A stretch of DNA of 64,000 nucleotides from Cantharellus purpuraceus (Eukaryota; Basidiomycota; Agaricomycetes; Cantharellales; Hydnaceae), in the NCBI GenBank assembly GCA_025174535.1, contig JALBUN010000048.1, positions 1,550,001 through 1,614,000 of the forward strand, given 5' to 3'. How positions within the stretch are numbered: the stretch's first letter is position 1; each line of letters begins with the position of its first letter. Made by a program: the position numbers and the translations under genes. Under the pieces are notes generated by a model that made no database searches, was not told the DNA's origin, and saw only the letters and a program-made list of their open reading frames with translations. This document shows positions 1 to 64,000 of this stretch, in pieces.

Positions 1-1063
1 TCGTACCTAGCAATATTTACATTTTCCCAGCCAGGTCGAACGACAAGATATGTGAGGTATGTCTCTTCAGGAGAGCTTAGAAACGCGGCGCCAACCACAA
101 GTCGCCCGTACGTAGCGACAATGGTGCACTGTGTGGGTGTGTACTGTAACGAGTCTGATACTAAGAGGGTCAAATGAGGCTCAGAGCTATGTGGGACACA
201 ATGGTCGCAAATGCTGCTAACCGTCAATACCGGGCCAGAAAATTCGTGAAAGTAGGTCATGGATTTGAGAAAGATGAACGGGTTGGAGAGTGCTGTAATC
301 AATCGGAGCATGTATTGTGACTGGCATCTCTTCATCTGGACTGAGGCATTGAGGTAGGTATTTACAAAGGAGACACGAAATATCCGGTAAACTCACTGTC
401 TCCAAGAATAATGTAGCCTGATGTCAGATAACAGATCCATCCATGGTGCAGATGTTTCCCAGTCTCTGTGTATTGGGCGTTGGTGTTCCTCGTATGTTCC
501 ATGGGTTCCCAGCAGGCGAGATGCGAAGGATGACACGTATGGTGTTTTCCGAATGGAATACAGAGCCCATAATGTCTCTTCATTGGGGGCAGAGTATGAT
601 GGAAGTGGGGTTGGAAGTCTCAAAGTTTGGTGCTGAGGCTCTGGGTTCCGTAGGGCATCATATGAAAAGGTAGCGTTTTCTAACTTGACAAGCTAGCAGA
701 TATTGAGACACAAGAAATAATCAATACAAATTTCGTACCTTTCGGAGCTTGAGTCGTCTCTTGAGGATGGCTTCGCCAATAGTCCAAGTCTTTCTTCCTG
801 CGGCCGCGGTGTTCTCAAGCCACCCTCGAAGATCATTGACTTCCGACAATGTTAGAGGACGTAGTTTATTTTTCTGGTCATGCACAATCTGTGTGGGAAC
901 TGATTGGTGAAAAGGTTGCAGCACTTACATACGGATCAAGTTCTGAGTTGTCACTTAGAAGCTGCAGTCGTGCAGTCATATAACTTTCCTTTGGAAGGAT
1001 GTCATCGAAGTCGTGTTCCAGAAGCGGGCTTTCCAGGAGAGAGTGGAGAGATATCCCTGCCAT
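1..1063 (-). CDS. GNAT-family acetyltransferase, KAT14/CSRP2BP-like, 3' end cut by window edge
   Basis: The protein begins MAGISLHSLLES at 1063 and runs leftward off the window. Exon 1 ends in LDPY, followed by a gtaagt donor near 930. The next exon reads IVHDQKNKLRPLTLSEVNDL. Later exons contain LRLPTPLPSYSAPNEETLW, HAPIDYSTLQPVHLSQIHDL and the family hallmark FWPGID. A short intron (about 172-215) splits the codon after FWPGID and reading resumes as SDSLQYTPTQCTIVATYGR, then LTYLVVRPGWE. FWPGID followed by an acetyl-CoA fold segment with an RPGW motif is typical of CSRP2BP/KAT14 acetyltransferases, which in animals belong to the ATAC complex. Assignment to the family comes from these motifs; substrate and partners are inferred. 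The catalytic end is outside the window. It is divergent from the CLC gene, 234 bases away. Confidence 0.72.
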
Positions 1064-1297
1064 AGTAGCAGTCTTTGACGGTCGAGTAGACGTTCGAAGA
1101 GCTCTCCCTGAATTATTCTTGACTCGTTTACTTCGCCTCCCCGACTAAGCGCGTCAGCATTATTCAGTGTTTGACATCATAGATTGACCTACAGGCTCCC
1201 AGGAGTCATCAGCTCTCTCTGCACTATCGTTGAAGTTCATTGGGTAAATGCCGCGCAGTGATGCAGTCACGTCGTGAGTCACGCGTACTGTGGCTGT

Positions 1298-4200
1298 ATG
1301 GCAGACCCACCAGAAATTGAACTAGACGAGAACAGCGCTGGAGAATGGGCATTGGGTGACATTGCTACGTACGTCTCCACGCAATAGCCTGGAATTGACT
1401 GCAAATATTCAAGTATTGCAGGGTTTCGACGGGACGCGATAGATTGGGATGTGGAAGCCGTCCTCCATTGCCTCAATCACCTCGCCAAGGGTCACCATTT
1501 CAGGACGAGGAGCTTGATGAGCTTCACAGATTCTCGGATACCACGATCAAATATGAGGATGGCAATACCATCGGTGCGTTGCCAATCTTTCGAAGAGCTG
1601 AGCAGTCTTATGTGATTCCATATTTAGATTGGATACAGGAAGAAGCAGCAGAACGTCTACGGAAATACGAACTCGCATCCCATAGAGGACTTCGTGGCTT
1701 ACTGCTGCCTCTGTGGGATGCTTCCCGTGTGTGGCTTGTGCTGATAGGTCTGCATGAAACGTCGGTCGCGTCTCATGGATTTACAGGCTTTACAGGCACA
1801 GGTCTAGGGGTGGGGGTAATCGGCGGCTGGCTTGATGTTCTCGTTGAATGGTATGGAATCTTTATCAAATTCTTAATTTGATTCTATTGTTCCTGTATAG
1901 GCTGAGTGACCTTCGCCACGGTCGTTGCGCCTATGGATTCTTCTACAATCAAGTTGCATGCTGTAGTGGTCTTGACCGTGATTCAGTCTTTCTGTATATC
2001 ACAGGAAATGTTCTCTGATTTGCTCTATGTAGCTGGCGAGCTATGCCAACCGTGGATGAGCTGGAGCCAATGGTTTGGCTTGAGGTACATTTTTATGCAA
2101 TCAATGCTCCAGGCCACAGTATATGTGGGACTTGCTGTGAGTCGACGATGAATGATGCGACACGATCTTATCGATGTTTCCACCAGATTGCATTCGCTGG
2201 AAGTGCCGCAATTCTGGTGAAATCATACGCCCCGTAGTACGTATAGTCTATTATATAACCTAACGGTTCACTAAGTCAACCAGTGCTTTTCACACTGGGA
2301 GTAAGTTTGGTTCTATTGCAGCTATTTCGACCTAATTATGTATTTCGCTGCAGTCCCGGAGATCAAGGCTGTTCGTCGTGTTATTTCTGATTCCTCTTAC
2401 ATGTCTTATTGGATTTCACAGATACTCGGCGGATACGTCCTAGACGAATTTTTAGGACCTTGGACACTACTGATCAAGGCTGCTGGACTTGCCTTATCGG
2501 TAGCATCAGGTCTGTCTCTTGGGAAGGAGGTTGTTTGCGTCCTTGATTCGACTCGCCAACATCTCGCTGAACCTAGACTAGGGTCCTCTGGTTCATGTCA
2601 GTTGTGCAATGGCATATGTCTTGTCAGGCTTCTTTGAGGGTCTCCGCAACAATGAAGGTTTCTCAGGGCCTTTTTTTTTGCTGTACGCGTGCTGAGATCT
2701 GTTTCTGATAGCACAAAAAAGAAAAATGCTGGCGGCAGCTGCTGCAGCTGGTGTTTCTGTTGCATTTGGTAGTCCTCTTGGTGGAGTCCTTTTTGGTCTT
2801 GAAGGTATGTCAAGTGCTTGCCAGTGTCCTCAAGGCTTTGATCCTCTTCTTAGAGTTGGACACGTTTTCGGATGAGCATGTCGTATGGCGCGCGTTTGTG
2901 ACGTCTGCGATCGCTGCAGTTGCACTGCAATATGTCGATCCTTTCGGCACGTCCAAACTTGTCCTCTTTCAGGTGTGGTCAGACTAATAACAATAAAAGA
3001 ATGATATAAGCTGAATAATGAAACTATTTGGAAGGTGACAGCCACGAAGGAGCCCTGGAAAGCATTCGAACTCGTTTGTCTCAGTTTTGTTACGGTCGGG
3101 GCTGGGACTGATTGAACCTATTCTAGGTACCGTGGTTGGCGCTAGGAGTCATCGGAGTCAATCACCCTATGTGGCTTCCAAGGCCGTAACTGACATGTTA
3201 TTCTTAGGGCATCCTCGGTGCCTTCCTCATTAAGCTGAACGTGGCAGCTGCAGTATACCGAAGGAACAGCATAATCTCAGAATGGCCGCTCCTAGAAGTT
3301 GTCGCTGTCGCGGGCGCGACGGCCTCCCTCAGTTACTTAGTTATCTTCACTAGGTAAGAGAATACGCACTGTACTCGCTCGTCATGTCATCCATCATGTA
3401 ATTATGGCAGAGTGCAAACTTCAGAGCTTGTTTCTAACTTGTTCTTGGAGTGTGATCCTTTGAAGGGAGATTGGCACGGATTGTGCAAGTGAGTTGGGGG
3501 GTCTGCTTCGCTTGCCTTCTAGCTAAAAATTTGCCCCACCAGTCCCAATGCGTATCTTCAAAATATATTCTTACTCCTTGTGACAGCGGCGATCAAGTTT
3601 GGCTTGACTGCCTACACGTTCGGTTTAAAGGTATGTTATAGATTAGTACACACGCACGTCAGCCCGACATCCATACCTTTGTAGGTTCCAGCAGGCATAT
3701 TTCTGCCTACAATTGCAATCGGAGCTTCTTTAGGTCGTGCCATGGGTTTGCTTGTGTCCGTTTCTGTTCTTTTTTATAAAAAACTTTCAGTAACGTCGAC
3801 CGTCTGGCTTTCAGACAAGCCGTACACCATTCATATCCATCGGCTTGGGTGTTCTCAGCTTGTCCCCCAGATCCCAGTGCACGTTGCATCTCACTTGGTT
3901 TCTATGCTGTCATTGGTGCTTCGGCCCTGTTGGGTGGGGTGACTAGAATGACTAGTATGTCACCCCGTAATTGACAATGTTGCCGATGCCCCTCACTCAT
4001 GCCAATACAATAGTTTCGTTGGTAGTGATTTTATTCGAGGTACATATCATATATTTTCATCATTTAATAGAAGTGGCTGACGCTAGACAGTTGACGGGAG
4101 CCCTCAGTCATGTTCTTCCAATCATGCTTGTCGTGATGGTATCGAAATGGGTCGGGGATGCGTGTGGGAAGGAGGGCATTTACACGGCTTGGATTACTCT

Positions 4201-4918
4201 CCGGGCATATCCATGGCTCGCTCCAATTGAACACCGGGACCACGGAGCGGCAGCATCCACTATCATGACGCCAGTGAAAAGGCTTATAACAATCAATGGT
4301 GTCAAGAGCTCGTTAAGTGACCTTGGTTCATAGTCATTTCTCCTAGTTGCCTGGTTGCTCAATACGAGATCATGGTCTAGACGCTATCATCAAGACTTAT
4401 GATTATTACGGATTTCCTGTGGTAGATGGTGAAAAACTCTTGGGCTTTGTCACTCGCGACAAACTTCGTCTCGCGTTAGGTATGTATCGTTGTGTAATGT
4501 ATCCGCTCGACTATGCATTCAAATTTTGTTACAGGCCCGTTAATTGCAGAACGCAGCAATGGTGGTGAGGCCTCGTGCACGTTCCTGCGGCACGCCTATC
4601 CCTTTTCTGGTATAACTCTATCATCGACATTAGAGAGAGCGCCAATGCAATTTCGAAGTGGAATGGCACAAGAGCTGGTGGTCAGCATATTCCAGAGACT
4701 GGTAAGCTTTCGCTATCAACTTACACGTATACCTCAGTAGTTTCACCTCTTTCCAGAACTTAAGATATGCACTATTCTCCAGTGCGGGAAGACTAACTGG
4801 GTTAATAACAAAGCGGGACGTGGTTCGTTTACTGATGACCCATTACGAGGACACTCCTGCTGGTGCGCTCGCGCGTGATGGTAAAGGTGTCGATCATGAA
4901 TGGAATGTTCAGTGGTGA
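1298..4918 (+). CDS. CLC-family chloride channel or chloride/proton exchanger with C-terminal CBS domains
   Basis: The start is [20 protein letters not shown] at 1298. Splicing gives an N-terminal cytosolic part ending [15 protein letters not shown], then the membrane core. Visible CLC signatures are YAFHTGIPEIKA (filter loop), [36 protein letters not shown] (gating glutamate in GKEGP), [38 protein letters not shown] and [21 protein letters not shown]. Two CBS domains follow ([19 protein letters not shown], then [15 protein letters not shown]). The gene has more than ten small introns and a 17-base microexon at 2284-2300. The GKEGP glutamate is the residue that gates transport in exchangers of this family. 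The usual GSGIP filter reads HTGIP here. The protein probably acts in endomembranes or the plasma membrane like yeast Gef1; the location is inferred. It ends with a TGA at 4916-4918. Confidence 0.9.
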
Positions 4919-5062
4919 AATAATGAATTATACAATACTGTATTTAAATTAGAACTTTTCAAGGTAAAGAGGTCGGTAAAAGTTAGAACTGCAATAGGTG
5001 ATGTAAGCAGGCGTGGTAATTGCGACGCGACAGCCCGTAATCTATCTATCCACCCATCCACC

Positions 5063-6394
5063 ATGTCGCTACAGAGCGACCTTGCATCAGGGTCTCAGTT
5101 TCTGTCACCCCACAAAACACCTTCGCGACAAACACTCTCTTCTAGACGTTCTAAATCGTCTTTACATGGCGATGGTGCCACACGGGGAACTAGTCTCGCA
5201 CACGAGCTCGCCGCAGCGCTCATGCCGGAGCCAAGTGCAGGCTCCCGGCTATTAGCTGACGAATTTGGCATCGAATTCGATGAAGGGGCGGAAGGTATTG
5301 AGGAAGATTCAGAGCAACACGACGCGCCGCCTGAGATGGTGGTGAGCGACGCGATGGACAGCACTTTCCGACAGTCTTCCGAATGGGCATCCAATGGCGA
5401 CGCGTTTGCAGATACCAAGACATCACAGGGTGGCTTTGATGTGCGACAGGCACTCCATGATCCGTTAACAATACTCAGCAAGGACCTCGAAACTACTGAT
5501 TTATTTATTGCGAATCTACGTCGGATGGACACTGATCCTTCATCCACAACAACGCACTTAGGCTCTTCAGCATTTGAACCACCCTTAGAGAGACTAGCAT
5601 CGGATGTTATACGACGGATAAATGACAGTGCTCGAGAGCGGGAAGGACAGGTGCGCGAGCTCCGGGAATTTGAAAAAGAGTTCAGACGGATTGCTGGTCA
5701 AGCCGGCGGCAATGATATACTTGGAGAGTTGGATGAGCTGGAGGAAGTGGTCGGATTCCCTGACGAGCCGAAGGAGAAGGAGTCAAAGTTAGAGAGTGGC
5801 CCTGATAACTTGCCACCTGTGGTGGAAGAAGAAGAGCCGATCGGACGACGAGATGCCAGCACAGACTGGGAGTTAGATCCAAATAGGGTCTTAGGGGACG
5901 AGGATGGTTTGGATTACGGTGACTCCGACCGACCAGAATCACCCTCGCCAGCGAAGGAATCCTCCCCTTTACCTCCACCACCACTTTCTGGCGTTCCTAC
6001 CCCCGCCAGCACAGTCACTCAACTTGCATATATGAGGTCGATTACACAGTCCCTAATACAATCCCTCACCACAGTCGTCGAGCATACCCAAGTGACTGGT
6101 GCCGCTACCGCCGAGGCGGGGCGCAAGATTCGCGCTCTTAAGAACAAGCTTGGAGGATGGCGCGCCGAATCGGAGAGCGCAGAGCGAAGCATGGAGAAGA
6201 TAGAAAAGTGGGAGGCTGCAGGTGGCATGAGTTCGCCTTTGTTGGAGAGTGGCTCATCTACTGGGTCGCCGAATGGGATTGGGCACGGAAAAGGTTTGAG
6301 GATGAAGCAAATCATGCAAGAGGAGCTAAGTGCTTTTGAGCTTGTGCTTGCGGAGGCAGGCAGGAGAACACAAGCTATAATGGTCGCATCCTGA
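5063..6394 (+). CDS. Uncharacterised acidic coiled-coil protein, 443 aa
   Basis: This is a single uninterrupted frame from ATG 5063 (context ccaccATG) to TGA 6394, unusual among the intron-rich neighbours. I do not recognise a domain. The N-terminal 60 residues are Ser/Thr-rich and basic (SLQSDLASGSQFLSPHKTPS). An acidic stretch follows (FDEGAEGIEEDSEQ). Around residues 175-240 there is a charged, probably helical segment (RRINDSAREREGQVRELREF). The middle is Pro/Ser-rich, and the C-terminal 110 residues are again helical and charged (AEAGRKIRALKNKLGGWRAE, then ELSAFELVLAEAGRRTQAI). No signal peptide or membrane segment is apparent. The layout suggests a cytosolic or nuclear scaffold or adaptor. 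It lies 144 bases downstream of the CLC gene in the same direction and converges on the methyltransferase gene. Confidence 0.8.
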   Translation: MSLQSDLASGSQFLSPHKTPSRQTLSSRRSKSSLHGDGATRGTSLAHELAAALMPEPSAGSRLLADEFGIEFDEGAEGIEEDSEQHDAPPEMVVSDAMDSTFRQSSEWASNGDAFADTKTSQGGFDVRQALHDPLTILSKDLETTDLFIANLRRMDTDPSSTTTHLGSSAFEPPLERLASDVIRRINDSAREREGQVRELREFEKEFRRIAGQAGGNDILGELDELEEVVGFPDEPKEKESKLESGPDNLPPVVEEEEPIGRRDASTDWELDPNRVLGDEDGLDYGDSDRPESPSPAKESSPLPPPPLSGVPTPASTVTQLAYMRSITQSLIQSLTTVVEHTQVTGAATAEAGRKIRALKNKLGGWRAESESAERSMEKIEKWEAAGGMSSPLLESGSSTGSPNGIGHGKGLRMKQIMQEELSAFELVLAEAGRRTQAIMVAS

Positions 6395-6558
6395 GGACCC
6401 CATCGACCATTTGTTGCATATTTGTCTATGATTTTATTACGGAATTCGCCTAGATTCTCGGCTTCCGTTCATCGCATTTTTGTTTGCATTACCAGTCTCA
6501 TTGTCTTATATTCCTTGCGCCATATAATGATATCCTTCACGACGGAATGACGCACAAT

Positions 6559-8264
6559 TCAGAACAAAAATTTCACATTCTGGTAATAATCCAACAAAGG
6601 GTTTTCTCCATTTCTCAGTTGCGTGCCTGAGATCGTTGCGTATGTCTCCATGAATTCTCGATGTGTGAACACGCTCGATTTGCGCCCCCCGACGGGGAGG
6701 CCACTCGCTGACGTGACAGAATCCCCTGGGGGTCTTCTATCATGTGAGAAAAAGAAATTAGCCCCCAAATCGACAGGGGAAGAGCTGGTAAGCAGTGGTG
6801 AGGCGCGATTGCCTTCGAGGGCGGGGGGGCGGGGTTTCGCCATGATATGCTCGTACATATCTCGAAGGACCTTAAAAGGCGTCGGGAAGAAAATATCAAA
6901 ATATCCTTGTTTGACGAGGAGGGTTGAACATGGAATCATGGTGTCTCGAACACGGGTTTGCACAACTGGCGCGTTGTGACCCGGGATCGTATCCGGAAGC
7001 GTGTCAAAGTCTGAGAGAAGTAGGCGATGGCGGGGAAATTTGTCCCGGAGGATACTGAGCAGCTGAAAGAGACGAGTGGGGATGTATTCGGGTTTGGTGA
7101 GGTTGGGTGCGAAAGGGAGAGAGGCCCGGAGACGACGGAGTGTTGGTGAGGATGACGGTATGACAGGTGAAACGTGTCCAGTTTCTTCACGTAAGCTGAG
7201 GAAACGGACAATGAGACTATCTGAGATGGGTTCGTAGAGCTGATTGAAATCCCCCCATTCGTCGATGGTCACGAGAGCTTGAAAAGGTTGCCGTGTTTCT
7301 ATTGAGTAACGAATCTCGTCATGGGCAAAATTATCCTTCATTAGGGCAGAAACCACGGGCCTCAATAGATGTTAAAGACTGATGCAAGTGAGATACTTAC
7401 AATCACTTCTAATGCAATGAAGAAACATGTTGAATTGTCACGAGTGTCCCAGTCAAAGATGCTTTTGTTGAAGACTCGAACTCCGGGATGGGTCTCAGTC
7501 AGTCTGTTCCGTTGCAATTCTGCCAACTGGGGACTAATCTCGATAATATTGTATCTTACTCGCTCATATACCTCTGGTGGATGTTCGTCACGAACATAAT
7601 CGAGTATGTCGCATGCGAGAGTGCCGTTGCCAGCGCCGATTTCATAAATCACCAAATCGTCATAAGGATAGCTTTTGAGCATATATTCGGAGAGAATACA
7701 TTGAGCAATGGCTTGACCATACCAAGGCTAATAAGGAGGAGGTGGGCAACAGAAACATCACTGGTGTATCAGTCAATGCAGGAAGACGTGATGAACAAGT
7801 TAGACCTTGAATAACTCCGTTGGAGTGTGCCATACTTGTCTCCCTGGACCTCGTCCATCTGACCGGTAGTCGCCGTACCGTGTAAATATGTGGTTTTCTA
7901 GATCCTGTGGGTCGCGTATTGATGCAAAATCAAGAGGCTCTTTTGATGAGAAGATGACGGCCTGCTTGGAGAAGTAGCCATAATGGAGGTTATATAACGA
8001 GTCATCAATGAAGTCTCGGACAAGCATCTTGACTTTCTTGGGAACATCTTTCGATCTGGCGAGTTGGGCTGCTGTGACACGCTCAAACTGGGAATAGTCA
8101 GTGTTGTCACTTTCGAATACAGAGCGATTGTAATTGAGTTTGTCAGGACCATGCTGGACTCGTGGGCCCAGACGAGAAAAAGAACGATGCAACCTCCGGG
8201 GGGACCATAAGGAAGGATCCCACACTCGAACGCGCATACGGTTACTGATTGGAAAAGCCCCCAA
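6559..8264 (-). CDS. MidA/NDUFAF7-family SAM-dependent methyltransferase, probably mitochondrial
   Basis: There are three exons. The first starts at 8264 or, more likely, at the in-frame ATG at 8237, which opens an Arg-rich leader (MRVRVWDPSLWSPRRLHRSF) resembling a mitochondrial presequence. It continues through YGYFSKQAVIF and FTRYGDYRSDGRGPGRQVWH. Exon 2 reads PWYGQAIAQCILSEYML, then the SAM-binding motif LVIYEIGAGNGTLACDIL and IIEISPQLAELQ, ending FIALEVI. An intron (about 7342-7382) joins this to DNFAHDEIRYSIETRQPFQA. The last exon runs to the TAA at 6559. The glycine-rich EIGAGNG loop and the EVIDNFAHD segment fit the PF02636 family, whose member NDUFAF7 methylates a complex I subunit during assembly. 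That substrate is inferred for this protein. It is convergent with the upstream gene, 164 bases away. Confidence 0.75.
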
Positions 8265-8595
8265 GTAGCAGTAATAGACTTGAGTCGTATATCACGTGAC
8301 TCCAGTCTGCTAGCGATGGAAACCATCTAATGCTCATTTCAAAGCAATATCGTCTGTCCAGTGTACACGATCCAATATCATTCTGTCAATTTTCATAGAA
8401 CCTCCACTGGAAATTTGCTTCCGACATAACAGTGTTATTTAGTCAAGGTTCCAATGCCAGAGAGGGTCACCAGGGGAGGTACTAATCGTAGGCGGGATGT
8501 TCAGACCTCTCTCTATAGGCATATCCCTTACATTTAGAGTCGTTATTGACCGTCGTAAGCGTACCTGCGAGCAAAGATTCAGTCACTGACACGAG
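8265..8595. other. Intergenic spacer
   Basis: About 330 bases lie between the methyltransferase start and the MMS19 stop, both on the minus strand. It should hold the methyltransferase promoter and the MMS19 3' end. No further gene or repeat is visible. Confidence 0.5.
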
Positions 8596-11500
8596 CTATC
8601 TAGGAACCCACCAATTTGCCCTGAGTGGATGGAAGGAGTGAGAAGACAGGCTTAAAGTGATATGAAGGCTAATGCTAATATTACCTGGCGTCCACAGCTT
8701 CTTTCCGCACCTCCCGTTTGGGATCATCCAGACACTTGCCAAGCTCACGGATAACTTGGGGTTTGTACGGATGGAGGACCTCATACCGCACGACTTGTGG
8801 CAGGGTACCTAGGTAGCGCAAAGCAACCATGCGTAGATGCTGTGCATATCTTTAGCGACAAGTCAGATTCGATGAAGAACCCTACGCTGGATGATTGCTC
8901 CTGCACCCGGCTGTTCTTGAGCATCGCTGTAACGAGACTTGGTGCATGTCCTGACACAGCAGTCTGAACAAGCTCCCCAGACGTAGTGTGCGCTGCACTC
9001 TGTAGTGTCTCGATGACATCGGCACGCATATTTATATCCGGCAGGTCAAGCCCCCGAAGTAAAAGCGGCATGAGCTATAGCAACAGCTGAATAGGTTTTT
9101 CTCCCACGATGAGAACTTGACTCACTCTGGGCATCTCATGTGAATACATCGTCTTCGGGATGGATTTAATAAGGGATGCTAAGGCGACCAGGTATGGAGT
9201 TTGCTGAGCAGTAGCTACCGGTGGATAATAAACGAGTAGCTTTTAGCACAGAAGGTGAGCTCACAATAATTCGACTCTACACCATCCACAATACGAGGAA
9301 GGACTGAGGTGAAGAACTTCTGTGTCGATAAGATCTTCGTAACAGGCGAGCGACTCAGTATCGTCACGAACACTTATACATATCTATGCTCACTCTCGAA
9401 ACAGAGAAATTCTTCTTTGTCAAAATGTCCCGCCTGCCACCACATATTTCCCCGATTGCTTTAGCTGCATCCCAACTTAAGGATGTGTCAGTGAAGAGCC
9501 TGAAAAGCCCATCCACATAGACCTTGACCAGATCATGATTGCGAACCGCTAACGCTTTAGTTAGCTCCGAAAACAAGTAAATATTTCTGCTGCTCTTGGA
9601 AACAGTGCTGAAGAATCTCACCCACGTCCAGATTTGAACAGCTCGACGACGCCTATCCAGCGATATGCTTGACTCGATTATGTTGTGGTTCCAGAACGTG
9701 TCGTTCTGTGCTGATATAAAGGTTTTCAGTTCTGTGAAAGATGGTCAGATCGGAAATAGACACCGGGGAGAATTACTAACCTTCCGCATGTTTGTTGACA
9801 ATTGATGAAATTATCTGTATCACTGACATGGCCTGGGTGTCATTTACAGCACAATCTAGGGCCCAGTTGGATAATCTAGAAAGGAACGTTGTCTCGTCTT
9901 CTACAGGCAAACAGACCTATTCATTTGTTCAAAGCTTTGTAAGCGGCGTGTGTCAAATTATCTTACCTCCCTACGAAATGCTATGACCGGCGCAGCAAAC
10001 AGCGGGACAAGTGCCTTTTGTGTTGTGCTAGCTTGGGACTGCAAATCAACATTAGTATTAAGACTATTACTTCTGAGAAGAACAAACGTCAAACGGCCTG
10101 AAAATAACTGCAGGTGGGATTGGCTGATGTCCATCTGCAATTGCTTGCACCTTCCCATCAAAATAAGCGCTGAACAACGACGTTGCGAAAGTCTGTTGAC
10201 TCCTATGGCCTGCGTTAACTCTGGTTTCGAGATAAAGTGAAAATGCCCACTCATAGGGAATGGTCTGCATGATCTGCTGTACGATCCTGGATCCTGCCTG
10301 AATTAGTCGTGGATGCCTTGCGACAGCTGTTGTCGTATCCGCTTGCTCTCCGACAATTGAAGCGTGGATGAACAGGTTGTATAACCTAGGGACAAGCCGG
10401 CCGAGATACTTGGGTATGTCGGCGTGACCAGCCTCAACTTTCTTGGTGAGAACATTAGAGAGGCTAGAAAGAATGAAGTGTGCATATGCAGTGTTCACTT
10501 CCTGGTCCGAAGGAGATTTTAAAACGGAGGCGCAAACGAGGTCAAGCTTGGTTGAGAGTCGAATGACAAGAGTCTCAAATAGTGGAGGGGTTGTACAGAG
10601 AGTTGCTAGGTTAGTTAGGATTCGTCGATACTGGGCGTGCTCTGCATAAGCTTCAGCTGATGGAGCGGTGTCTGGAAGAGAGCTGAAAAGTAGAGGCAGC
10701 GTCGTCTCCTCAACATGCCTTGGTGTAACAAGTGACACAGCTGACAAAACATCAAGAGCAGCGGCACTGTGATCTGTTCAACCGAAATGAACACGTCATA
10801 GATCGATGTACTCACCCAACGTCGCTTAGCTCTTGGCTATCAGTCAACATCTCGTTGATGCTGTGGACCACGTATCCTAGCTCATCATTAGTCAATAGTC
10901 CAGACGTCTTCACCATAGCATTAAGGCCCATTAATGCTGAAGAAGTCGAGTTGTCGGTCTTCAAACCAACCGTGAAGACGCCAAGGACTTCATCTTTGAA
11001 TCGATCCAGAGGTTTCTCTGCTTCATATGAACGAGCCTCATCAGCACCTGGCAGCGTGAAAATATCGCACAAGGCACGGATGATGGTTTCTAAAGCGGCG
11101 AGAGTTGCTGGACGATTGGAGATTTCGGCTGGGTCACGGAAAAGTTGAATGAGATGTGGGATCGCTTGTGAGACAGTATAACGGGTGATGAAGGCTAGTG
11201 AAAAAAATGGACTACATCAGTTGTCCGATCATGTAAAATAAGCTTCAACTAACGTGTTGTCTTGGCGAGAGCAGCAAGAACCTTAATGGCAGGTTTAGCC
11301 TTGCTCTTCTCTGGCTCTTTCAACACTTCAAGGCATTCCTCTACAATATGTTTTCCTAGCCCTTCTGGAGCGTCACCTGCATCATCTACGGACGCATAAA
11401 TCACCCGAATCAGTGTCTGTGTCGTCTCCAATGCATTATCTGCAGTCTCAGGGTCTATTGGTTGAAATATCTAGATGCGTGCAGGGACAGCGAAGAGGAA

Positions 11501-12831
11501 TCATTAACAGTGGACGAAATTTGCGTCTAGCCTCTTACCTCAAGCTTGAAAGCGCTCCACATTTTTGATGCGTGACTGCGCGCAACAGAAACGCCGTATA
11601 CGGATAGACAACTTGATATAGTTTGTAGAGTATCTCGCTAAATAAAATGACCGTGGATGAGAGGTCATTGGCACAATACATTGAAATTCACCTGTCTTAG
11701 CTTACTTTTGTGCTTCCCGAACCCACTGACAACTTCTCCAAGAATTGAGGCATGGACAAGGGCCCAAATCGAGGCGTAGCATTTAAACAAGACCTTGAAA
11801 GCTGTGTCAGAGCTGAGGGACGCGTCTAACCACCTAACGTGCATACCTCAGAGAAAGCTTAAGATCCTCTGGTGTTATACCGTACGGGTCATCCGGTGGA
11901 GGACGGAAGCTGATGGGGAAGTAGCAGAAAGTAATGTTGAAGAGATCCTGTGGTACATTGTGGTCAGTAAACTTCGTATCCATGTAGAGTCCCATCCTTA
12001 CTTCCACATGGTTTGAGATGTCAAATTCGATTAGAATTACGCGAACGATAGAGAAAGCTAGAAGCAGGTTGCGTGGATCTTTCTCGCCTTCAGCAAGGTC
12101 GATGTAACCTCGAAGAAACTCATTCCCCATCCCCTTCATTGCTATGGGATAATTAGGGTGGTAAGAGGGTTATTCAATAGGTATACGAACCATCTCTATA
12201 TCGAGAGAGTATATTGTCGATGATGGTGAAAACTGTAAATCGGGTGGATTGCACGTGAACTCTCATAGCAACATGCTGAAATATTCTGATGGAAAAAGTG
12301 AACGCCAGACCTCGCGATTACTACCAAAACTCACGCTTTAATTGTTTCCACAGCGTCTTCGGATGTGAAGGAAGCGTTGGAAGTCAACGGAACAAGACCC
12401 TTGAGAGCTGGAATGATTGTATCCGTATCATCCAATTTACCACAGTAAAACACCATGAGGACGTGGGCTGACAGAACGTTAAGTTTGACACCAAAAAAGA
12501 TAGAATTTCATCATAAAGCATACCGGATTGCCTGTTTATTTTATTTGCGGGACATCGCGTAATGGCAGTGGAAAGGAAGCCCACAGCTATGTCACTGCTC
12601 ATCAACGATCGGCTTTCAGCAAGTACAGTAACACAGAGTATACCCTTGGCACGTATTGCCTCATCTTCAGCAGTCAAAAATTCGCCAAGACCTTTGACGA
12701 CGTGCAGTAATGTTGCACTTCCAGACGCGATGTCTAGCCACGAGTGAAGTCAGCACTTGTGATCTTGAAGTCTTGATTTACGTGCCAGAAACAACCAGAT
12801 CCAACTCTGTTTGCGCATTTTCCGTCACCAT
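8596..12831 (-). CDS. MMS19: MMS19, HEAT-repeat adaptor of the cytosolic iron-sulphur targeting complex
   Basis: The first exon begins MVTENAQTELDLVVSGT at 12831 and is followed by ASGSATLLHVVKGLGEFLTA and EDEAIRAKGILCVTVLAE. The diagnostic N-terminal domain is present: GMGNEFLRGYIDLAEGEKDP, LLLAFSIVRVILIEF, and DLFNITFCYFPISFRPPPDD followed by PYGITPEDLKLSLR. Downstream exons carry HEAT-type helices (KAKPAIKVLAALAKTTR, ALMGLNAMVKTSGLLTNDEL, LYLETRVNAGHRSQQTFA, VRKEAVDARANWW at the C-terminus). The gene is broken by more than a dozen short introns. MMS19 with Cia1 and Cia2 delivers Fe-S clusters to XPD, DNA polymerases and primase; the family role is established and assumed here. The stop is at 8596-8598. 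It shares a 131-base divergent promoter with the complex I gene. Confidence 0.9.
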
Positions 12832-12962
12832 GAAGCTTCGGATGAGCTGTTCCGTCCGTTCCATCTTGTGATGGTGCACAAGCCGTGGAACTGCTTTACG
12901 GTAGCTTATCTAATCATCACCTCTCTACAACAGTCAACTGGCGTTCTTGGTAGTCGACCACA
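12832..12962. promoter_or_regulatory. Bidirectional promoter region MMS19 / complex I 21 kDa subunit
   Basis: Only 131 bases separate the two opposed start codons (12831 on minus, 12963 on plus), so both core promoters must lie here or overlap the first exons. No clear TATA or CCAAT element stands out. Confidence 0.5.
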
Positions 12963-13716
12963 ATGCCGACCAAGGTGGTCAACACGCCATACCCGCTCAT
13001 TGACGCAGATCCCCATGCCTCCCGTGTCATCCGCTACTTCCGACGTTCAGACTATGTAACAATGGCTGCAGGAACTGCCGCCTTCCCTGGGTTACTCTAT
13101 CTTCTAGGTGCTGATCCTTCCCCTGGTTTTCCACGAAATATTGACACTATGTCAGATTTCGTTGACCCTACACACATTCGTGGACGTCGATACTTAAAAG
13201 CCCCGCTCATCATTGGCACCATACTTGGATTCAGCGGAGGATTTTTGTTGGCGTATCAGCGGTCTTCGTGTTTGTCTTCCTCAACTGAGGTGCTGCTCAC
13301 GCTATACTGAACTTTCAACTTTTAATGCACAGTCCGTTTCTGGGGTTGGACAGAGAATGAGCGCGAGAGAGCTATGGACTTCGCAGAACTATCGGAGCGC
13401 GCACGGCTGGGCAAGCCATTGTATGGACACTCAGACCAACCGGAGTGGGTTCAAACCTCAGCGGCCAATAATTCCACGTTTTCTCAACTCAAATTTGGTG
13501 AGTGCCTTGCATTGTTTCAATACTGCTCGTCTTGTGACGTGATTTGGACACATTTCACAGGTGCTATGCCAATGTAAAGCCAAGTACCTACCTGTACATG
13601 ACATCTGTCTCACTGTTTGTTCCATTAGGTTCAACCTCGTCAATCATAAGCACCACGGGGTGGATCCCACTAAATATGGTACCACCACAGAGGCTACAGC
13701 AGAAACCATAGAATGA
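12963..13716 (+). CDS. NADH:ubiquinone oxidoreductase 21 kDa subunit (fungal type)
   Basis: The start MPTKVVNTPYPLIDADPHAS is at 12963. It continues RVIRYFRRSDYVTMAAGTAA and a membrane-like segment ending GTILGFSGGFLLAYQRSS. Splicing from a gtttgt donor near 13274 restores FRFWGWTENERERAMDFAEL, then GKPLYGHSDQPEWVQTSAAN and STFSQLKFG. A further intron leads to AMPMFNLVNHKHHGVDPTKY and the TGA at 13714-13716. The TPYPLIDADPHASRVIRYFR opening and the FWGW and LVNHKHHGVD blocks are characteristic of the fungal 21 kDa accessory subunit of complex I in the mitochondrial inner membrane. Three coding exons can be traced, with possibly one more small intron near 13578-13629. It faces MMS19 across a short promoter. 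Confidence 0.9.
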
Positions 13717-14737
13717 GACAGTTGTGGCCTATGAAGGTGCTATCAGTCATCAGTTAGGAAGTTGAAATTCCGACTATATCTGTAATTCCACGAGAACTAA
13801 CGTGAAAATACTCATCATCTTTGAAACGTCGTTGTTTGGCTACGCTTAACATTCAACATACCCCTTGGCGAGGAGATGCGTTAGGAAGTTATGTCCATAT
13901 ATCCTGCCAATAACTCTCATGTATGCTAGCTCTTCTTCGAACGTCTTCTCTGAAGGGGACATCAATGTTCTGTAAGAGGCTATTTCTTGCTACCGTGCAC
14001 ATGGGGCCTCTGTAATCACTTGTACTGAGCGACTGAGCTTGTATGCAACACAAGGATGTTACTATGTCAATAATACTAAATCGACCGTAGGTTCATGCCA
14101 GCTTTGCGTGACCACAAGGTCACTCCAATTCACTGGTTCACTAACAAGTCGGCTTGGTGAGTTAATTTAGTGATCTTCAGGTTCTGTTAGAGAGATAGAA
14201 AAGCATGCACCTGTCACGAGTGGAAACTCAGATTGGTTGGGGGAGGTACAATCGCCATAATATATAGCTACTTTGTTTATATTTGTACTGACTTTTGGCT
14301 GAATGCGTATGTCCGGTAGCACCCGAGCAACCCATCTCACAGCTCCTTGTGTCTACATCGTTATTCAGGTCTTCTGGAATGCTCCGCGTTGCTTCTAGTC
14401 TCGGGAGGCTTTTTACATTACATTACTTGTGGTCCATAGCACTATGCTACGTGATGCGTGACGTCGTCCCAAAATAGCACTTTCCGTTTAGGGGTCGATG
14501 TGACATGTGATAGGTCTGAACCTACAGTCAATTTAGTACAGTATATTGTAGGTTGTCAGCTCAACAATATGGAGCTAATGCATAATGTAGAAGGGCTGAA
14601 TTTTCTCCGTTAGTTGCTGGGGTCAAAGACTACTAGTAGTAGAACCTAATTTTGTAACTCCGCACCTTGTCCTCGTGTTTGCCTCCGTTCTTGAACGCCA
14701 CTTGCTTCTTGACCGCCACCCCCTTCCTGAGTCAACA
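13717..14737. other. Gene-free interval
   Basis: About 1 kb after the complex I gene holds no coding frame with family signatures, no tRNA and no obvious repeat. The right end should include the nucleoporin promoter. The longest open frames are about 60 codons and look like chance. Confidence 0.5.
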
Positions 14738-17700
14738 ATGCCGCGCGCAGAGAAACAAGATATTACTGAAGCCCGCAAAAACAATCGGCCAGGGCACTCT
14801 CCATACAACCAGTCGGGCAGGAAACCGAAGACGGTCAGTGGCGTCCATTTTACCTGTTGCTACTCCCTCATTAGCTGCGCTCTAGAGAACATCGAGCTGG
14901 ACTCCATCGATTTGGAGTGCGCTGACGTTTTGGAAGTCCAGAGACGCGTCGCATAAAGATGAAGAAGACAGAGAAGAAGAGTACGACGGCGATGTATCCA
15001 CTGATTATAACGAAGTCAGCAATTTACTCACTCTCGAAGACACAATGGACACGATGGATACTACTGGCGAGGATGCGGTGCACCATATGTCGCCTCCCAA
15101 TGTCAATATTTTATCCAAGGAAGATATTGCCTTCCTCACTCAATCTCCGCGCGACGTTCCTTTTCACCAGCCAAACGGCGACCACGGTCTATTGAACCAC
15201 TCTAGCTCCCGGTTGGGTTCAGAACCGCCTGTTAGCACCCCTCAAAGGGATGCTTATGTCGCCCCGTTACCTCCTTCGTCGCCTCTCTCACCCTCCGAGG
15301 ATCCTCTTGCAAAAGTCTCTGATTACATCGACAACGTCCTTCGTCCCCGAGGGGGGGAATGTACAGATGTTGAGGCAATTGGTCTCAGCATGCTCATACA
15401 GAGTTCCGTGAATTGTACGTGTCTCCCCGTCTTTGAAGTTTACAATAATAATCTCTCGTAGACTCCGGAACGCATCATGGAACGCCGCCGAACTTGAATC
15501 CATTCCTCCTTCCCAGGACGAATCCGAGGCCGTCCTCCGTCTCGTCACTATCGCCTGTGCCGCCTATGTTTACTAGTCGTGACACAGATATCAACGCCAT
15601 TATCGCGTCTTCATCTGGCCCATCAAATTCTTCGCATATAATGCCTATCTCCAATGTTTCGGCACACTCAACGCCGTCGCCTGGTCGTACACTGGCACAG
15701 AACCCCAATGGGCCGCTTTATTACCAAGGTGGCGGTTCCGCACGATCCCGACAACGTTCGCCTGCTTTCGGGTCGACTGGACGGAGGAAAGTCCCATCTT
15801 CGAGCCCCTTTGAAGGAAAAGGCGATGCACCCAAAGTGAACGGCATGGCGGAAATGCCTTCGCCAAGCGATGGCAAGAGGAGACGTGTCGGCGAAGAAAG
15901 AGAATCTTCTGTGGCACAGGCCTCAGGCCCACATGTCGGTACGCCCAATGGAACCAGCACACGACCGCGGACGCCGGCTGTATCGTCATCTATTATTAGC
16001 TTCGGTGCATCCACTGCTGCATCCCGTTTCTTGGCTAGCACACCGGCACGGCCGAGCCCACTCCGTCAGAGCATGCGTGCAGACAGCAGTTCTCCTGGAA
16101 GTGCCAGTTCAGGAAGTGTAAACGGCGATAGCCCGATGCCAAAGACTTTGAACAGTGATGGAGAGCAAAGGTCCAACGTGAGTGAGAAAGCGAGTGAGAA
16201 GGCAAGCGAAATCATGGCGGGGATTATTAAAGATGCCACCAAGGTGAGATTTCTACTCCACGGACCTTACACTCTGTGTAGGTGTTTTGACATGACTGTT
16301 TTGTTATCTCACTCAGGATTCTGTACCTGACGTAAGGAACCCATACCAACCTACCAGCCAGAGTCCTACGAAGCGTACTCGCAAGGTCAGTTTTGTCATC
16401 AGCCTTGATAAGTCGCCAATCTAATCCAATCCGATAGGGTCCTGCAAAGGTGCCACGACCTCTACCCCGTCCCACGCGACAGCCCGCCAATTCACCATCT
16501 GCTCTTCCACTCAAGAAGTTGAGCGCACTTGAGACCATCCAAAGCACAGCTCCACAGGCTCGTGTTTACTACAGCTCGCTGTGATTACCATCTGACTTGC
16601 TACTCATTGTTTTAGACGGGTTCGAAGCGATCACATACAGGCATGCCGCCTCCGGCACCCCCTTCAGTAAACAGTAATTCCAGTCGTACGGTGGCGTGTC
16701 AGATGGGTTCAAGCGCTGACAAGCCTGTTGTCATTGACCTTGACGAGGATGAACCACAAGGCCCGCCTACCAAGAAACATAAATCAGAGCAGTCGCCGCT
16801 CCCAAAACCATCAGAGACACAAATGAATGTTCACGTCGAGGAAGTGAACAGGGCGGCTATTACCTCTGACAAAGTCAGTCGACCCACAGAGGTGATTGAG
16901 CTTGATAACGGGACCGAGACTAAACAGACCCAGTCAATGCAGCCCCAGCAGCAGCAGGACATGAAACGACCTATGTTTGCAGGGCCATTTATGAGGAGTG
17001 CTGCCACAACTCGGTTTCAGACTGCCCCGAAGGAGCCCTCGCCACTACGTCAGAGCTTCCAGCCAGACATGCCACCTAGTCCGCCTGCAGATTCTATATC
17101 TGTGGAGAAAACAATTGCACCGTCTGCCTCTTCCACATCTTTGTCCACGTGTGGTCCGTCTCCATCTGCATCAACATCTACCCCGACGACTTCTGCTCCA
17201 ACATCGTTAGCCCCATCCCCCTTCGCACCCACATCTGCCGCGCCACCGTTTGGATCGACATTTGGCTCGTCTACTTCGGGATCCACATCTGGTTCATCTC
17301 CTTTTGGGTCGACACCTGTTCCTTCTCTCTTGGCACAGAAGTCTACAACGTTTACTTTCGGGTCCACGTCACCTTCTGCGCCGACGTCTGCCTCATCACC
17401 TTTCGGGTCAACATTTGGACCATCTCCTCTTATACAAAAGTCTACTCCGTCTCCTCTCGGGTCGACATCTGGTCCTTCGCCCTTCGGGTCTATATCTACT
17501 CCATCTTCTGAGCAGAAATCTGATGTGACATCTCTCGGGTCGACATCTAGCCCATCAACTTTTGGGTCGACATCCAATCCGTCGCCATTCGGATCGACAT
17601 CTGGCCCATCAGCTTTTGGGTCGACATTCAATCCGTCGCCATTCGGATCGACGTCTGGCACATCAGCTTTTGGATTGACATCCAATCCGTCGCCATTCGG

Positions 17701-18927
17701 ATCGACGTCTGGCCCATCAGCTTTTGGATCGACATCCAATCCGTCGCCATTTGGATCGACGTCTGGCCCATCAGCTTTCGGATCGACATCCAATCCGTCG
17801 CCATTCGGATCGACGTCTGGCACATCAGCTTTTGGATCGATATCCAATCCGTCGCCATTCGGATCGACGTCTGGCACATCAGCTTTTGGATCGACATCCA
17901 ATCCGTCGCCATTCGGATCGACGTCTGGCACATCAGCTTTTGGATCGACATCTGGCCCGTCAGCTTTTACTCAGAAGCCTGGCCCATCAGCCTTTGGTTC
18001 CACATCCAATCCATCACCATTTGCACAGAAGTCTGACTCGTCAAGCTTTACATCAACACCTACCTCTGCAGTCGTACCAGTGATGCCATCTTCACCATTT
18101 GGGTCCACAGTGTCTACACCTTCACCATTTGGGTCTGCGGTGTCGATACTTTCACCGTTTTCTTCAAAGTCTGCGCCGGCCCCCTCTAGTATTCCTCCTG
18201 CAGCTGCAGCTGCACCCGCCGAGGAGGTTACATCAACGCCTACCACTGACGCTGTACCTGCATCAGTACCTTCCGCCATTACCACAAACACAGACACAGA
18301 TTTGGTTGCGCTCGCCAAGCAGCAAATGCTCCATCTCCCCGTCAGCGAGCTGCCAACTTTTGCATTCTCTTTCACAACCAAGATGTCCCCCTTGCCCGAG
18401 TATGTGGACCAGCGTGACGCCGCCCTTGCCGTCCCCACCTCCGAGCTGCCTACGTACAATTTTGAGGTCAAGCATGCATCTTCGCCTGTCCCTACAGCTA
18501 CGTCGGCACCAGTCCTTAAGGCGGAGGTGAAACCATTTGACTGGGCAGCAGCAGGGATGACGGTCCCCAAGCGTACGGGATGGACCTGCGGGCTATGTTC
18601 GTGCCAGAATGCAGAGGGGTAAGTGAATTGTCTAAAGATGTCTTGAGCTCAGACTGATATACACCTAATGTTTATAGAACGCCAAAATGTAGCGTGTGCG
18701 GCGAGGTGCCAGCACCAGCCCCAAAGGCGGAAGTGAAAGCATTCGACTGGACAGCAGCGGGGATGAAAGCCCCATCGCGTACGGGGTGGACCTGCGTGCT
18801 ATGTTCATGTCAGAATACAGATGGGTAAGTCGATGATTCATGGATGACTCATGTAAGTGCTGTCTGATTTACGCTCGACGTTTATAGCTCGTCAAAGTGT
18901 AGCGTGTGCGGTGAGAACAAACCGTAA
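14738..18927 (+). CDS. FG-repeat nucleoporin with C-terminal RanBP2-type zinc fingers (Nup153/Nup1-like, nuclear basket)
   Basis: Exon 1 is MPRAEKQDITEARKNNRPGH to KPKT. An intron leads to RTSSWTPSIWSALTFWKSRD, a Trp-rich stretch suited to a membrane-binding amphipathic helix. A Ser/Pro-rich region follows, containing NILSKEDIAFL, DYIDNVLRPRG, SIISFGAS and basic KRRRVGEERE and SPTKRTRKG segments that may be NLSs. The long exon from about 16,640 encodes VVIDLDEDEPQGPPTKKHK and then many PFG and AFG repeats, including a 54-base tandem array. The C-terminus holds two zinc fingers, WTCGLCSCQNAEG spliced to TPKCSVCGE, and WTCVLCSCQNTDG spliced to SSKCSVCGE, matching W-x-C-x2-C...C-x2-C. The combination of helix, FG repeats and RanBP2 fingers points to a nuclear-face nucleoporin. 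Each finger is split by an intron at the same place, indicating duplication of a finger exon pair. Confidence 0.82.
17566..17943 (+). repeat. 54-base coding tandem repeat (18 aa FG unit, about 7 copies)
   Basis: Seven near-identical in-frame copies of the unit STSNPSPFGSTSGPSAFG lie inside the nucleoporin. Variation is confined to single residues (Thr/Pro in SGTS/SGPS, S/L/F/I substitutions). Each unit supplies two FG dipeptides. High DNA identity between copies suggests recent expansion or gene conversion. Confidence 0.9.
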
Positions 18928-19318
18928 TCTCGACATTTTTGTGGCGTTAGAGGATATTGATATAGAGTTTCGCTGGACATATTGAACTGAGGTCCTTTGT
19001 ATTTTCTTTTTCTTTTTTTTTTTTTGCACATAGCGTTGTGGTTTTCACATTTGTCTCTCCCGGTACAGCACTACAGAGTTCTCTGGGAACGAGGGAAACC
19101 AAACATTGACAAACTGCGTGAGAGGTCGTAGAAGTCATAAAGCGTAAGACTAATCAATCCTGCGAATATCCGCCAAAAGAAGAAAAAACAATGAGATCTC
19201 ATGACACGGCTACTGCCTCGAAAGTCCCTTCGAATATTTTTTACAGCAACTCGAAAGTCCCAGATTCTGTCAGAATTGTGACCATATTGACTCGAGACGT
19301 TGGGGAAGAGAGAAGTAC
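18928..19318. other. Convergent intergenic region, nucleoporin / CDK7
   Basis: About 390 bases lie between two convergent stop codons. It contains a T-rich tract at about 19,006-19,025 and presumably both polyadenylation regions. No gene is seen. Confidence 0.5.
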
Positions 19319-21023
19319 TCATGACGCCGAAAAGTCTAATCGTCTTGCAACATGACGTCCTTCACTCTCGATAGCATCAGTTGCTGACGACTTGCGTTTT
19401 AGCCTGTTCACTTCTGTACCAGTTTTAGAGGACAGTGCGGCGGCTTTCGGGGAGAAGGCGGGTGAGTTGGCGTCGAGCTCTTCGAGGGGGAGTGGTCGGG
19501 GCGCAAGGGGATTTTTCGTCTTCGGGAGTTTCGAGGGATGCGTAGGGTAAGGGAGAGCGAAGAAGTACGGGTGGTGGAGTGCCTGAGATTTGAAAGGTAA
19601 CAATAAGTGTACTTAGAACACATTTCATCACTGCAAGAACATAATAAAGCCCCTGCCCTCACCTCTTTGGCACCGACTCGTCTTCGAGGCTCATATGTGA
19701 GTAATTTGGATAGAAGCGACACTGCATCCGCGGAGGCTGCCGTGAATAGGTCACGCAGTTGAGGTTTTGGAAATTGGCCAACGGGGACGTAGTCTGGGAG
19801 TTTCGTGTGGCCCTAGAAAAGGGGTGAGGGGGCGAGTTGGGTTGCAAAGTTGAGATGTATGATATAATGGTGCAGAAGAGCAGAAGAGGTAAATGTGGAG
19901 AAGAAGGGTATGGCAACGTTACGGCAAAGGGAGGCGCGAAAGAAACATGCTAGGACGTGGCAAACTCACCGGCCATTCTTCCTCAGTTGGGGTCCCAAGG
20001 GCTCGAAAGGTAGTCTTGAGTTGGTCCATATCGCTTTCTCCAGGAAGATAGGGCACCCGAAGCATAAGCTCTGCGAATATGCAACCTACCGACCACATGT
20101 CCACGTCGGAGCTGTAATGTCGACAACCAAAGAGAAGTTCTGGTGGGCGGTACCACCTGTGAGGAGCCCAATGAGTAAGTCATTAGGTGAGAGGCAATCT
20201 AAAGTGATTAGGGGGATGTGGTTAGTACGTACCTTGTGATCACTTGGCAAGTCATTTTATGTCCTGGATCAGCAAAATCTCGTGCCAGACCAAAATCTGC
20301 AATTTTGAGCTGGCCATCTGCAGAAACGAGTAAATTATTAGGCTTGAGATCCTAAGTACGGGAGGAGAAGGACAGGTATAAGTGCAGACTAGGAGATAGT
20401 TGTCAGATTGTACGCGCACTCGATGTAGAATAAAATTCCTGTGACAAAACTCTAGTCCACGAAGTGTCATAGCCAGCCAGCTCTTGATGTCCGCTGGAAG
20501 AAATACATTTGAGCGATCTTTGATGATAAGCTCCAAGTCGGATTCCAAGAATTCGAGAACCAGGTTCAAATTTTTTTTCGCAGAAAACACGTCTAGAAGC
20601 TGGAAAAATAGGAGGAGAAAGACGGATGTGGGAGGGGAAATCATGTGGGGCTCACAGAAGCGATCTTCAAGATACTAACTCACCTCGATGACGTTGGGAT
20701 GATGGACTTCGCGGAGATATTTGACCTCACGGATGGCAGACATGTCCAGGCCGTCCTTAAACTGGCCCACTTTAATTTTTTTGATTGCCACTTGCCGACC
20801 TGTGGTCACTTCCCTCCCTTATACACATCAACGTGGTTGATGGCATTGGCAATGGTTGCAAGGAACCGACCTCTGTACACAACGGCGTAGGTCCCTTCTC
20901 CTACTTTGGAGAGCTTTTCCCTTTATTTAAAACCATATTTCAGACTCGAAAACGCGTCAATAGGCAGAAGAACACCTACCATCGGCTCTGGACAGCAATA
21001 TTGGCTCGTTCCACCACATCCAT
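19319..21023 (-). CDS. CDK7: Cyclin-dependent kinase 7 / Kin28-type TFIIH kinase
   Basis: The first exon is [15 protein letters not shown] at 21023, spliced to [15 protein letters not shown] (the Gly-rich loop). An intron precedes [20 protein letters not shown] (catalytic Lys), then [20 protein letters not shown] and [20 protein letters not shown]. The catalytic core reads [10 protein letters not shown] joined to [20 protein letters not shown] and GLARDF. The activation segment has [18 protein letters not shown] and is followed by [20 protein letters not shown] and [12 protein letters not shown]. The C-lobe ends [20 protein letters not shown] and a basic tail finishes [37 protein letters not shown] and the HHPYFF tail identify the CDK7/Kin28 branch, which phosphorylates the RNA polymerase II CTD within TFIIH. 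The APE motif reads PPE. About eight introns are present. It is divergent from COX23. Confidence 0.88.
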
Positions 21024-21348
21024 TGCACTCTGTACAAGAGCTGAGTTGTAAAGGAATCCTGTGGGAGATATGAGACTCACCGTATAATATTCTCCCTTAT
21101 GTTCAAAGAATACAGCGTGAATTAATATAGAATATGATGCAGCGCGGCACGACGCTAATAGGACTCTGAGTAGTGTTAGAGCAACAGATCGTGGGTGGCA
21201 CCACACGTCAACAGATGCCCTACACTAGGAGCCAAGTTCAGGGAGCTCTTTATACAATCGAACGAATTACGAAGGTATGAGAGGTGGGCGTAAATACTCG
21301 TCGGAGATCGGAAGTAGGAACGCCTGTCACTTGGTCCCTGTCAGCATC

Positions 21349-21818
21349 ATGTCTTCCAACTCGTCTGCCCCAGAGAACTCGATCCCCCAGAATTACAGGG
21401 AAAAATTTCAGGTTACATTTTCTATTTCCTTCTAGCTCAGACACGTCTCAAATGACACGACAGGGTAGAGAGATTGTAACTAAATGGGCAGAGTAAGCGC
21501 AGGGTTGTCTTTACTTGTGCCAAAATCATGACCCCGCTTCTAGTCCGTGCGATCATGCCTCGAAAGTACTCTTACCGCAAGTTCCTGTTTCTATCTCCAT
21601 TGCTGACACCGTCTGCAGGCGTCAATGGATTGCCTGAACCGCAATGACTACGACCGGGACAAATGTACAGAATTCTTCCGAGCCTACCGAGAATGCAAGG
21701 CCTCATGGGTATGATCACATACAAAACGCTGCTGAATTTCACCATTCATTGATTGTGTGTGCCATTTCAGTTGGAGCAACGCCGAGAAGATAGACGTGCG
21801 GGTCGCCCTGTTAGTTGA
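21349..21818 (+). CDS. COX23: COX23, twin CX9C mitochondrial intermembrane-space protein
   Basis: Exon 1 is MSSNSSAPENSIPQNYREKF plus Q (21349-21411). Exon 2 (GREIVTKWA) uses the acceptor at about 21,461, and exon 3 (DPCDHASK) is only about 22 bases. Exon 4 reads ASMDCLNRNDYDRDKC and FFRAYRECKASW, and the last exon is LEQRREDRRAGRPVS with TGA at 21816-21818. The cysteines form C-x9-C (CDHASKASMDC) and C-x9-C (CTEFFRAYREC), the coiled-coil-helix pair imported through Mia40. Cox23 is needed for cytochrome oxidase assembly, probably in copper delivery. The splice path was chosen because it alone keeps frame and restores the family sequence FQG...VTKWADPC. It lies 325 bases from the divergent CDK7 start. 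Confidence 0.88.
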
Positions 21819-22014
21819 AACGGCTTGATGGAACTGTAACATGTAACAATTAAGGAAAATCTCCCAATGAAAGTCAACCTTTCAAAGCTCGTCGACTGCA
21901 CAAGTCCAAGATTTAAAAGTTGTGATTGTTCTTCGAGCCTTTTGCGCACACAAGTATGAGGATTGGCTCAGGTTCGCACAGCATACGAGTGTGCATAATC
22001 AACGCAAAAGAGGC

Positions 22015-22097
22015 TGCCTCCTGGCCGATTTGAACGACCGACCTCGTCATATATCAACTATACTAGTGACGCGCTACTACCGCTGAGCTAAGAAGGC
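22015..22097 (-). tRNA. tRNA-Thr(AGT) with a 10-base intron
   Basis: On the minus strand the acceptor 5' strand GCCTTCT pairs with AGGAGGC (one G-U), with discriminator A at 22015. The D arm contains GCTCAGCGGTAGTAGC. The anticodon stem CGTCA/TGACG closes a loop beginning CTAGTA, so the anticodon is AGT, followed by about 10 extra bases at the canonical position 37/38. The T arm is GGTCG-TTCAAAT-CGGCC. Mature length is 73 bases. All four arms pair, so this is a good candidate for a functional gene. Confidence 0.88.
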
Positions 22098-22424
22098 ACA
22101 CTGGTGTAGCCCTCCTCTGCCATAGTTCAATGCTAAGACATTTCCATTGGGGTTCCTCTTAGAAAGTCTCGTTGAACATGCTCGTAGTCAGATGCGTTAT
22201 CTACGCCCCTTAATATTGACCACCTGTTTGAACTAGTTCCATCATTTGTTGCCTTGTTGCTTGCTTTCTTAGATCAAGGATACTCCATTCTGGAACATAG
22301 ACTACAATAAGAACACTAAGGCCAATCCATGACTAGTGAAGTGATTAAAAAGCCAGCTGTCATAACAGGTGATAAACACTATCAAAAAATGAGACAGGGT
22401 AGCCTGGTGTATGGAAGGAATACA

Positions 22425-23408
22425 TGTTAAGGTGCTGAAGTGCTCAGAAGTTCAAAAGGAGTAACCAGAGTTAGGCTGCTAGTAATAGAGAGGAGTGGGA
22501 CTTTACTGTTCCAGTTCAACTGGAGACAGAGTGGGAGCAGTACTATTGAGCCAGATTGAGTGGACTTGGCTTCAACTTGTGTGTTGCACCCCCTTGGATT
22601 GTCAGTCCAATATTTCAGAGTTCGGAGTATGGAGTTGGATCAGGAATCCAGAGTTTGACTTGTCAAGAAGGTATTTGTCAAGAAGCTAGCAACCAAGAAG
22701 TTGATGGGGCAAATCTTAGTCGATATACAAACTACTGTAATAGACAGAAAGTAGCCTGTATAAGTATGTGGAGAATTGAATGCTAAAACTAAAATGAAAA
22801 ACAATAAGACGGATATGGAGTACAACATGGAAAGGAGTTCAGAGTTCAGACCCAAGTCCGAACTATACTAAGCAATATAAAAGAAGGGGTTTGTTGTACC
22901 CCATAAGAAGAAACTACTTATGGAGAACAATAAGAAAAGGAGTTTGGAGTTGATGAAGGTGAAGTAGGGAGTTGGAGTTGGAGTTGGAGATGGAGTTGGA
23001 GTTGGAGATGGAGTTGGAGTTGGAGATGGAGTTGGAGTTGGAGATGGAGTTGGAGTTGGAGATGGAGTTGGAGTTGGAGATGGAGTTGGAGTTGGAGATG
23101 GAGTTGGAGTTGGAGATGGAGTTGGAGTTGGAGATGGAGTTGGAGTTGGAGATGGAGTTGGAGTTGGAGATGGAGTTGGAGTTGGAGATGGAGTTGGAGT
23201 TGGAGATGGAGTTGGAGTTGGAGATGGAGTTGGAGTTGGAGATGGAGTTGGAGTTGGAGATGGAGATGGAGTTGGAGATGGAGTTGGAGTTGGAGATGGA
23301 GTTGGAGTTGGAGATGGAGTTGGAGTTGGAGATGGAGTTGGAGTTGGAGATGGAGTTGGAGTTGGAGATGGAGTCCAGAGATTGGACTTGGTGTTACAGG
23401 ATGTAACA
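22425..23408. mobile_element. Solo LTR (984 bp) with 5-base target duplication
   Basis: The element begins TGTTAAGG and ends GATGTAACA, so TGTTA/TAACA form inverted termini. It is flanked on both sides by ATACA (22420-22424 and 23409-23413), a target-site duplication of the size made by LTR retrotransposon integrases. A TATA-like AATATAAAAG lies near 22,875. The first 330 bases resemble truncated copies at 48,488, 51,645 and 51,946. A minisatellite fills its 3' half. No internal coding region is present, as expected after LTR-LTR recombination. Confidence 0.8.
22968..23372. repeat. 18-base minisatellite inside the solo LTR (about 22 copies)
   Basis: The unit GGAGTTGGAGTTGGAGAT is repeated almost perfectly, with one irregularity near 23,257-23,275 where GGAGAT units adjoin. 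One strand is very purine-rich (G and A with T). Open frames across it (repeating Glu-Leu-Glu-Met or Thr-Pro-Ser-Pro) are products of the repeat and not genes. Confidence 0.95.
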
Positions 23409-23526
23409 ATACACTTGAAAGTGTACAATGCCCCAAGCTCTTGAGAGATTCCATACCATGGGTTTCACTGATTAACTTTCAGGTGTACACCATGTTGGTA
23501 CTCAGCTAATCTGACCACCATAATTC

Positions 23527-24050
23527 TTAGATGGTACTATCACCCCAGGTAAGTGAACTGGCACCTATGCTGTAGCCCCTTGCATGCTGTAAATTATGAT
23601 CAGAACACTTATAAAACATGTCATAAATATGCATGTACTGGTACAAGTGCCTAGCCCCTCTACCAACAGCTGCATGATAGCCACAAGGCAACTGAGGAGG
23701 GTAAATGCACTTTAGTAATCCAGACACCTGTTCAACTGCTTCTTTTTTTGTATAGAAGTAATATATCACATGTATAAAAGCAGTAGCAAATTTCTCCAAG
23801 CCCCTCCCACATGCAGAGGAAGAAATATTCATAGCATGCTTCATGTGATGTGAGCATGATACTGGCCTGATACATGTGAATCAAGTGGAGCTGGAAGCAT
23901 GTTTAAGGGCCAATCAAGGCTGCATGGCCTGAGTTTTAACATGGCTTGTGTATCTGCTGCAGTGACCATATGTGATGGATATGTGACAAATGCATGACAG
24001 ATCAGCTGAAAAATGTGATCTAGGTGGTTCATCAGCTTTTCCCAGTGCAT
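23527..24050 (-). pseudogene. Unidentified ORF pair, probable transposon remnant
   Basis: Two adjacent minus-strand frames (24050-23841 and 23844-23527) give Cys/His/Tyr-rich peptides (MHWEKLMNHLDHIFQLICHA; FIHVIYYFYTKKEAVEQVSG; CGYHAAVGRGARHLYQYM). They abut with a frame change, which suggests one broken coding sequence. I cannot place them in a family. The position next to a solo LTR and the low GC content favour a mobile-element relic over a host gene. Confidence 0.3.
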
Positions 24051-24391
24051 TCCTAAGTTTCAAAAGTATTTATCAATATAACTTGATATTGAAGCTGACA
24101 TGTTTGTGCAAGAGTTTTATCAGAAAAAACTAAATAATTCACACTGTTTTTGTTGTCTCAGGAGTCATTTAGTGATCATGGGCAATAACATTGTGCTGGA
24201 TGTGTGGTATGAGTGAGTGTGCGGTATACATTGATCAAAAGAGACTTTGGATGGAAGGGGTGAAACAGGGGGGAGAGAGGAGTTTGTGCAAGTTATGCGT
24301 CGGTGATCATGAACCAATCGTAAAGCGTCATTAGACAAGTGGTATAGGTCGGTGTCTTGAAATTGGATGTTAAAGCAAACGACAATGCATC

Positions 24392-25690
24392 TTACTTGCC
24401 CTCTCGTCGCTCACCGACAACGCACCACATCCATTTCAACACGGCACTCTCAAGCATGGCATCCCAACCTTCCTCACGCTTCGCGACAACTTGCGGATCG
24501 AATAGTAATAGGTTCTCAATGCTAGGGAACGCTAGCTGATTCGCAGAAGGTGACGCTGTCGGAGTATTGCCTCGAGGGTTCTTGAGAGGTCCAATTGGGA
24601 TCATATAACGTAATTTCAGGGCACTTCAAGGAGCAACGGTTATGAGCAAGCCAATTTCAGACGCAGACTAGGACTTACGCAGCCCATAAACGGAGGTTAT
24701 CAGTACGTCTGAACGTCTACCCTATATTCTTTTCCTTGTCGGCTTCGGGTCTTCGGAAGCCTGAGCTTCAAGAGCGGCTATATCATGAACGGCAATCTTA
24801 GTGATATACCCCCATGGCTTGCGTGACTTCCGGACTCCAATGTTATACGCGGTACACATAATCTGCCTGGAGGAAAGGCTGAATAGTAGCGTCGCTCTGT
24901 CGGAGTCGTGGGGCGGAGGAAAGAGAGAAAGTAGTTCAGAAGGGAGAAGCGAAACAAGTAGGCTAAGAATACGCCCTAAAGACATGCAAAGGTTGAGTTG
25001 AGTACGTTGTCCTTCCAAGACAAGCTATAGCCTTACCGAGAGGGTCATCCACAAATGTTGAACGTCTCGTCCAATTTGGCAACTCATCATCGCCCACACC
25101 GCCTTCCTCTCCCTCATCCTCTTCCACAACACAGCATATCATCGGGCTCCTCACTAACCATCATACTTCTCATCGCGTCAATCACCCCTGTGCTGACGAC
25201 CCCCGTCTTGCACGTCCGTCAGTTTGGACGGATAGCCCCTGACCTTCCCCGTTGCGAGCACTCGCCCGTCGCGATTTACTAGCCTTGGCCTCCCTCTGTT
25301 TCATTGCCGCTACTCGCTCCTTCTCTTTTTCCCACCCACGTCGCCCATCTTCATCTTGTCCTCCAAACAATGCCTTGTCAGCCGCCTCGAGGTACCTCCT
25401 CACTGCCTCACGTTCAGTGCTCAATGCTTCCAGTGTTAAATACTGCTTGTAAAGCCATCCTCCACCAAGCACGAGGCGTTCATCCCACCGTTCTCGTTTC
25501 TCTTCCGCATCCTCATCTTCGTCGTATTCTCATCGTCACTCCAGACTGGAACGGAGTTCTTCTGACTCGGTACTTTGACGATGGAAAAGGAAAAAGACGC
25601 TGTGCTATCATTGTCGTCATTTCCCGATGTAGTCGTGAAAGGCGAGGCCTAGGTGTAACGACCACTCGACGATATAGCACTTGTAACCTC
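24392..25690 (-). pseudogene. Conserved-looking fungal gene with apparent frameshifts, unknown function
   Basis: Reading leftward, coding-like segments are EYDEDEDAEEKRERWDERL, LGGGWLYKQYLTLEALSTER and EAVRRYLEAADKALFGGQDE. Then come VEEDEGEEGGVGDDELPNWT and, after a clean intron, LGRILSLLVSLLPSELLSLF, ATLLFSLSSRQIMCTAYNIG and VRKSRKPWGY. Next are FRRTDNLRLWAA, spliced to ALKLRYMIPIGPLKN, and a C-terminal stop at 24392. Two junctions do not work. Near 24,718-24,725 the frame ends at TAG and continues one base out of frame with no usable splice site. Near 25,520-25,530 the acidic region also changes frame. Intact introns elsewhere show that this was a host gene. I do not recognise the family. 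Sequence error is an alternative to real decay. Confidence 0.45.
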
Positions 25691-26302
25691 TTTCAAGTTA
25701 CAGGTCCATGGCTTCCAGAATCAATCAAGCAGAAACAGACTAGGGAGCCGATGTAGCAAAGTAGCTCATGCAAGAAAATGTGATTGAACACCAAAAACAA
25801 TATTTCTAGAAATAAGAATGGCGCTCTCTGATTCACCCAGCAGGCGCTCCAGAACAGTTAACTGTCTGTCCATAGAACCCGAAAGTGAACCCGAGAAGAG
25901 CCAAACTCAAGTCCGACAAGCAGTTATCCATATCAAGCAGGAAGCAGACAGAAGAGCGGATAAATGACCACCGAAAGGCTATGGGTCATTCGCAACCAGT
26001 CATGATGCATGATGAACCAGGCGAACTCTACAAGGAACTCAGAGATTCCAGCATAGTGATCCATTTATCAATAGGATGGGATCTTCCTAAGTCGAGTGCA
26101 GGTTCAGCGATATATGACACTGCGACATGGCCGTGACATATAGCTAGAAACAAGTCAGAGCGATGTCCATTAGTTGTAGACGGTCGGAGTCAAAAGAAGA
26201 CGAAAAAGTCGGAATTTCAAATACGGACCTCTGAAGAAGGATTGACGAAGCTCTGCGCTCTTCCTGCAGACTTTCCAGGATATATCAACGTTATTTTACT
26301 TC
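25691..26302. other. Gene-free interval upstream of IPI3
   Basis: About 600 bases with no supported coding frame or repeat. It should contain the IPI3 promoter. The IPI3 start is preceded by a T-rich stretch (cgttattttacttc). Confidence 0.4.
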
Positions 26303-28146
26303 ATGCAACTTCAGGAGGTGGTGTTATGTACTACATTCCCCTTGTCAAGCACTGGATCCGGCCTCATTGGTCTCCATGACATGCAAACCGGGACGTCGCT
26401 AGCTTCTTTTAAACAGGCGAACGCGGCAACTCATTGTTTCTCGCATGTCGAGTCCAGAAGCGGTCTGGGAGGTATAATGTTTTCTGCGCAATCTGATAAA
26501 GCCATGCTCAATGTTTTTAGCTTCCAAAAGGTGTGACGATTACGTTACCTGTTGTCAATTCTTAATTGACGTGACTTAGGACCAATTGATGTCCAAGATA
26601 GTTCTCCCGGAGAAGCTCTCTTGCTTTGCTGTTGATTCTAGAGGCGATTTTTGTGCGGGGGGCACAGCAAATGGCCGTTTATATTTATGGGAGGTCGGTA
26701 TTCTGCGTACTCGGCACAAATAGGTAATGCTCTGATATTGACCTTTTCTCTTGGAAGGTTGCATCTGGTATACTGTTTAATTCATTTGAGGGCCATTATC
26801 GTCGTATATCGGCTGTAAAATTTACTCAGGATGGTGCTGGTCTTGTCTCCACCAGTGACGACTCTAGTGTCAACGTCTGGTCCATGTCAAGGTCATTAGA
26901 ACAGCTCTTGACCGAAAGATGTATGTATACTAAGACTCATCACAGACTATTAGATGAGGACCTACAAGCTGAGATTCCTACGCCATATTGCTCTTTTACA
27001 GAACATACACTCCCAGTGACGGATGTATCCTGTGGCATTGGGAAATTTCCATTTTGCCGAGTTTTCACCGCGTCATTGGATCATTCAGCCAAGGTCAATT
27101 GTTAATTGTTCGGTATATATCGGAAATTTGAATAACAAATATCATTACGCAGATATGGGATCTTTCAACAAGTAGCTTGCTCACGTCATTTTTCTTCCCC
27201 AAGCCAATTGCCATTCTCTCGGTGGACCCCTCAGAACGATATTTCTTTGCCGCATCACAAGACGGGTCGATATACCAAATGAATTTGTTCCGAAGACGAG
27301 CAGGTGCTGCGACTATGCGAGGGGTCGATGCCATCGGTGGGGGAGGCATGAGTGATGTTATTCGTCTTGTTGACGATGAAGCTGAAAATCAGAGAATTAT
27401 ATCTGTTGGGTAAGTATACTGAGCATCATATAATTTCTTTTCGGGGTGACCTAATGTCATACCTCAGGCAACATGTGACCGCCCTATCGCTGTCTATGAC
27501 AGCTTCCCAGTTACTGGCAGGGACGTCTTCTGGACAAATCCACATTTATGACGTGGAGTCGCATCAGCTCTTGCGGTCTATTAATACATACAAGGACAAA
27601 GAGCTGACCATCTCTTCGCTAGCCACGCTTTTAAAGCCACCAGATTTGTTTGGTCACGTCAGCCTTGGGGATGGCGGAGCGGTTGCCAGAGACGCTGACC
27701 CCATCAGACCTATTGCACCTTTTTACAAAACCAAGGATGCATCAGCCAGAGAGAAGCATGAGGTTTCCATGATGCTACCGATACAGAGATCGGTAAGAGG
27801 CATTATTTGTATGATTTCATGGCTGAGTATAGGTGTCGCTCTGTGTTTTCAGGTGCCTAGGGTATCAATTCCCACCATGGAGGAGCTCTTGCGGGAACAC
27901 CAGTATTTTGTTCAAGGCGCAAATGGGGTCACGACATCGAATGTCACATCACTGCACTCTCGCGTTGCCGAACTCGAAGGGGAGATCACCAACTTAAAAG
28001 AGCAGCTAGGGCGTGCGAAGGGCTTGAACGATGCTATGTGGGAGGACGTCGTTCAAAAGGTTTTACATGTCAATGGACAAACAAACGACGCAACGGATAA
28101 GGAAGTTAGTGAGCGCAGCAGAAAAAGAAGCAGGATAGTGATATGA
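26303..28146 (+). CDS. IPI3: IPI3/WDR18-type WD40 protein of the Rix1 ribosome-assembly complex
   Basis: The start MQLQEVVLCTTFPLSSTGSG at 26303 is the usual Ipi3 opening. WD40 blades follow across about six exons: GLIGLHDMQTGTSLASFKQA, FAVDSRGDFCAGGTANGRLY, LWEVASGILFNSFEGHYRRI, DGAGLVSTSDDSSVNVW, FTASLDHSAK joined to IWDLSTSSLLTSF, and LLAGTSSGQIHIYDVESHQL. The C-terminus has MEELLREHQYFVQGANG and a coiled coil (RVAELEGEITNLKEQLGRAK), then a basic end (SERSRKRSRIVI). Ipi3 with Rix1 and Ipi1 is needed for ITS2 processing and remodelling of pre-60S particles in the nucleoplasm. The blade order and C-terminal helix match the family. Confidence 0.85.
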
Positions 28147-30947
28147 AAATTTCACTTGTGGTATTTTCTCTCTTTTGGTTATTCGTTTACATGTTGAACT
28201 GAAGGCCGCACCGTATACGCCCACATTTGTCATTTACCAGTACCGGACGACAAGCAAGTCGGGACTTCTTACTGTGATATGGGATGCACGCAGATATTCT
28301 TCACTAGCATTTGTGATGTTTATCCTGACTGGCAATTCAATGATACTCACTGCTGTCACAAGTTCATTCTATCCACCCAGCAAACAAAGAGAAATAACAG
28401 ATAAGCCATCTTGGTGGAACTCTACTCACTTGCCGCAAATCTGTAACGTCAGTTTAAGTAATATGCTTTTTAACAGTACTCAGCGCCAGCTAACAACTGT
28501 GTCACCACACTTAAAACACCAAGAAGCTGCAGGCAGTGATTTATGACCAAGTGATGAGTTACTTACTTCAATTGGTACGACACCAGATGGCATGGGCCCT
28601 ATGATACCTGTTCGAACTGAAGGGAGTGAGATACTTCTGTCCCTTTGTTGAACACATATTTCCGTCCATGTCTATTGTTTAATTACACCAACTTATGTAG
28701 GAGGGTGTACGCATGGAATTGACACGACACTAGAATTATGCAAGTCCCACTCTAACCTACATTCGGACATTTAGCGGTGCTCGGAAACCATTATAAGGCA
28801 CTTCTCATCGCAGCAGGCCAGGCAGGTTCGTGGTACTCTGGAGTTCCCCTGTTGTTACCTGACATCATCGCTTGTTCCTCAACGCAACTCTAGTGTAAAA
28901 CCCACCTGTATGGCGCCGTACGGGTGGTAAAGCCGACCCGACGACACGCTGAGAGCGCAAACATCAGGAACGGCGTTCCCAGCCGAGTAGCCGTGGCCGA
29001 TTCACGGCGCGTGCCGGAGCCTACCTTGAGACAGACGCATAAGGTGTCAGCGTAAGGTGTAGTTTCGTCAACTATGATAGCGGTATACAGTGGAGCGTTC
29101 GCAATGCTCCGGTGGAGCTCCATATTTGCTCCACACATGCCGCTTTGAAGCTCCATTCAAAAAGAGTGTCTACCGCGCCGATATGAAGCTACCATAAATG
29201 ATGAGGGTGCTCAGGCACAGAGCAGAAGATTATGACAACCAGGGAGGTGGTTTGGGAGGCACAGCAGTAGTGGCCAGGAGCACGAGGAGGGCTTCATGAA
29301 CACTGGCCATCGCAAGTCGCACTTATCAAAGGATGCCATGCCGTTCGGCATGCCTAGTGCCCCTGATGAATCACTGGGGGTATTTATAAGCAACTTAATT
29401 GTCCATGTAATTGGTGCTGCTTGTAAGGGCCAATCATCTCTCATACTGCCCTAGCTAAGCTCGCACGCGCAATAAAGCTAGAATCATGAATGTTACACCA
29501 CCTCCTATCTATACTGCTCTTCTACAGAGCGGGGCATAAATAATTGTTGTGCAATCCGAGCGTCGTAGTAAACAAGAGGCACGATAAATGTGGCGTCAGC
29601 GAGGGCTGATATGCAAGGGGTGCGCCGTAGATGGAGACGCGCTAAGGAGGACTAATAGATCGAGTGGAGCGCTGAGGTACTACGGTATGTGGGTTTCAGC
29701 TTAAGCTGTTTCCATATACGCCCTATTAATGAGCAATGGTTTCCAAATGAGAAGGCTAATGGTATCACATACACCACACACTCCAATCCTGTCCCTGATG
29801 CTACGATTGCCCTTGTTTCCACTTCCGTAAGTCTTTTTGTAAACTCTTGGCTCCAATCATCTCATTTGGCACTCCAGGTGGACTAGCACGATCTCCCAGT
29901 GGACCCCAGGGCGGCTCGTGATGCTCGAAGGCATGGCCAATTCCCTGAAGCCGCGCACCACGATGTCTATAAACGCCACCTGGCAAGCCTTGAGGCCTTG
30001 AAGCCGATGCCTGGCATGCTCTGAACAGTGACTCCACGAGTGCCCTAGCTGCTCACAGAGCGCTCTTCACCAACGGTCGGTGAGCGCATACTATCGCAGC
30101 CATGACACACTAAGTCACGCTAACTACTGATCGTCTCATGCCGGCCTGGTCACAGTAAATGAACCGTCAAAGCGCCACATCACGTCTGCCAAACTCGTTC
30201 GCGCCATGACAGCCATTCACAAGGTCGTCGACTGAGTTGATATGACAATCATAATGACGATGAAGTGTAGCTAGGGGGAGAGTAGTAACCTTGTCTTTCT
30301 TTGCAAATATACTTGTCGGCGTTCTATATTTCTGGGCCTGAGGGCAATGACAGGCAGTTTGATTCATTGAGCAGACATAGTCGCAGATTGCTCTGGGACA
30401 GAATTCTACCCCGCATATTGCCGCAGAATCCAGGCGCCAAGATCCATGTTCAATTCTGCCAGTCTGCGACGCGCTACATACAATGACTGTGTGTGCTGTG
30501 GCCTTGTACATACCACGCTCTCTACCGCGCTACGGAAATACACGCCTGCTACATGGAGCCACTCAACCAGGGGAAGTGATAGCGCTGCGACTGTTCTGGA
30601 GGCTCCGTGGCCCTGTGTGGCCTATGTCCTGATGATTCAAATACCTGCCAACTTGAAGGGAAGAAGGTAAACTATCAACAGCACGTTCCCTCTTTGGCTC
30701 TTAAATGCTCTCCAAAGTCTCATTTGAAACCGCTGTTGTTGTCCTCATGGCTTGAAACACCCGTTAGGCTGATCGGCCGCTCGGGCATGGTGAACTCGAT
30801 GATATCAGTACTCTTACGGCATGCGAATACCAGATGGGGGTTATTTACTGTGATACTACTCCACCGGGATATTTTCCTCCGATCTATAAGCGTGACACAC
30901 CCGAGGACCCTGTGGTGTTGGACGTATCTCTACCAAACGCTAGTAGT
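28147..30947. other. 2.8 kb without a recognisable gene
   Basis: No frame longer than about 120 codons is present and none shows a family motif or splice-consistent continuation. A near-perfect 26-base GC-rich palindrome sits at 28902-28927. The region 28,860-29,160 is GC- and CpG-rich compared with its surroundings. It may hold an unrecognised non-coding gene or decayed repeats; nothing more can be supported. Confidence 0.4.
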
Positions 30948-32073
30948 ATGCGGGTGAATCGCGTTGCAGAGAACGTCTTGGGCACCAGTGAGTATTCTTG
31001 TGTCCCTTATATATGCGACTCACCCATCTGTTTCTGCAACTGCAGTTGGTACTGTGTGCTGGACAGGGCAGATTCTACCGCAGAACTGGAAGAGCTGGCG
31101 TGAACACTCCACAGAGGGTCTCTCAATCTATCTAGTGTGAGTCATTTCACCCCTGTGTTTGCTAGGTTGAGGAAACGTGACAAACATAAACCAGATTCTT
31201 ATGGGCTATATCCGCCATTTTTCTCGGAGTGTATACTATCACGCAGAACATCAATATTCCCCTCATCGTCCAGCCGCAGCTTTTCGGACTTTTTGCCGCG
31301 CTCTCATGGACACAAGTGCATTTGTTTACCCGTTACCGTGAAATAATCTCACGCAATTATGCTTCAGTGTCTTTATTACACGCATAAGCGACCTTTCTGG
31401 TTTTGCGCTCTAGTACTTGCTTTATACAGCGTGATTGGTGCAGGCTTTGAAACAGGGATGGTTTTTATCTCGAAGGTGCATTATATCTTGGGTATATGCA
31501 TCTTGCTCGGCGGTTGACTGCTGTAATACAGCATCAGCTTCAGAAGGGCAATTCTCGTCCCACACAATTCTTTGGTATCATGTCTTCCATCGTGATTGCC
31601 ATTGGGCTATTGTGAGCCGGCACCTTGCCATCCACGCTGTGTGTCTAACCTCTCATAAATCTCGAGACCTCAATACTGGGAAATATGGAAGCGCAAAGAA
31701 GTTGTCGGAGTCAGCTACTTCTTCATGGTCGTTGATATCTCCGGCGGTCTCTTTTCCTTGCTCTCCCTGGCATTCAAAACAAAATTTGATGTAGTGGCTG
31801 CCTTAACCTATGCGCTGGTCGTGGTATGCTTGTTAAAATTCTATAGGCATGTACGAACGATAACACAATAAATAGGTCATGGATGGTCTCATTCTCATTG
31901 CAGCGGCGATACTCAACCCCCGCGCCCGGCGGCGCCGCGCGCAAACACAAAGTGAGGAGAGCACAACTCAGGAGGACGGCGTGCACCCCGACCATCTGGC
32001 TGTAAATGAGACAGATGAGAAAGAGCGCACAGAAGTTGATGGGTCCACGCCACAACCAAATGCACCGGACTGA
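30948..32073 (+). CDS. PQ-loop repeat membrane protein
   Basis: The likely start is MRVNRVAENVLGT at 30948; upstream codons are also open. Splicing gives IGTVCWTGQILPQNWKSWRE and HSTEGLSIYL, the first PQ loop (ILPQNW). Middle exons include SVIGAGFETGMVFISK and QHQLQKGNSRPTQFFGIMSS. The second PQ loop follows, LLPQYWEIWKRKEVVGVSYF, then FMVVDISGGLFSLLSLAFKT and a last helix MDGLILIAAAILNPRARRRR. The tail is acidic and ends at the TGA 32071-32073. Two PQ motifs in a roughly seven-helix protein are the signature of the family that includes cystinosin and vacuolar basic amino acid exporters. Substrate and membrane are not evident from sequence. The 3' end faces KEI1 with a 63-base gap. Confidence 0.8.
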
Positions 32074-32136
32074 ATAATCCAATAATATGCACGATTAGAC
32101 CATCATAGAATATATCATGACACCCTACTCCAAACG

Positions 32137-33380
32137 CTACGCTCGTGATCGGCCCCAGTGTCCTGTGGGGGCCTCTCGCTGACTACCTGTTTCCTCCTCT
32201 CCATGTGTACTAGCACTCGTGTTATCGTCTGTGCTTATCTTTGACTGACCGCTCGATCCTATCCCTCCCGCAAGCTCATCCTCGTCGAACAGAACCTCAT
32301 CTGTCAAACCGATCTCTTCTGCTCTGTGCATTCCGGCCCCTCCGCTCCTTTGGGAAAATCGCTTTCTCCCTGGAGCGCTAACAAAGTCCGACCAGCTAGC
32401 AATGGAAGAGTGGGGGGTATGAAAGGGACGGGAGGCTCGGTAAAAAGACTGGGTCTCTTGTTGGTCGTCTTCATCGTCCTCAGGCAGCTCGTTGGGGAAC
32501 GGACCATATGTCCGTGAGGTGGTAGTAGCGAAGGATTGCGGCAGCGAGCGATAAGAGCCTTTCCGAAGGTGAAACGCGTAGGAATAAATAAGCACTGCAA
32601 AGTAAATCTACAAAATATATAGTTAAGCCGCGAATGGTGTGGTAGAAAGCAATGAAACGAAGCCAGACCTTTGTGAACCATCCTAGTACGAGCACAGCCG
32701 CGGCAAAGCCCTTCTCTTTGTTCCATATACCCAGCGCAGCTTGGGCGCGCTCTGCATCTGTCATATTGAGTCCTTCCTGGCCGCTCGCGGCATCGATCAT
32801 GGCACGCTGAGCATCTGAATTTGCAATGCGCCTTCCATCGTGCGGAGTATAAACCCACCAGATGACGCCGAAGAAGACGGTCCAGCAGGTGGAGAAGAGA
32901 TGGTCAAGAAAGAACATGTGCGCAAAATATAGGACACGTTTGGGATCCTCCTGTTGCATTGAAAATGTTGTGTGTAGGCGAGTAGAAAAAACTATGTGGG
33001 GAATTGAGAGCGTACCTGGCCTACCGCCTTGAGACTCCATGCGAGCCCGACGAGGGCGATGACCGAGTAAATGTACATGCTGAGTTGCGCAAGGGAACCA
33101 CCGGTGAAGACAGCAATGAGGCCGTACACGCCGGCTACTTTGTTCAAGAGCTTTGTAGAGAGAGTAACCTTCAGCCAAACGACGGGCTGACGCGAGTTGT
33201 GGTGACTCACTGCAAATAATAGTGCTATAGTTACACCTGCAATGCATGACGATGAGGACAAGGTGCATGCGGTTTAGACAGACAAATATTGATAGAGTGC
33301 GTACCTGTCTTGATATCCATGAATCCAAGAAAGGATTTGAGGGGCCGCGGCCGCCAGTGTGGATTGAGGGTAAGCCGCAT
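32137..33380 (-). CDS. KEI1: Kei1, regulatory subunit of inositol phosphorylceramide synthase
   Basis: The start MRLTLNPHWRPRPLKSFLGF at 33380 leads to MDIKTG. Splicing continues VTIALLFA, then LLNKVAGVYGLIAVFTGGSL and AQLSMYIYSVIALVGLAWSL. The KSFLGFM and NKVAGVYGLIAVFTG blocks correspond to yeast Kei1 (KSFLGFM, NKCSGAYGILALFTG). Later exons are DPKRVLYFAHMFFLDHLFST, WTVFFGVIWWVYTPHDGRR and IWNKEKGFAAAVLVLGWFTK. Three to four membrane helices are visible. The cytosolic C-terminus is long, acidic and Ser/Thr-rich (FPNELPEDDEDDQQETQSFY). Kei1 is required with Aur1 for synthesis of inositol phosphorylceramide in the Golgi. The stop at 32137 lies close to the stop of the convergent PQ-loop gene. 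Confidence 0.82.
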
Positions 33381-33865
33381 ATTCTGTGTTTACTGTATGT
33401 AGATTAGGAGGGAAGGGGGGGGCACGGGGATCATATACAGGCTGGGTTATCGAAATGGGCAGAAGAGGTGAAGGAGCGTGAGGGAAGTCGAAGTTGGCAG
33501 CACGGGTGGTCCTGACTTGCTGACGCACGCAACCACTACAAATGACGCCGCAAACCAGTTCCGCCGCCAATCATTTTGTTGACACTTTTGTCGACGATAT
33601 CTGTATTCTCACCGACCAATGTTGGCCTGATACACAATCATCTGGGTATATAGCAAACGGGCGTGAGAGCGCATGGAATAAGACTTGGGTGAGTAGAATC
33701 AAATGTAACTCAAAGAACAGGAAAAGAAAAAAAGAGAGAAGGGCAGAAAATAGTCCATGCCGTTAAGTAGTGTTGTTAAAAGTACACAGAATGTGTCATG
33801 GTCGTAAACTCGACACAGGCAGGCAGTCAGAGGCTGAAAACAAATACACCAAATATCCCACATGT
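33381..33865. other. Intergenic spacer KEI1 / LIM-RhoGAP
   Basis: Both flanking genes are on the minus strand. This 485-base stretch should carry the KEI1 promoter and the RhoGAP 3' end. A 60-75 codon plus-strand frame here has no family features. Confidence 0.4.
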
Positions 33866-36800
33866 TCACTGCAACCGTCCCTGTGGAGGTGAATGTCGCC
33901 CATTTGCCGTCGTAGGCGATATCTCCCCGCTCGTGCGTACAAACGTCCCAGAGCCCGGCCGTGAGCCGGATCTGCTTCCTTGTCCCAATACGTTTGGAGG
34001 TGGCCGTTGCGACGCCGCCCATTCCGCATCTGAAAGTGGCGGTCTCAACGGGGTCGCACTCTTCGGTGGACTTGACGACTTAGGAGGCGGCGATTGCGAG
34101 TATGGCTGATGCGCAAGCCCAGGATGCGGTGTGCCGCTCTTTGACGGCGAGCTCTGCTGCCACTGATCTGGCGGACGCTGGGCGTTGTTCATGGGCCGCT
34201 CTAACGACTGAGAGTCCTGTATATATCGGTTGAGATTGGGTCGTGAGGGGTCTGGCGGCGCCATGGGGCGTCCCCGGGGGATGCTAGGGTCGGATCGTTG
34301 CGGTATCAAACGCACGTCGGGACCATCGCTGCGTGTCATTTGCGGTTGTGGTGGGTTTGGAGGTCCGGTGCCGTTGTGCATCACGGGCGATGCCATCCCA
34401 CCACCCGAGTGCCCCTGAGGTTGGCGTCCGCTCGCCCGCACGCGCATGTATGTGTCGCATTTCTTCATGAACTCTTTGCTCGGTAGTTCCATACTGCTCA
34501 CAAAGTATTCCTGGTCTTGAAGAATCGGCAAGAACTCTTCCGGGACCTGCCAAAAGTCATCCTGGTTTACCAGGAGCTCAGTCACCACAGGGATTGCCAT
34601 AACACTTTCGCTATGGGCAACGTCTCGGCCCTTGCCATATAGAATGCTGGGACATATAACTGTTGCCAAATTCTGCAGGTCCATCTTGCTTCCAGTCTCC
34701 TCGTCGACATGTGCAAATGATGCGACCCACTTGAGGAACACGAAAAGAACTTCCATAGTATCTCGATTGGGCTTGGGAAGTATGATCGAGATGTAATGGA
34801 GGTAGCGCTTTCGATCTAGCTCGGAAGGCATCACTAACGCATAGTTAGGAACCTTGCAGCTCGTTAAACGGACAAAACTCACTCTGTGACGCAATAAAAA
34901 GACGATGTAGCTTAACTGTCAGTAATGGGTCGGGCAGGTCTCGAAGGAACTTCTTGAGCAAAGCGGCAAGCTGCACGGCGTTGTCTTGAGTGAGATCGAC
35001 AGACTGAGGATCTCGATCGATGGCGTCAGTCAATTCCTTCAACCGTCGGATATTGCCATTTTTGCGGAAAATACCCTCAACAGAAAGGTCTATAGAAATA
35101 TGCAATGAGACCTGAGGACATGTATGGTGTCGTTAGAGTACACACCCATCTGTCGCATGGCGGAAACAACGTCGTCGATAAAACTGGGCACTCGTAGGGG
35201 TTCCCGCGATACACCGAGGATTGAATCTGCCCCTTGCCGCTCAACAAGCTGTTCCAAAGGAACACCAAAGACGCCACCTGACACATGGTGAGTGGGGAAG
35301 TGATAGTTATGATTACTGTAATAACCCACCCTTCTTCTTCACGTTCTTCTTATCAGCGCCACCTTTAAAGAGTTTGCCCCAGAACCCGCTCTTCTTAACC
35401 TCAACCATATCCAGGATCTCATCTAAATCGAAGTAATCCTTGAGAGTAGATCGAGACAGGGCAAGGACAGAGGCATGCTTGATGATGGCCAACTCCAGTG
35501 GTGACAACTCAGCAATCAATGGCTTGCCACCTTGGCGCGGCAACGAACGACGTTGCTCCCGAGCCTGTTCCACTTCCATGAGTTGAGGGATATCGGCGAG
35601 AGTGAGCCCCTCGTCATTCCCGCGTGGAATAGTCCGTGGGGACTCCTCTTGGGAAGGTGAAGTAGGAGCGGATTGCTCGTCGACAATATAAACATTGCTA
35701 TTCTGGTTAAACGAGGGCCGCTGATCGTTGACACTTGGGGATGAGGATGATTGTTGATGTTGCTGCCATGCTGCTTGACCGCTCTGAGCTTGTCCTCTCG
35801 TTTGCTGAGGCTGCAATAGTGGAGTCGTGCCGGGGTTGCGGGGTTGAGGCTGCCGGAGGGTAGGAGTAGTGGGTGTGGCGGGAGTGTTGTATAAAACGGG
35901 TTGCTGCTGCTGCTTATTATTCTGGTTATCCTGCGAACGCTGAGAATGCTGTACATCTGTGGGTTGTACAGCGCGTCCGCTGGGAGACTCGACAATGGTG
36001 GATCGTTTAGGTAGTCGTGCAGTTGCGGAGAGCTTGCGGTCGAGAGCAACAGACGATTTCATACGCATAATATCGCTCGAGTCGCGGTATGCATCATGCA
36101 CGAATCCTGCTTGTTCTGTACCAGGTGAGGCTGCTGCAGCTGCTGAATACCACGTACCATGAGCTATATATAACAAATATAATGACATAATTGCGCACCT
36201 GCAGACATTGGCATAACGCCACGCCTCTTGAGTAGGAGATACAAGCGCCGAAGAGCCACGTTCAGAAGGAAAGCATACTGTTCTAGGCGTGACACTGCCT
36301 CGAATCCCCCTTCGCAACCTGCGTGTCCATGCTCGGTGCAGTATATCACAGCAACGCTAACCTCCGCCAACGTTGCTCCTTCCCTCAATGGCGCGGGTTC
36401 GTACACGAACTCGTCCACCTTTGCGGGGCCCCGCCGCACAGTGGATACCTTCGCCATCACCTTCTCCTTGTCCTTGTCCTCGTCCTCTTTTGATGTGGTC
36501 GGCTCTTTGGGTGGGAGCGGTGTAGCAGCTATCTTTCGGCACGTCTTGCACTTAATGCAGGCAGAATGCCACCGCCGATATGTTCCTAACCTAACACAGT
36601 CCTCTTCCACCGTCTGTTTGCAGTCCAAACACAGATCCGAGGGTGACGAAAGTGGTTTCCCGGCGCCATCCAGGGCTTGCGGAGCAAACGGTGTCTCACC
36701 CGCATTTTCAGGCGCAAGGCTCTTGTATCCATAGCTTACCCCTTGTGTTCCAGAGCTTCCACTATCCTTCCCGCCCTTCGCGTCAGCCTTCAAACGCCGT

Positions 36801-38616
36801 GCAGAAGGATTACCCCGATTGCTCGCTAGTGCCTGCAGATGGTCGAGGAAGTCAACCATCGCTGTTTGGAGGTCGTACTCCCGCTCTAGTTTCAGGGCAC
36901 CCGTCAGTGCAATGCGAATTAAGATTTTGAGGTAGTGCGCGAGCCCAGTGACCAAGGCAAGTAGCTCTTGCGTCATGCCTATCCGTCTCTCTCCTGTCTC
37001 TTGCGTGTGAGAGAGGAGGGTGAAAAGGTCTACAGTTTTACGACAAAGCATGCGAGCTTCTCGTACGTGGGACATACCTACTCATATGAGAATGAACATG
37101 AATCGAATACGACATTGATATGAATATCTCACCCTTTGGCGTAAGGCGTGCAAAGTCTGCCTCTAGGTCGTCAATGGTTGCAAATAGCACCTCGACGTGT
37201 AAAATAAATTTCTCGGCCATGCGTATGGCTTCGAGGTATTGGCCATTGCTTACGTGCCGAAGCATGTCAGAGATACACGCTGCACTCGATTCTTCAAACG
37301 CAGACAGCACACTAAGCGTGACATTAGTAGGCTAACAGCCAGAGGGTAATCTGACACTAACGTCCATATACGATAGACCTGCTTTTCCATCTTGACCTGC
37401 TTCTCTTTAAGCGACTCTGCGGTTTCATGTTGCTCTTCGTAAACATACGCCGGCTGGGATCCGTCTCCAGTGTCCTCATTCCGTCGGATGGCAAGCTTGA
37501 CACTCCAAAACTGGCCAATCCCAATCAGAAAACTAGTGCCAAACCCTGACGTAACCTCACCTTGTGAATCATATAACACTCTGGATGCCAGCACTCATCG
37601 CGCATATTTCGATTGATCTCTACAAACTGCTTAAGGATCGCGCTACCGCAGCCAACGCACTTTGTTGCAAATCGAGTCGAATAATGGAAATGGCAGTAGA
37701 CGTTACCCTCATGTTCGTAGTACGAGTCCTGGGGGCCGAAAAGTGTCGGACATACGGAACATGTGAAATGCTCTACATGGAACTTCTTGCCTATGGACAT
37801 GATTGGTGGGTTAATCTACAAGACAACCATGAATACGCACCACACGCAGTAATGTAACTCGCACGCAGAGCCATCCCGCAACTGCCACAGATGAGATTGA
37901 GGCGCTTGAAATAATCACGCTCGCAAAGCGGATGTTGCTTTCCGTCTTGGCCCTCGATGGGAAAGAACTTCTGAGCAACGACGCTATTGCAGTCCTATGA
38001 TAGGGATAAAATTGATGAGTTAGGTACGTCAACCGGAGAGGTACGTTGCACAAACCCGACAACGAAAACAGTCCAAATGGTAGACGCTCCCAAGCGCACG
38101 AACAAACTGGCCAGACATTGGCAATCCACATGCAGAGCAAGGCTGGGCGGACATAGCCGTTGTCGCAGATGAGCCTGATCCTTGGGATATTGCAGAAGAA
38201 GACGTGTTCACTGAGGCGGCAGCGGACGATACGGGGGAGCGGGGGTTCTCGTCAAAATATGGCGATGAGATACCATTTCTGCTGCTGGGGCGAGACGGGG
38301 ATCCTGGGGGCTGACTGAATAGATGGGCATTTGCATGCGAGTGGTCGTTTGGCCGGGTATGACCTTGGTCACTTGCAGGATGAAGTGGCAGACTCTCTGT
38401 GTGCTGAGGCTTTCCCCAGTCATGCGGAGGGCCCATCGTAGACGATCTATTCAGCCCCATCGCACGACTGGTGAGCCGAACATTGGACGCCGGTGGTGAG
38501 GCAGATTGGGAAGAGCTGTTGTCGCCTGCATGAACGTTGGCTGGGACTGGGGGAGCATCAGCATTTGGACGATACTGGGAGCGAGGTTGCGGGGACCACC
38601 GCTGCTGGTCGTGCAT
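33866..38616 (-). CDS. LRG1: Rho GTPase-activating protein with three LIM domains (Lrg1-like)
   Basis: The protein begins MHDQQRWSPQPRSQYRPNAD at 38616 with a disordered Ser/Pro-rich leader. LIM1 starts CSACGLPMSGQFVRALG and continues with HPLCERDYFKRLNLICGSCG. LIM2 includes KKFHVEHFTCSVCPTLFGPQ, NVYCHFHYSTRFATKCVGCG and RDECWHPECYMIHKFW. A helical region (KEKQVKMEKQVYRIWTVLSA) follows. LIM3 is CLDCKQTVEEDCVRLGTYRR to CIKCKTC and IYCTEHGHAGC. After a Gln/Pro-rich linker, FGVPLEQL opens the RhoGAP domain, with the arginine finger in EGIFRKNGNIRRLKELTDAI, then NAVQLAALLKKFLRDLPDPL and MDLQNLATVICPSILYG. The tail is Pro-rich. Three LIM domains plus RhoGAP is the Lrg1 layout, which in yeast inactivates Rho1 and controls glucan synthesis and polarity. 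About ten introns. Stop at 33866. Confidence 0.85.
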
Positions 38617-39193
38617 AATTGTCAGCAGACCAGGCAACGAATTGCTGAGCTGAGTGTCGACAGTGAAGCAAGGGGTAAAGCTGGGACACAAAACTACAAA
38701 CCCCGCAATCTCTTACTGCACTATTTTGACCTACATTCAGTGCGAATCTCCAGCATTTTGCACGATACTATTACCCTTTTGACTCGAGCGGTCTTCCCTT
38801 TTTCCTTTTCCATAGTCTCGTTTACAACAATCGTAAAATTTTCATCGACATCATCAATTGATGGAGAGCCCTCTAACCATGCGGAAAGTCATCTGGTCTT
38901 TTTGCCCGTCATGCATTCATGCCTGCAAACTAGCGGCTAGCAAGATCCTATATGACAGATACATGACAACTCAGATTGAGGCTCAGGACTTTCATGTAGA
39001 GGTTTAGATGACGCTTCTGATGAACTGACGCATTGGCAACACGAGCTTTACGGCAAAGTCAGGCCTATTATGACAACGTCTTATGTGCAGTGCAATCGAT
39101 TTATTTTAGGCGTAGGATCTTTCACACAAGCCAGCATATTGCATGAAAGAACCAACATAATGGAAAACTGCAGAAAAAAGGCATACTGCAGGT
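38617..39193. other. Intergenic spacer LIM-RhoGAP / RPS15
   Basis: This 577-base AT-rich spacer between two minus-strand genes should hold the RhoGAP promoter and the RPS15 3' end. No other feature is seen. Confidence 0.4.
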
Positions 39194-39973
39194 TTACTTG
39201 AGAGGAATGCTGTAAAAAGGTGTCAGCATTTAAAAGACCGTTGCATTAGAGTGACATACAAACGAGACGCTGTCGTGAGAAAAATGTAAACATCAAGTAT
39301 CTGAGATGAGATAGACACTTACAATGGGTAGCACCAATACCCGGACGACCGTGCTTCACAGGCTTGTATGAGATGCTGAACTCGCCCAAGTAGTGTCCAG
39401 TCATCTCAGGTTTGATCTCCACGGAGTTAAACACCTGCGCCACCTGTCACTTTGAGCTTGAGGAGCACAAACGCACTGCACACACCTTGCCATTGTAGAT
39501 ACCAATAACACTGCCGATCATCTCCGGGACGATGATCATATCCCGTAGGTGGGTCTTGACCACGGCGGGCTTTTCATTTGGAGGTGCCTCCTTCTTTGCT
39601 TTGCGTAATTTCTTAATTAGTCCCATCGGCTTGCGCTTCAAACCACGCTGGAACCGCCGGCGGGCGCGAGCATGAACCAGCTACACAACAGTGTTTAACG
39701 ATCCGAGCGATATTATCAGGGGTCTTCAGCATACCTCAACAAACTAAGATATACAAGTTGAACTAGACATGATGTAAGATAGCCACTTGGTCTACTCACC
39801 TCTTCATTGCTGAGATCAAGGAGCTTCTCGAGCTCGACACCACGGTACGAGAAAGTGCGGAATGTTCGCTTCTTCTTGAGCTCAGCGGCAACTTGAGGAT
39901 CAGTAACAGCGGAAGACTATTATCAGAATAAGTGCAATGCATGAAACTCGAGGTACTATCACAGACTCACCAT
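39194..39973 (-). CDS. RPS15: Small-subunit ribosomal protein uS19 (S15)
   Basis: The first exon is just the ATG at 39971-39973, followed at once by gtgagt. The next exon begins [20 protein letters not shown]. Splicing continues [60 protein letters not shown] and GIYNGK. The last exons give [36 protein letters not shown] and SSRFIPLK with TAA at 39194. The whole length aligns with eukaryotic uS19, including the invariant [12 protein letters not shown] and HYLGEFS blocks. It functions at the head of the 40S subunit near the decoding site. Six introns in a gene of about 150 codons is high. The gene is divergent from RPP2, so two ribosomal protein genes share one upstream region. Confidence 0.95.
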
Positions 39974-40318
39974 CGTATCGTAGTTAGTGTCGCAACACGG
40001 TGGAGACTTAGAGCGAAAGGCAGATGAGTAAGCGGCTGTATATCTGCTTGCATAAGCTTTGACCTAAAAATTGAACATCCGCCTAACCTTAATTAACTTT
40101 TTGATTTTTACTTCTTGCGACAGAACCTACAAGTCCTCCCCCAGGGATTAAACAGTGAGTGCATGCATGATGCATTGGCTGCCATATTGCCTACTGACCG
40201 ACCTTTGCAGCGATTTGTGGCTGCCGTACCTAAATAGTCACTTACACCAAAACTCTTCAAAGTATGGAATAGACACTGTTCACATCGACGGAAACCGTTG
40301 ATACCTTTTCCATCTAGA
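39974..40318. promoter_or_regulatory. Shared upstream region of RPS15 and RPP2
   Basis: These 345 bases separate opposed start codons of two ribosomal protein genes, so a bidirectional promoter with coordinated output is likely. A CCTAACCTTAATTAA segment near 40,082-40,096 and pyrimidine-rich tracts on both strands are candidate elements. No motif can be assigned with certainty. Confidence 0.5.
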
Positions 40319-40808
40319 ATGCGTCATATCGCGGCTTATCTTCTCCTTCAAATTGGCGGTAACGCCACCCCTTCTGCTGCAGACGTGAAGAAGGTTCTCT
40401 CCGCCGTCGGCATCGAAGCTGACGATGAGCGCCTGGACAAGCTCATTTCTGAACTCGAGGGCAAGAATATAGACGAGGTCAGGCTGTTCTTTACCCCGCC
40501 AACTCTTCTAATGCTGCGTAGTTGATCGCCGAAGGCACATCGAAGCTTGCCTCAGTACGTGATATCTTCCTTACTGTTGTCGCAACCATGAGCGCCTCAT
40601 ACTTGCTTTATAGGTTCCCTCTGGTGGCGGAGGCGGTGCCGCCGCCCCTACTGCTGGTGGTGCCGCTCCTGCCGCTGCTGCGGAAGAGAAGAAAGAGGAG
40701 AAGGAGGAAGAGAAGGTATGTTAAATCTGTTGTGGTATATGCTCGCACCAGCTCACCTGGATGCAGGAGGAATCAGATGACGACATGGGCTTCGGTCTCT
40801 TCGATTGA
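40319..40808 (+). CDS. RPP2: 60S acidic ribosomal stalk protein P2
   Basis: The start [20 protein letters not shown] is at 40319. It continues [20 protein letters not shown] and [12 protein letters not shown], then an intron at gtcagg. Next come [11 protein letters not shown], an intron, and the flexible hinge [21 protein letters not shown] final intron separates [11 protein letters not shown] from [13 protein letters not shown] and the TGA 40806-40808. The MGFGLFD end is the universal P-protein motif that recruits elongation factors and is the docking site of ribosome-inactivating proteins. The IAAYLLL opening marks P2 and not P1. P2 pairs with P1 on uL10 in the ribosomal stalk. Confidence 0.95.
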
Positions 40809-41183
40809 AATGCTACGTCATACTATCTACACGGCATGTAATGTCAGTCAATGCTTAGCAACTTGTTATTCATGCCCACGGGGATGCACCATCAAGATAA
40901 TAGTCGCATGCATAGGATATACGCATCCAATTTTTGTGCCCTGGGCAAACACCGTTCCAGAGTTGGATTTCTACATGAAAGGTGGACCTAGCTGCATGCG
41001 TGGCTCGATCTTACAAGTCAACGTCATATCTGTATTTGTATATGCAGCACAGGGTCAGAAGTATGTGATCTGACGCGACTCACCATCAAGAACGAGCCTA
41101 AGGCATTGTATATTAATAGAAATCGTAGAGGTAGTAGTATAACGTGATCACAGCAGGTAGGGGTGTATGTAAAGTCTCTTCCA

Positions 41184-41724
41184 TCACGACTCCATTTTCT
41201 TAAGGTTACGGTGCAACTCCGGCTTGACAAGCACAACCCTGTCCAGTAGTTTCTGTACCACCGCGTCCTTTCGATTCTCGTATGCCCTATTGATCGCAGC
41301 AATCTTCGCATCAGTGTCCTTGTCCACTTGTGACTGTGAATTTTGCGTGGACCCAACGTGCTGTAAGATGTGACAATAATATGAGACAAATAATGGAACC
41401 AAGAATGTCGACGAGTACCTTGCTCTCAAACGTCTTGAACTCCTGCTCTTTCTGTCGTTTGTACTCCTCCACTTCCTTGCTGGCTTCAGCACGTGCATCT
41501 TTCAACCTTTGCAAACGATCTGATAATTGGCACGGGACATCACCCTCGTGAAAATAACGATAGGAACACAACAACGAACGAACGTTGACGCGCCTGCTGC
41601 ACCACCTTCGCCGCCTCCTTTTCTGCCTCAAGCAAAGTCTGGATTCCCTGAGTCTGTTGAGCGGCCTGGAGAAGCGAGAAAATGAGATACGGGTCAAGTA
41701 TAGTAAATGATGCAAACGAACCAT
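41184..41724 (-). CDS. VMA10: V-type ATPase subunit G
   Basis: The preferred start is the ATG at 41722-41724, followed at once by a gttcgt donor. The next exon reads AAQQTQGIQTLLEAEKEAAK and VVQQARQ. Splicing continues YRLQRLKDARAEASKEVEEY, KRQKEQEFKTFESK and HVGSTQNSQSQVDKDTDAKI, ending KPELHRNLKKMES with TGA at 41184. SQ/QTQGIQTLLEAEKEA plus the long charged helix is the family signature, and the length (about 115 residues) is normal. Subunit G pairs with E to form the peripheral stalk of the vacuolar proton pump. A longer start giving MTAESKPQLGEENYHG is possible but lacks family support. Confidence 0.9.
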
Positions 41725-42650
41725 GGTAGTTCTCCTCACCCAGTTGGGGTTTTGATTCCGCAGTCATTCGCGGAATTGTGGCTCTTTACAGCGGAGTTTG
41801 TATTTAGATTTCTTCGTGACTTTCTCTGCCTCTCGCTTCGCTCTGAAAATCTCTTATCTAAAGATGCCAGGACAGCTTGCTAGATCGAGCCATTTTGCCC
41901 TCCTCGTCACCAATATTTGAACGTTAATCACTCAGTACTGGGTGCTTGGAGGGCTTGTAATCCTCCATCGAATTCTCTGTCTCATGTCAAAACCGTGGAA
42001 AGATATTGCAGGCTCCCATGTCGAGCCTATTGTTTGATCGTACTTGGGATAGATTCGAGCGCTGCCTTCAAAACATCAGTCGCAGAGGGTGATATCGACT
42101 TCAGAAGTTTGGTACCGTTAGAGTACAGGAGATGGCGGCTGCCGCCATGGGCTTAAAAGTACAAGCTTGTCTTGAGTCTAGAGCTTAGAGAATCTACTAT
42201 TAAATATTGAACCTCCGGTGGTCAGTATCCATCAATGATTCCAGGTTGATATCAGTGACACCGAATCATGACACCAAGTCAGGGAGGTGAGCGCTGAGTA
42301 ATGGGTATTCCGACACAAATATGGGGTCAAGACTGTTTCCTTGGAGTTCCTTCACAGCATGTTTCATCGATCATCCCTAAATATGTTGTGAACTTGATTT
42401 GAGGTGATAGTAATAACTTCATCACTTCACCTGGGCTTGATATTGACTAAGCTATGGTTATTGTCAGTGGCAGTTATCACCGAAAATATCTTTCTCACAG
42501 CCATGCCACTTGCAGCCTCAAGCTTGAGTTTGGGGGAGCCTTGGCCAGGCTTTGCCAACGGAGCCTGTGCATTGTTTCGGAGTTTGAAACTGTCTCAGCA
42601 CCGCTTCCTAACCCTTAGCTTTCTACCAATAATCTACCACACACCGCACA
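41725..42650. other. Divergent upstream region VMA10 / J-domain protein
   Basis: This 926-base stretch between opposed starts has no supported coding frame. The right end holds TAACCCTTAG and an ACCAATAAT CCAAT-like motif shortly before the J-protein start, plausible promoter elements. Confidence 0.4.
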
Positions 42651-43952
42651 ATGTCTGGCACTAACTTCTACGAGGTTTTGGGTATAGATGCTGATGCATC
42701 ACCTGAGGATAGTAAGCGATTCATTCATATGACAACGACGTTGCTTACAAGCGACGCAAGTTCGGAGAGCATATAGGAAGAAAGCTCTACGGACTCATCC
42801 CGATAGGCTACCTCAAGGAGCAACTGACGCAGACAGAGAGGTTTCAAATGAGCAGTTTAGAACCGGTATTCATTCCTATTTGAGCTATCGTTCCAATCTA
42901 ATTAGGTCGTAGTGAATAACGCTTATGAAAGTCGGTAGTTATCCTTCTCGCCACTCAGCCTGTTTGCTAACCCCAAAAAGTCTTGATTGATTCAGACAAG
43001 CGTAAGGTTCGTTATTTACACCTTCTGATTGAGACCTCGATTCCTTACATGAGAATATCTAGGTTTACGACTTATATGGTGTCTGGCCGCCACCAGAAGA
43101 ATTCCCAGAACAACCCAAGCAGCGCCGTGGCGATCGCTCAGGCTATGCTTCTCACCAACCCTACCCTCCATCGGGTCTCCGATTCGACCCCTTTTTTACA
43201 GATCCATTCATCCGTCACCGGCCTATGCCCGGGTTTGCGTTTACGGACCCTTTCGAGCTTTTTGATTCTATATTCTCTGACATGACGCGCGAATTTCATC
43301 GACCTGTTGTCACACCCCATCTCTTTGACCCAAATGTACACAGACACGGCCCCCTCCACCGTTCTCACGGCATTTCTCCTTTTCCTGGGTTTTCGCCTTT
43401 GATCGTCACTCCCCACCTTTTCTCATCCTTTCTTGGTCACGACGATGATAATGATCACTGGGGGGGTGGCCCATCCATGCCGACGAGTGGCTATTCTTAT
43501 AACAGCACAGCCAGAGCTCAATACGGTACAGACGGTAATGGCCAACAGCCCCAGTGGGTCTCAGAGAGCACAGTGATGCGAACCATCAATGGCGCCACGA
43601 AAACAGTTCACACGAAGAAAGATAGCCTTGTAAGCTTTGACATAAAGCATTCTTAGGTGTTCGCGCTTATTAATTGACATCCAGGGGAATGAGCATGTCA
43701 CAAAGATTTATCCTGATGGTAGTGAGAAATACACTGTGAATGGCATTGAGCAACCTCAGTCATCGGGTTATATTCAAGACACATCCCACCCCGGACAGCA
43801 ACATTCCAGAACTCATGACCATGATCCCGAGCCCCCCATCATTCCACCTGATCCACAAGAAGGTAATTGAAAACCATTGAGTCTGAAAATGACTATCACT
43901 GATTTGGATAACTTAAGGCACCTCTAGGAGACGCTGGTGGGGACGTCGTTAA
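42651..43952 (+). CDS. J-domain (DnaJ/Hsp40) co-chaperone
   Basis: The start MSGTNFYEVLGIDADASPED at 42651 opens a J domain. Small exons supply RKKALRTHPDRLPQGATDAD, with the HPD motif that stimulates Hsp70, then VVNNAYEVL and IDSDKRK with VYDLYGVWPPPEEF. The remainder is Pro/His/Phe-rich (FRFDP-like GLRFDPFFTDPFIRHRPMPG, FAFTDPFELFDSIFSDMTRE) and ends with SESTVMRTINGATKTVHTKK, NEHVTKIYPDGSEKYTVNG and a basic terminus TSRRRWWGRR. The DPFELFDSIF region and the strand-rich tail recall class B J-proteins of the DNAJB6 type. Client and compartment cannot be read from the sequence. About six introns. It converges on the Ste50 gene. Confidence 0.85.
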
Positions 43953-44483
43953 GCATATAATTAGTACAGTGATGGCTTGCAGTCGGCATTCGTTGCACTG
44001 CGTACCCATTTCGCATTTTTATCGCACATCGCGCGCTGGCATTTGACGTCATCTAAACCTCCCTCTTACTTCTTCCTTGCTTCTCATCGTTCATTAGCAG
44101 GATTTGAATCTGGTCCTGTAGTCTGTATACCTTGTATCCTCATCCTTTGCGGTCCGATGCGCCCCAATTGTAGTTTACCTAAGTTCATCGTCCACTTCGT
44201 GGCAGAAAGGATATTGAAGGACTGTACCCTCAGGGCATTATCAAGGTCATATATAACTTGTATACGATAGTACAAGATGCATAGAGGGAAAACAACGTTG
44301 AAGGGATCAGAACGGGATAGATAGATGAGGATATCGTGCACAAGCCCAGAGACAACGGTCGAGAAAGAATGAAATGGAAGGGCAAAAGTCTCAACAAGGG
44401 TGACTGTGAGAGGTCCATAAATGGTAATACTAGAGCAGACATAATCGAGCAGACGCTGTTATGACATAATGAGAGGTAACACA
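43953..44483. other. Convergent intergenic region
   Basis: These 531 bases lie between the J-protein stop and the Ste50 stop. No gene is seen. It should contain both 3' ends. Confidence 0.4.
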
Positions 44484-46996
44484 TCACCGCGGTCGTTCAT
44501 GAGGCTGGGGGAAAGCCGGCGAGCTGGGAGATACCGACTCCCCGGATTGCACGCCACCTTCTGGAATCGACGTGTATCGTAGCTCTGAATCGAGCATGGG
44601 TGCAGAAACTTGCATTGACCCGTTCATAGGCACAGCCGTATTGGGTGTGAGTGGTACGCCGGCAACTTTGCCAATAAACCAGGACTGAAGCTTAATGATT
44701 AATAATGCTGAAAACGGGACAATTGAACAAGACACACAGGGACCCAACCGCGGGCGCCGCCTTCTTCTTTGACAGCCTGTAGCAGTGACATTAATTGATC
44801 ATTGCTACACGGTACGTGTACAAGGACTCACATATGACCAATGGTTATACCGTTTAAATACTCGCAGCTGATCGTCTTTCTTCAAATCAAGCTCTTCCTC
44901 CCCCTTTCTGCTATAATCCATAAGAGCAATACCAGGGAAGCTAGTCGAGATGATACTAAGCGGAAGTATGGGCTTCCCATCTGCAGTCGCATTCGCGCTT
45001 CCGGTGGCTTCAGCGACAGCAGAAGCTACTGGAACGTTTGTCTCGAGGAGACAACCTGCTGGCACCCATCCTTGCTTGCTCGGATCATTTTCGACGATCC
45101 CCGAACCAGCCGGGTCCCGTTGAACGACCCACCACCCTCTCGCACGTTGCAGAATAATAAACGAATCGCTCCTACATGGCAAATGTAAAATAGATCAGGA
45201 CAAACAGACGAGCTGTTCCAAGTATGACTGCTTACACGATAACATCAAATTCATCCTCCTGTTCCGCCATGTATGGGTATATAGCTACCGCATAAGAGAT
45301 ATTAGCTGGGGGAATGACCACGTCTCGGCCAACTACACTTCCATCTGGTAAAGGTTCATCCACACCACCTAGCGCAGATCTCGACTTCTCCTCTTCGTGC
45401 TTTGCATCCACTGCTGGAGATAATACTTCGGATGCAGGCCAGACTCCAGATGGTGGAGTTCCTGACTGGCCTGGGGTGTCTCTGCCTGTCCGCAGTGACT
45501 GCTGTCGTGTCAATGCTGTTACGCGTGAGTTCCCATGCGTAGAAACGGTCGCTTTTGACGGATGTGAGGAAGAAGATGGAGTCGAAGCCGCCGCAGCTGC
45601 TTCAGTTGCCTTAGCTGTTTGACGTGCAGCTTGCTTCTGTTGCGCCACAGCAATAGGAGATCGGATATCTCGTATGTGTTTAAGCATGAAGACCGGATTC
45701 TTCTTTGCATCCTTCAACCTTTGGAAAAGAAGCAGCGGCTTCTCATCATAACTTAGACACCGCTCTAATGGCCTATGTGAGAAAATGCCAAATCTGACAA
45801 TGGGAGCGTACCAGTGCTGCCGTAACAAATGAACATTGCATAGTTTTGCCAGTCGTCATTATTGATCTTATATTTCTTGAGGGCGGCGGGTAAAACCTTC
45901 CACGCCGGATCATCCAGGCTGACTTTGAAGCTTTTTAAACCGTCACTAGGGTCTGAGCGCGATGGCTTCGAAGTAGGAGTAAGATTGGCGTTACTACTAT
46001 TTGGAGAGTGGCTAGTCCCATTCGCGCTCGTGGTCGTAGTTGCGCGTGAAACGCTGGAGCTTACGAGCGCCTCCCGGTTGCCCTTTGCTGTTACTATCTG
46101 TATGTCGTGTCATATGAGTGAACAAAGACAACAATAACATAATTGCAAACCGCTGAAATGTCATGTTCCTGTGCCAAAGGAGATACTTTGGAAACCGTTG
46201 AAATATCATGCTCTTGCGCCAAAGGAGATGCTCTGGGGGATTCAATGTCAGCCTCGAGGTTGAGCCGTGTCGGTGAACGAGCCGGTTTATTGACGTATTG
46301 AGCCCATTTGAAGGATGGTTGGCGGTTAAGTGTCTTGTCCTCAGACTGTGACTGTACGCGAAGATGAGGGTATGAGATATGACGGCGCGGTAGGCACATA
46401 CCCGGGCTTGCGCAGCAGCCGAACGAGCTGGACTACCAAGCTCATCCAAACAGACTCGGAGATCTGACTGCATTAGTCGGTTCTCCTGTTCCAGCTGCCG
46501 GAGACGTTCGCCTGGAAATGACATGAGCTGCGTAACATCTAGACGACTTGTTGCACACCTTGCTCTTTCACGATTTCATGTAGGCTCTCTAATGTCACAC
46601 CTTCTTGTTCATCATCTGCTTCCGCTGAACAATATATGCATCATAAGTACCGGAAACCTCACTGGTCGTTGTGACGTACATGGTGGCACGTAGTGGTCAG
46701 GGTCGATGGGAACGTTGTGTGCCAGTTTGAGGTGGTAAACAGCTTTGAGGATGGCAAGTCGTTGGCCAATGGTCTGCACACCAACCTCTTTGAGGGATTC
46801 TTGATCGAGGTTGGTCAATACATCGCCGGATATGTTGTGCTCTATGGAATATTCAGGAATAGATTGTGCGCAACGAGATAGGAAACTAACCTCTAATTTG
46901 TTGGTCGTACCGAGAGAAACCAAGACTAGAGAGCCATGTGATTACAGACTCTTCGTCCCAGTCCAATACCGAGCCAGGACGGTCGCGAGCATCCAT
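44484..46996 (-). CDS. STE50: Ste50/Ubc2-type MAPK adaptor: SAM, RA and two SH3 domains
   Basis: The start MDARDRPGSVLDWDEESVIT at 46996 leads into a SAM domain: WLSSLGFSRYDQQIR, IEHNISGDVLTNLDQESLKE and VGVQTIGQRLAILKAVYHLK. A coiled stretch follows (RLRQLEQENRLMQSDLRVCL). The Ras-association region includes DDWQNYAMF and RCLSYDEKPLLLFQRLKDAK. The C-terminal half has two SH3 domains: YAVAIYPYMAEQEDEFDVIV, SDSFIILQRARGWWVVQRDP and GWVPAGCL; then GIALMDYSRKGEEELDLKKD and the continuation with GWV and SWFIGKVAGVPLTPNT. SAM plus RA is Ste50; the added SH3 pair matches basidiomycete Ubc2, which links Ras/Cdc42 to the Ste11 MAPKKK in mating and filamentation. Pathway role is inferred from the family. 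Stop at 44484. Confidence 0.88.
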
Positions 46997-47219
46997 GTGA
47001 AGGTTGTGTCTAATAATGCCGGACACTGAGGAACGCGAAGCTTTACTTCCGTGTCGGAATACACATAAAGCTCAGATCAACTCAGCTTCAGTCTCCGCTA
47101 ATTGGACCTCAGCGTTAACAAGACTACTATACCATGTCAACCATAGGCCCATGGCATCCACAGCATGCGTGAGACTTTGGCCACTTGGACGCCGGGACAA
47201 CTGTGAGTGTGACAGACCA
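46997..47219. other. Upstream region of the Ste50 gene
   Basis: About 220 bases before the first retroelement relic. No gene is seen; it probably contains the STE50 promoter. Confidence 0.3.
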
Positions 47220-47370
47220 GAAATTGGTGTTGGCATGTGTCAACAATTATTGAGTACATACCATGCCATTGCATCATTCTAAGTTAACATGTTCTCTGAG
47301 CATGGAGTCCCTTCACATGTCACCTCTGATCAAGGTTCAGATTTTCTGAACTCTTGGAAAGGCACTCAAG
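47220..47370 (+). pseudogene. Ty3/Gypsy integrase fragment
   Basis: A plus-strand frame reads MFSEHGVPSHVTSDQGSDF, the segment around the second catalytic Asp of Gypsy integrases (usually GLP..I.SDRG..F). It is only about 40 codons and stops soon after. It is an isolated relic with no neighbouring pol. Confidence 0.6.
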
Positions 47371-47477
47371 ATAAAACTCCACTTCACCTCTGGGTACCAC
47401 CCAGAAGGTGTGTTACTGTTATAACCTTATTCATTATGTCCAGATCCCCACTGTTTTTGGAACCCACAAAATTATGA

Positions 47478-47698
47478 TGTTAGGGAAAACTCTAAATCAC
47501 CACAATTCTGTGAATGAACAGCTGAGAAGAATATCAAACCCTACTGCAGCATAACTCCAGAAATGATTTAATGTTTGTACTTTGGTTACAATCCTTTGTA
47601 ATGGTCAATGCAGACAATACACCAGAAGGTAATACATTTCTTAGCAGCAGGGAATTAATATGACTTCCAGAGTTTAGAGTTCATGGATGCTTAGGGGT
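47478..47698. repeat. Direct repeat, left copy (possible LTR-like end)
   Basis: The segment starts TGTTAGGGAAAACTCTAAAT and ends near TCATGGATGCTTAGGGGT. It matches 48281-48485 with scattered substitutions and small indels. The pair lies about 580 bases apart in the same orientation. Confidence 0.75.
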
Positions 47699-48280
47699 TC
47701 AGATATTCTGAAAAGAGGGGAATGCACTTAGAGGTGTTTTGGAACCTGCAAAATTATGGTGTTATGTTACACACTGGGTCTGATTGGGGGTCGGAGGTTG
47801 GGTCGGAGGTTTCGTTGGAGTTGGAGCACATCGTGGGGGTCGGAATGGACTTGGCTTCAGCTTATGTGCTGCACCCTCAATAATACCGGTGTCCAAGATT
47901 TTGGAGACAGAGTATGACTTAGAGAGTTAGGATTGGACTTAGGAACTAGGCGTGATTCAAATATTCAAACTGGGGAATGAAGTCCCCAGTCGGGCAACTT
48001 AAATACATATTTTGAAATCTAATAATAATTACTCTGGTGATGGGTCTCTGAGGCCAACGGCCTTACATGAGTATGTCCGAGTCCGATGGGGATGGATGTC
48101 TGGGTTCCTATGGTGATGCTGATGCATCAATCGGAACTGGAGACAGATGGGTGGAATTGGCAGTGACAATCGGACAGGTAGATGGAGACGGCGGTTTCCA
48201 AATGGAGTATAGATTTCATATGCATGGGGATCTGAGTGGATCGGACAGGGATCTGGATGTTAATGAATATAGTCATAACA
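47699..48280. other. Sequence between the direct repeats
   Basis: It contains another relic of the LTR family seen at 22.4 kb (TCGGAATGGACTTGGCTTCA near 47,840) and a GAT-rich stretch at 48,067-48,260 with an open frame of 81 codons (Gly/Asp-rich, probably chance). No intact gene. Confidence 0.5.
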
Positions 48281-48485
48281 TGTTAGGGCAAACTCTAAAT
48301 CACAATGAATGAGAAGAATATCAAATCCTACTGCAGCACAACTCCAGAAATGATTTAATGTTTGTACTTTGGTTACAATCCCTTGTAATGGTCAATGCAG
48401 ATGATACACAGGAAGGTAATACATTTCTTAGCAGTAGAGAATGAATAAGACTTCCAGAGTCTAGAGTTCATGGATGCTTAGGGGT
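48281..48485. repeat. Direct repeat, right copy
   Basis: It begins TGTTAGGGCAAACTCTAAAT and ends near CATGGATGCTTAGGGGT. See the left copy at 47478-47698. It is followed almost immediately by a truncated LTR of another family. Confidence 0.75.
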
Positions 48486-48487
48486 CC

Positions 48488-48627
48488 TGTTAAGTGCTGG
48501 ATACTAGGGGTTCAATGGAGTAACCAGAGTTTGGATGCTAGCAAGGGAAAGGAGGGGACTTCACTGTTCCAGTTTGACCAGAGACAGAGTGGAGACAATA
48601 ACTATTGAGTCAGATCGAGTGGACTTG
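48488..48627. mobile_element. Truncated LTR, same family as the 22.4 kb solo LTR
   Basis: It starts TGTTAAGTGCTGGATACTAG and follows the solo LTR through AGTAACCAGAG, GACTTCACTGTTCCAGTT and GATCGAGTGGACTTG. It is then cut exactly where the element 1 LTR begins (TGTGAGGG at 48628). The rest of the LTR is missing here, so element 1 inserted into it or replaced it. Confidence 0.7.
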
Positions 48628-48943
48628 TGTGAGGGCGACGCTGATGATGAGGCCACAACTACAAGATACTCAATAGATGAGAGCCGATAAGAGATAATGC
48701 CAGCTGGTACAGCGGATATCCTCAGAGATCAAGCTGAGGGGATCACACTGCACCAAGGCGAGTCTTTATACTAAATGATGGAGATGGATAGGAGAACCAA
48801 GATAGGGGAATAATAGGGAGGAAGGATAGGGGAAGTGATAGGGGCAATGAAATAGGGGAGACGCACCCTGACAGGCTGTGCTGATAGGGGCGTCAAGAGA
48901 AAATACTAAAAATAGAGTATGACTCATTTGAACCCTGACATCA
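48628..48943 (-). mobile_element. 3' LTR of Gypsy element 1
   Basis: On the minus strand it runs TGATGTCAGGG ... CGCCCTCACA, with TG/CA ends and about 316 bases. It is preceded (plus-strand 48944-48955) by a polypurine tract ATTAAGAGGGGGG, which defines it as the 3' LTR of a minus-strand element. Confidence 0.8.
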
Positions 48944-48993
48944 CCCCCCTCTTAATGCATGTCGTCTCAATATGCACTATCGTCCCGTCCATC

Positions 48994-49431
48994 TCAAGAG
49001 AGACACACTCTGAAGCACTCTGCAAGGTCCCTTCTCACTCTCTGCCAAAGTAGAGCCCATGATGAGTGTTGATGGTGATTCTTCTCTGCCTTGGGATAAA
49101 GTGGGATGGTGAACTCTCTGGGGGATATGGGATCATCCGTGCTGAAAACTGCTCCAAGTATCATCTCCCCTCCCTCATAGGTGACTTTACCAGTGAGCCC
49201 TTGGAAGGTGTATGGTATGTCATAGTTGCCGATGAATAGAGGGTCCCCGATGTAGTATGTCTAGCGTCTTGATGGATTACGATGCCAGAAGGGGAAATGA
49301 ACTTGTGGAGGTGGAGATGGGAGGTTATAATCCTCTACAGCACGTGCAGTATCCCTTGAGTCAACTGACCAAGTGATTGATGGGTAGGAATGGAGTGAGC
49401 GTAGAGGGGTGGATTCAGACTGGTAAGGCAT
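48994..49431 (-). pseudogene. Accessory reading frame of element 1 (between pol and 3' LTR)
   Basis: A minus-strand frame starts MPYQSESTPLRSLHSYPSIT at 49431 and reads on through DSRDTARAVEDYNLPSPPPQ and HFPFWHRNPSRR. It meets one TAG, then continues YYIGDPLFIGNYDIPYTFQG, GEMILGAVFSTDDPISPREF and SWALLWQRVRRDLAECFRVC to a TGA at 48994. The single TAG sits where CAG (Gln) would keep the frame open, suggesting a C-to-T change. About 145 codons; no family recognised. Confidence 0.55.
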
Positions 49432-49537
49432 GGTGAGTTGGGTAGTGAACGATGATGGTTTTACTGAGGAAGGGGGAGTGGATTCACTGGCTTATATACG
49501 GTTAGTGGAATTTCGGCATGGATGAATTTGGTGAGCG

Positions 49538-51644
49538 CTAAGCTTCACTGTGCCTATTCTGCGGCTCTGAAATGTGTTCATTACCACGTGTTGGGTTCCT
49601 GCCAGCTGTCCAATCAAAGAGGACCTGTTTGGGAGGTTCTGTGAAGTTCTCAAAGCGTCTGAAGGGAAGAGCCGCATAGGTGGCTGCCAAAATACGCCTT
49701 GGGGCTTCAGGATTCTCCCAATGGAAGTCTGCAATGCGCCTTCTAGCCCCACTGGCATCCTTAGCTGGGATCCAGAGGTCATCAGCAGCTCCATAGCCCT
49801 TCCAACACACCAGGTATTCCAGTCTTCCTTGGAAAACTCTGCTGTCAAGGATCTTCTCAACTTTGTATTCCTGTACTCCATCTCGAATGACTGGAGGTGG
49901 TGGAGGAGATGACTGGCGTTCAGGGATGGGATCCTTTTCATAAGGATGGAGTAAGACAACAGAGAACACTGGATGAGTGCGACCAAAGATTGGGGGAAGT
50001 TGTAGGCCATAGGCATTTCGCGAGACCACCTTATTAATCACATATGGTCCTAACCATTTGTGATCAAGTTTCTTGGTTGGACGGGTGGTGGTGATATTTC
50101 GTGCGTTGAGCCAGACCTTGTCACCAAGCTTGTATACTGGGCCTGCTTGCCGATGGGCATCATAGAATCATGCCATATCATCTGCTGCCTTTTCCAGGGT
50201 GGAGCGAGCCTCAGTGGTGGCCGTCTCCATATGCTCAGTGAATTCTTCCAGTGCTTCAAGTCATGTCTCTCAGATTGGCTCTAGCCCAAGCCTTGGGTGT
50301 TGGCCTGTATCAAGCATGAAGGGGGTTGATTGCGTGGAGGAGTGGATGCGGTTGTTGTATGTGAATTCAGCAAGAGGAACCCACTCAATCCAGTCATCCT
50401 GGCACTGATTGATGAAAAGCCTCAAGTATTGTTCAATTTCTTGATTGACCCTTTCCGTCTGACTATTGGTTTGTGGATGATATGCTGTGGATGCTGCAAC
50501 CTTGATCCCCAAAAGCTTATTGAGCTTGCGCATAAATTGAGAGACAAACTGGGTGCCACGGTCACTGATGATCTCCTCAGGAAGGCCATGGTGTTTCCAC
50601 ACATGGTCTCAGAAAAGTTGTGCAACTCCTATGGAGTTGATGTCAGAGGTGGTAGGGATAACATGTGCTCATTTGGAAAGACGGTCCACAACGACAAGGA
50701 GTGCATCATAGCCATGGCTGATGGGTAGTTCTACAATAAGGTCAACAGATATCACTTGCCACCTCTGATCTGGGACACGATTAAGCAGGAGTTTACCCAT
50801 AGGAGGAGTGGGGAAAGTTTTTGTCCGATTGCAGAGGTCACATCCCTTAACGTATTTGGCAATGTATCGTCCAAATCCAGGCCACCAGTAGCTGTGGGAT
50901 ACAAGTTCTGTTGTTCTCCAGTGACCAGGGTGACCTGTAATGTGAGTATCGTGGTGTGCCCTTACAATGTCATGGTGCAATTTTGGGTCAAGAGGGACAT
51001 ATACCTTGCCACAATAGAGGATGAGTCCATTCTCCTCAGTCCATTCCTGTCCTCGTAAATTCCGAGAGGGACCAAGTTCCTTAAGAGCCTTCACAACCTT
51101 TTCATCTCTGTTAGTGCAGTTCCGCACACGTTCCAGGAATATGTCTCCTTCTCCTGTGATCATTTGAGCTCCTGGCCCTGGATAGGTGGATGTCACATCG
51201 ATGTGGAACAGCTCAGGGCCAAGAAGAACCTGGTTCTGATTATCTTCCTCCCCCCGCTTATGATCTACACATCATGAGAGGGCATCAGGTTTGGCTGAAT
51301 GTCATCCAGGATGGTGGATCAGTTCAAAGTCAAAACGAGAAAGGTATAGTGACCAGCGAGCTTGTTCACGATTGAGATTCTGAGCTGTACAGAAATATGT
51401 GAGGTTTTGATGGTCATTAAGGATTTCAATCTTGTATTTGGTCCCTTCCAAGATGTGGCGCCATTCTTCTAGTCCACGGATGACTGAGAGCAATTCCTTA
51501 TCATGGATGGCATAGTTGCGCTCTGCATCTGAAAGGCTCTTGGATACAAAACCTACCGGCCTCCATTTCTCATTGTCACAGAGTTGAGATAGAACAGCAC
51601 CTGTTGCATATGCTGAAGCATCTGTCTCTAGTCGAAAACGCTTA
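49538..51644 (-). pseudogene. Element 1 pol fragment: RNase H, integrase, chromodomain
   Basis: RNase H begins HCKRFRLETDASAYATGAVL and includes LSDAERNYAIHDKELLSVIR. The integrase zinc finger follows (LHHDIVRAHHDTHITGHPGH, CDLCNRTK), then the core VDLIVELPISHGYDALLVVV, ISDRGTQFVSQFMRKLNKLL and YHPQTNSQTERVNQEIEQYL, covering all three DDE residues. The C-terminus reads LDHKWLGPYVINKVVSRNAY and a chromodomain (YKVEKILDSRVFQGRLEYLV, WKGYGAADDLWIPAKD) ending at 49538. At least four in-frame stops interrupt it, mostly TGA where family members have Arg, as expected from CGA to TGA decay. Confidence 0.85.
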
Positions 51645-51945
51645 CAATGGAGTAACTGGAGTTCAGATGCTAGTGATGAAGGAGAGGGGACTTTACTGTT
51701 CCAGTTCAACCAGAGACAGAATGGGGCAATAACTATTGAGTCAAATCGAGTGGACTTGGCTTCAACTTGTGTGTTGCACCCCCTTGGATCATCAGTCCAA
51801 TATTTCAGAGTTTGGTGTATGGAGTTGGATCAAAGATCTGGAGTTTGACTTGTCAAGAACGTACTTGTCAAGAAGCTAGCAACCAAGAAGTTGATGAGGT
51901 GAATCTTAGTCAATATACAAACTACTGTAACATACACAGAGTAGC
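51645..51945. mobile_element. Partial LTR copy (22.4 kb family)
   Basis: It lacks about the first 35 bases of the LTR (begins CAATGGAGTAACTGG) and then follows the solo LTR to ACTACTGTAACATACACAGA. There it is cut by the start of yet another copy at 51946. Confidence 0.7.
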
Positions 51946-52009
51946 TGTTAAGTGTCTGGGACAACTCAGGGTTCAATGGAAAAAGGCTGGAGTTTGGCTG
52001 CTAGTAAAG
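51946..52009. mobile_element. 5' stub of another LTR copy (22.4 kb family)
   Basis: It begins TGTTAAGTGTCTGGGACAAC and matches the LTR start to GGCTGCTAGTAAAG. It is then interrupted exactly at the outer end of the element 2 LTR (TGTTAATGGG at 52010), consistent with insertion of element 2 into this copy. Confidence 0.65.
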
Positions 52010-52286
52010 TGTTAATGGGTGTCTTAGTTCACACTGTTGCACAGAACTCAACCAAGTGTATTGGTTGGGCGATGTGCTGTACAGTGTGGTAGTTACTAAG
52101 ATCTGTCTACTATATGTGGACCCACACGTGTACTTGGGTCCACTGGCTTATATAATAACTATACATATGCACCCATAGGGTGCATATATCTATCAATAAG
52201 ACAACATTCCTTAATGGAATGCTGCATACATTAATTATAACTATCTAGCTATAGACTATAATAAGTAAGTACCTTGGGTACTTACA
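52010..52286 (-). mobile_element. 3' LTR of element 2, hairpin-rich
   Basis: On the minus strand it runs TGTAAGTACC ... CCCATTAACA, 277 bases with TG/CA ends, preceded by the purine tract GAAGGGGAGGG (plus 52287-52297). Perfect stems inside it are 52116-52124 with 52135-52143 (9 bp), 52165-52174 with 52178-52187 (10 bp) and 52265-52273 with 52277-52285 (9 bp, three-base loop). Confidence 0.78.
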
Positions 52287-52686
52287 CCCTCCCCTTCATG
52301 ATCTCATTCAGTACCTTTTAATCATACAGCTCCTTATGAAGCTGTTCCAATGAGTTGGTGTACATATGGTCATATTGTTCATATGGCTCCAGAGGGGGAC
52401 GGCTCTCAGTTGTCCCTGATGTGGTTGCGGTATCCTCATCCACTTGAATGGATGAGGAGGATGCAATTGCTACTGCAGCATCCTGATTGAGTTCATGATT
52501 AAGTTGATCGTGACCTAAATGCTCAGCAAGAGAGTGTTTAGCAGCTTTATGAGCTGCTTGGGAGACTCCCTGAGTCTCCTGCTTTCGCTTACCAACCCTG
52601 GTGGGCTGTTTAAATGCTGCTCTGGAGGCGATGCATTTAGCAAACCCCCCTAATATAGCAGCATGATCAGGGGTGATGCCTCCTGA

Positions 52687-54255
52687 TCATCCAAACCAGA
52701 GTGCAAGCTCTAATTCAGTATGTTCTTTGGGGGAGCAATTCCCCCAATCATATGCTCCAGTGACTGAAGCATGAAAGGTGTCACCAAGAGTTGGTGAGAA
52801 CTTTTGACCACGGGTCAATAATCCCCAATGGCTGGGATTCTGGAACATAGTCCAGAGGTTCTTCTTAAATACAGAAGAACCCTTCTTGGGAGTGGCCTTT
52901 TGTAGCCACATCCAGATGTCCACATCAGACAGGTTCATCTGACTCCTGTCGGATGGCTGGGGGGACCCCATTAGGGTTTACTTGCCACCCCTGTATGAGG
53001 GCAAGTGTGTCTACTGGTGTGGTCGGTAGAGTGATGATAAGACTCGCATTATCAGCGCAAGCCAGTAGAGTCATTCTCTTGATGACTCTGCACATCGGTA
53101 CAGTCTGTTCTGCAAACGGCATGGCCAATGCCTTTTTATGGAGCAATACGAACTCTGGAGTGTCTGTATCACAGATGTTGAACCAGTCTGCCCTGATAGG
53201 GGTGGACTTGCCCAGAGGTTGCGGTGGGTGGCCAGTGACTGCTCTGGGGAGGTCAGCTGCAGTCATGAACCACAGTGCCCATTTGGGGAATGATTTCCCC
53301 ACATTGGCATGCTTGAGAGCATGCCCAAAATCATCCCAGCATTTGTACGCTGGGCTTCCTCCAGCATCTTCAATGCTGGGTCTTTTAATGTACAGCTGGC
53401 GTCACCAGCCATATATTCCTTTTGAAGCTGATCAATCTCAGCTTCAATTTCTGATAGGGCAAACTCTTTGAGTTTGCCTGGTTGCTTAGCACCCTTGGGG
53501 GTGCTAGCCAGGAGGAGGCCACGATTGTGGTTGTATCCCTCCCAGATTGAGTTGGTGTCATCCCAATCTTGACCCTTGAACCCTCGAGGATCAATCTGAG
53601 GCAATTTGCTTGGGCAATTGTCCTCCTCTTTGGTGAGATCGATCGTTTCCCGTGACGATGAAGCCACAGGCTGTGATGGCATAATGGCAGGCAATGATTT
53701 GCCTGCCATAGCACGCAATAGTGATGCTACTGGGGCCAAGCGTACCATCATGAGCTTGGTCTTGAATGGAGGAGGTGCTTTATTAGCAGCCTCCTTCAGT
53801 GTTTTTAACTCATCTCTGAGACAAGTTACTTTGGACTTCTCATTGTCAAGAAGTCCTTTGAGTTCTTGGACCTGCACAAACAGGTCCAAGTTATCCTTCT
53901 ACATCTTATCGTAGTCTTCATGATAAGGTGTCATGACATCATCTTCAATGTCACGTATAAGTTGCGGCCATGCAACTCTTAATGCTCTTTCCACCAAAGT
54001 GGTGGAAAGATATAGTCAGCCCCCATTTTGGGCCTTGATTAAGTGTGACATATATGCATCACACTTGTTGCACCTGTGAGGGTGATGGATGGCAGCACCA
54101 CCATGCCATCTGCCAATTTTCCAGGTCATCTCATCTTGATGACCCCTGATCATATCTGCAGCACTTGTTACTGGTGCTGCTGCTATGGAAGTTTGTTCAA
54201 CTTCCATTGGATGCTCATCCTGAGCATCCATCATCTCCCTTCTGAGAGATGACAT
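52687..54255 (-). pseudogene. Accessory reading frame of element 2 (between pol and 3' LTR), interrupted
   Basis: It starts MSSLRREMMDAQDEHPMEVE at 54255 and includes HPHRCNKCDAYMSHLIKAQN, whose HxxxCxxC is suggestive of metal binding. A TGA and then a TAG interrupt the frame (about 54,016 and 53,898), with LVERALRVAWPQLIRDIEDD between them. It continues LFVQVQELKGLLDNEKSKVT and LRDELKTLKEAANKAPPPFK (coiled coil), then LASTPKGAKQPGKLKEFALS. Two frame changes follow (about 53,290 and 52,950) with FNICDTDTPEFVLLHKKALA, LIQGWQVNPNGVPPAIRQES and LWTMFQNPSHWGLLTRGQKF, ending at 52687. The intact ancestor would be about 500 residues. No family recognised. Confidence 0.6.
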
Positions 54256-54685
54256 TTTGATTGAGGGGGGTTGTGGTGGTTTGAAGAAACACCACTAGCC
54301 TTTTATGGCTGGGCTTGAAAATTCTTTATTGAGAATTTTTTTAGTGACTATGTCACATGGGTGTAACGCAATTAATTATCACTTACCCCTTTCGTGCTAC
54401 TATGAGTAGCACAACAGTGAACTGCTCCCTATGGAAGCAGTTTTTTCTACCATTGAGCTGCCTATTGTTATGGTAGCTCTATCCTTATCTAGGAACTACC
54501 ATTTAATCGAGGTAGCTCCTCCTCCCCTTGTTGAGCTACTGTCATTGATGGTAGCTCTTTGTTGCATCCCACTAAAAGCTACCTTTATTCTTGGTAGCTC
54601 CACTTCCCCCCCTTGAGCTCCATTAGATCTTTGGGGCTCCATCTCTCTGAGAACTACCATCTATGAGGTAGTTCTCACGCTCAAG
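54256..54685. repeat. Non-coding segment of element 2 made of GGTAGCT-type hairpins
   Basis: Between the accessory frame and pol lie serial inverted repeats, many using the same word: CTACCAT/ATGGTAG, AGCTACC/GGTAGCT, GAACTACC/GGTAGTTC, TGCTACT/AGTAGCA and AACTGCT/AGCAGTT. No coding frame is present. Confidence 0.75.
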
Positions 54686-56245
54686 TCACCCTTGAAGTTC
54701 TAAATAATCATCTAGAGCTTCTAGGTCCTTACATGACGTGTAAGGTTCCCAGGTGATGTCTCCCAACATCCATAGAACTTGAAATTCAAGTTCTTTATCA
54801 CTTATCCATTGATGAGTGATGGTTTCATCAACGAGCCACTCCTGCTCGTCATTGTTCCCAAAGTCGTAAAATGACTTTGCTTCCCATTTTGGGAATCTCA
54901 CCTCATCATTCAGCACATATGGTCAAATGAGGCTGACGTGGAATGTAGGCGTAATGTGCCTACTAGTTAGTTCTGGTGGCAGTTCCAGTGTCACCATGAA
55001 AGCTTTATTATGGGCTTCAATTATTTTATAGGGCCCGATATACCTGGGCACTAGTTTGCTGGTTCTACCCTTAGGTAGAGTCAAGTTTTTTGTTGAGAGG
55101 TAGACTTTGTCACCTCTCTGGAAGGTTGGGCCTTCCCAACATTTCTTATTGGCATGAAACATCTGAACGATGTGACTTTCTATAATTACATTGTGTGCCA
55201 CTAGCAGGTTCATTTGAGCCTGCTGTGCAAATCATTTGACACCCTTGAATTTGGTGTCATTGTTAATGGGCATGCCTATTCTAGGCATGTACCTGTGGTT
55301 AAGCTCAAATGGAGTAAACCCCATTGTTGAACTTATGTTGGAGTTTAGTGCAAACTCCACCATTGGACACTTGTGTGCCCAATCCTTCTGATCACTTTGT
55401 ACAACAGTACAAAGTATTTGGCCAATAGAACAATTTGCTTGTTCCATTGCTCTGTCCATTTGCAGATGGAATGCTGTGGACATGAGGAGTTTCACTCCCA
55501 TTATCCGCTGTAGTTCACATGAAAAGATAGATGTGAATTTTGAATCTTGATCAGACATGATTGAGTCTGGTACACTGTGAAGGCATACAACTTCTTTAAG
55601 GAATAGCCATGCTACTCCTTTCACTGTTACACACATGTTCATAGGTATTATATGTACCTGCGACGTGAAGCAATCTATGACTACCAGTAGGTAGTCATAG
55701 TCATTTGATTTTGGTAATGGACCCATAAAGTCCATACCTATCAATTGCCAGGGCTGCTCTGGTACTGGCAAGCTATGAAGAAGCCCTGTGGGTTTCTTCA
55801 TACTGTCTTTGTTCATTTGGCACTTTGTGCACAAAGTGCAGAATGATTCGACATCAGTGGTCATGCTTGGCCACCAGTACGACTGTCAAATGTAATTTGT
55901 GGTTTTTAGTTGACCAAAATGGCCAACTACTTGGTGTGCATGGTTGATTATTATCTTGACCAGCCTCCTCCCCTTCAGGAATGCTGAGTGGGGTATACAG
56001 AAGATGTTGCGTCTGTATATTTTTGGTCCATATTAGACCATCATGCACACCAAATTGTGTGTGTTCTTTAGGTGCTTCCAGCACCTTAGAAAGGACAGTA
56101 TCCTTTCTATATGTACCTCATACAATCTGCACAAGGTTGATCCCATGCTTGACATGGGATCACAATGGTGTTCTGTCATCATCTGATGACATCACTCCAA
56201 CATCCTCTATTTCTTTAGAGGAATTAGAATCATCATCCAATGATT
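54686..56245 (-). pseudogene. Element 2 pol fragment: integrase and chromodomain-like end
   Basis: The order is KVLEAPKEHTQFGVHDGLIW, then CTLCTKCQMNKDSMKKPTGL (zinc finger end) and the core GMDFMGPLPKSNDYDYLLVV, SIMSDQDSKFTSIFSCELQR and STAFHLQMDRAMEQANCSIG. QRGDKVYLSTKNLTLPKGRT and LVPRYIGPYKIIEAHNKAFM follow, and finally LEFQVLWMLGDITWEPYTSC, a degenerate chromodomain. The pieces lie in three frames. The core's consensus HPQTDG.TER.NR reads HLQMDRAMEQANC; these changes (Pro to Leu, Thr to Met, Arg to Gln, Arg to Cys) are all single C-to-T or G-to-A steps, typical of methyl-cytosine decay. Two in-frame TGAs lie upstream (about 56,118 and 56,160). Confidence 0.8.
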
Positions 56246-56253
56246 CTGTTTAG

Positions 56254-57966
56254 AGAAAGGTTGCTGCAGATACTAGTTTTTATGAAGCTAAAGTCATTAA
56301 TGCATCGGTGAATCCTGTCCTTGGACATGATCTTCCCACTCTTGCAGCTATGCCTGTCAGGGATGCTCAGCAGTCAACTGTTGCCTATACTGTTAAGGAA
56401 GCTCCTTTGATTTCCAGATTGGATCAAGGAGAAAAATTTCCAGTTGATCATGAACGGATTAGACAGAGACAGTCTGCGGTTTACAATCGTGGTCCCAGAC
56501 CCTCTACTCTTTTCAATTCTCCTTACCATCAGGATCCTAGTAAACTTACTGGATCTGCAGGTTTGGAAGAAATGTTCTATACTCCTCCTCAAGTTCAGAG
56601 CAGGGGTACTTTAGGCATTCCAGAATCCATTAGGGTTCCTCACGGAACTTATGGAGCTTCTGGAGGAGAACCTCCTGATGATGATGGATCATCTGGTCCC
56701 CCTCATACACCTAATCCATTTTTGCCTAGACCATCATTGCCACATAGAAGTGGAAGGAGTAATCCTCCCCCTCTGGGTAGGCATGGAGGCTCAGGTCCTC
56801 CTGATGGAGGTGATAGTGGAGGTTACAGTCATAGTCCAGACTGGGGGGATCTTGATCAGAGAAATCCTAATCTCAGATTAGACGCTCCAGTGACTCAGAG
56901 CAAGCTGGAAGCTTACTTTGATAACAAGTTGTGTCAGGACTTAGTCCCTGAGTGGGATGGAAACCCTGACAGTTTGGCTCAATGGATATTGAAAGTAAAT
57001 CATTTGGCTCAGCGATCTCCTATGGTCTTCAAGCAATTGGGACAAATTATCCCTTTGCGGTTGCGTAAAGGAGCTGAGAGATGGTTTTTCTCCTTACCAT
57101 TGTCATATCGCCAAGAAGCAACTGAGGACTGGAAGTCCATCAGAGAAGTCATTGGTTCATACTATATGAACAGAGCCTGGTTGGATAGGCAGAAAGCTAG
57201 AGCAACTCGTGCTACTTTCAGAGAGCCTGGCTTTACTAATGAGACTCCTAGTGAGTATTATGTTAGAAAGTCAGAGCTATTGAGACTGGTCAGCAAGCTG
57301 TCAGACTCAGAGCTTATATTGGAAATCATGAATGGTGCTCCACCATATTGGCATACAGTCATTGATGCTCACAGGTGTTCATCTGCAGTGGAATTCCAAA
57401 CTGCTATCAAGTATCACGAGGAATCATTGTCGCATGCTCCTTTCTCTTCAGGAGACAACCTGGAAAGACGTATTAGAAATTTGGAAAATTCTTTGCATCA
57501 AACCAAACCTAGGTTTGACTCAAACAGATCTTTTAGAGATGCTAGAGCTCATCTGGTTGGATGGTCATCCAAATTGAATCCTCCAAAATTCCCTCGGGAT
57601 GATTCTAATGTGTCTAAAAATTCCACACCTGAATCCAAAGGAGCTAGACCTTGCAGGCATTGTGGCAGTAACAAGCATTGGGATAATGAGTGCAAACATG
57701 CCAGTTCAGCATCTCGCTCTGCCCATACACGTTACACGGTTTCTAATGAAGAAGCTAATGCAGACCTTGCCTATGAGGATATGTACCTTGAATCACTTCA
57801 TGAATCAGAAGTGGATTTAAGTTCAGAAAATGCTCATGTTAATAATGTTGCGACTGAGAATATCCCTGAAGAACCTTCATCGGATCAACAGGAATCTGCT
57901 CAGGATACAGAGGCACATTGTCAACTTGCTAAACCAGCCATGAGCTTGCTGGAAAGTATGTCCTGA
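56254..57966 (+). pseudogene. Element 3 gag, N-terminally truncated
   Basis: The frame is open from just after a TAG at 56251-56253 and contains no convincing start ATG, so the N-terminus was lost at the element junction. It has a Pro/Gly-rich region (GGEPPDDDGSSGPPHTPNPF), a capsid-like domain (LVPEWDGNPDSLAQWILKVN, GAERWFFSLPLSYRQEATED, EYYVRKSELLRLVSKLSDSE) and a CCHC zinc knuckle CRHCGSNKHWDNEC (C-x2-C-x4-H-x4-C) starting at about 57,652. It ends at TGA 57964-57966. The following frame continues in phase into protease. Confidence 0.82.
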
Positions 57967-60900
57967 CTGGGGGGATCCATACCTAATAGAGAAAAATCTT
58001 CTGAGCCTTTGTCTCTGGAAAACTCTTTTTCTGAGACATTCACTCCTAAATCTCGTCAAGAGAGGAGAAGGTTAATGAAAGATTCCAAACATGTAGCTGC
58101 TTTCCTAAGGAATTCTAAGCTTACTAGTTGGGCTCCAAACTCCTTGATTAAACTCAAGCATTTCATGTCCAGACCAGCAGGCTGTGCCTTCCTTGGATCT
58201 TCTGCAACCACTACAAATGTTTGGCTGGGAGAATACGGAAAGAATCAAACTACCCTTGTAGCTGATTCTGGTTCGGACATAACCCTTATCTCTCAGAAGG
58301 CTCTCTGCTCTATGGAGAATCCTCCTAAGATCAAAACAGGTCAGAAAATTAACTTGATACAAGTTACTGGCACATCCAAAATTTCTGGATACGTTACAGT
58401 GCCCATTTACTTTGACTCTGACTCTGGACCAGTTCAGATTGAAGTTGAAGCTTATGTGGTCAAAGGCATGACTACCCCTGTCATTCTTGGGAATGATTTT
58501 GCTGATCAGTACTCAATCTCGCTTATAAGAGAAGGCTCAGATAGCTATCTTATGTTTGGTAATACTGGATGGAAAGCCAAGATTGAGAACTCAGTGAGCT
58601 CACCCTTATTGGATGAGAATGGTCACACCTTTAAAATAAGAGCCCTACCTGACCTTGCATCTCTGACTGCAAAGTTCAAGGCTCATAGACGTATTAAGAA
58701 ATCTTGGAAACGGATTAGAGTACGCATTTTGGATTCAAGTGTTAGGGCCTTACATCCCGTCACGATTCCTCCTGAAACTGCTTCTCTAATTCCAGCTTCT
58801 ATCTATTTCCCTGGGAATAGTAATGAAGTTTATGTGGAAAAAGTGCTTCACTCCAATCATGGGCCTGAAGATTTCTATGGCATCTCAGATGCAATTGTAT
58901 CTCGGAATAACCCGTGCCTACATGTTAGCAATTTTTCATCACAACCAGTTACTATACATCAAGGACAACTTCTGGGTCATGCTAGAAATCCTTCCAATTG
59001 GCTGGATCGGACTTCTAATTTGAACCAGACTCAATTAGAGACTTGTCTCTCTCATGCCAGACTCATAAAAGCTCTTGCTCAACAGAACTTTGAGACTGGT
59101 GCGGTACCTACTGTTGCCTCTCTTGAATCAGATGGAGAGGTGGTACAAGGAGGACCTAAGGCTCAGGAAATTCCCCCTGAGGATGTTCCTGAAAACCAAC
59201 TGTTGGATGAAATTGACTTCTCACCAGAGCTCAATGATGCCAATAGGAAGGCTCTCCAAGATACAGTTCTGGCACATAAAGACGCATTTGGTCTTGATGG
59301 CAGACTTGGCAATTATGATGCAAAAGTTGAAATCAATCTCAGGCCTGAGGCCAAAGAAATTTCACTACCTCCTTATAATGCCTCACCTGCCAAAAGGGAA
59401 GTCATTGACAAGCAAATGGATGCTTGGCTCAGTCTTGGAGTCATTGAACCATCCAAAAGTCCTTGGGGTTTTCCAGCACTTATAGCCTATCATAATGGGA
59501 AACCAAGAATGTGTATAGACTATAGGAAACTCAATGAGATTGCTGTCCCGGATGAATTTCCCTTGCCAAGACAAGATTCCATTTTGCAGGCACTCACTGG
59601 ATCTCGTTGGTTATCCACCTTGGATGCATTAGCGGGTTTCACACAGCTGCAAATGTCAGACAGTGCCAAAGAAAAAACTGCATTCAGAACTCATAGAGGA
59701 CTGTATCAGTTCAAACGGATGCCCTTTGGGTATCAGAATGGACCTGCAGTCTTTCAAAGAGTGATGCAAGGTGTCCTAGCACCTTTTCTATGGGTGTTTG
59801 CCCTGGTCTATATTGATGATATTGTCATATATTCCAAGACATTCAAAGAACACTTGGATCATCTAGACAAAGTGTTCGGAGCTATAGAAAAGTCTGGAAT
59901 CACCTTATCTCCTGCTAAGTGCCATTTGGCCTACCAGTCATTGCTACTGTTAGGACAAAAGGTATCACGGTTAGGTCTATCAACTCACAAGGAGAAGATA
60001 GATGCTATACTGGAATTGGCAGAACCAAAGAATGTGCATGACCTACAAATCTTCCTCGGAATGGTGGTATACTTCTCCTCATATATACCATTCTATGCAT
60101 GGATTGTAGCTCCCTTGTTTGAATTGCTCAAAAAGAATTCAACTTGGGAATGGGGCAATACTCAACAAGAAGCCTTTGATTTGGCTAAAAATGCCCTTGT
60201 CAGTGCGCCAGTCAGAGCGTATGCCATTCCTGGTCTCGGATATAGAGTCTACTCTGATGCATGTGATGTTGGAATTGCTGCTATACTTCAGCAGATTCAA
60301 TCTCTCAAAATCAGAGATCTCAAAGGTACCAAAGGGTACAAGAAACTCAAATCAGCTTATGACAAAGGATTACCTGTACCACAATTGGTGATTCCTGTGT
60401 TAAAAGATGAAACTCTCCCTAAGCCAGGTGCTTGGGATAAAGACTTTGAAAACACTACGGTTTCAGTAGAATGAGTCATTGCTTACTGGTCTCGTACCTT
60501 GAAACCAGCTGAAAGGAATTACTCTCCTACAGAAAGGGAGGCGCTTGCATTACGAGACGGTCTTATCAAATTTCAACCCTACATTGAAGGGGAGAAAGTA
60601 GTAGCCATTACAGACCATGCAGCCCTCATCTGGAGTCGGACCTACCAAAATGTTAATTGGCGGTTATTAACTTGGGGAACTGTATTTGCTGCATACCCTG
60701 AATTAAAAATCGTACACCAAGCAGGACGGGTTCACTCCAATGTAGATCCTATTTCCAGACTCAGAAGGAATGTTCCATATCAAGATGGGCTTTCTTCTGA
60801 TGACTCCATTCCTACTATCCTGGACTCGGAACAGGATCCACTTGTGGATTTTTATTCTGATATCTCTCCTCACTTTGAAGCCAGAACTTTAATGTTAATG

Positions 60901-62605
60901 GCTGCATATGAAGAAGAGAACCAGAGAATTCCACTGAACGTGCATGCTTCTTCCATCCAAGTCAATACCAGCCTGGAAGAAGATTTCACCATTCCATACG
61001 TGACAGCCAAAAGCTATAATCTAGTCTCTAGCCTTGCTCAGGAAGAGATTCAGAAAATAGTTGATGCGTATGCCAAAGATCCTTACTTCAAAAGGGTCAG
61101 ATCTGAATTACGACAGGAGTCTAATTGGATCAGTCCGAAGCATCCACTCTTTTTTGAAAATGAGGATGGATTGCTTTACTTTGAAGATTGGAATGGCAAT
61201 TACAGGCTATGTGTACCCAAGGCTGAGCAATCTAATCTTCTAAGTGAAATTCATGATGAAATCACTGAAGGAGCTCATGCGGGTTATCATAAAACGTACA
61301 ACAAGCTGGCTTCTACCTTCTATTGGCCTAGAATGAGTAGAGATGTCAAGAAGTTTGTTGTAAGCTGTGATATTTGCTAGAAAGCCAAACCAAGGCGACA
61401 CGCACCTATTGGACTGTTGCAGCCCATACCTATTCCAGAAAATCCTTTTGAAGTTATCACCATGGATTTCATTATGGAATTACCCGAGAGCAATGGGTAT
61501 GATTCCATCCTGGTGATAGTGGATAAACTTACAAAGTTTGGCATCTTTGTCCCTACTCAAAGCACTATTAATGAGGAGGGAACTGCTCGGATACTGTTTG
61601 AACATCTAAATATGGAATTCCCAAACAAATTATATCCGACAGAGATCCCAGATGGACCAGCACCTTCTGGAAAGAGATATGCAAGCAAATAAATACTAGA
61701 AGAGCTCTAACTACAGCCTATCACCCTCAAGCAGATGGTCAAACTGAGGTGTTGAACCAGACGCTTGAAACCGCGCTACATTCTTATGTAAGCCCGACGC
61801 GCGACAACTGGGCGGCTCTCCTCTCTCCATTTGCTCTATCCTACAATAACCTCCCACACTCCGCGACTGGATTCGCGCCGGCATTTCTACTGTATGGCTA
61901 CCATCTACACACTCCATCTTCCTACATTCATTCATCTACTCAAGGCGTTCACCGGCCTTCCAGCCCGCCGGCCCCGCGACCAGTTGGATTGGTTGATCGC
62001 GTTGATTTAATCAAGTCCCCTGCCAATGAAGTTGAAAGTACGAAAGCTATGGACTTCCTAAGTGAATTAGCTACTTACCGATCTCAGGCTAGAGAAGCCC
62101 TGCAATTTGCGCAGGTTGCTCAGCAAAAGAATTTCAACACCGGTCGTCTGGCTCAAGAATTCGACATTGGCGATCGCATTCTCATCAATCCCCATTCCCT
62201 CAGTCTATTGCATGCTCAGAAAGGCCTAGGTAAGAAGCTCCAAATGAAATACGATGGCCCCTTTGATATCATACAAAAATTAGGGCCGGCTACCTATCGC
62301 CTTCGCATGCCCGCGTCATACGGGCTCCATCCTGTCCTTAACATCGCTCACCTCGAGCTCTACTCCTCCTCACCCCCTTCCTTCGGTTCACGACCTCTCA
62401 GATCTCTCAAACGCACGCTGATTTCATGCTACTCCCGGAATTCGAGGTTGAGTCCATCATCGGTGAACGATGGCGAAAGGCCTGTAATGGCCGGCGTGTC
62501 CAGGAGCTCCTCACGCATTTCATCGGATACGACTCATCATATGACGAGTGGCTCCCGCGAAAGAACCTTCGCAATGCTCCCGACCTCCTTCGCGATTGGG
62601 ATTGA
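57967..62605 (+). pseudogene. Element 3 pol: protease, RT, RNase H, integrase, chromodomain-like end
   Basis: In phase with gag after one TGA. The aspartic protease has LVADSGSDITLISQKA (DSG near 58,264). RT has KPRMCIDYRKLNEIAVPDEF, GLYQFKRMPFGYQNGPAVFQ and the catalytic YIDDIVIYSK near 59,809. A TGA at 60472-60474 cuts RNase H before VIAYWSRTLKPAERNYSPTE. The integrase zinc finger is HAGYHKTYNKLASTFYWPRM with VVSCDIC, then a TAG at 61378-61380. The core follows (ITMDFIMELPESNGYDSILV). A one-base frameshift at about 61,617 shifts reading to IPKQIISDRDPRWTSTFW and TTAYHPQADGQTEVLNQTLE. The C-terminus includes QMKYDGPFDIIQKLGPATYR, and after another frame change (about 62,410) EVESIIGERWRKACNGRRVQ, ending at TGA 62605. 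Confidence 0.88.
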
Positions 62606-62829
62606 TGCGATTGGGGTATCTCTCACCACTAGGGCTTCCTCTATCTATGACTCTCTTATCTCGGCCTTCTACCCTATTCCTTCACCTTCCTAGCTATTCC
62701 AGATCCTTTCCCTACTGTTCTATAAACCCAATATCATGATGTCTTCATTTTACTCAATCCCAACCGCATCTAACTTTTGAAAAACCTCAGCAAATCTTTA
62801 GTCTTTCCACCTATCTACTTCTTTCCACT
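62606..62829. other. Spacer between pol and accessory ORF of element 3
   Basis: A pyrimidine-rich 224-base leader precedes the accessory ATG. It could hold a subgenomic promoter or splice acceptor. The last bases before the ATG are CTTTCCACT. Confidence 0.4.
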
Positions 62830-63858
62830 ATGGCTAACTACCCTGATGTGTCTGTCATTGACTTCGTGATTCATAAAGAAAATGATACATATATACAAGG
62901 TGGAGTTCCTGTACCTAACTACGGACTCCAATTCACTTCCAACTTCGACTTCTACCAACCCAATCGTTTCGACTTCATCTATCTTGAAGCACCAGCAAGT
63001 GAGTATGCCATACTACGCAATGACCTTGCCAGCAGCTTCTGGGAGACATTGAAGATGAAAACTCGATACATTCTCGCAGCCGCTCACGGATGGGACGGCG
63101 AGTCAGCCCTCGAACCTCTCCCTTCTGAGATTCCTCTTGGAAAGCTCCAGGAGATAGATATGATTCCCCCTCCTTTTCCAGCTCATAACCAACTCTCATT
63201 CAACTTCTTCCTCCTCCCAGAGAAACCCTCTGTCATACGTGAATGGATCCGTGCTTGGCAGAATCAGTCTCGCCAGCTCTCTGCATGGATCTGCAAATCC
63301 AAAATCAATAGTGCACGCATCCCAGGCTGCTCCTGGAGGTGGCCAACTTCACCACTCTACTCCCATCCTTTGGATGACATGTCAGAATTTGATGACGGAA
63401 TCTCCCAAGCCACTGAGGTGAACTCCACTATATCCGAGTCCTCTCTCCCCTCTCTCCCAGTCGTTCATGCTTTCAGAGCCCATGCTGAACCTGATGGTCT
63501 CAAAAGACCCCATGGGTCGTCCCCTTTTGAGGCCAATCGTGATGGTGACGATGCCAACAAGAAACAACTTGTGTTGTGGCAACCTTCAGCGACCCAACTT
63601 CGAGAGATGTACCTTTCCCTTTCACATGGATATGTTAGCTCATACTCTGCTCCCACGTCTTCTATCACCACTCCTCCCAACTCACCAGCTCCTCCTCCCT
63701 ATCACAAAAACTCAACTCACTCCTATGATCCTCGAGTTCCTAAACCTATATTGACTCGTCAGACTCGACTCATGACTCGTGTGTTCAAAAATCCTTATGC
63801 CATGGGTAACTCTGGAGGATATGAGAGGACGGAAGGGAGGAAAGATGTGTGTGACTAG
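62830..63858 (+). CDS. Intact accessory ORF of element 3 (342 aa), unknown function
   Basis: An uninterrupted frame from ATG 62830 to TAG 63858 lies between pol and the 3' LTR in the sense direction. It begins MANYPDVSVIDFVIHKENDT and includes FDFYQPNRFDFIYLEAPASE, LRNDLASSFWETLKMKTRYI and a Trp-rich stretch, VIREWIRAWQNQSRQLSAWI. It ends in a Ser/Pro-rich basic tail (TPPNSPAPPPYHKNSTHSYD, RQTRLMTRVFKNPYAMGNSG). No signal peptide, membrane helix or known catalytic motif is visible, so it is not an obvious envelope protein. That it stays open while pol is broken suggests recent replacement or selection. I cannot name a family. Elements 1 and 2 have other frames in the same location. Confidence 0.7.
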   Translation: MANYPDVSVIDFVIHKENDTYIQGGVPVPNYGLQFTSNFDFYQPNRFDFIYLEAPASEYAILRNDLASSFWETLKMKTRYILAAAHGWDGESALEPLPSEIPLGKLQEIDMIPPPFPAHNQLSFNFFLLPEKPSVIREWIRAWQNQSRQLSAWICKSKINSARIPGCSWRWPTSPLYSHPLDDMSEFDDGISQATEVNSTISESSLPSLPVVHAFRAHAEPDGLKRPHGSSPFEANRDGDDANKKQLVLWQPSATQLREMYLSLSHGYVSSYSAPTSSITTPPNSPAPPPYHKNSTHSYDPRVPKPILTRQTRLMTRVFKNPYAMGNSGGYERTEGRKDVCD

Positions 63859-63873
63859 GTCAGGGAAAGAATA

Positions 63874-63886
63874 TTTGAAGGGGGGA
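63874..63886 (+). other. Polypurine tract of element 3
   Basis: The run TTGAAGGGGGGA immediately precedes the LTR start TGAATG at 63887 and would prime plus-strand DNA synthesis. Confidence 0.7.
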
Positions 63887-64000
63887 TGAATGTATGGGAA
63901 CCACCTTTTCCCTATCAAATTCCATTTATGCAGCACCAATGTGCTATTCTTTGCTTTTCCATTCCTAAATATCAGCATATATTTGATGCTTGTACCTGGA
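63887..64000 (+). mobile_element. 3' LTR of element 3, first 114 bases only
   Basis: It starts TGAATGTATGGGAACC directly after the polypurine tract and runs off the window. No other copy of this LTR is present in the window to confirm its length. Confidence 0.65.

What the first reader, a model, noticed from the sequence alone, without database searches (positions are those of the whole stretch)
52010..56250. A retrotransposon made of back-to-back perfect hairpins
Seen directly: across about 4.2 kb, adjacent inverted repeats form perfect hairpins every few tens of bases, in the LTR, in the accessory frame, in non-coding DNA and through integrase codons. Stems of at least 8 bp with loops up to about 12 bases that I checked base by base include 52116/52135, 52165/52178, 52265/52277, 52434/52449, 52663/52682, 52727/52740, 52857/52873, 53067/53082, 53424/53438, 53458/53470, 53487/53499, 53684/53699 (11 bp), 53865/53881, 53986/54001, 54041/54059, 54208/54221, 55394/55407, 55675/55690 (11 bp), 56138/56153 and 56226/56240 (arm starts), plus a 20-base palindrome at 55820. 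By chance one would expect about one such stem in this length. The 55675-55700 hairpin encodes conserved integrase residues YDYLLVVI, so it arises from codon choice and not insertion. The pattern begins at the LTR edge and ends at the junction with element 3, and I see no such density in elements 1 or 3. Possible causes are selection for a structured RNA genome (packaging, resistance to or feeding of RNA silencing), or template switching in reverse transcription that turns imperfect palindromes into perfect ones. I know of no described element like this.
Basis: partly seen in the sequence, partly recalled or inferred. Interest (0 to 1): 0.92.

Follow-up and report, generated by a model that had tools for sequence, protein, structure and literature searches.

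The report
Retrotransposon family saturated with perfect hairpins
A family of Ty3-type jumping genes carries perfect short hairpins, about one per 125 bases in the copy studied, in coding and non-coding DNA alike, and some hairpin loops are inverted between copies, which suggests that the hairpins were likely written by a copying enzyme that would use one arm as the template for the other.

Summary
Window 52010-56251 holds 34 perfect stems (8 bp or more, loop 3-12). The other 59.8 kb hold 4, and shuffles average 0.69. It is the truncated 3' part of a Ty3-type LTR retrotransposon family. All 20 loci fetched with flanks carry such stems, gag-pol included. Three other Ty3-type elements fetched from this genome and 15 distant relatives lack the density. 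Apparent compensation among close copies is CpG decay (43 of 44 cells). Against a second subfamily (72-80% identical) most stem positions are shared, and they differ half as often as the rest (37/540 v 110/824). Three results point to DNA-level copying rather than selection on the RNA: no excess of G.U over A.C; both strands fold equally well; and loops are exact reverse complements between copies at 8 family hairpins, one 10 bases long, a published mark of template switching. That the element's own reverse transcriptase did this, and why stems persist, is inferred. No such element appeared in my literature listings.

The parts
52010..56251 (-). truncated 3' part of the hairpin-rich Ty3-type element (coding strand minus)
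   Evidence: homology with other copies ends at these positions in the longest alignments
52010..52286 (-). 3' LTR, 277 bp, TG...CA
   Evidence: start groups of matches; 5' LTR copy in L016; ends read
52287..52296 (-). polypurine tract (coding strand AAGGGGAGGG)
   Evidence: sequence beside the LTR
53263..53889 (-). accessory reading frame, 208 aa
   Evidence: one relative at 38%; no Pfam family
55181..55981 (-). integrase region, two TGA stops
   Evidence: open piece 55232-55864 matches rve at E 2.2e-5, below the curated cut-off
52116..52143 (.). hairpin, stem 9, loop 10 (LTR)
52165..52187 (.). hairpin, stem 10, loop 3 (LTR); loop found in both orientations
52265..52285 (.). hairpin, stem 9, loop 3 (LTR); loop inverted in L070
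52433..52458 (.). hairpin, stem 10, loop 6
52561..52579 (.). hairpin, stem 8, loop 3
52663..52690 (.). hairpin, stem 9, loop 10; two-sided transversion in the second subfamily
52727..52747 (.). hairpin, stem 8, loop 5
52857..52881 (.). hairpin, stem 9, loop 7
53067..53089 (.). hairpin, stem 8, loop 7
53306..53325 (.). hairpin, stem 8, loop 4; loop inverted in L077
53422..53447 (.). hairpin, stem 10, loop 6
53458..53478 (.). hairpin, stem 9, loop 3; loop inverted in L077
53487..53506 (.). hairpin, stem 8, loop 4
53569..53594 (.). site of an imperfect hairpin here; perfect in L075 and L077 with the 10-base loop in opposite orientations
53684..53709 (.). hairpin, stem 11, loop 4
53833..53856 (.). 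hairpin, stem 8, loop 8
53865..53890 (.). hairpin, stem 10, loop 6
53986..54010 (.). hairpin, stem 11, loop 3
54041..54066 (.). hairpin, stem 8, loop 10
54185..54207 (.). hairpin, stem 9, loop 5
54208..54230 (.). hairpin, stem 10, loop 3, directly abutting the previous one
54318..54339 (.). hairpin, stem 8, loop 6
54394..54412 (.). hairpin, stem 8, loop 3
54648..54677 (.). hairpin, stem 11, loop 8
54774..54794 (.). hairpin, stem 9, loop 3
55271..55289 (.). hairpin, stem 8, loop 3, in integrase codons; loop inverted in L024
55339..55359 (.). hairpin, stem 8, loop 5
55394..55415 (.). hairpin, stem 9, loop 4
55675..55700 (.). hairpin, stem 11, loop 4, encodes YDYLLVVI
   Evidence: motif conserved in relatives
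55774..55802 (.). hairpin, stem 9, loop 11
55820..55839 (.). 20-base palindrome (stem 8, loop 4)
55994..56019 (.). hairpin, stem 8, loop 10
56087..56109 (.). hairpin, stem 9, loop 5
56138..56162 (.). hairpin, stem 10, loop 5
56226..56247 (.). hairpin, stem 8, loop 6

Best explanation
This Ty3-type retrotransposon family is saturated with Watson-Crick-perfect hairpins that were likely written and kept perfect by template switching, in which the enzyme copying the element, probably its own reverse transcriptase, would use one arm of an imperfect inverted repeat as template for the other. Shown: the hairpins; their presence in LTR, gag-pol and accessory region of the fetched copies; their rarity in the other elements examined; no preference for G.U over A.C; and loops that are exact reverse complements between copies, a published mark of a template switch inside an inverted repeat. 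Shown too: most hairpins predate the split of two subfamilies, and stem positions differ between these about half as often as the rest. Inferred: that the reverse transcriptase rather than a host polymerase did the writing; that arm copying, not point mutation plus selection, made the stems; and that stems persist because a change must then suit both arms, or because the hairpins help the element.
For: Perfect stems far above shuffles; family-wide and rare in three other Ty3-type elements of the genome (0, 2 and 3 stems) and in 15 distant relatives (27 in 92 kb); local spans only; invariant mismatches inside 8-bp stems are G.U 7 and A.C 10, and allowing G.U or A.C adds similar numbers of stems, with A.C ahead in L016; both strands fold equally; exact loop inversions at 8 family sites, five of them distinguishable from a plain complement, with no plain reversal and no complement-only case among 3,006 loop pairs differing at two or more places; loop inversion and arm homogenisation are the published products of template switching in yeast inverted repeats (PMC8604942); stem codons no less conserved than others, so the protein filtered what was kept.
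Against: No clean arm-copying event was isolated: the best candidate (55021) proved to be CpG decay in the other copies. Inversions are few, are mostly private to one or two copies, and one lies in an unrelated repeat; in yeast they arise without a retrotransposon, so they need not mark reverse transcription. Template switching alone does not obviously slow change at stems, yet stem columns differ less between subfamilies. The base bias predicted for intrastrand switching (G and T favoured in the 5' arm, PMC8794818) is absent: G 179 v C 219, T 219 v A 247.
Confidence: 0.48

Rival explanations
1. Selection for a folded single-stranded form that is not the coding-strand RNA alone (cDNA, cruciform DNA or both RNA strands) built and keeps the hairpins by ordinary point mutation; template switching leaves only occasional scars.
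For: Stem columns differ less between subfamilies than the rest (37/540 v 110/824, p 1.2e-4; LTR 3/107 v 17/115, p 0.0019); most stem columns are shared; a two-sided transversion at 52663-52690.
Against: Compensation by transversion at one hairpin only; at putative third codon positions the contrast is not significant (20/139 v 46/201, p 0.07); it is unclear what would require about a hundred diverse perfect stems.
Confidence: 0.27
2. Selection for secondary structure of the genomic or messenger RNA, as in RNA viruses with genome-wide ordered structure.
For: Strong folding of the coding strand, mean z -4.81, 20 of 21 windows below -2; hairpins by synonymous choice in integrase.
Against: Antisense folds equally; no G.U over A.C preference, rather the reverse in L016; no excess of pairing beyond about 30 bases.
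Confidence: 0.14
3. Host DNA replication writes the hairpins by template switching, with no special role of the element.
For: A loop inversion also in an unrelated repeat; such events are reported in yeast genes.
Against: Host replication copies every family, yet the others examined lack the hairpins, and stems in inserted copies decay at about the rate expected without repair.
Confidence: 0.09
4. Chance, base composition or an assembly artefact.
For: None found.
Against: Shuffles; the same hairpins in copies on many contigs.
Confidence: 0.02

Closest known systems
Ty3/gypsy LTR retrotransposons (Metaviridae)
   Same: LTR with TG...CA, polypurine tract, RNase H ahead of integrase, H2C2 zinc finger, Tf2-1-like SH3 domain; Ty3 Gag-Pol is the best solved relative.
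   Different: Saturated with perfect hairpins, unlike the other Ty3-type elements examined; has an accessory frame with one known relative.
Template switching between short inverted repeats in yeast (PMC8604942; abstract, introduction and one results section seen)
   Same: Perfect short inverted repeats with loops exactly inverted between relatives, also in codons.
   Different: There ten loop inversions over the genes of 50 strains; here eight in one element family that carries about a hundred hairpin sites in 4.2 kb.
Template-switch origin of RNA hairpins (PMC8794818; abstract and discussion seen)
   Same: Perfect stems explained by one arm copying the other.
   Different: Described for microRNA and rRNA genes; the 5' arm base bias proposed there is absent here.
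Genome-scale ordered RNA structure of RNA viruses (search listing only)
   Same: Structure spread over coding sequence, far below shuffled folding energy.
   Different: Here short perfect hairpins, equal on both strands, no G.U preference. That viral structure is an RNA-strand property is recalled.
Mosaic structure of the yeast Ty3 RNA genome (PMC11381356; abstract and one section seen)
   Same: A related element with structured RNA regions.
   Different: There structured regions alternate with dynamic ones, up to 30% of the RNA; no array of perfect hairpins is mentioned in what I read.
Sirevirus repeated motifs (PMC2829016; abstract only)
   Same: Symmetric motifs at high copy number in LTRs and non-coding DNA of a retrotransposon.
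   Different: There one motif with a CGG-CCG core; here each hairpin has its own sequence and coding DNA is included.

Membership tests
Ty3/gypsy retrotransposon | LTR with TG...CA ends and adjoining polypurine tract | tested here: met
   52010-52286 and 52287-52296
Ty3/gypsy retrotransposon | RNase H ahead of integrase in one copy | tested here: met
   L025: RNase H over cut-off at 3833-4249; SH3_Tf2-1 over and rve below cut-off at 5160-5939
Ty3/gypsy retrotransposon | Ty3-type capsid | tested here: inconclusive
   Ty3_capsid E 9.5e-6, 25.6 bits, below the cut-off of 29.1
Ty3/gypsy retrotransposon | reverse transcriptase domain | tested here: inconclusive
   the one open piece tried from that region gave no Pfam match (L012:3281-3577)
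Ty3/gypsy retrotransposon | target-site duplication | not testable with these tools
   the window copy is truncated; not looked for in other copies
Template-switch inverted repeats | exact loop inversion between relatives with matching flanks | tested here: met
   8 family sites; three cannot be told from a complement
Template-switch inverted repeats | one arm rewritten to match the other | tested here: inconclusive
   candidates; the checked one is CpG decay
RNA-level structure (ordered RNA genome) | folding energy well below shuffles | tested here: met
   mean z -4.81 on the coding strand
RNA-level structure (ordered RNA genome) | coding-strand preference: G.U kept, A.C avoided; antisense folds less well | tested here: not met
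RNA-level structure (ordered RNA genome) | hairpins form in cells and matter for transposition | not testable with these tools
   needs probing and transposition assays

The most novel reading that the evidence does not exclude
A retrotransposon lineage that rewrites its own genome into perfect mini-hairpins: its reverse transcriptase folds back on the new strand so readily that, over many cycles and through a filter of synonymous codons, coding and non-coding DNA alike have been turned into back-to-back DNA hairpins, which the element has kept since before its subfamilies split.
Probability: 0.33. Interest if true: 0.88.

Novelty: new variant of a known kind. Interest (0 to 1): 0.72.

Why it matters
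How perfect stems arise and stay perfect is an open question in RNA evolution, and template switching is one proposed answer (PMC8794818). Here one element family offers at least 40 copies in one genome, 103 hairpin sites (a stem of 7 bp or more in at least one of 19 aligned sequences) in 4.2 kb, visible loop inversions, two subfamilies and hairpin-poor Ty3-type elements in the same genome. Rates of arm copying, loop inversion and stem loss could be measured side by side. If the element's polymerase is the cause, it shapes its own genome down to codon choice.

Tried and rejected
Covariation among close copies: 44 two-sided Watson-Crick changes looked like compensation, but 43 are CpG-type transitions on both sides and 1 on one side, with CG, TG, CA and TA states mixed almost freely; discarded. 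Stem conservation among close copies (273/10262 against 1563/31766 outside) is about what ascertainment in the window copy gives. Of 13 loop-inversion rows, three were rejected after reading flanks (GCACTT: CpG decay; TGACTC and GAGTCA: a repeat lying in opposite orientation), three are one site (52165), and one lies in an unrelated repeat; the L070 case comes. Protein-level hairpin potential: the window integrase stood out against controls (z 2.33), but 120 homologues give mean ratios of 1.07-1.18 with a wide spread, so nothing is claimed. Base bias of intrastrand switching: absent. Arm-copying candidates: one checked (55021), rejected; the rest not followed. Rfam: no match. Relatives in viral contigs: none. 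A flank-based recount of the 52165 loop was uninformative because the flanks are themselves nearly symmetric; I rely on the oriented alignment and on flanks read. The fourth region crashed the script and gave no value. The host species was not identified.
Full report
What was checked. A scan for perfect stems of 8 bp or more with loops of 3-12 bases finds 38 in the 64 kb window, 34 of them inside 52010-56251. Dinucleotide shuffles of the element give a mean of 0.69 and a maximum of 4 in 200; the ratio grows with stem length (20 v 0.20 at 9 bp or more, 10 v 0.06 at 10 bp or more). Within the open integrase piece, codon-preserving shuffles give a mean of 0.93 stems of 7 bp or more against 8 observed, maximum 4 of 500. 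Inverted 6-mers are in clear excess only for spacers of 3 to about 19 bases; copy L016 also has a smaller excess at 0-2. These are local hairpins.

What it is. The minus strand is the coding strand. 52010-52286 is a 277-bp LTR (TG...CA) with a polypurine tract beside it; upstream lie an accessory region and the integrase (55181-55981), and the copy is truncated at 56251. The genome searched (G000) has 40.15 Mb in 50 contigs. Of 125 first-look candidates for a 633-bp integrase query, 40 were scored; these gave 40 long matches at 87-100% identity, some partial, and two 34-bp reverse matches. LTR and accessory queries had 437 and 167 candidates, 40 scored each. I fetched 20 copies with flanks; L017 and L022 duplicate or overlap L016 and L021 and were dropped from alignments. 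Pfam places the family with Ty3 elements (RNase H, H2C2 zinc finger and Tf2-1-like SH3 over cut-off; capsid and integrase core below; no RT match in the one piece tried). The best solved relative is Ty3 Gag-Pol.

Family-wide and, as far as examined, family-specific. The 20 fetched loci carry 9 to 55 stems of 8 bp or more in about 10 kb each, flanks and nested insertions included, also over gag-pol. Family-matching DNA has 5.34 stems per kb (582 in 108.9 kb), the rest 0.55 (94 in 171.3 kb); the rest includes stretches next to family DNA with several stems that my probes may lack. L033, a Ty3-type element with a 1341-aa open frame in the same genome, has none in 6.5 kb; the nearest other relatives L029 and L030 have 2 and 3 in 9.5 and 9.0 kb; 15 distant relatives from MAG records have 27 in 92.3 kb. 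No genome-wide count was possible.

Close copies tell little. They differ mainly by CpG decay. The 44 apparent compensatory cells (18 copies, 3,405 cells) are CpG-type transitions on both sides in 43 and on one side in 1. Substitution at non-CpG stem columns (273/10262) is about half that outside (1563/31766), which is what choosing stems in the window copy gives by itself; loops are at 219/3560. Inside the integrase matches of the family, stops are mostly TGA.

A deeper comparison. A second subfamily, 72-80% identical to the window copy (LTRs L034-L053, pieces L074-L078, parts of L014 and L026), shares most hairpins. Counting only differences fixed between the subfamilies, and defining stems from either side, 37 of 540 stem columns differ against 110 of 824 others (Fisher p 1.2e-4); 374 of the 540 are stem in both. 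LTR: 3/107 against 17/115 (p 0.0019). Accessory region: 34/430 against 93/702 (p 0.0064); its putative third codon positions 20/139 against 46/201 (p 0.07, not significant). The second subfamily rests on as few as two or three copies outside the LTR. Of 29 cells changed on both sides of a pair, 24 stay Watson-Crick, but compensation by transversion was seen at one hairpin only, 52663-52690, and many of the others can be CpG-type. So the hairpins predate the split and some constraint holds them, of modest strength outside the LTR.

Which nucleic acid. Were the coding-strand RNA the selected form, G.U pairs should be tolerated and A.C mismatches not. Among single mismatches inside otherwise perfect 8-bp stems that are invariant among copies, G.U are 7, A.C 10 and others 9. 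Allowing G.U raises the stem count of the window element from 34 to 74, allowing A.C to 81; in L016 from 29 to 51 and to 81. The A.C surplus in L016 would fit G-to-A change on an A-rich coding strand (31-33% A). Both strands fold equally well (mean z -4.81 and -4.75 over 21 windows each, against -0.41/-0.33 and -1.22/-1.13 in two control stretches). The stems look DNA-like.

Loop inversions. Between loci with equal arms and matching flanks, the loop of one copy is the exact reverse complement of another's at 8 family hairpins: a 10-base loop at 53594 (L075 against L077), CTCA/TGAG at 53325 (L077), AAA/TTT at 53478 (L077), GAA/TTC at 55289 in integrase codons (L024), ATA/TAT at 52187 (TAT in 6 of 42 aligned LTRs, in both subfamilies, not clustering by similarity), CAA/TTG at 52285 (L070), TGAA/TTCA about 70 bases upstream of the window's truncation (TTCA in L028 and L031) and AGA/TCT in pol (TCT in L025). 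A ninth lies in an unrelated repeat (L009, L023). Among 3,006 loop pairs differing at two or more places (both strands counted), none is a plain reversal and none a complement alone. Three of the eight (ATA, AAA, AGA) cannot be told from a complement. In yeast, loop inversion and arm homogenisation are attributed to template switching between inverted repeats (PMC8604942), and hairpins of RNA genes have been traced to it (PMC8794818).

Mechanism. I take template switching as the writer of the stems: it can make Watson-Crick-perfect arms in one step, acts over short spans, leaves no strand preference in pairing and inverts loops. Host replication copies all families, yet of those examined only this one is saturated, so copying by the element's own reverse transcriptase is the likely site; this is inference. 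Protein function filtered the outcome: stem codons are as conserved among 120 homologues as other codons (0.697 v 0.685, 0.625 v 0.617, 0.539 v 0.508 in three identity bands). Retention between subfamilies may come from coupling (a change must suit both arms) or from a benefit of the hairpins; I cannot tell which.

Against this reading. Clean arm-copying events were not caught; inversions are few and occur elsewhere in the genome and in yeast genes; the predicted base bias is absent; and template switching by itself does not explain slower change at stems.

Literature. Searches for hairpin- or palindrome-rich LTR retrotransposons and for template switching or quasipalindromes in retrotransposons returned no paper whose listing describes such an element (15 papers; 18; none). 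The library holds openly licensed papers only.

Noticed in passing
L009 near 6244, L023 near 6303: A 14-bp hairpin with a 3-base loop in an unrelated repeat, the loop GAG in one locus and CTC in the other: loop inversion is not confined to this family.
   Followed up: partly
L009-L032 and window 52010-56251: CpG decay dominates differences among copies; CpG observed/expected is 0.23 in L016 1-6400 and stops in family integrase matches are mostly TGA.
   Followed up: partly
L016 coding-strand 2518-3046: A stretch of about 528 bp nested in L016 also matches parts of nine other loci outside the family context, possibly an LTR or small element of another family.
   Followed up: no
L016 (G000:C12) and L017 (G000:C2): Two loci on different contigs nearly identical over the compared 4.9 kb (99.9%): a duplicated segment or two haplotypes.
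   Followed up: no
L033 (G000:C2:370500-377000) and further places: A Ty3-type family with long open frames (up to 1357 aa without stops) in many places, so possibly recently active, and without hairpins in the copy fetched.
   Followed up: partly
window 47523-47705 and 48310-48492: A 183-nt direct repeat pair, 92% identical, spaced 787 bp.
   Followed up: no
window 53263-53889 (-): The accessory frame has one relative at E 1e-3 or better (38%, P0121) in the protein search and no Pfam match: an extra gene of unknown role.
   Followed up: partly
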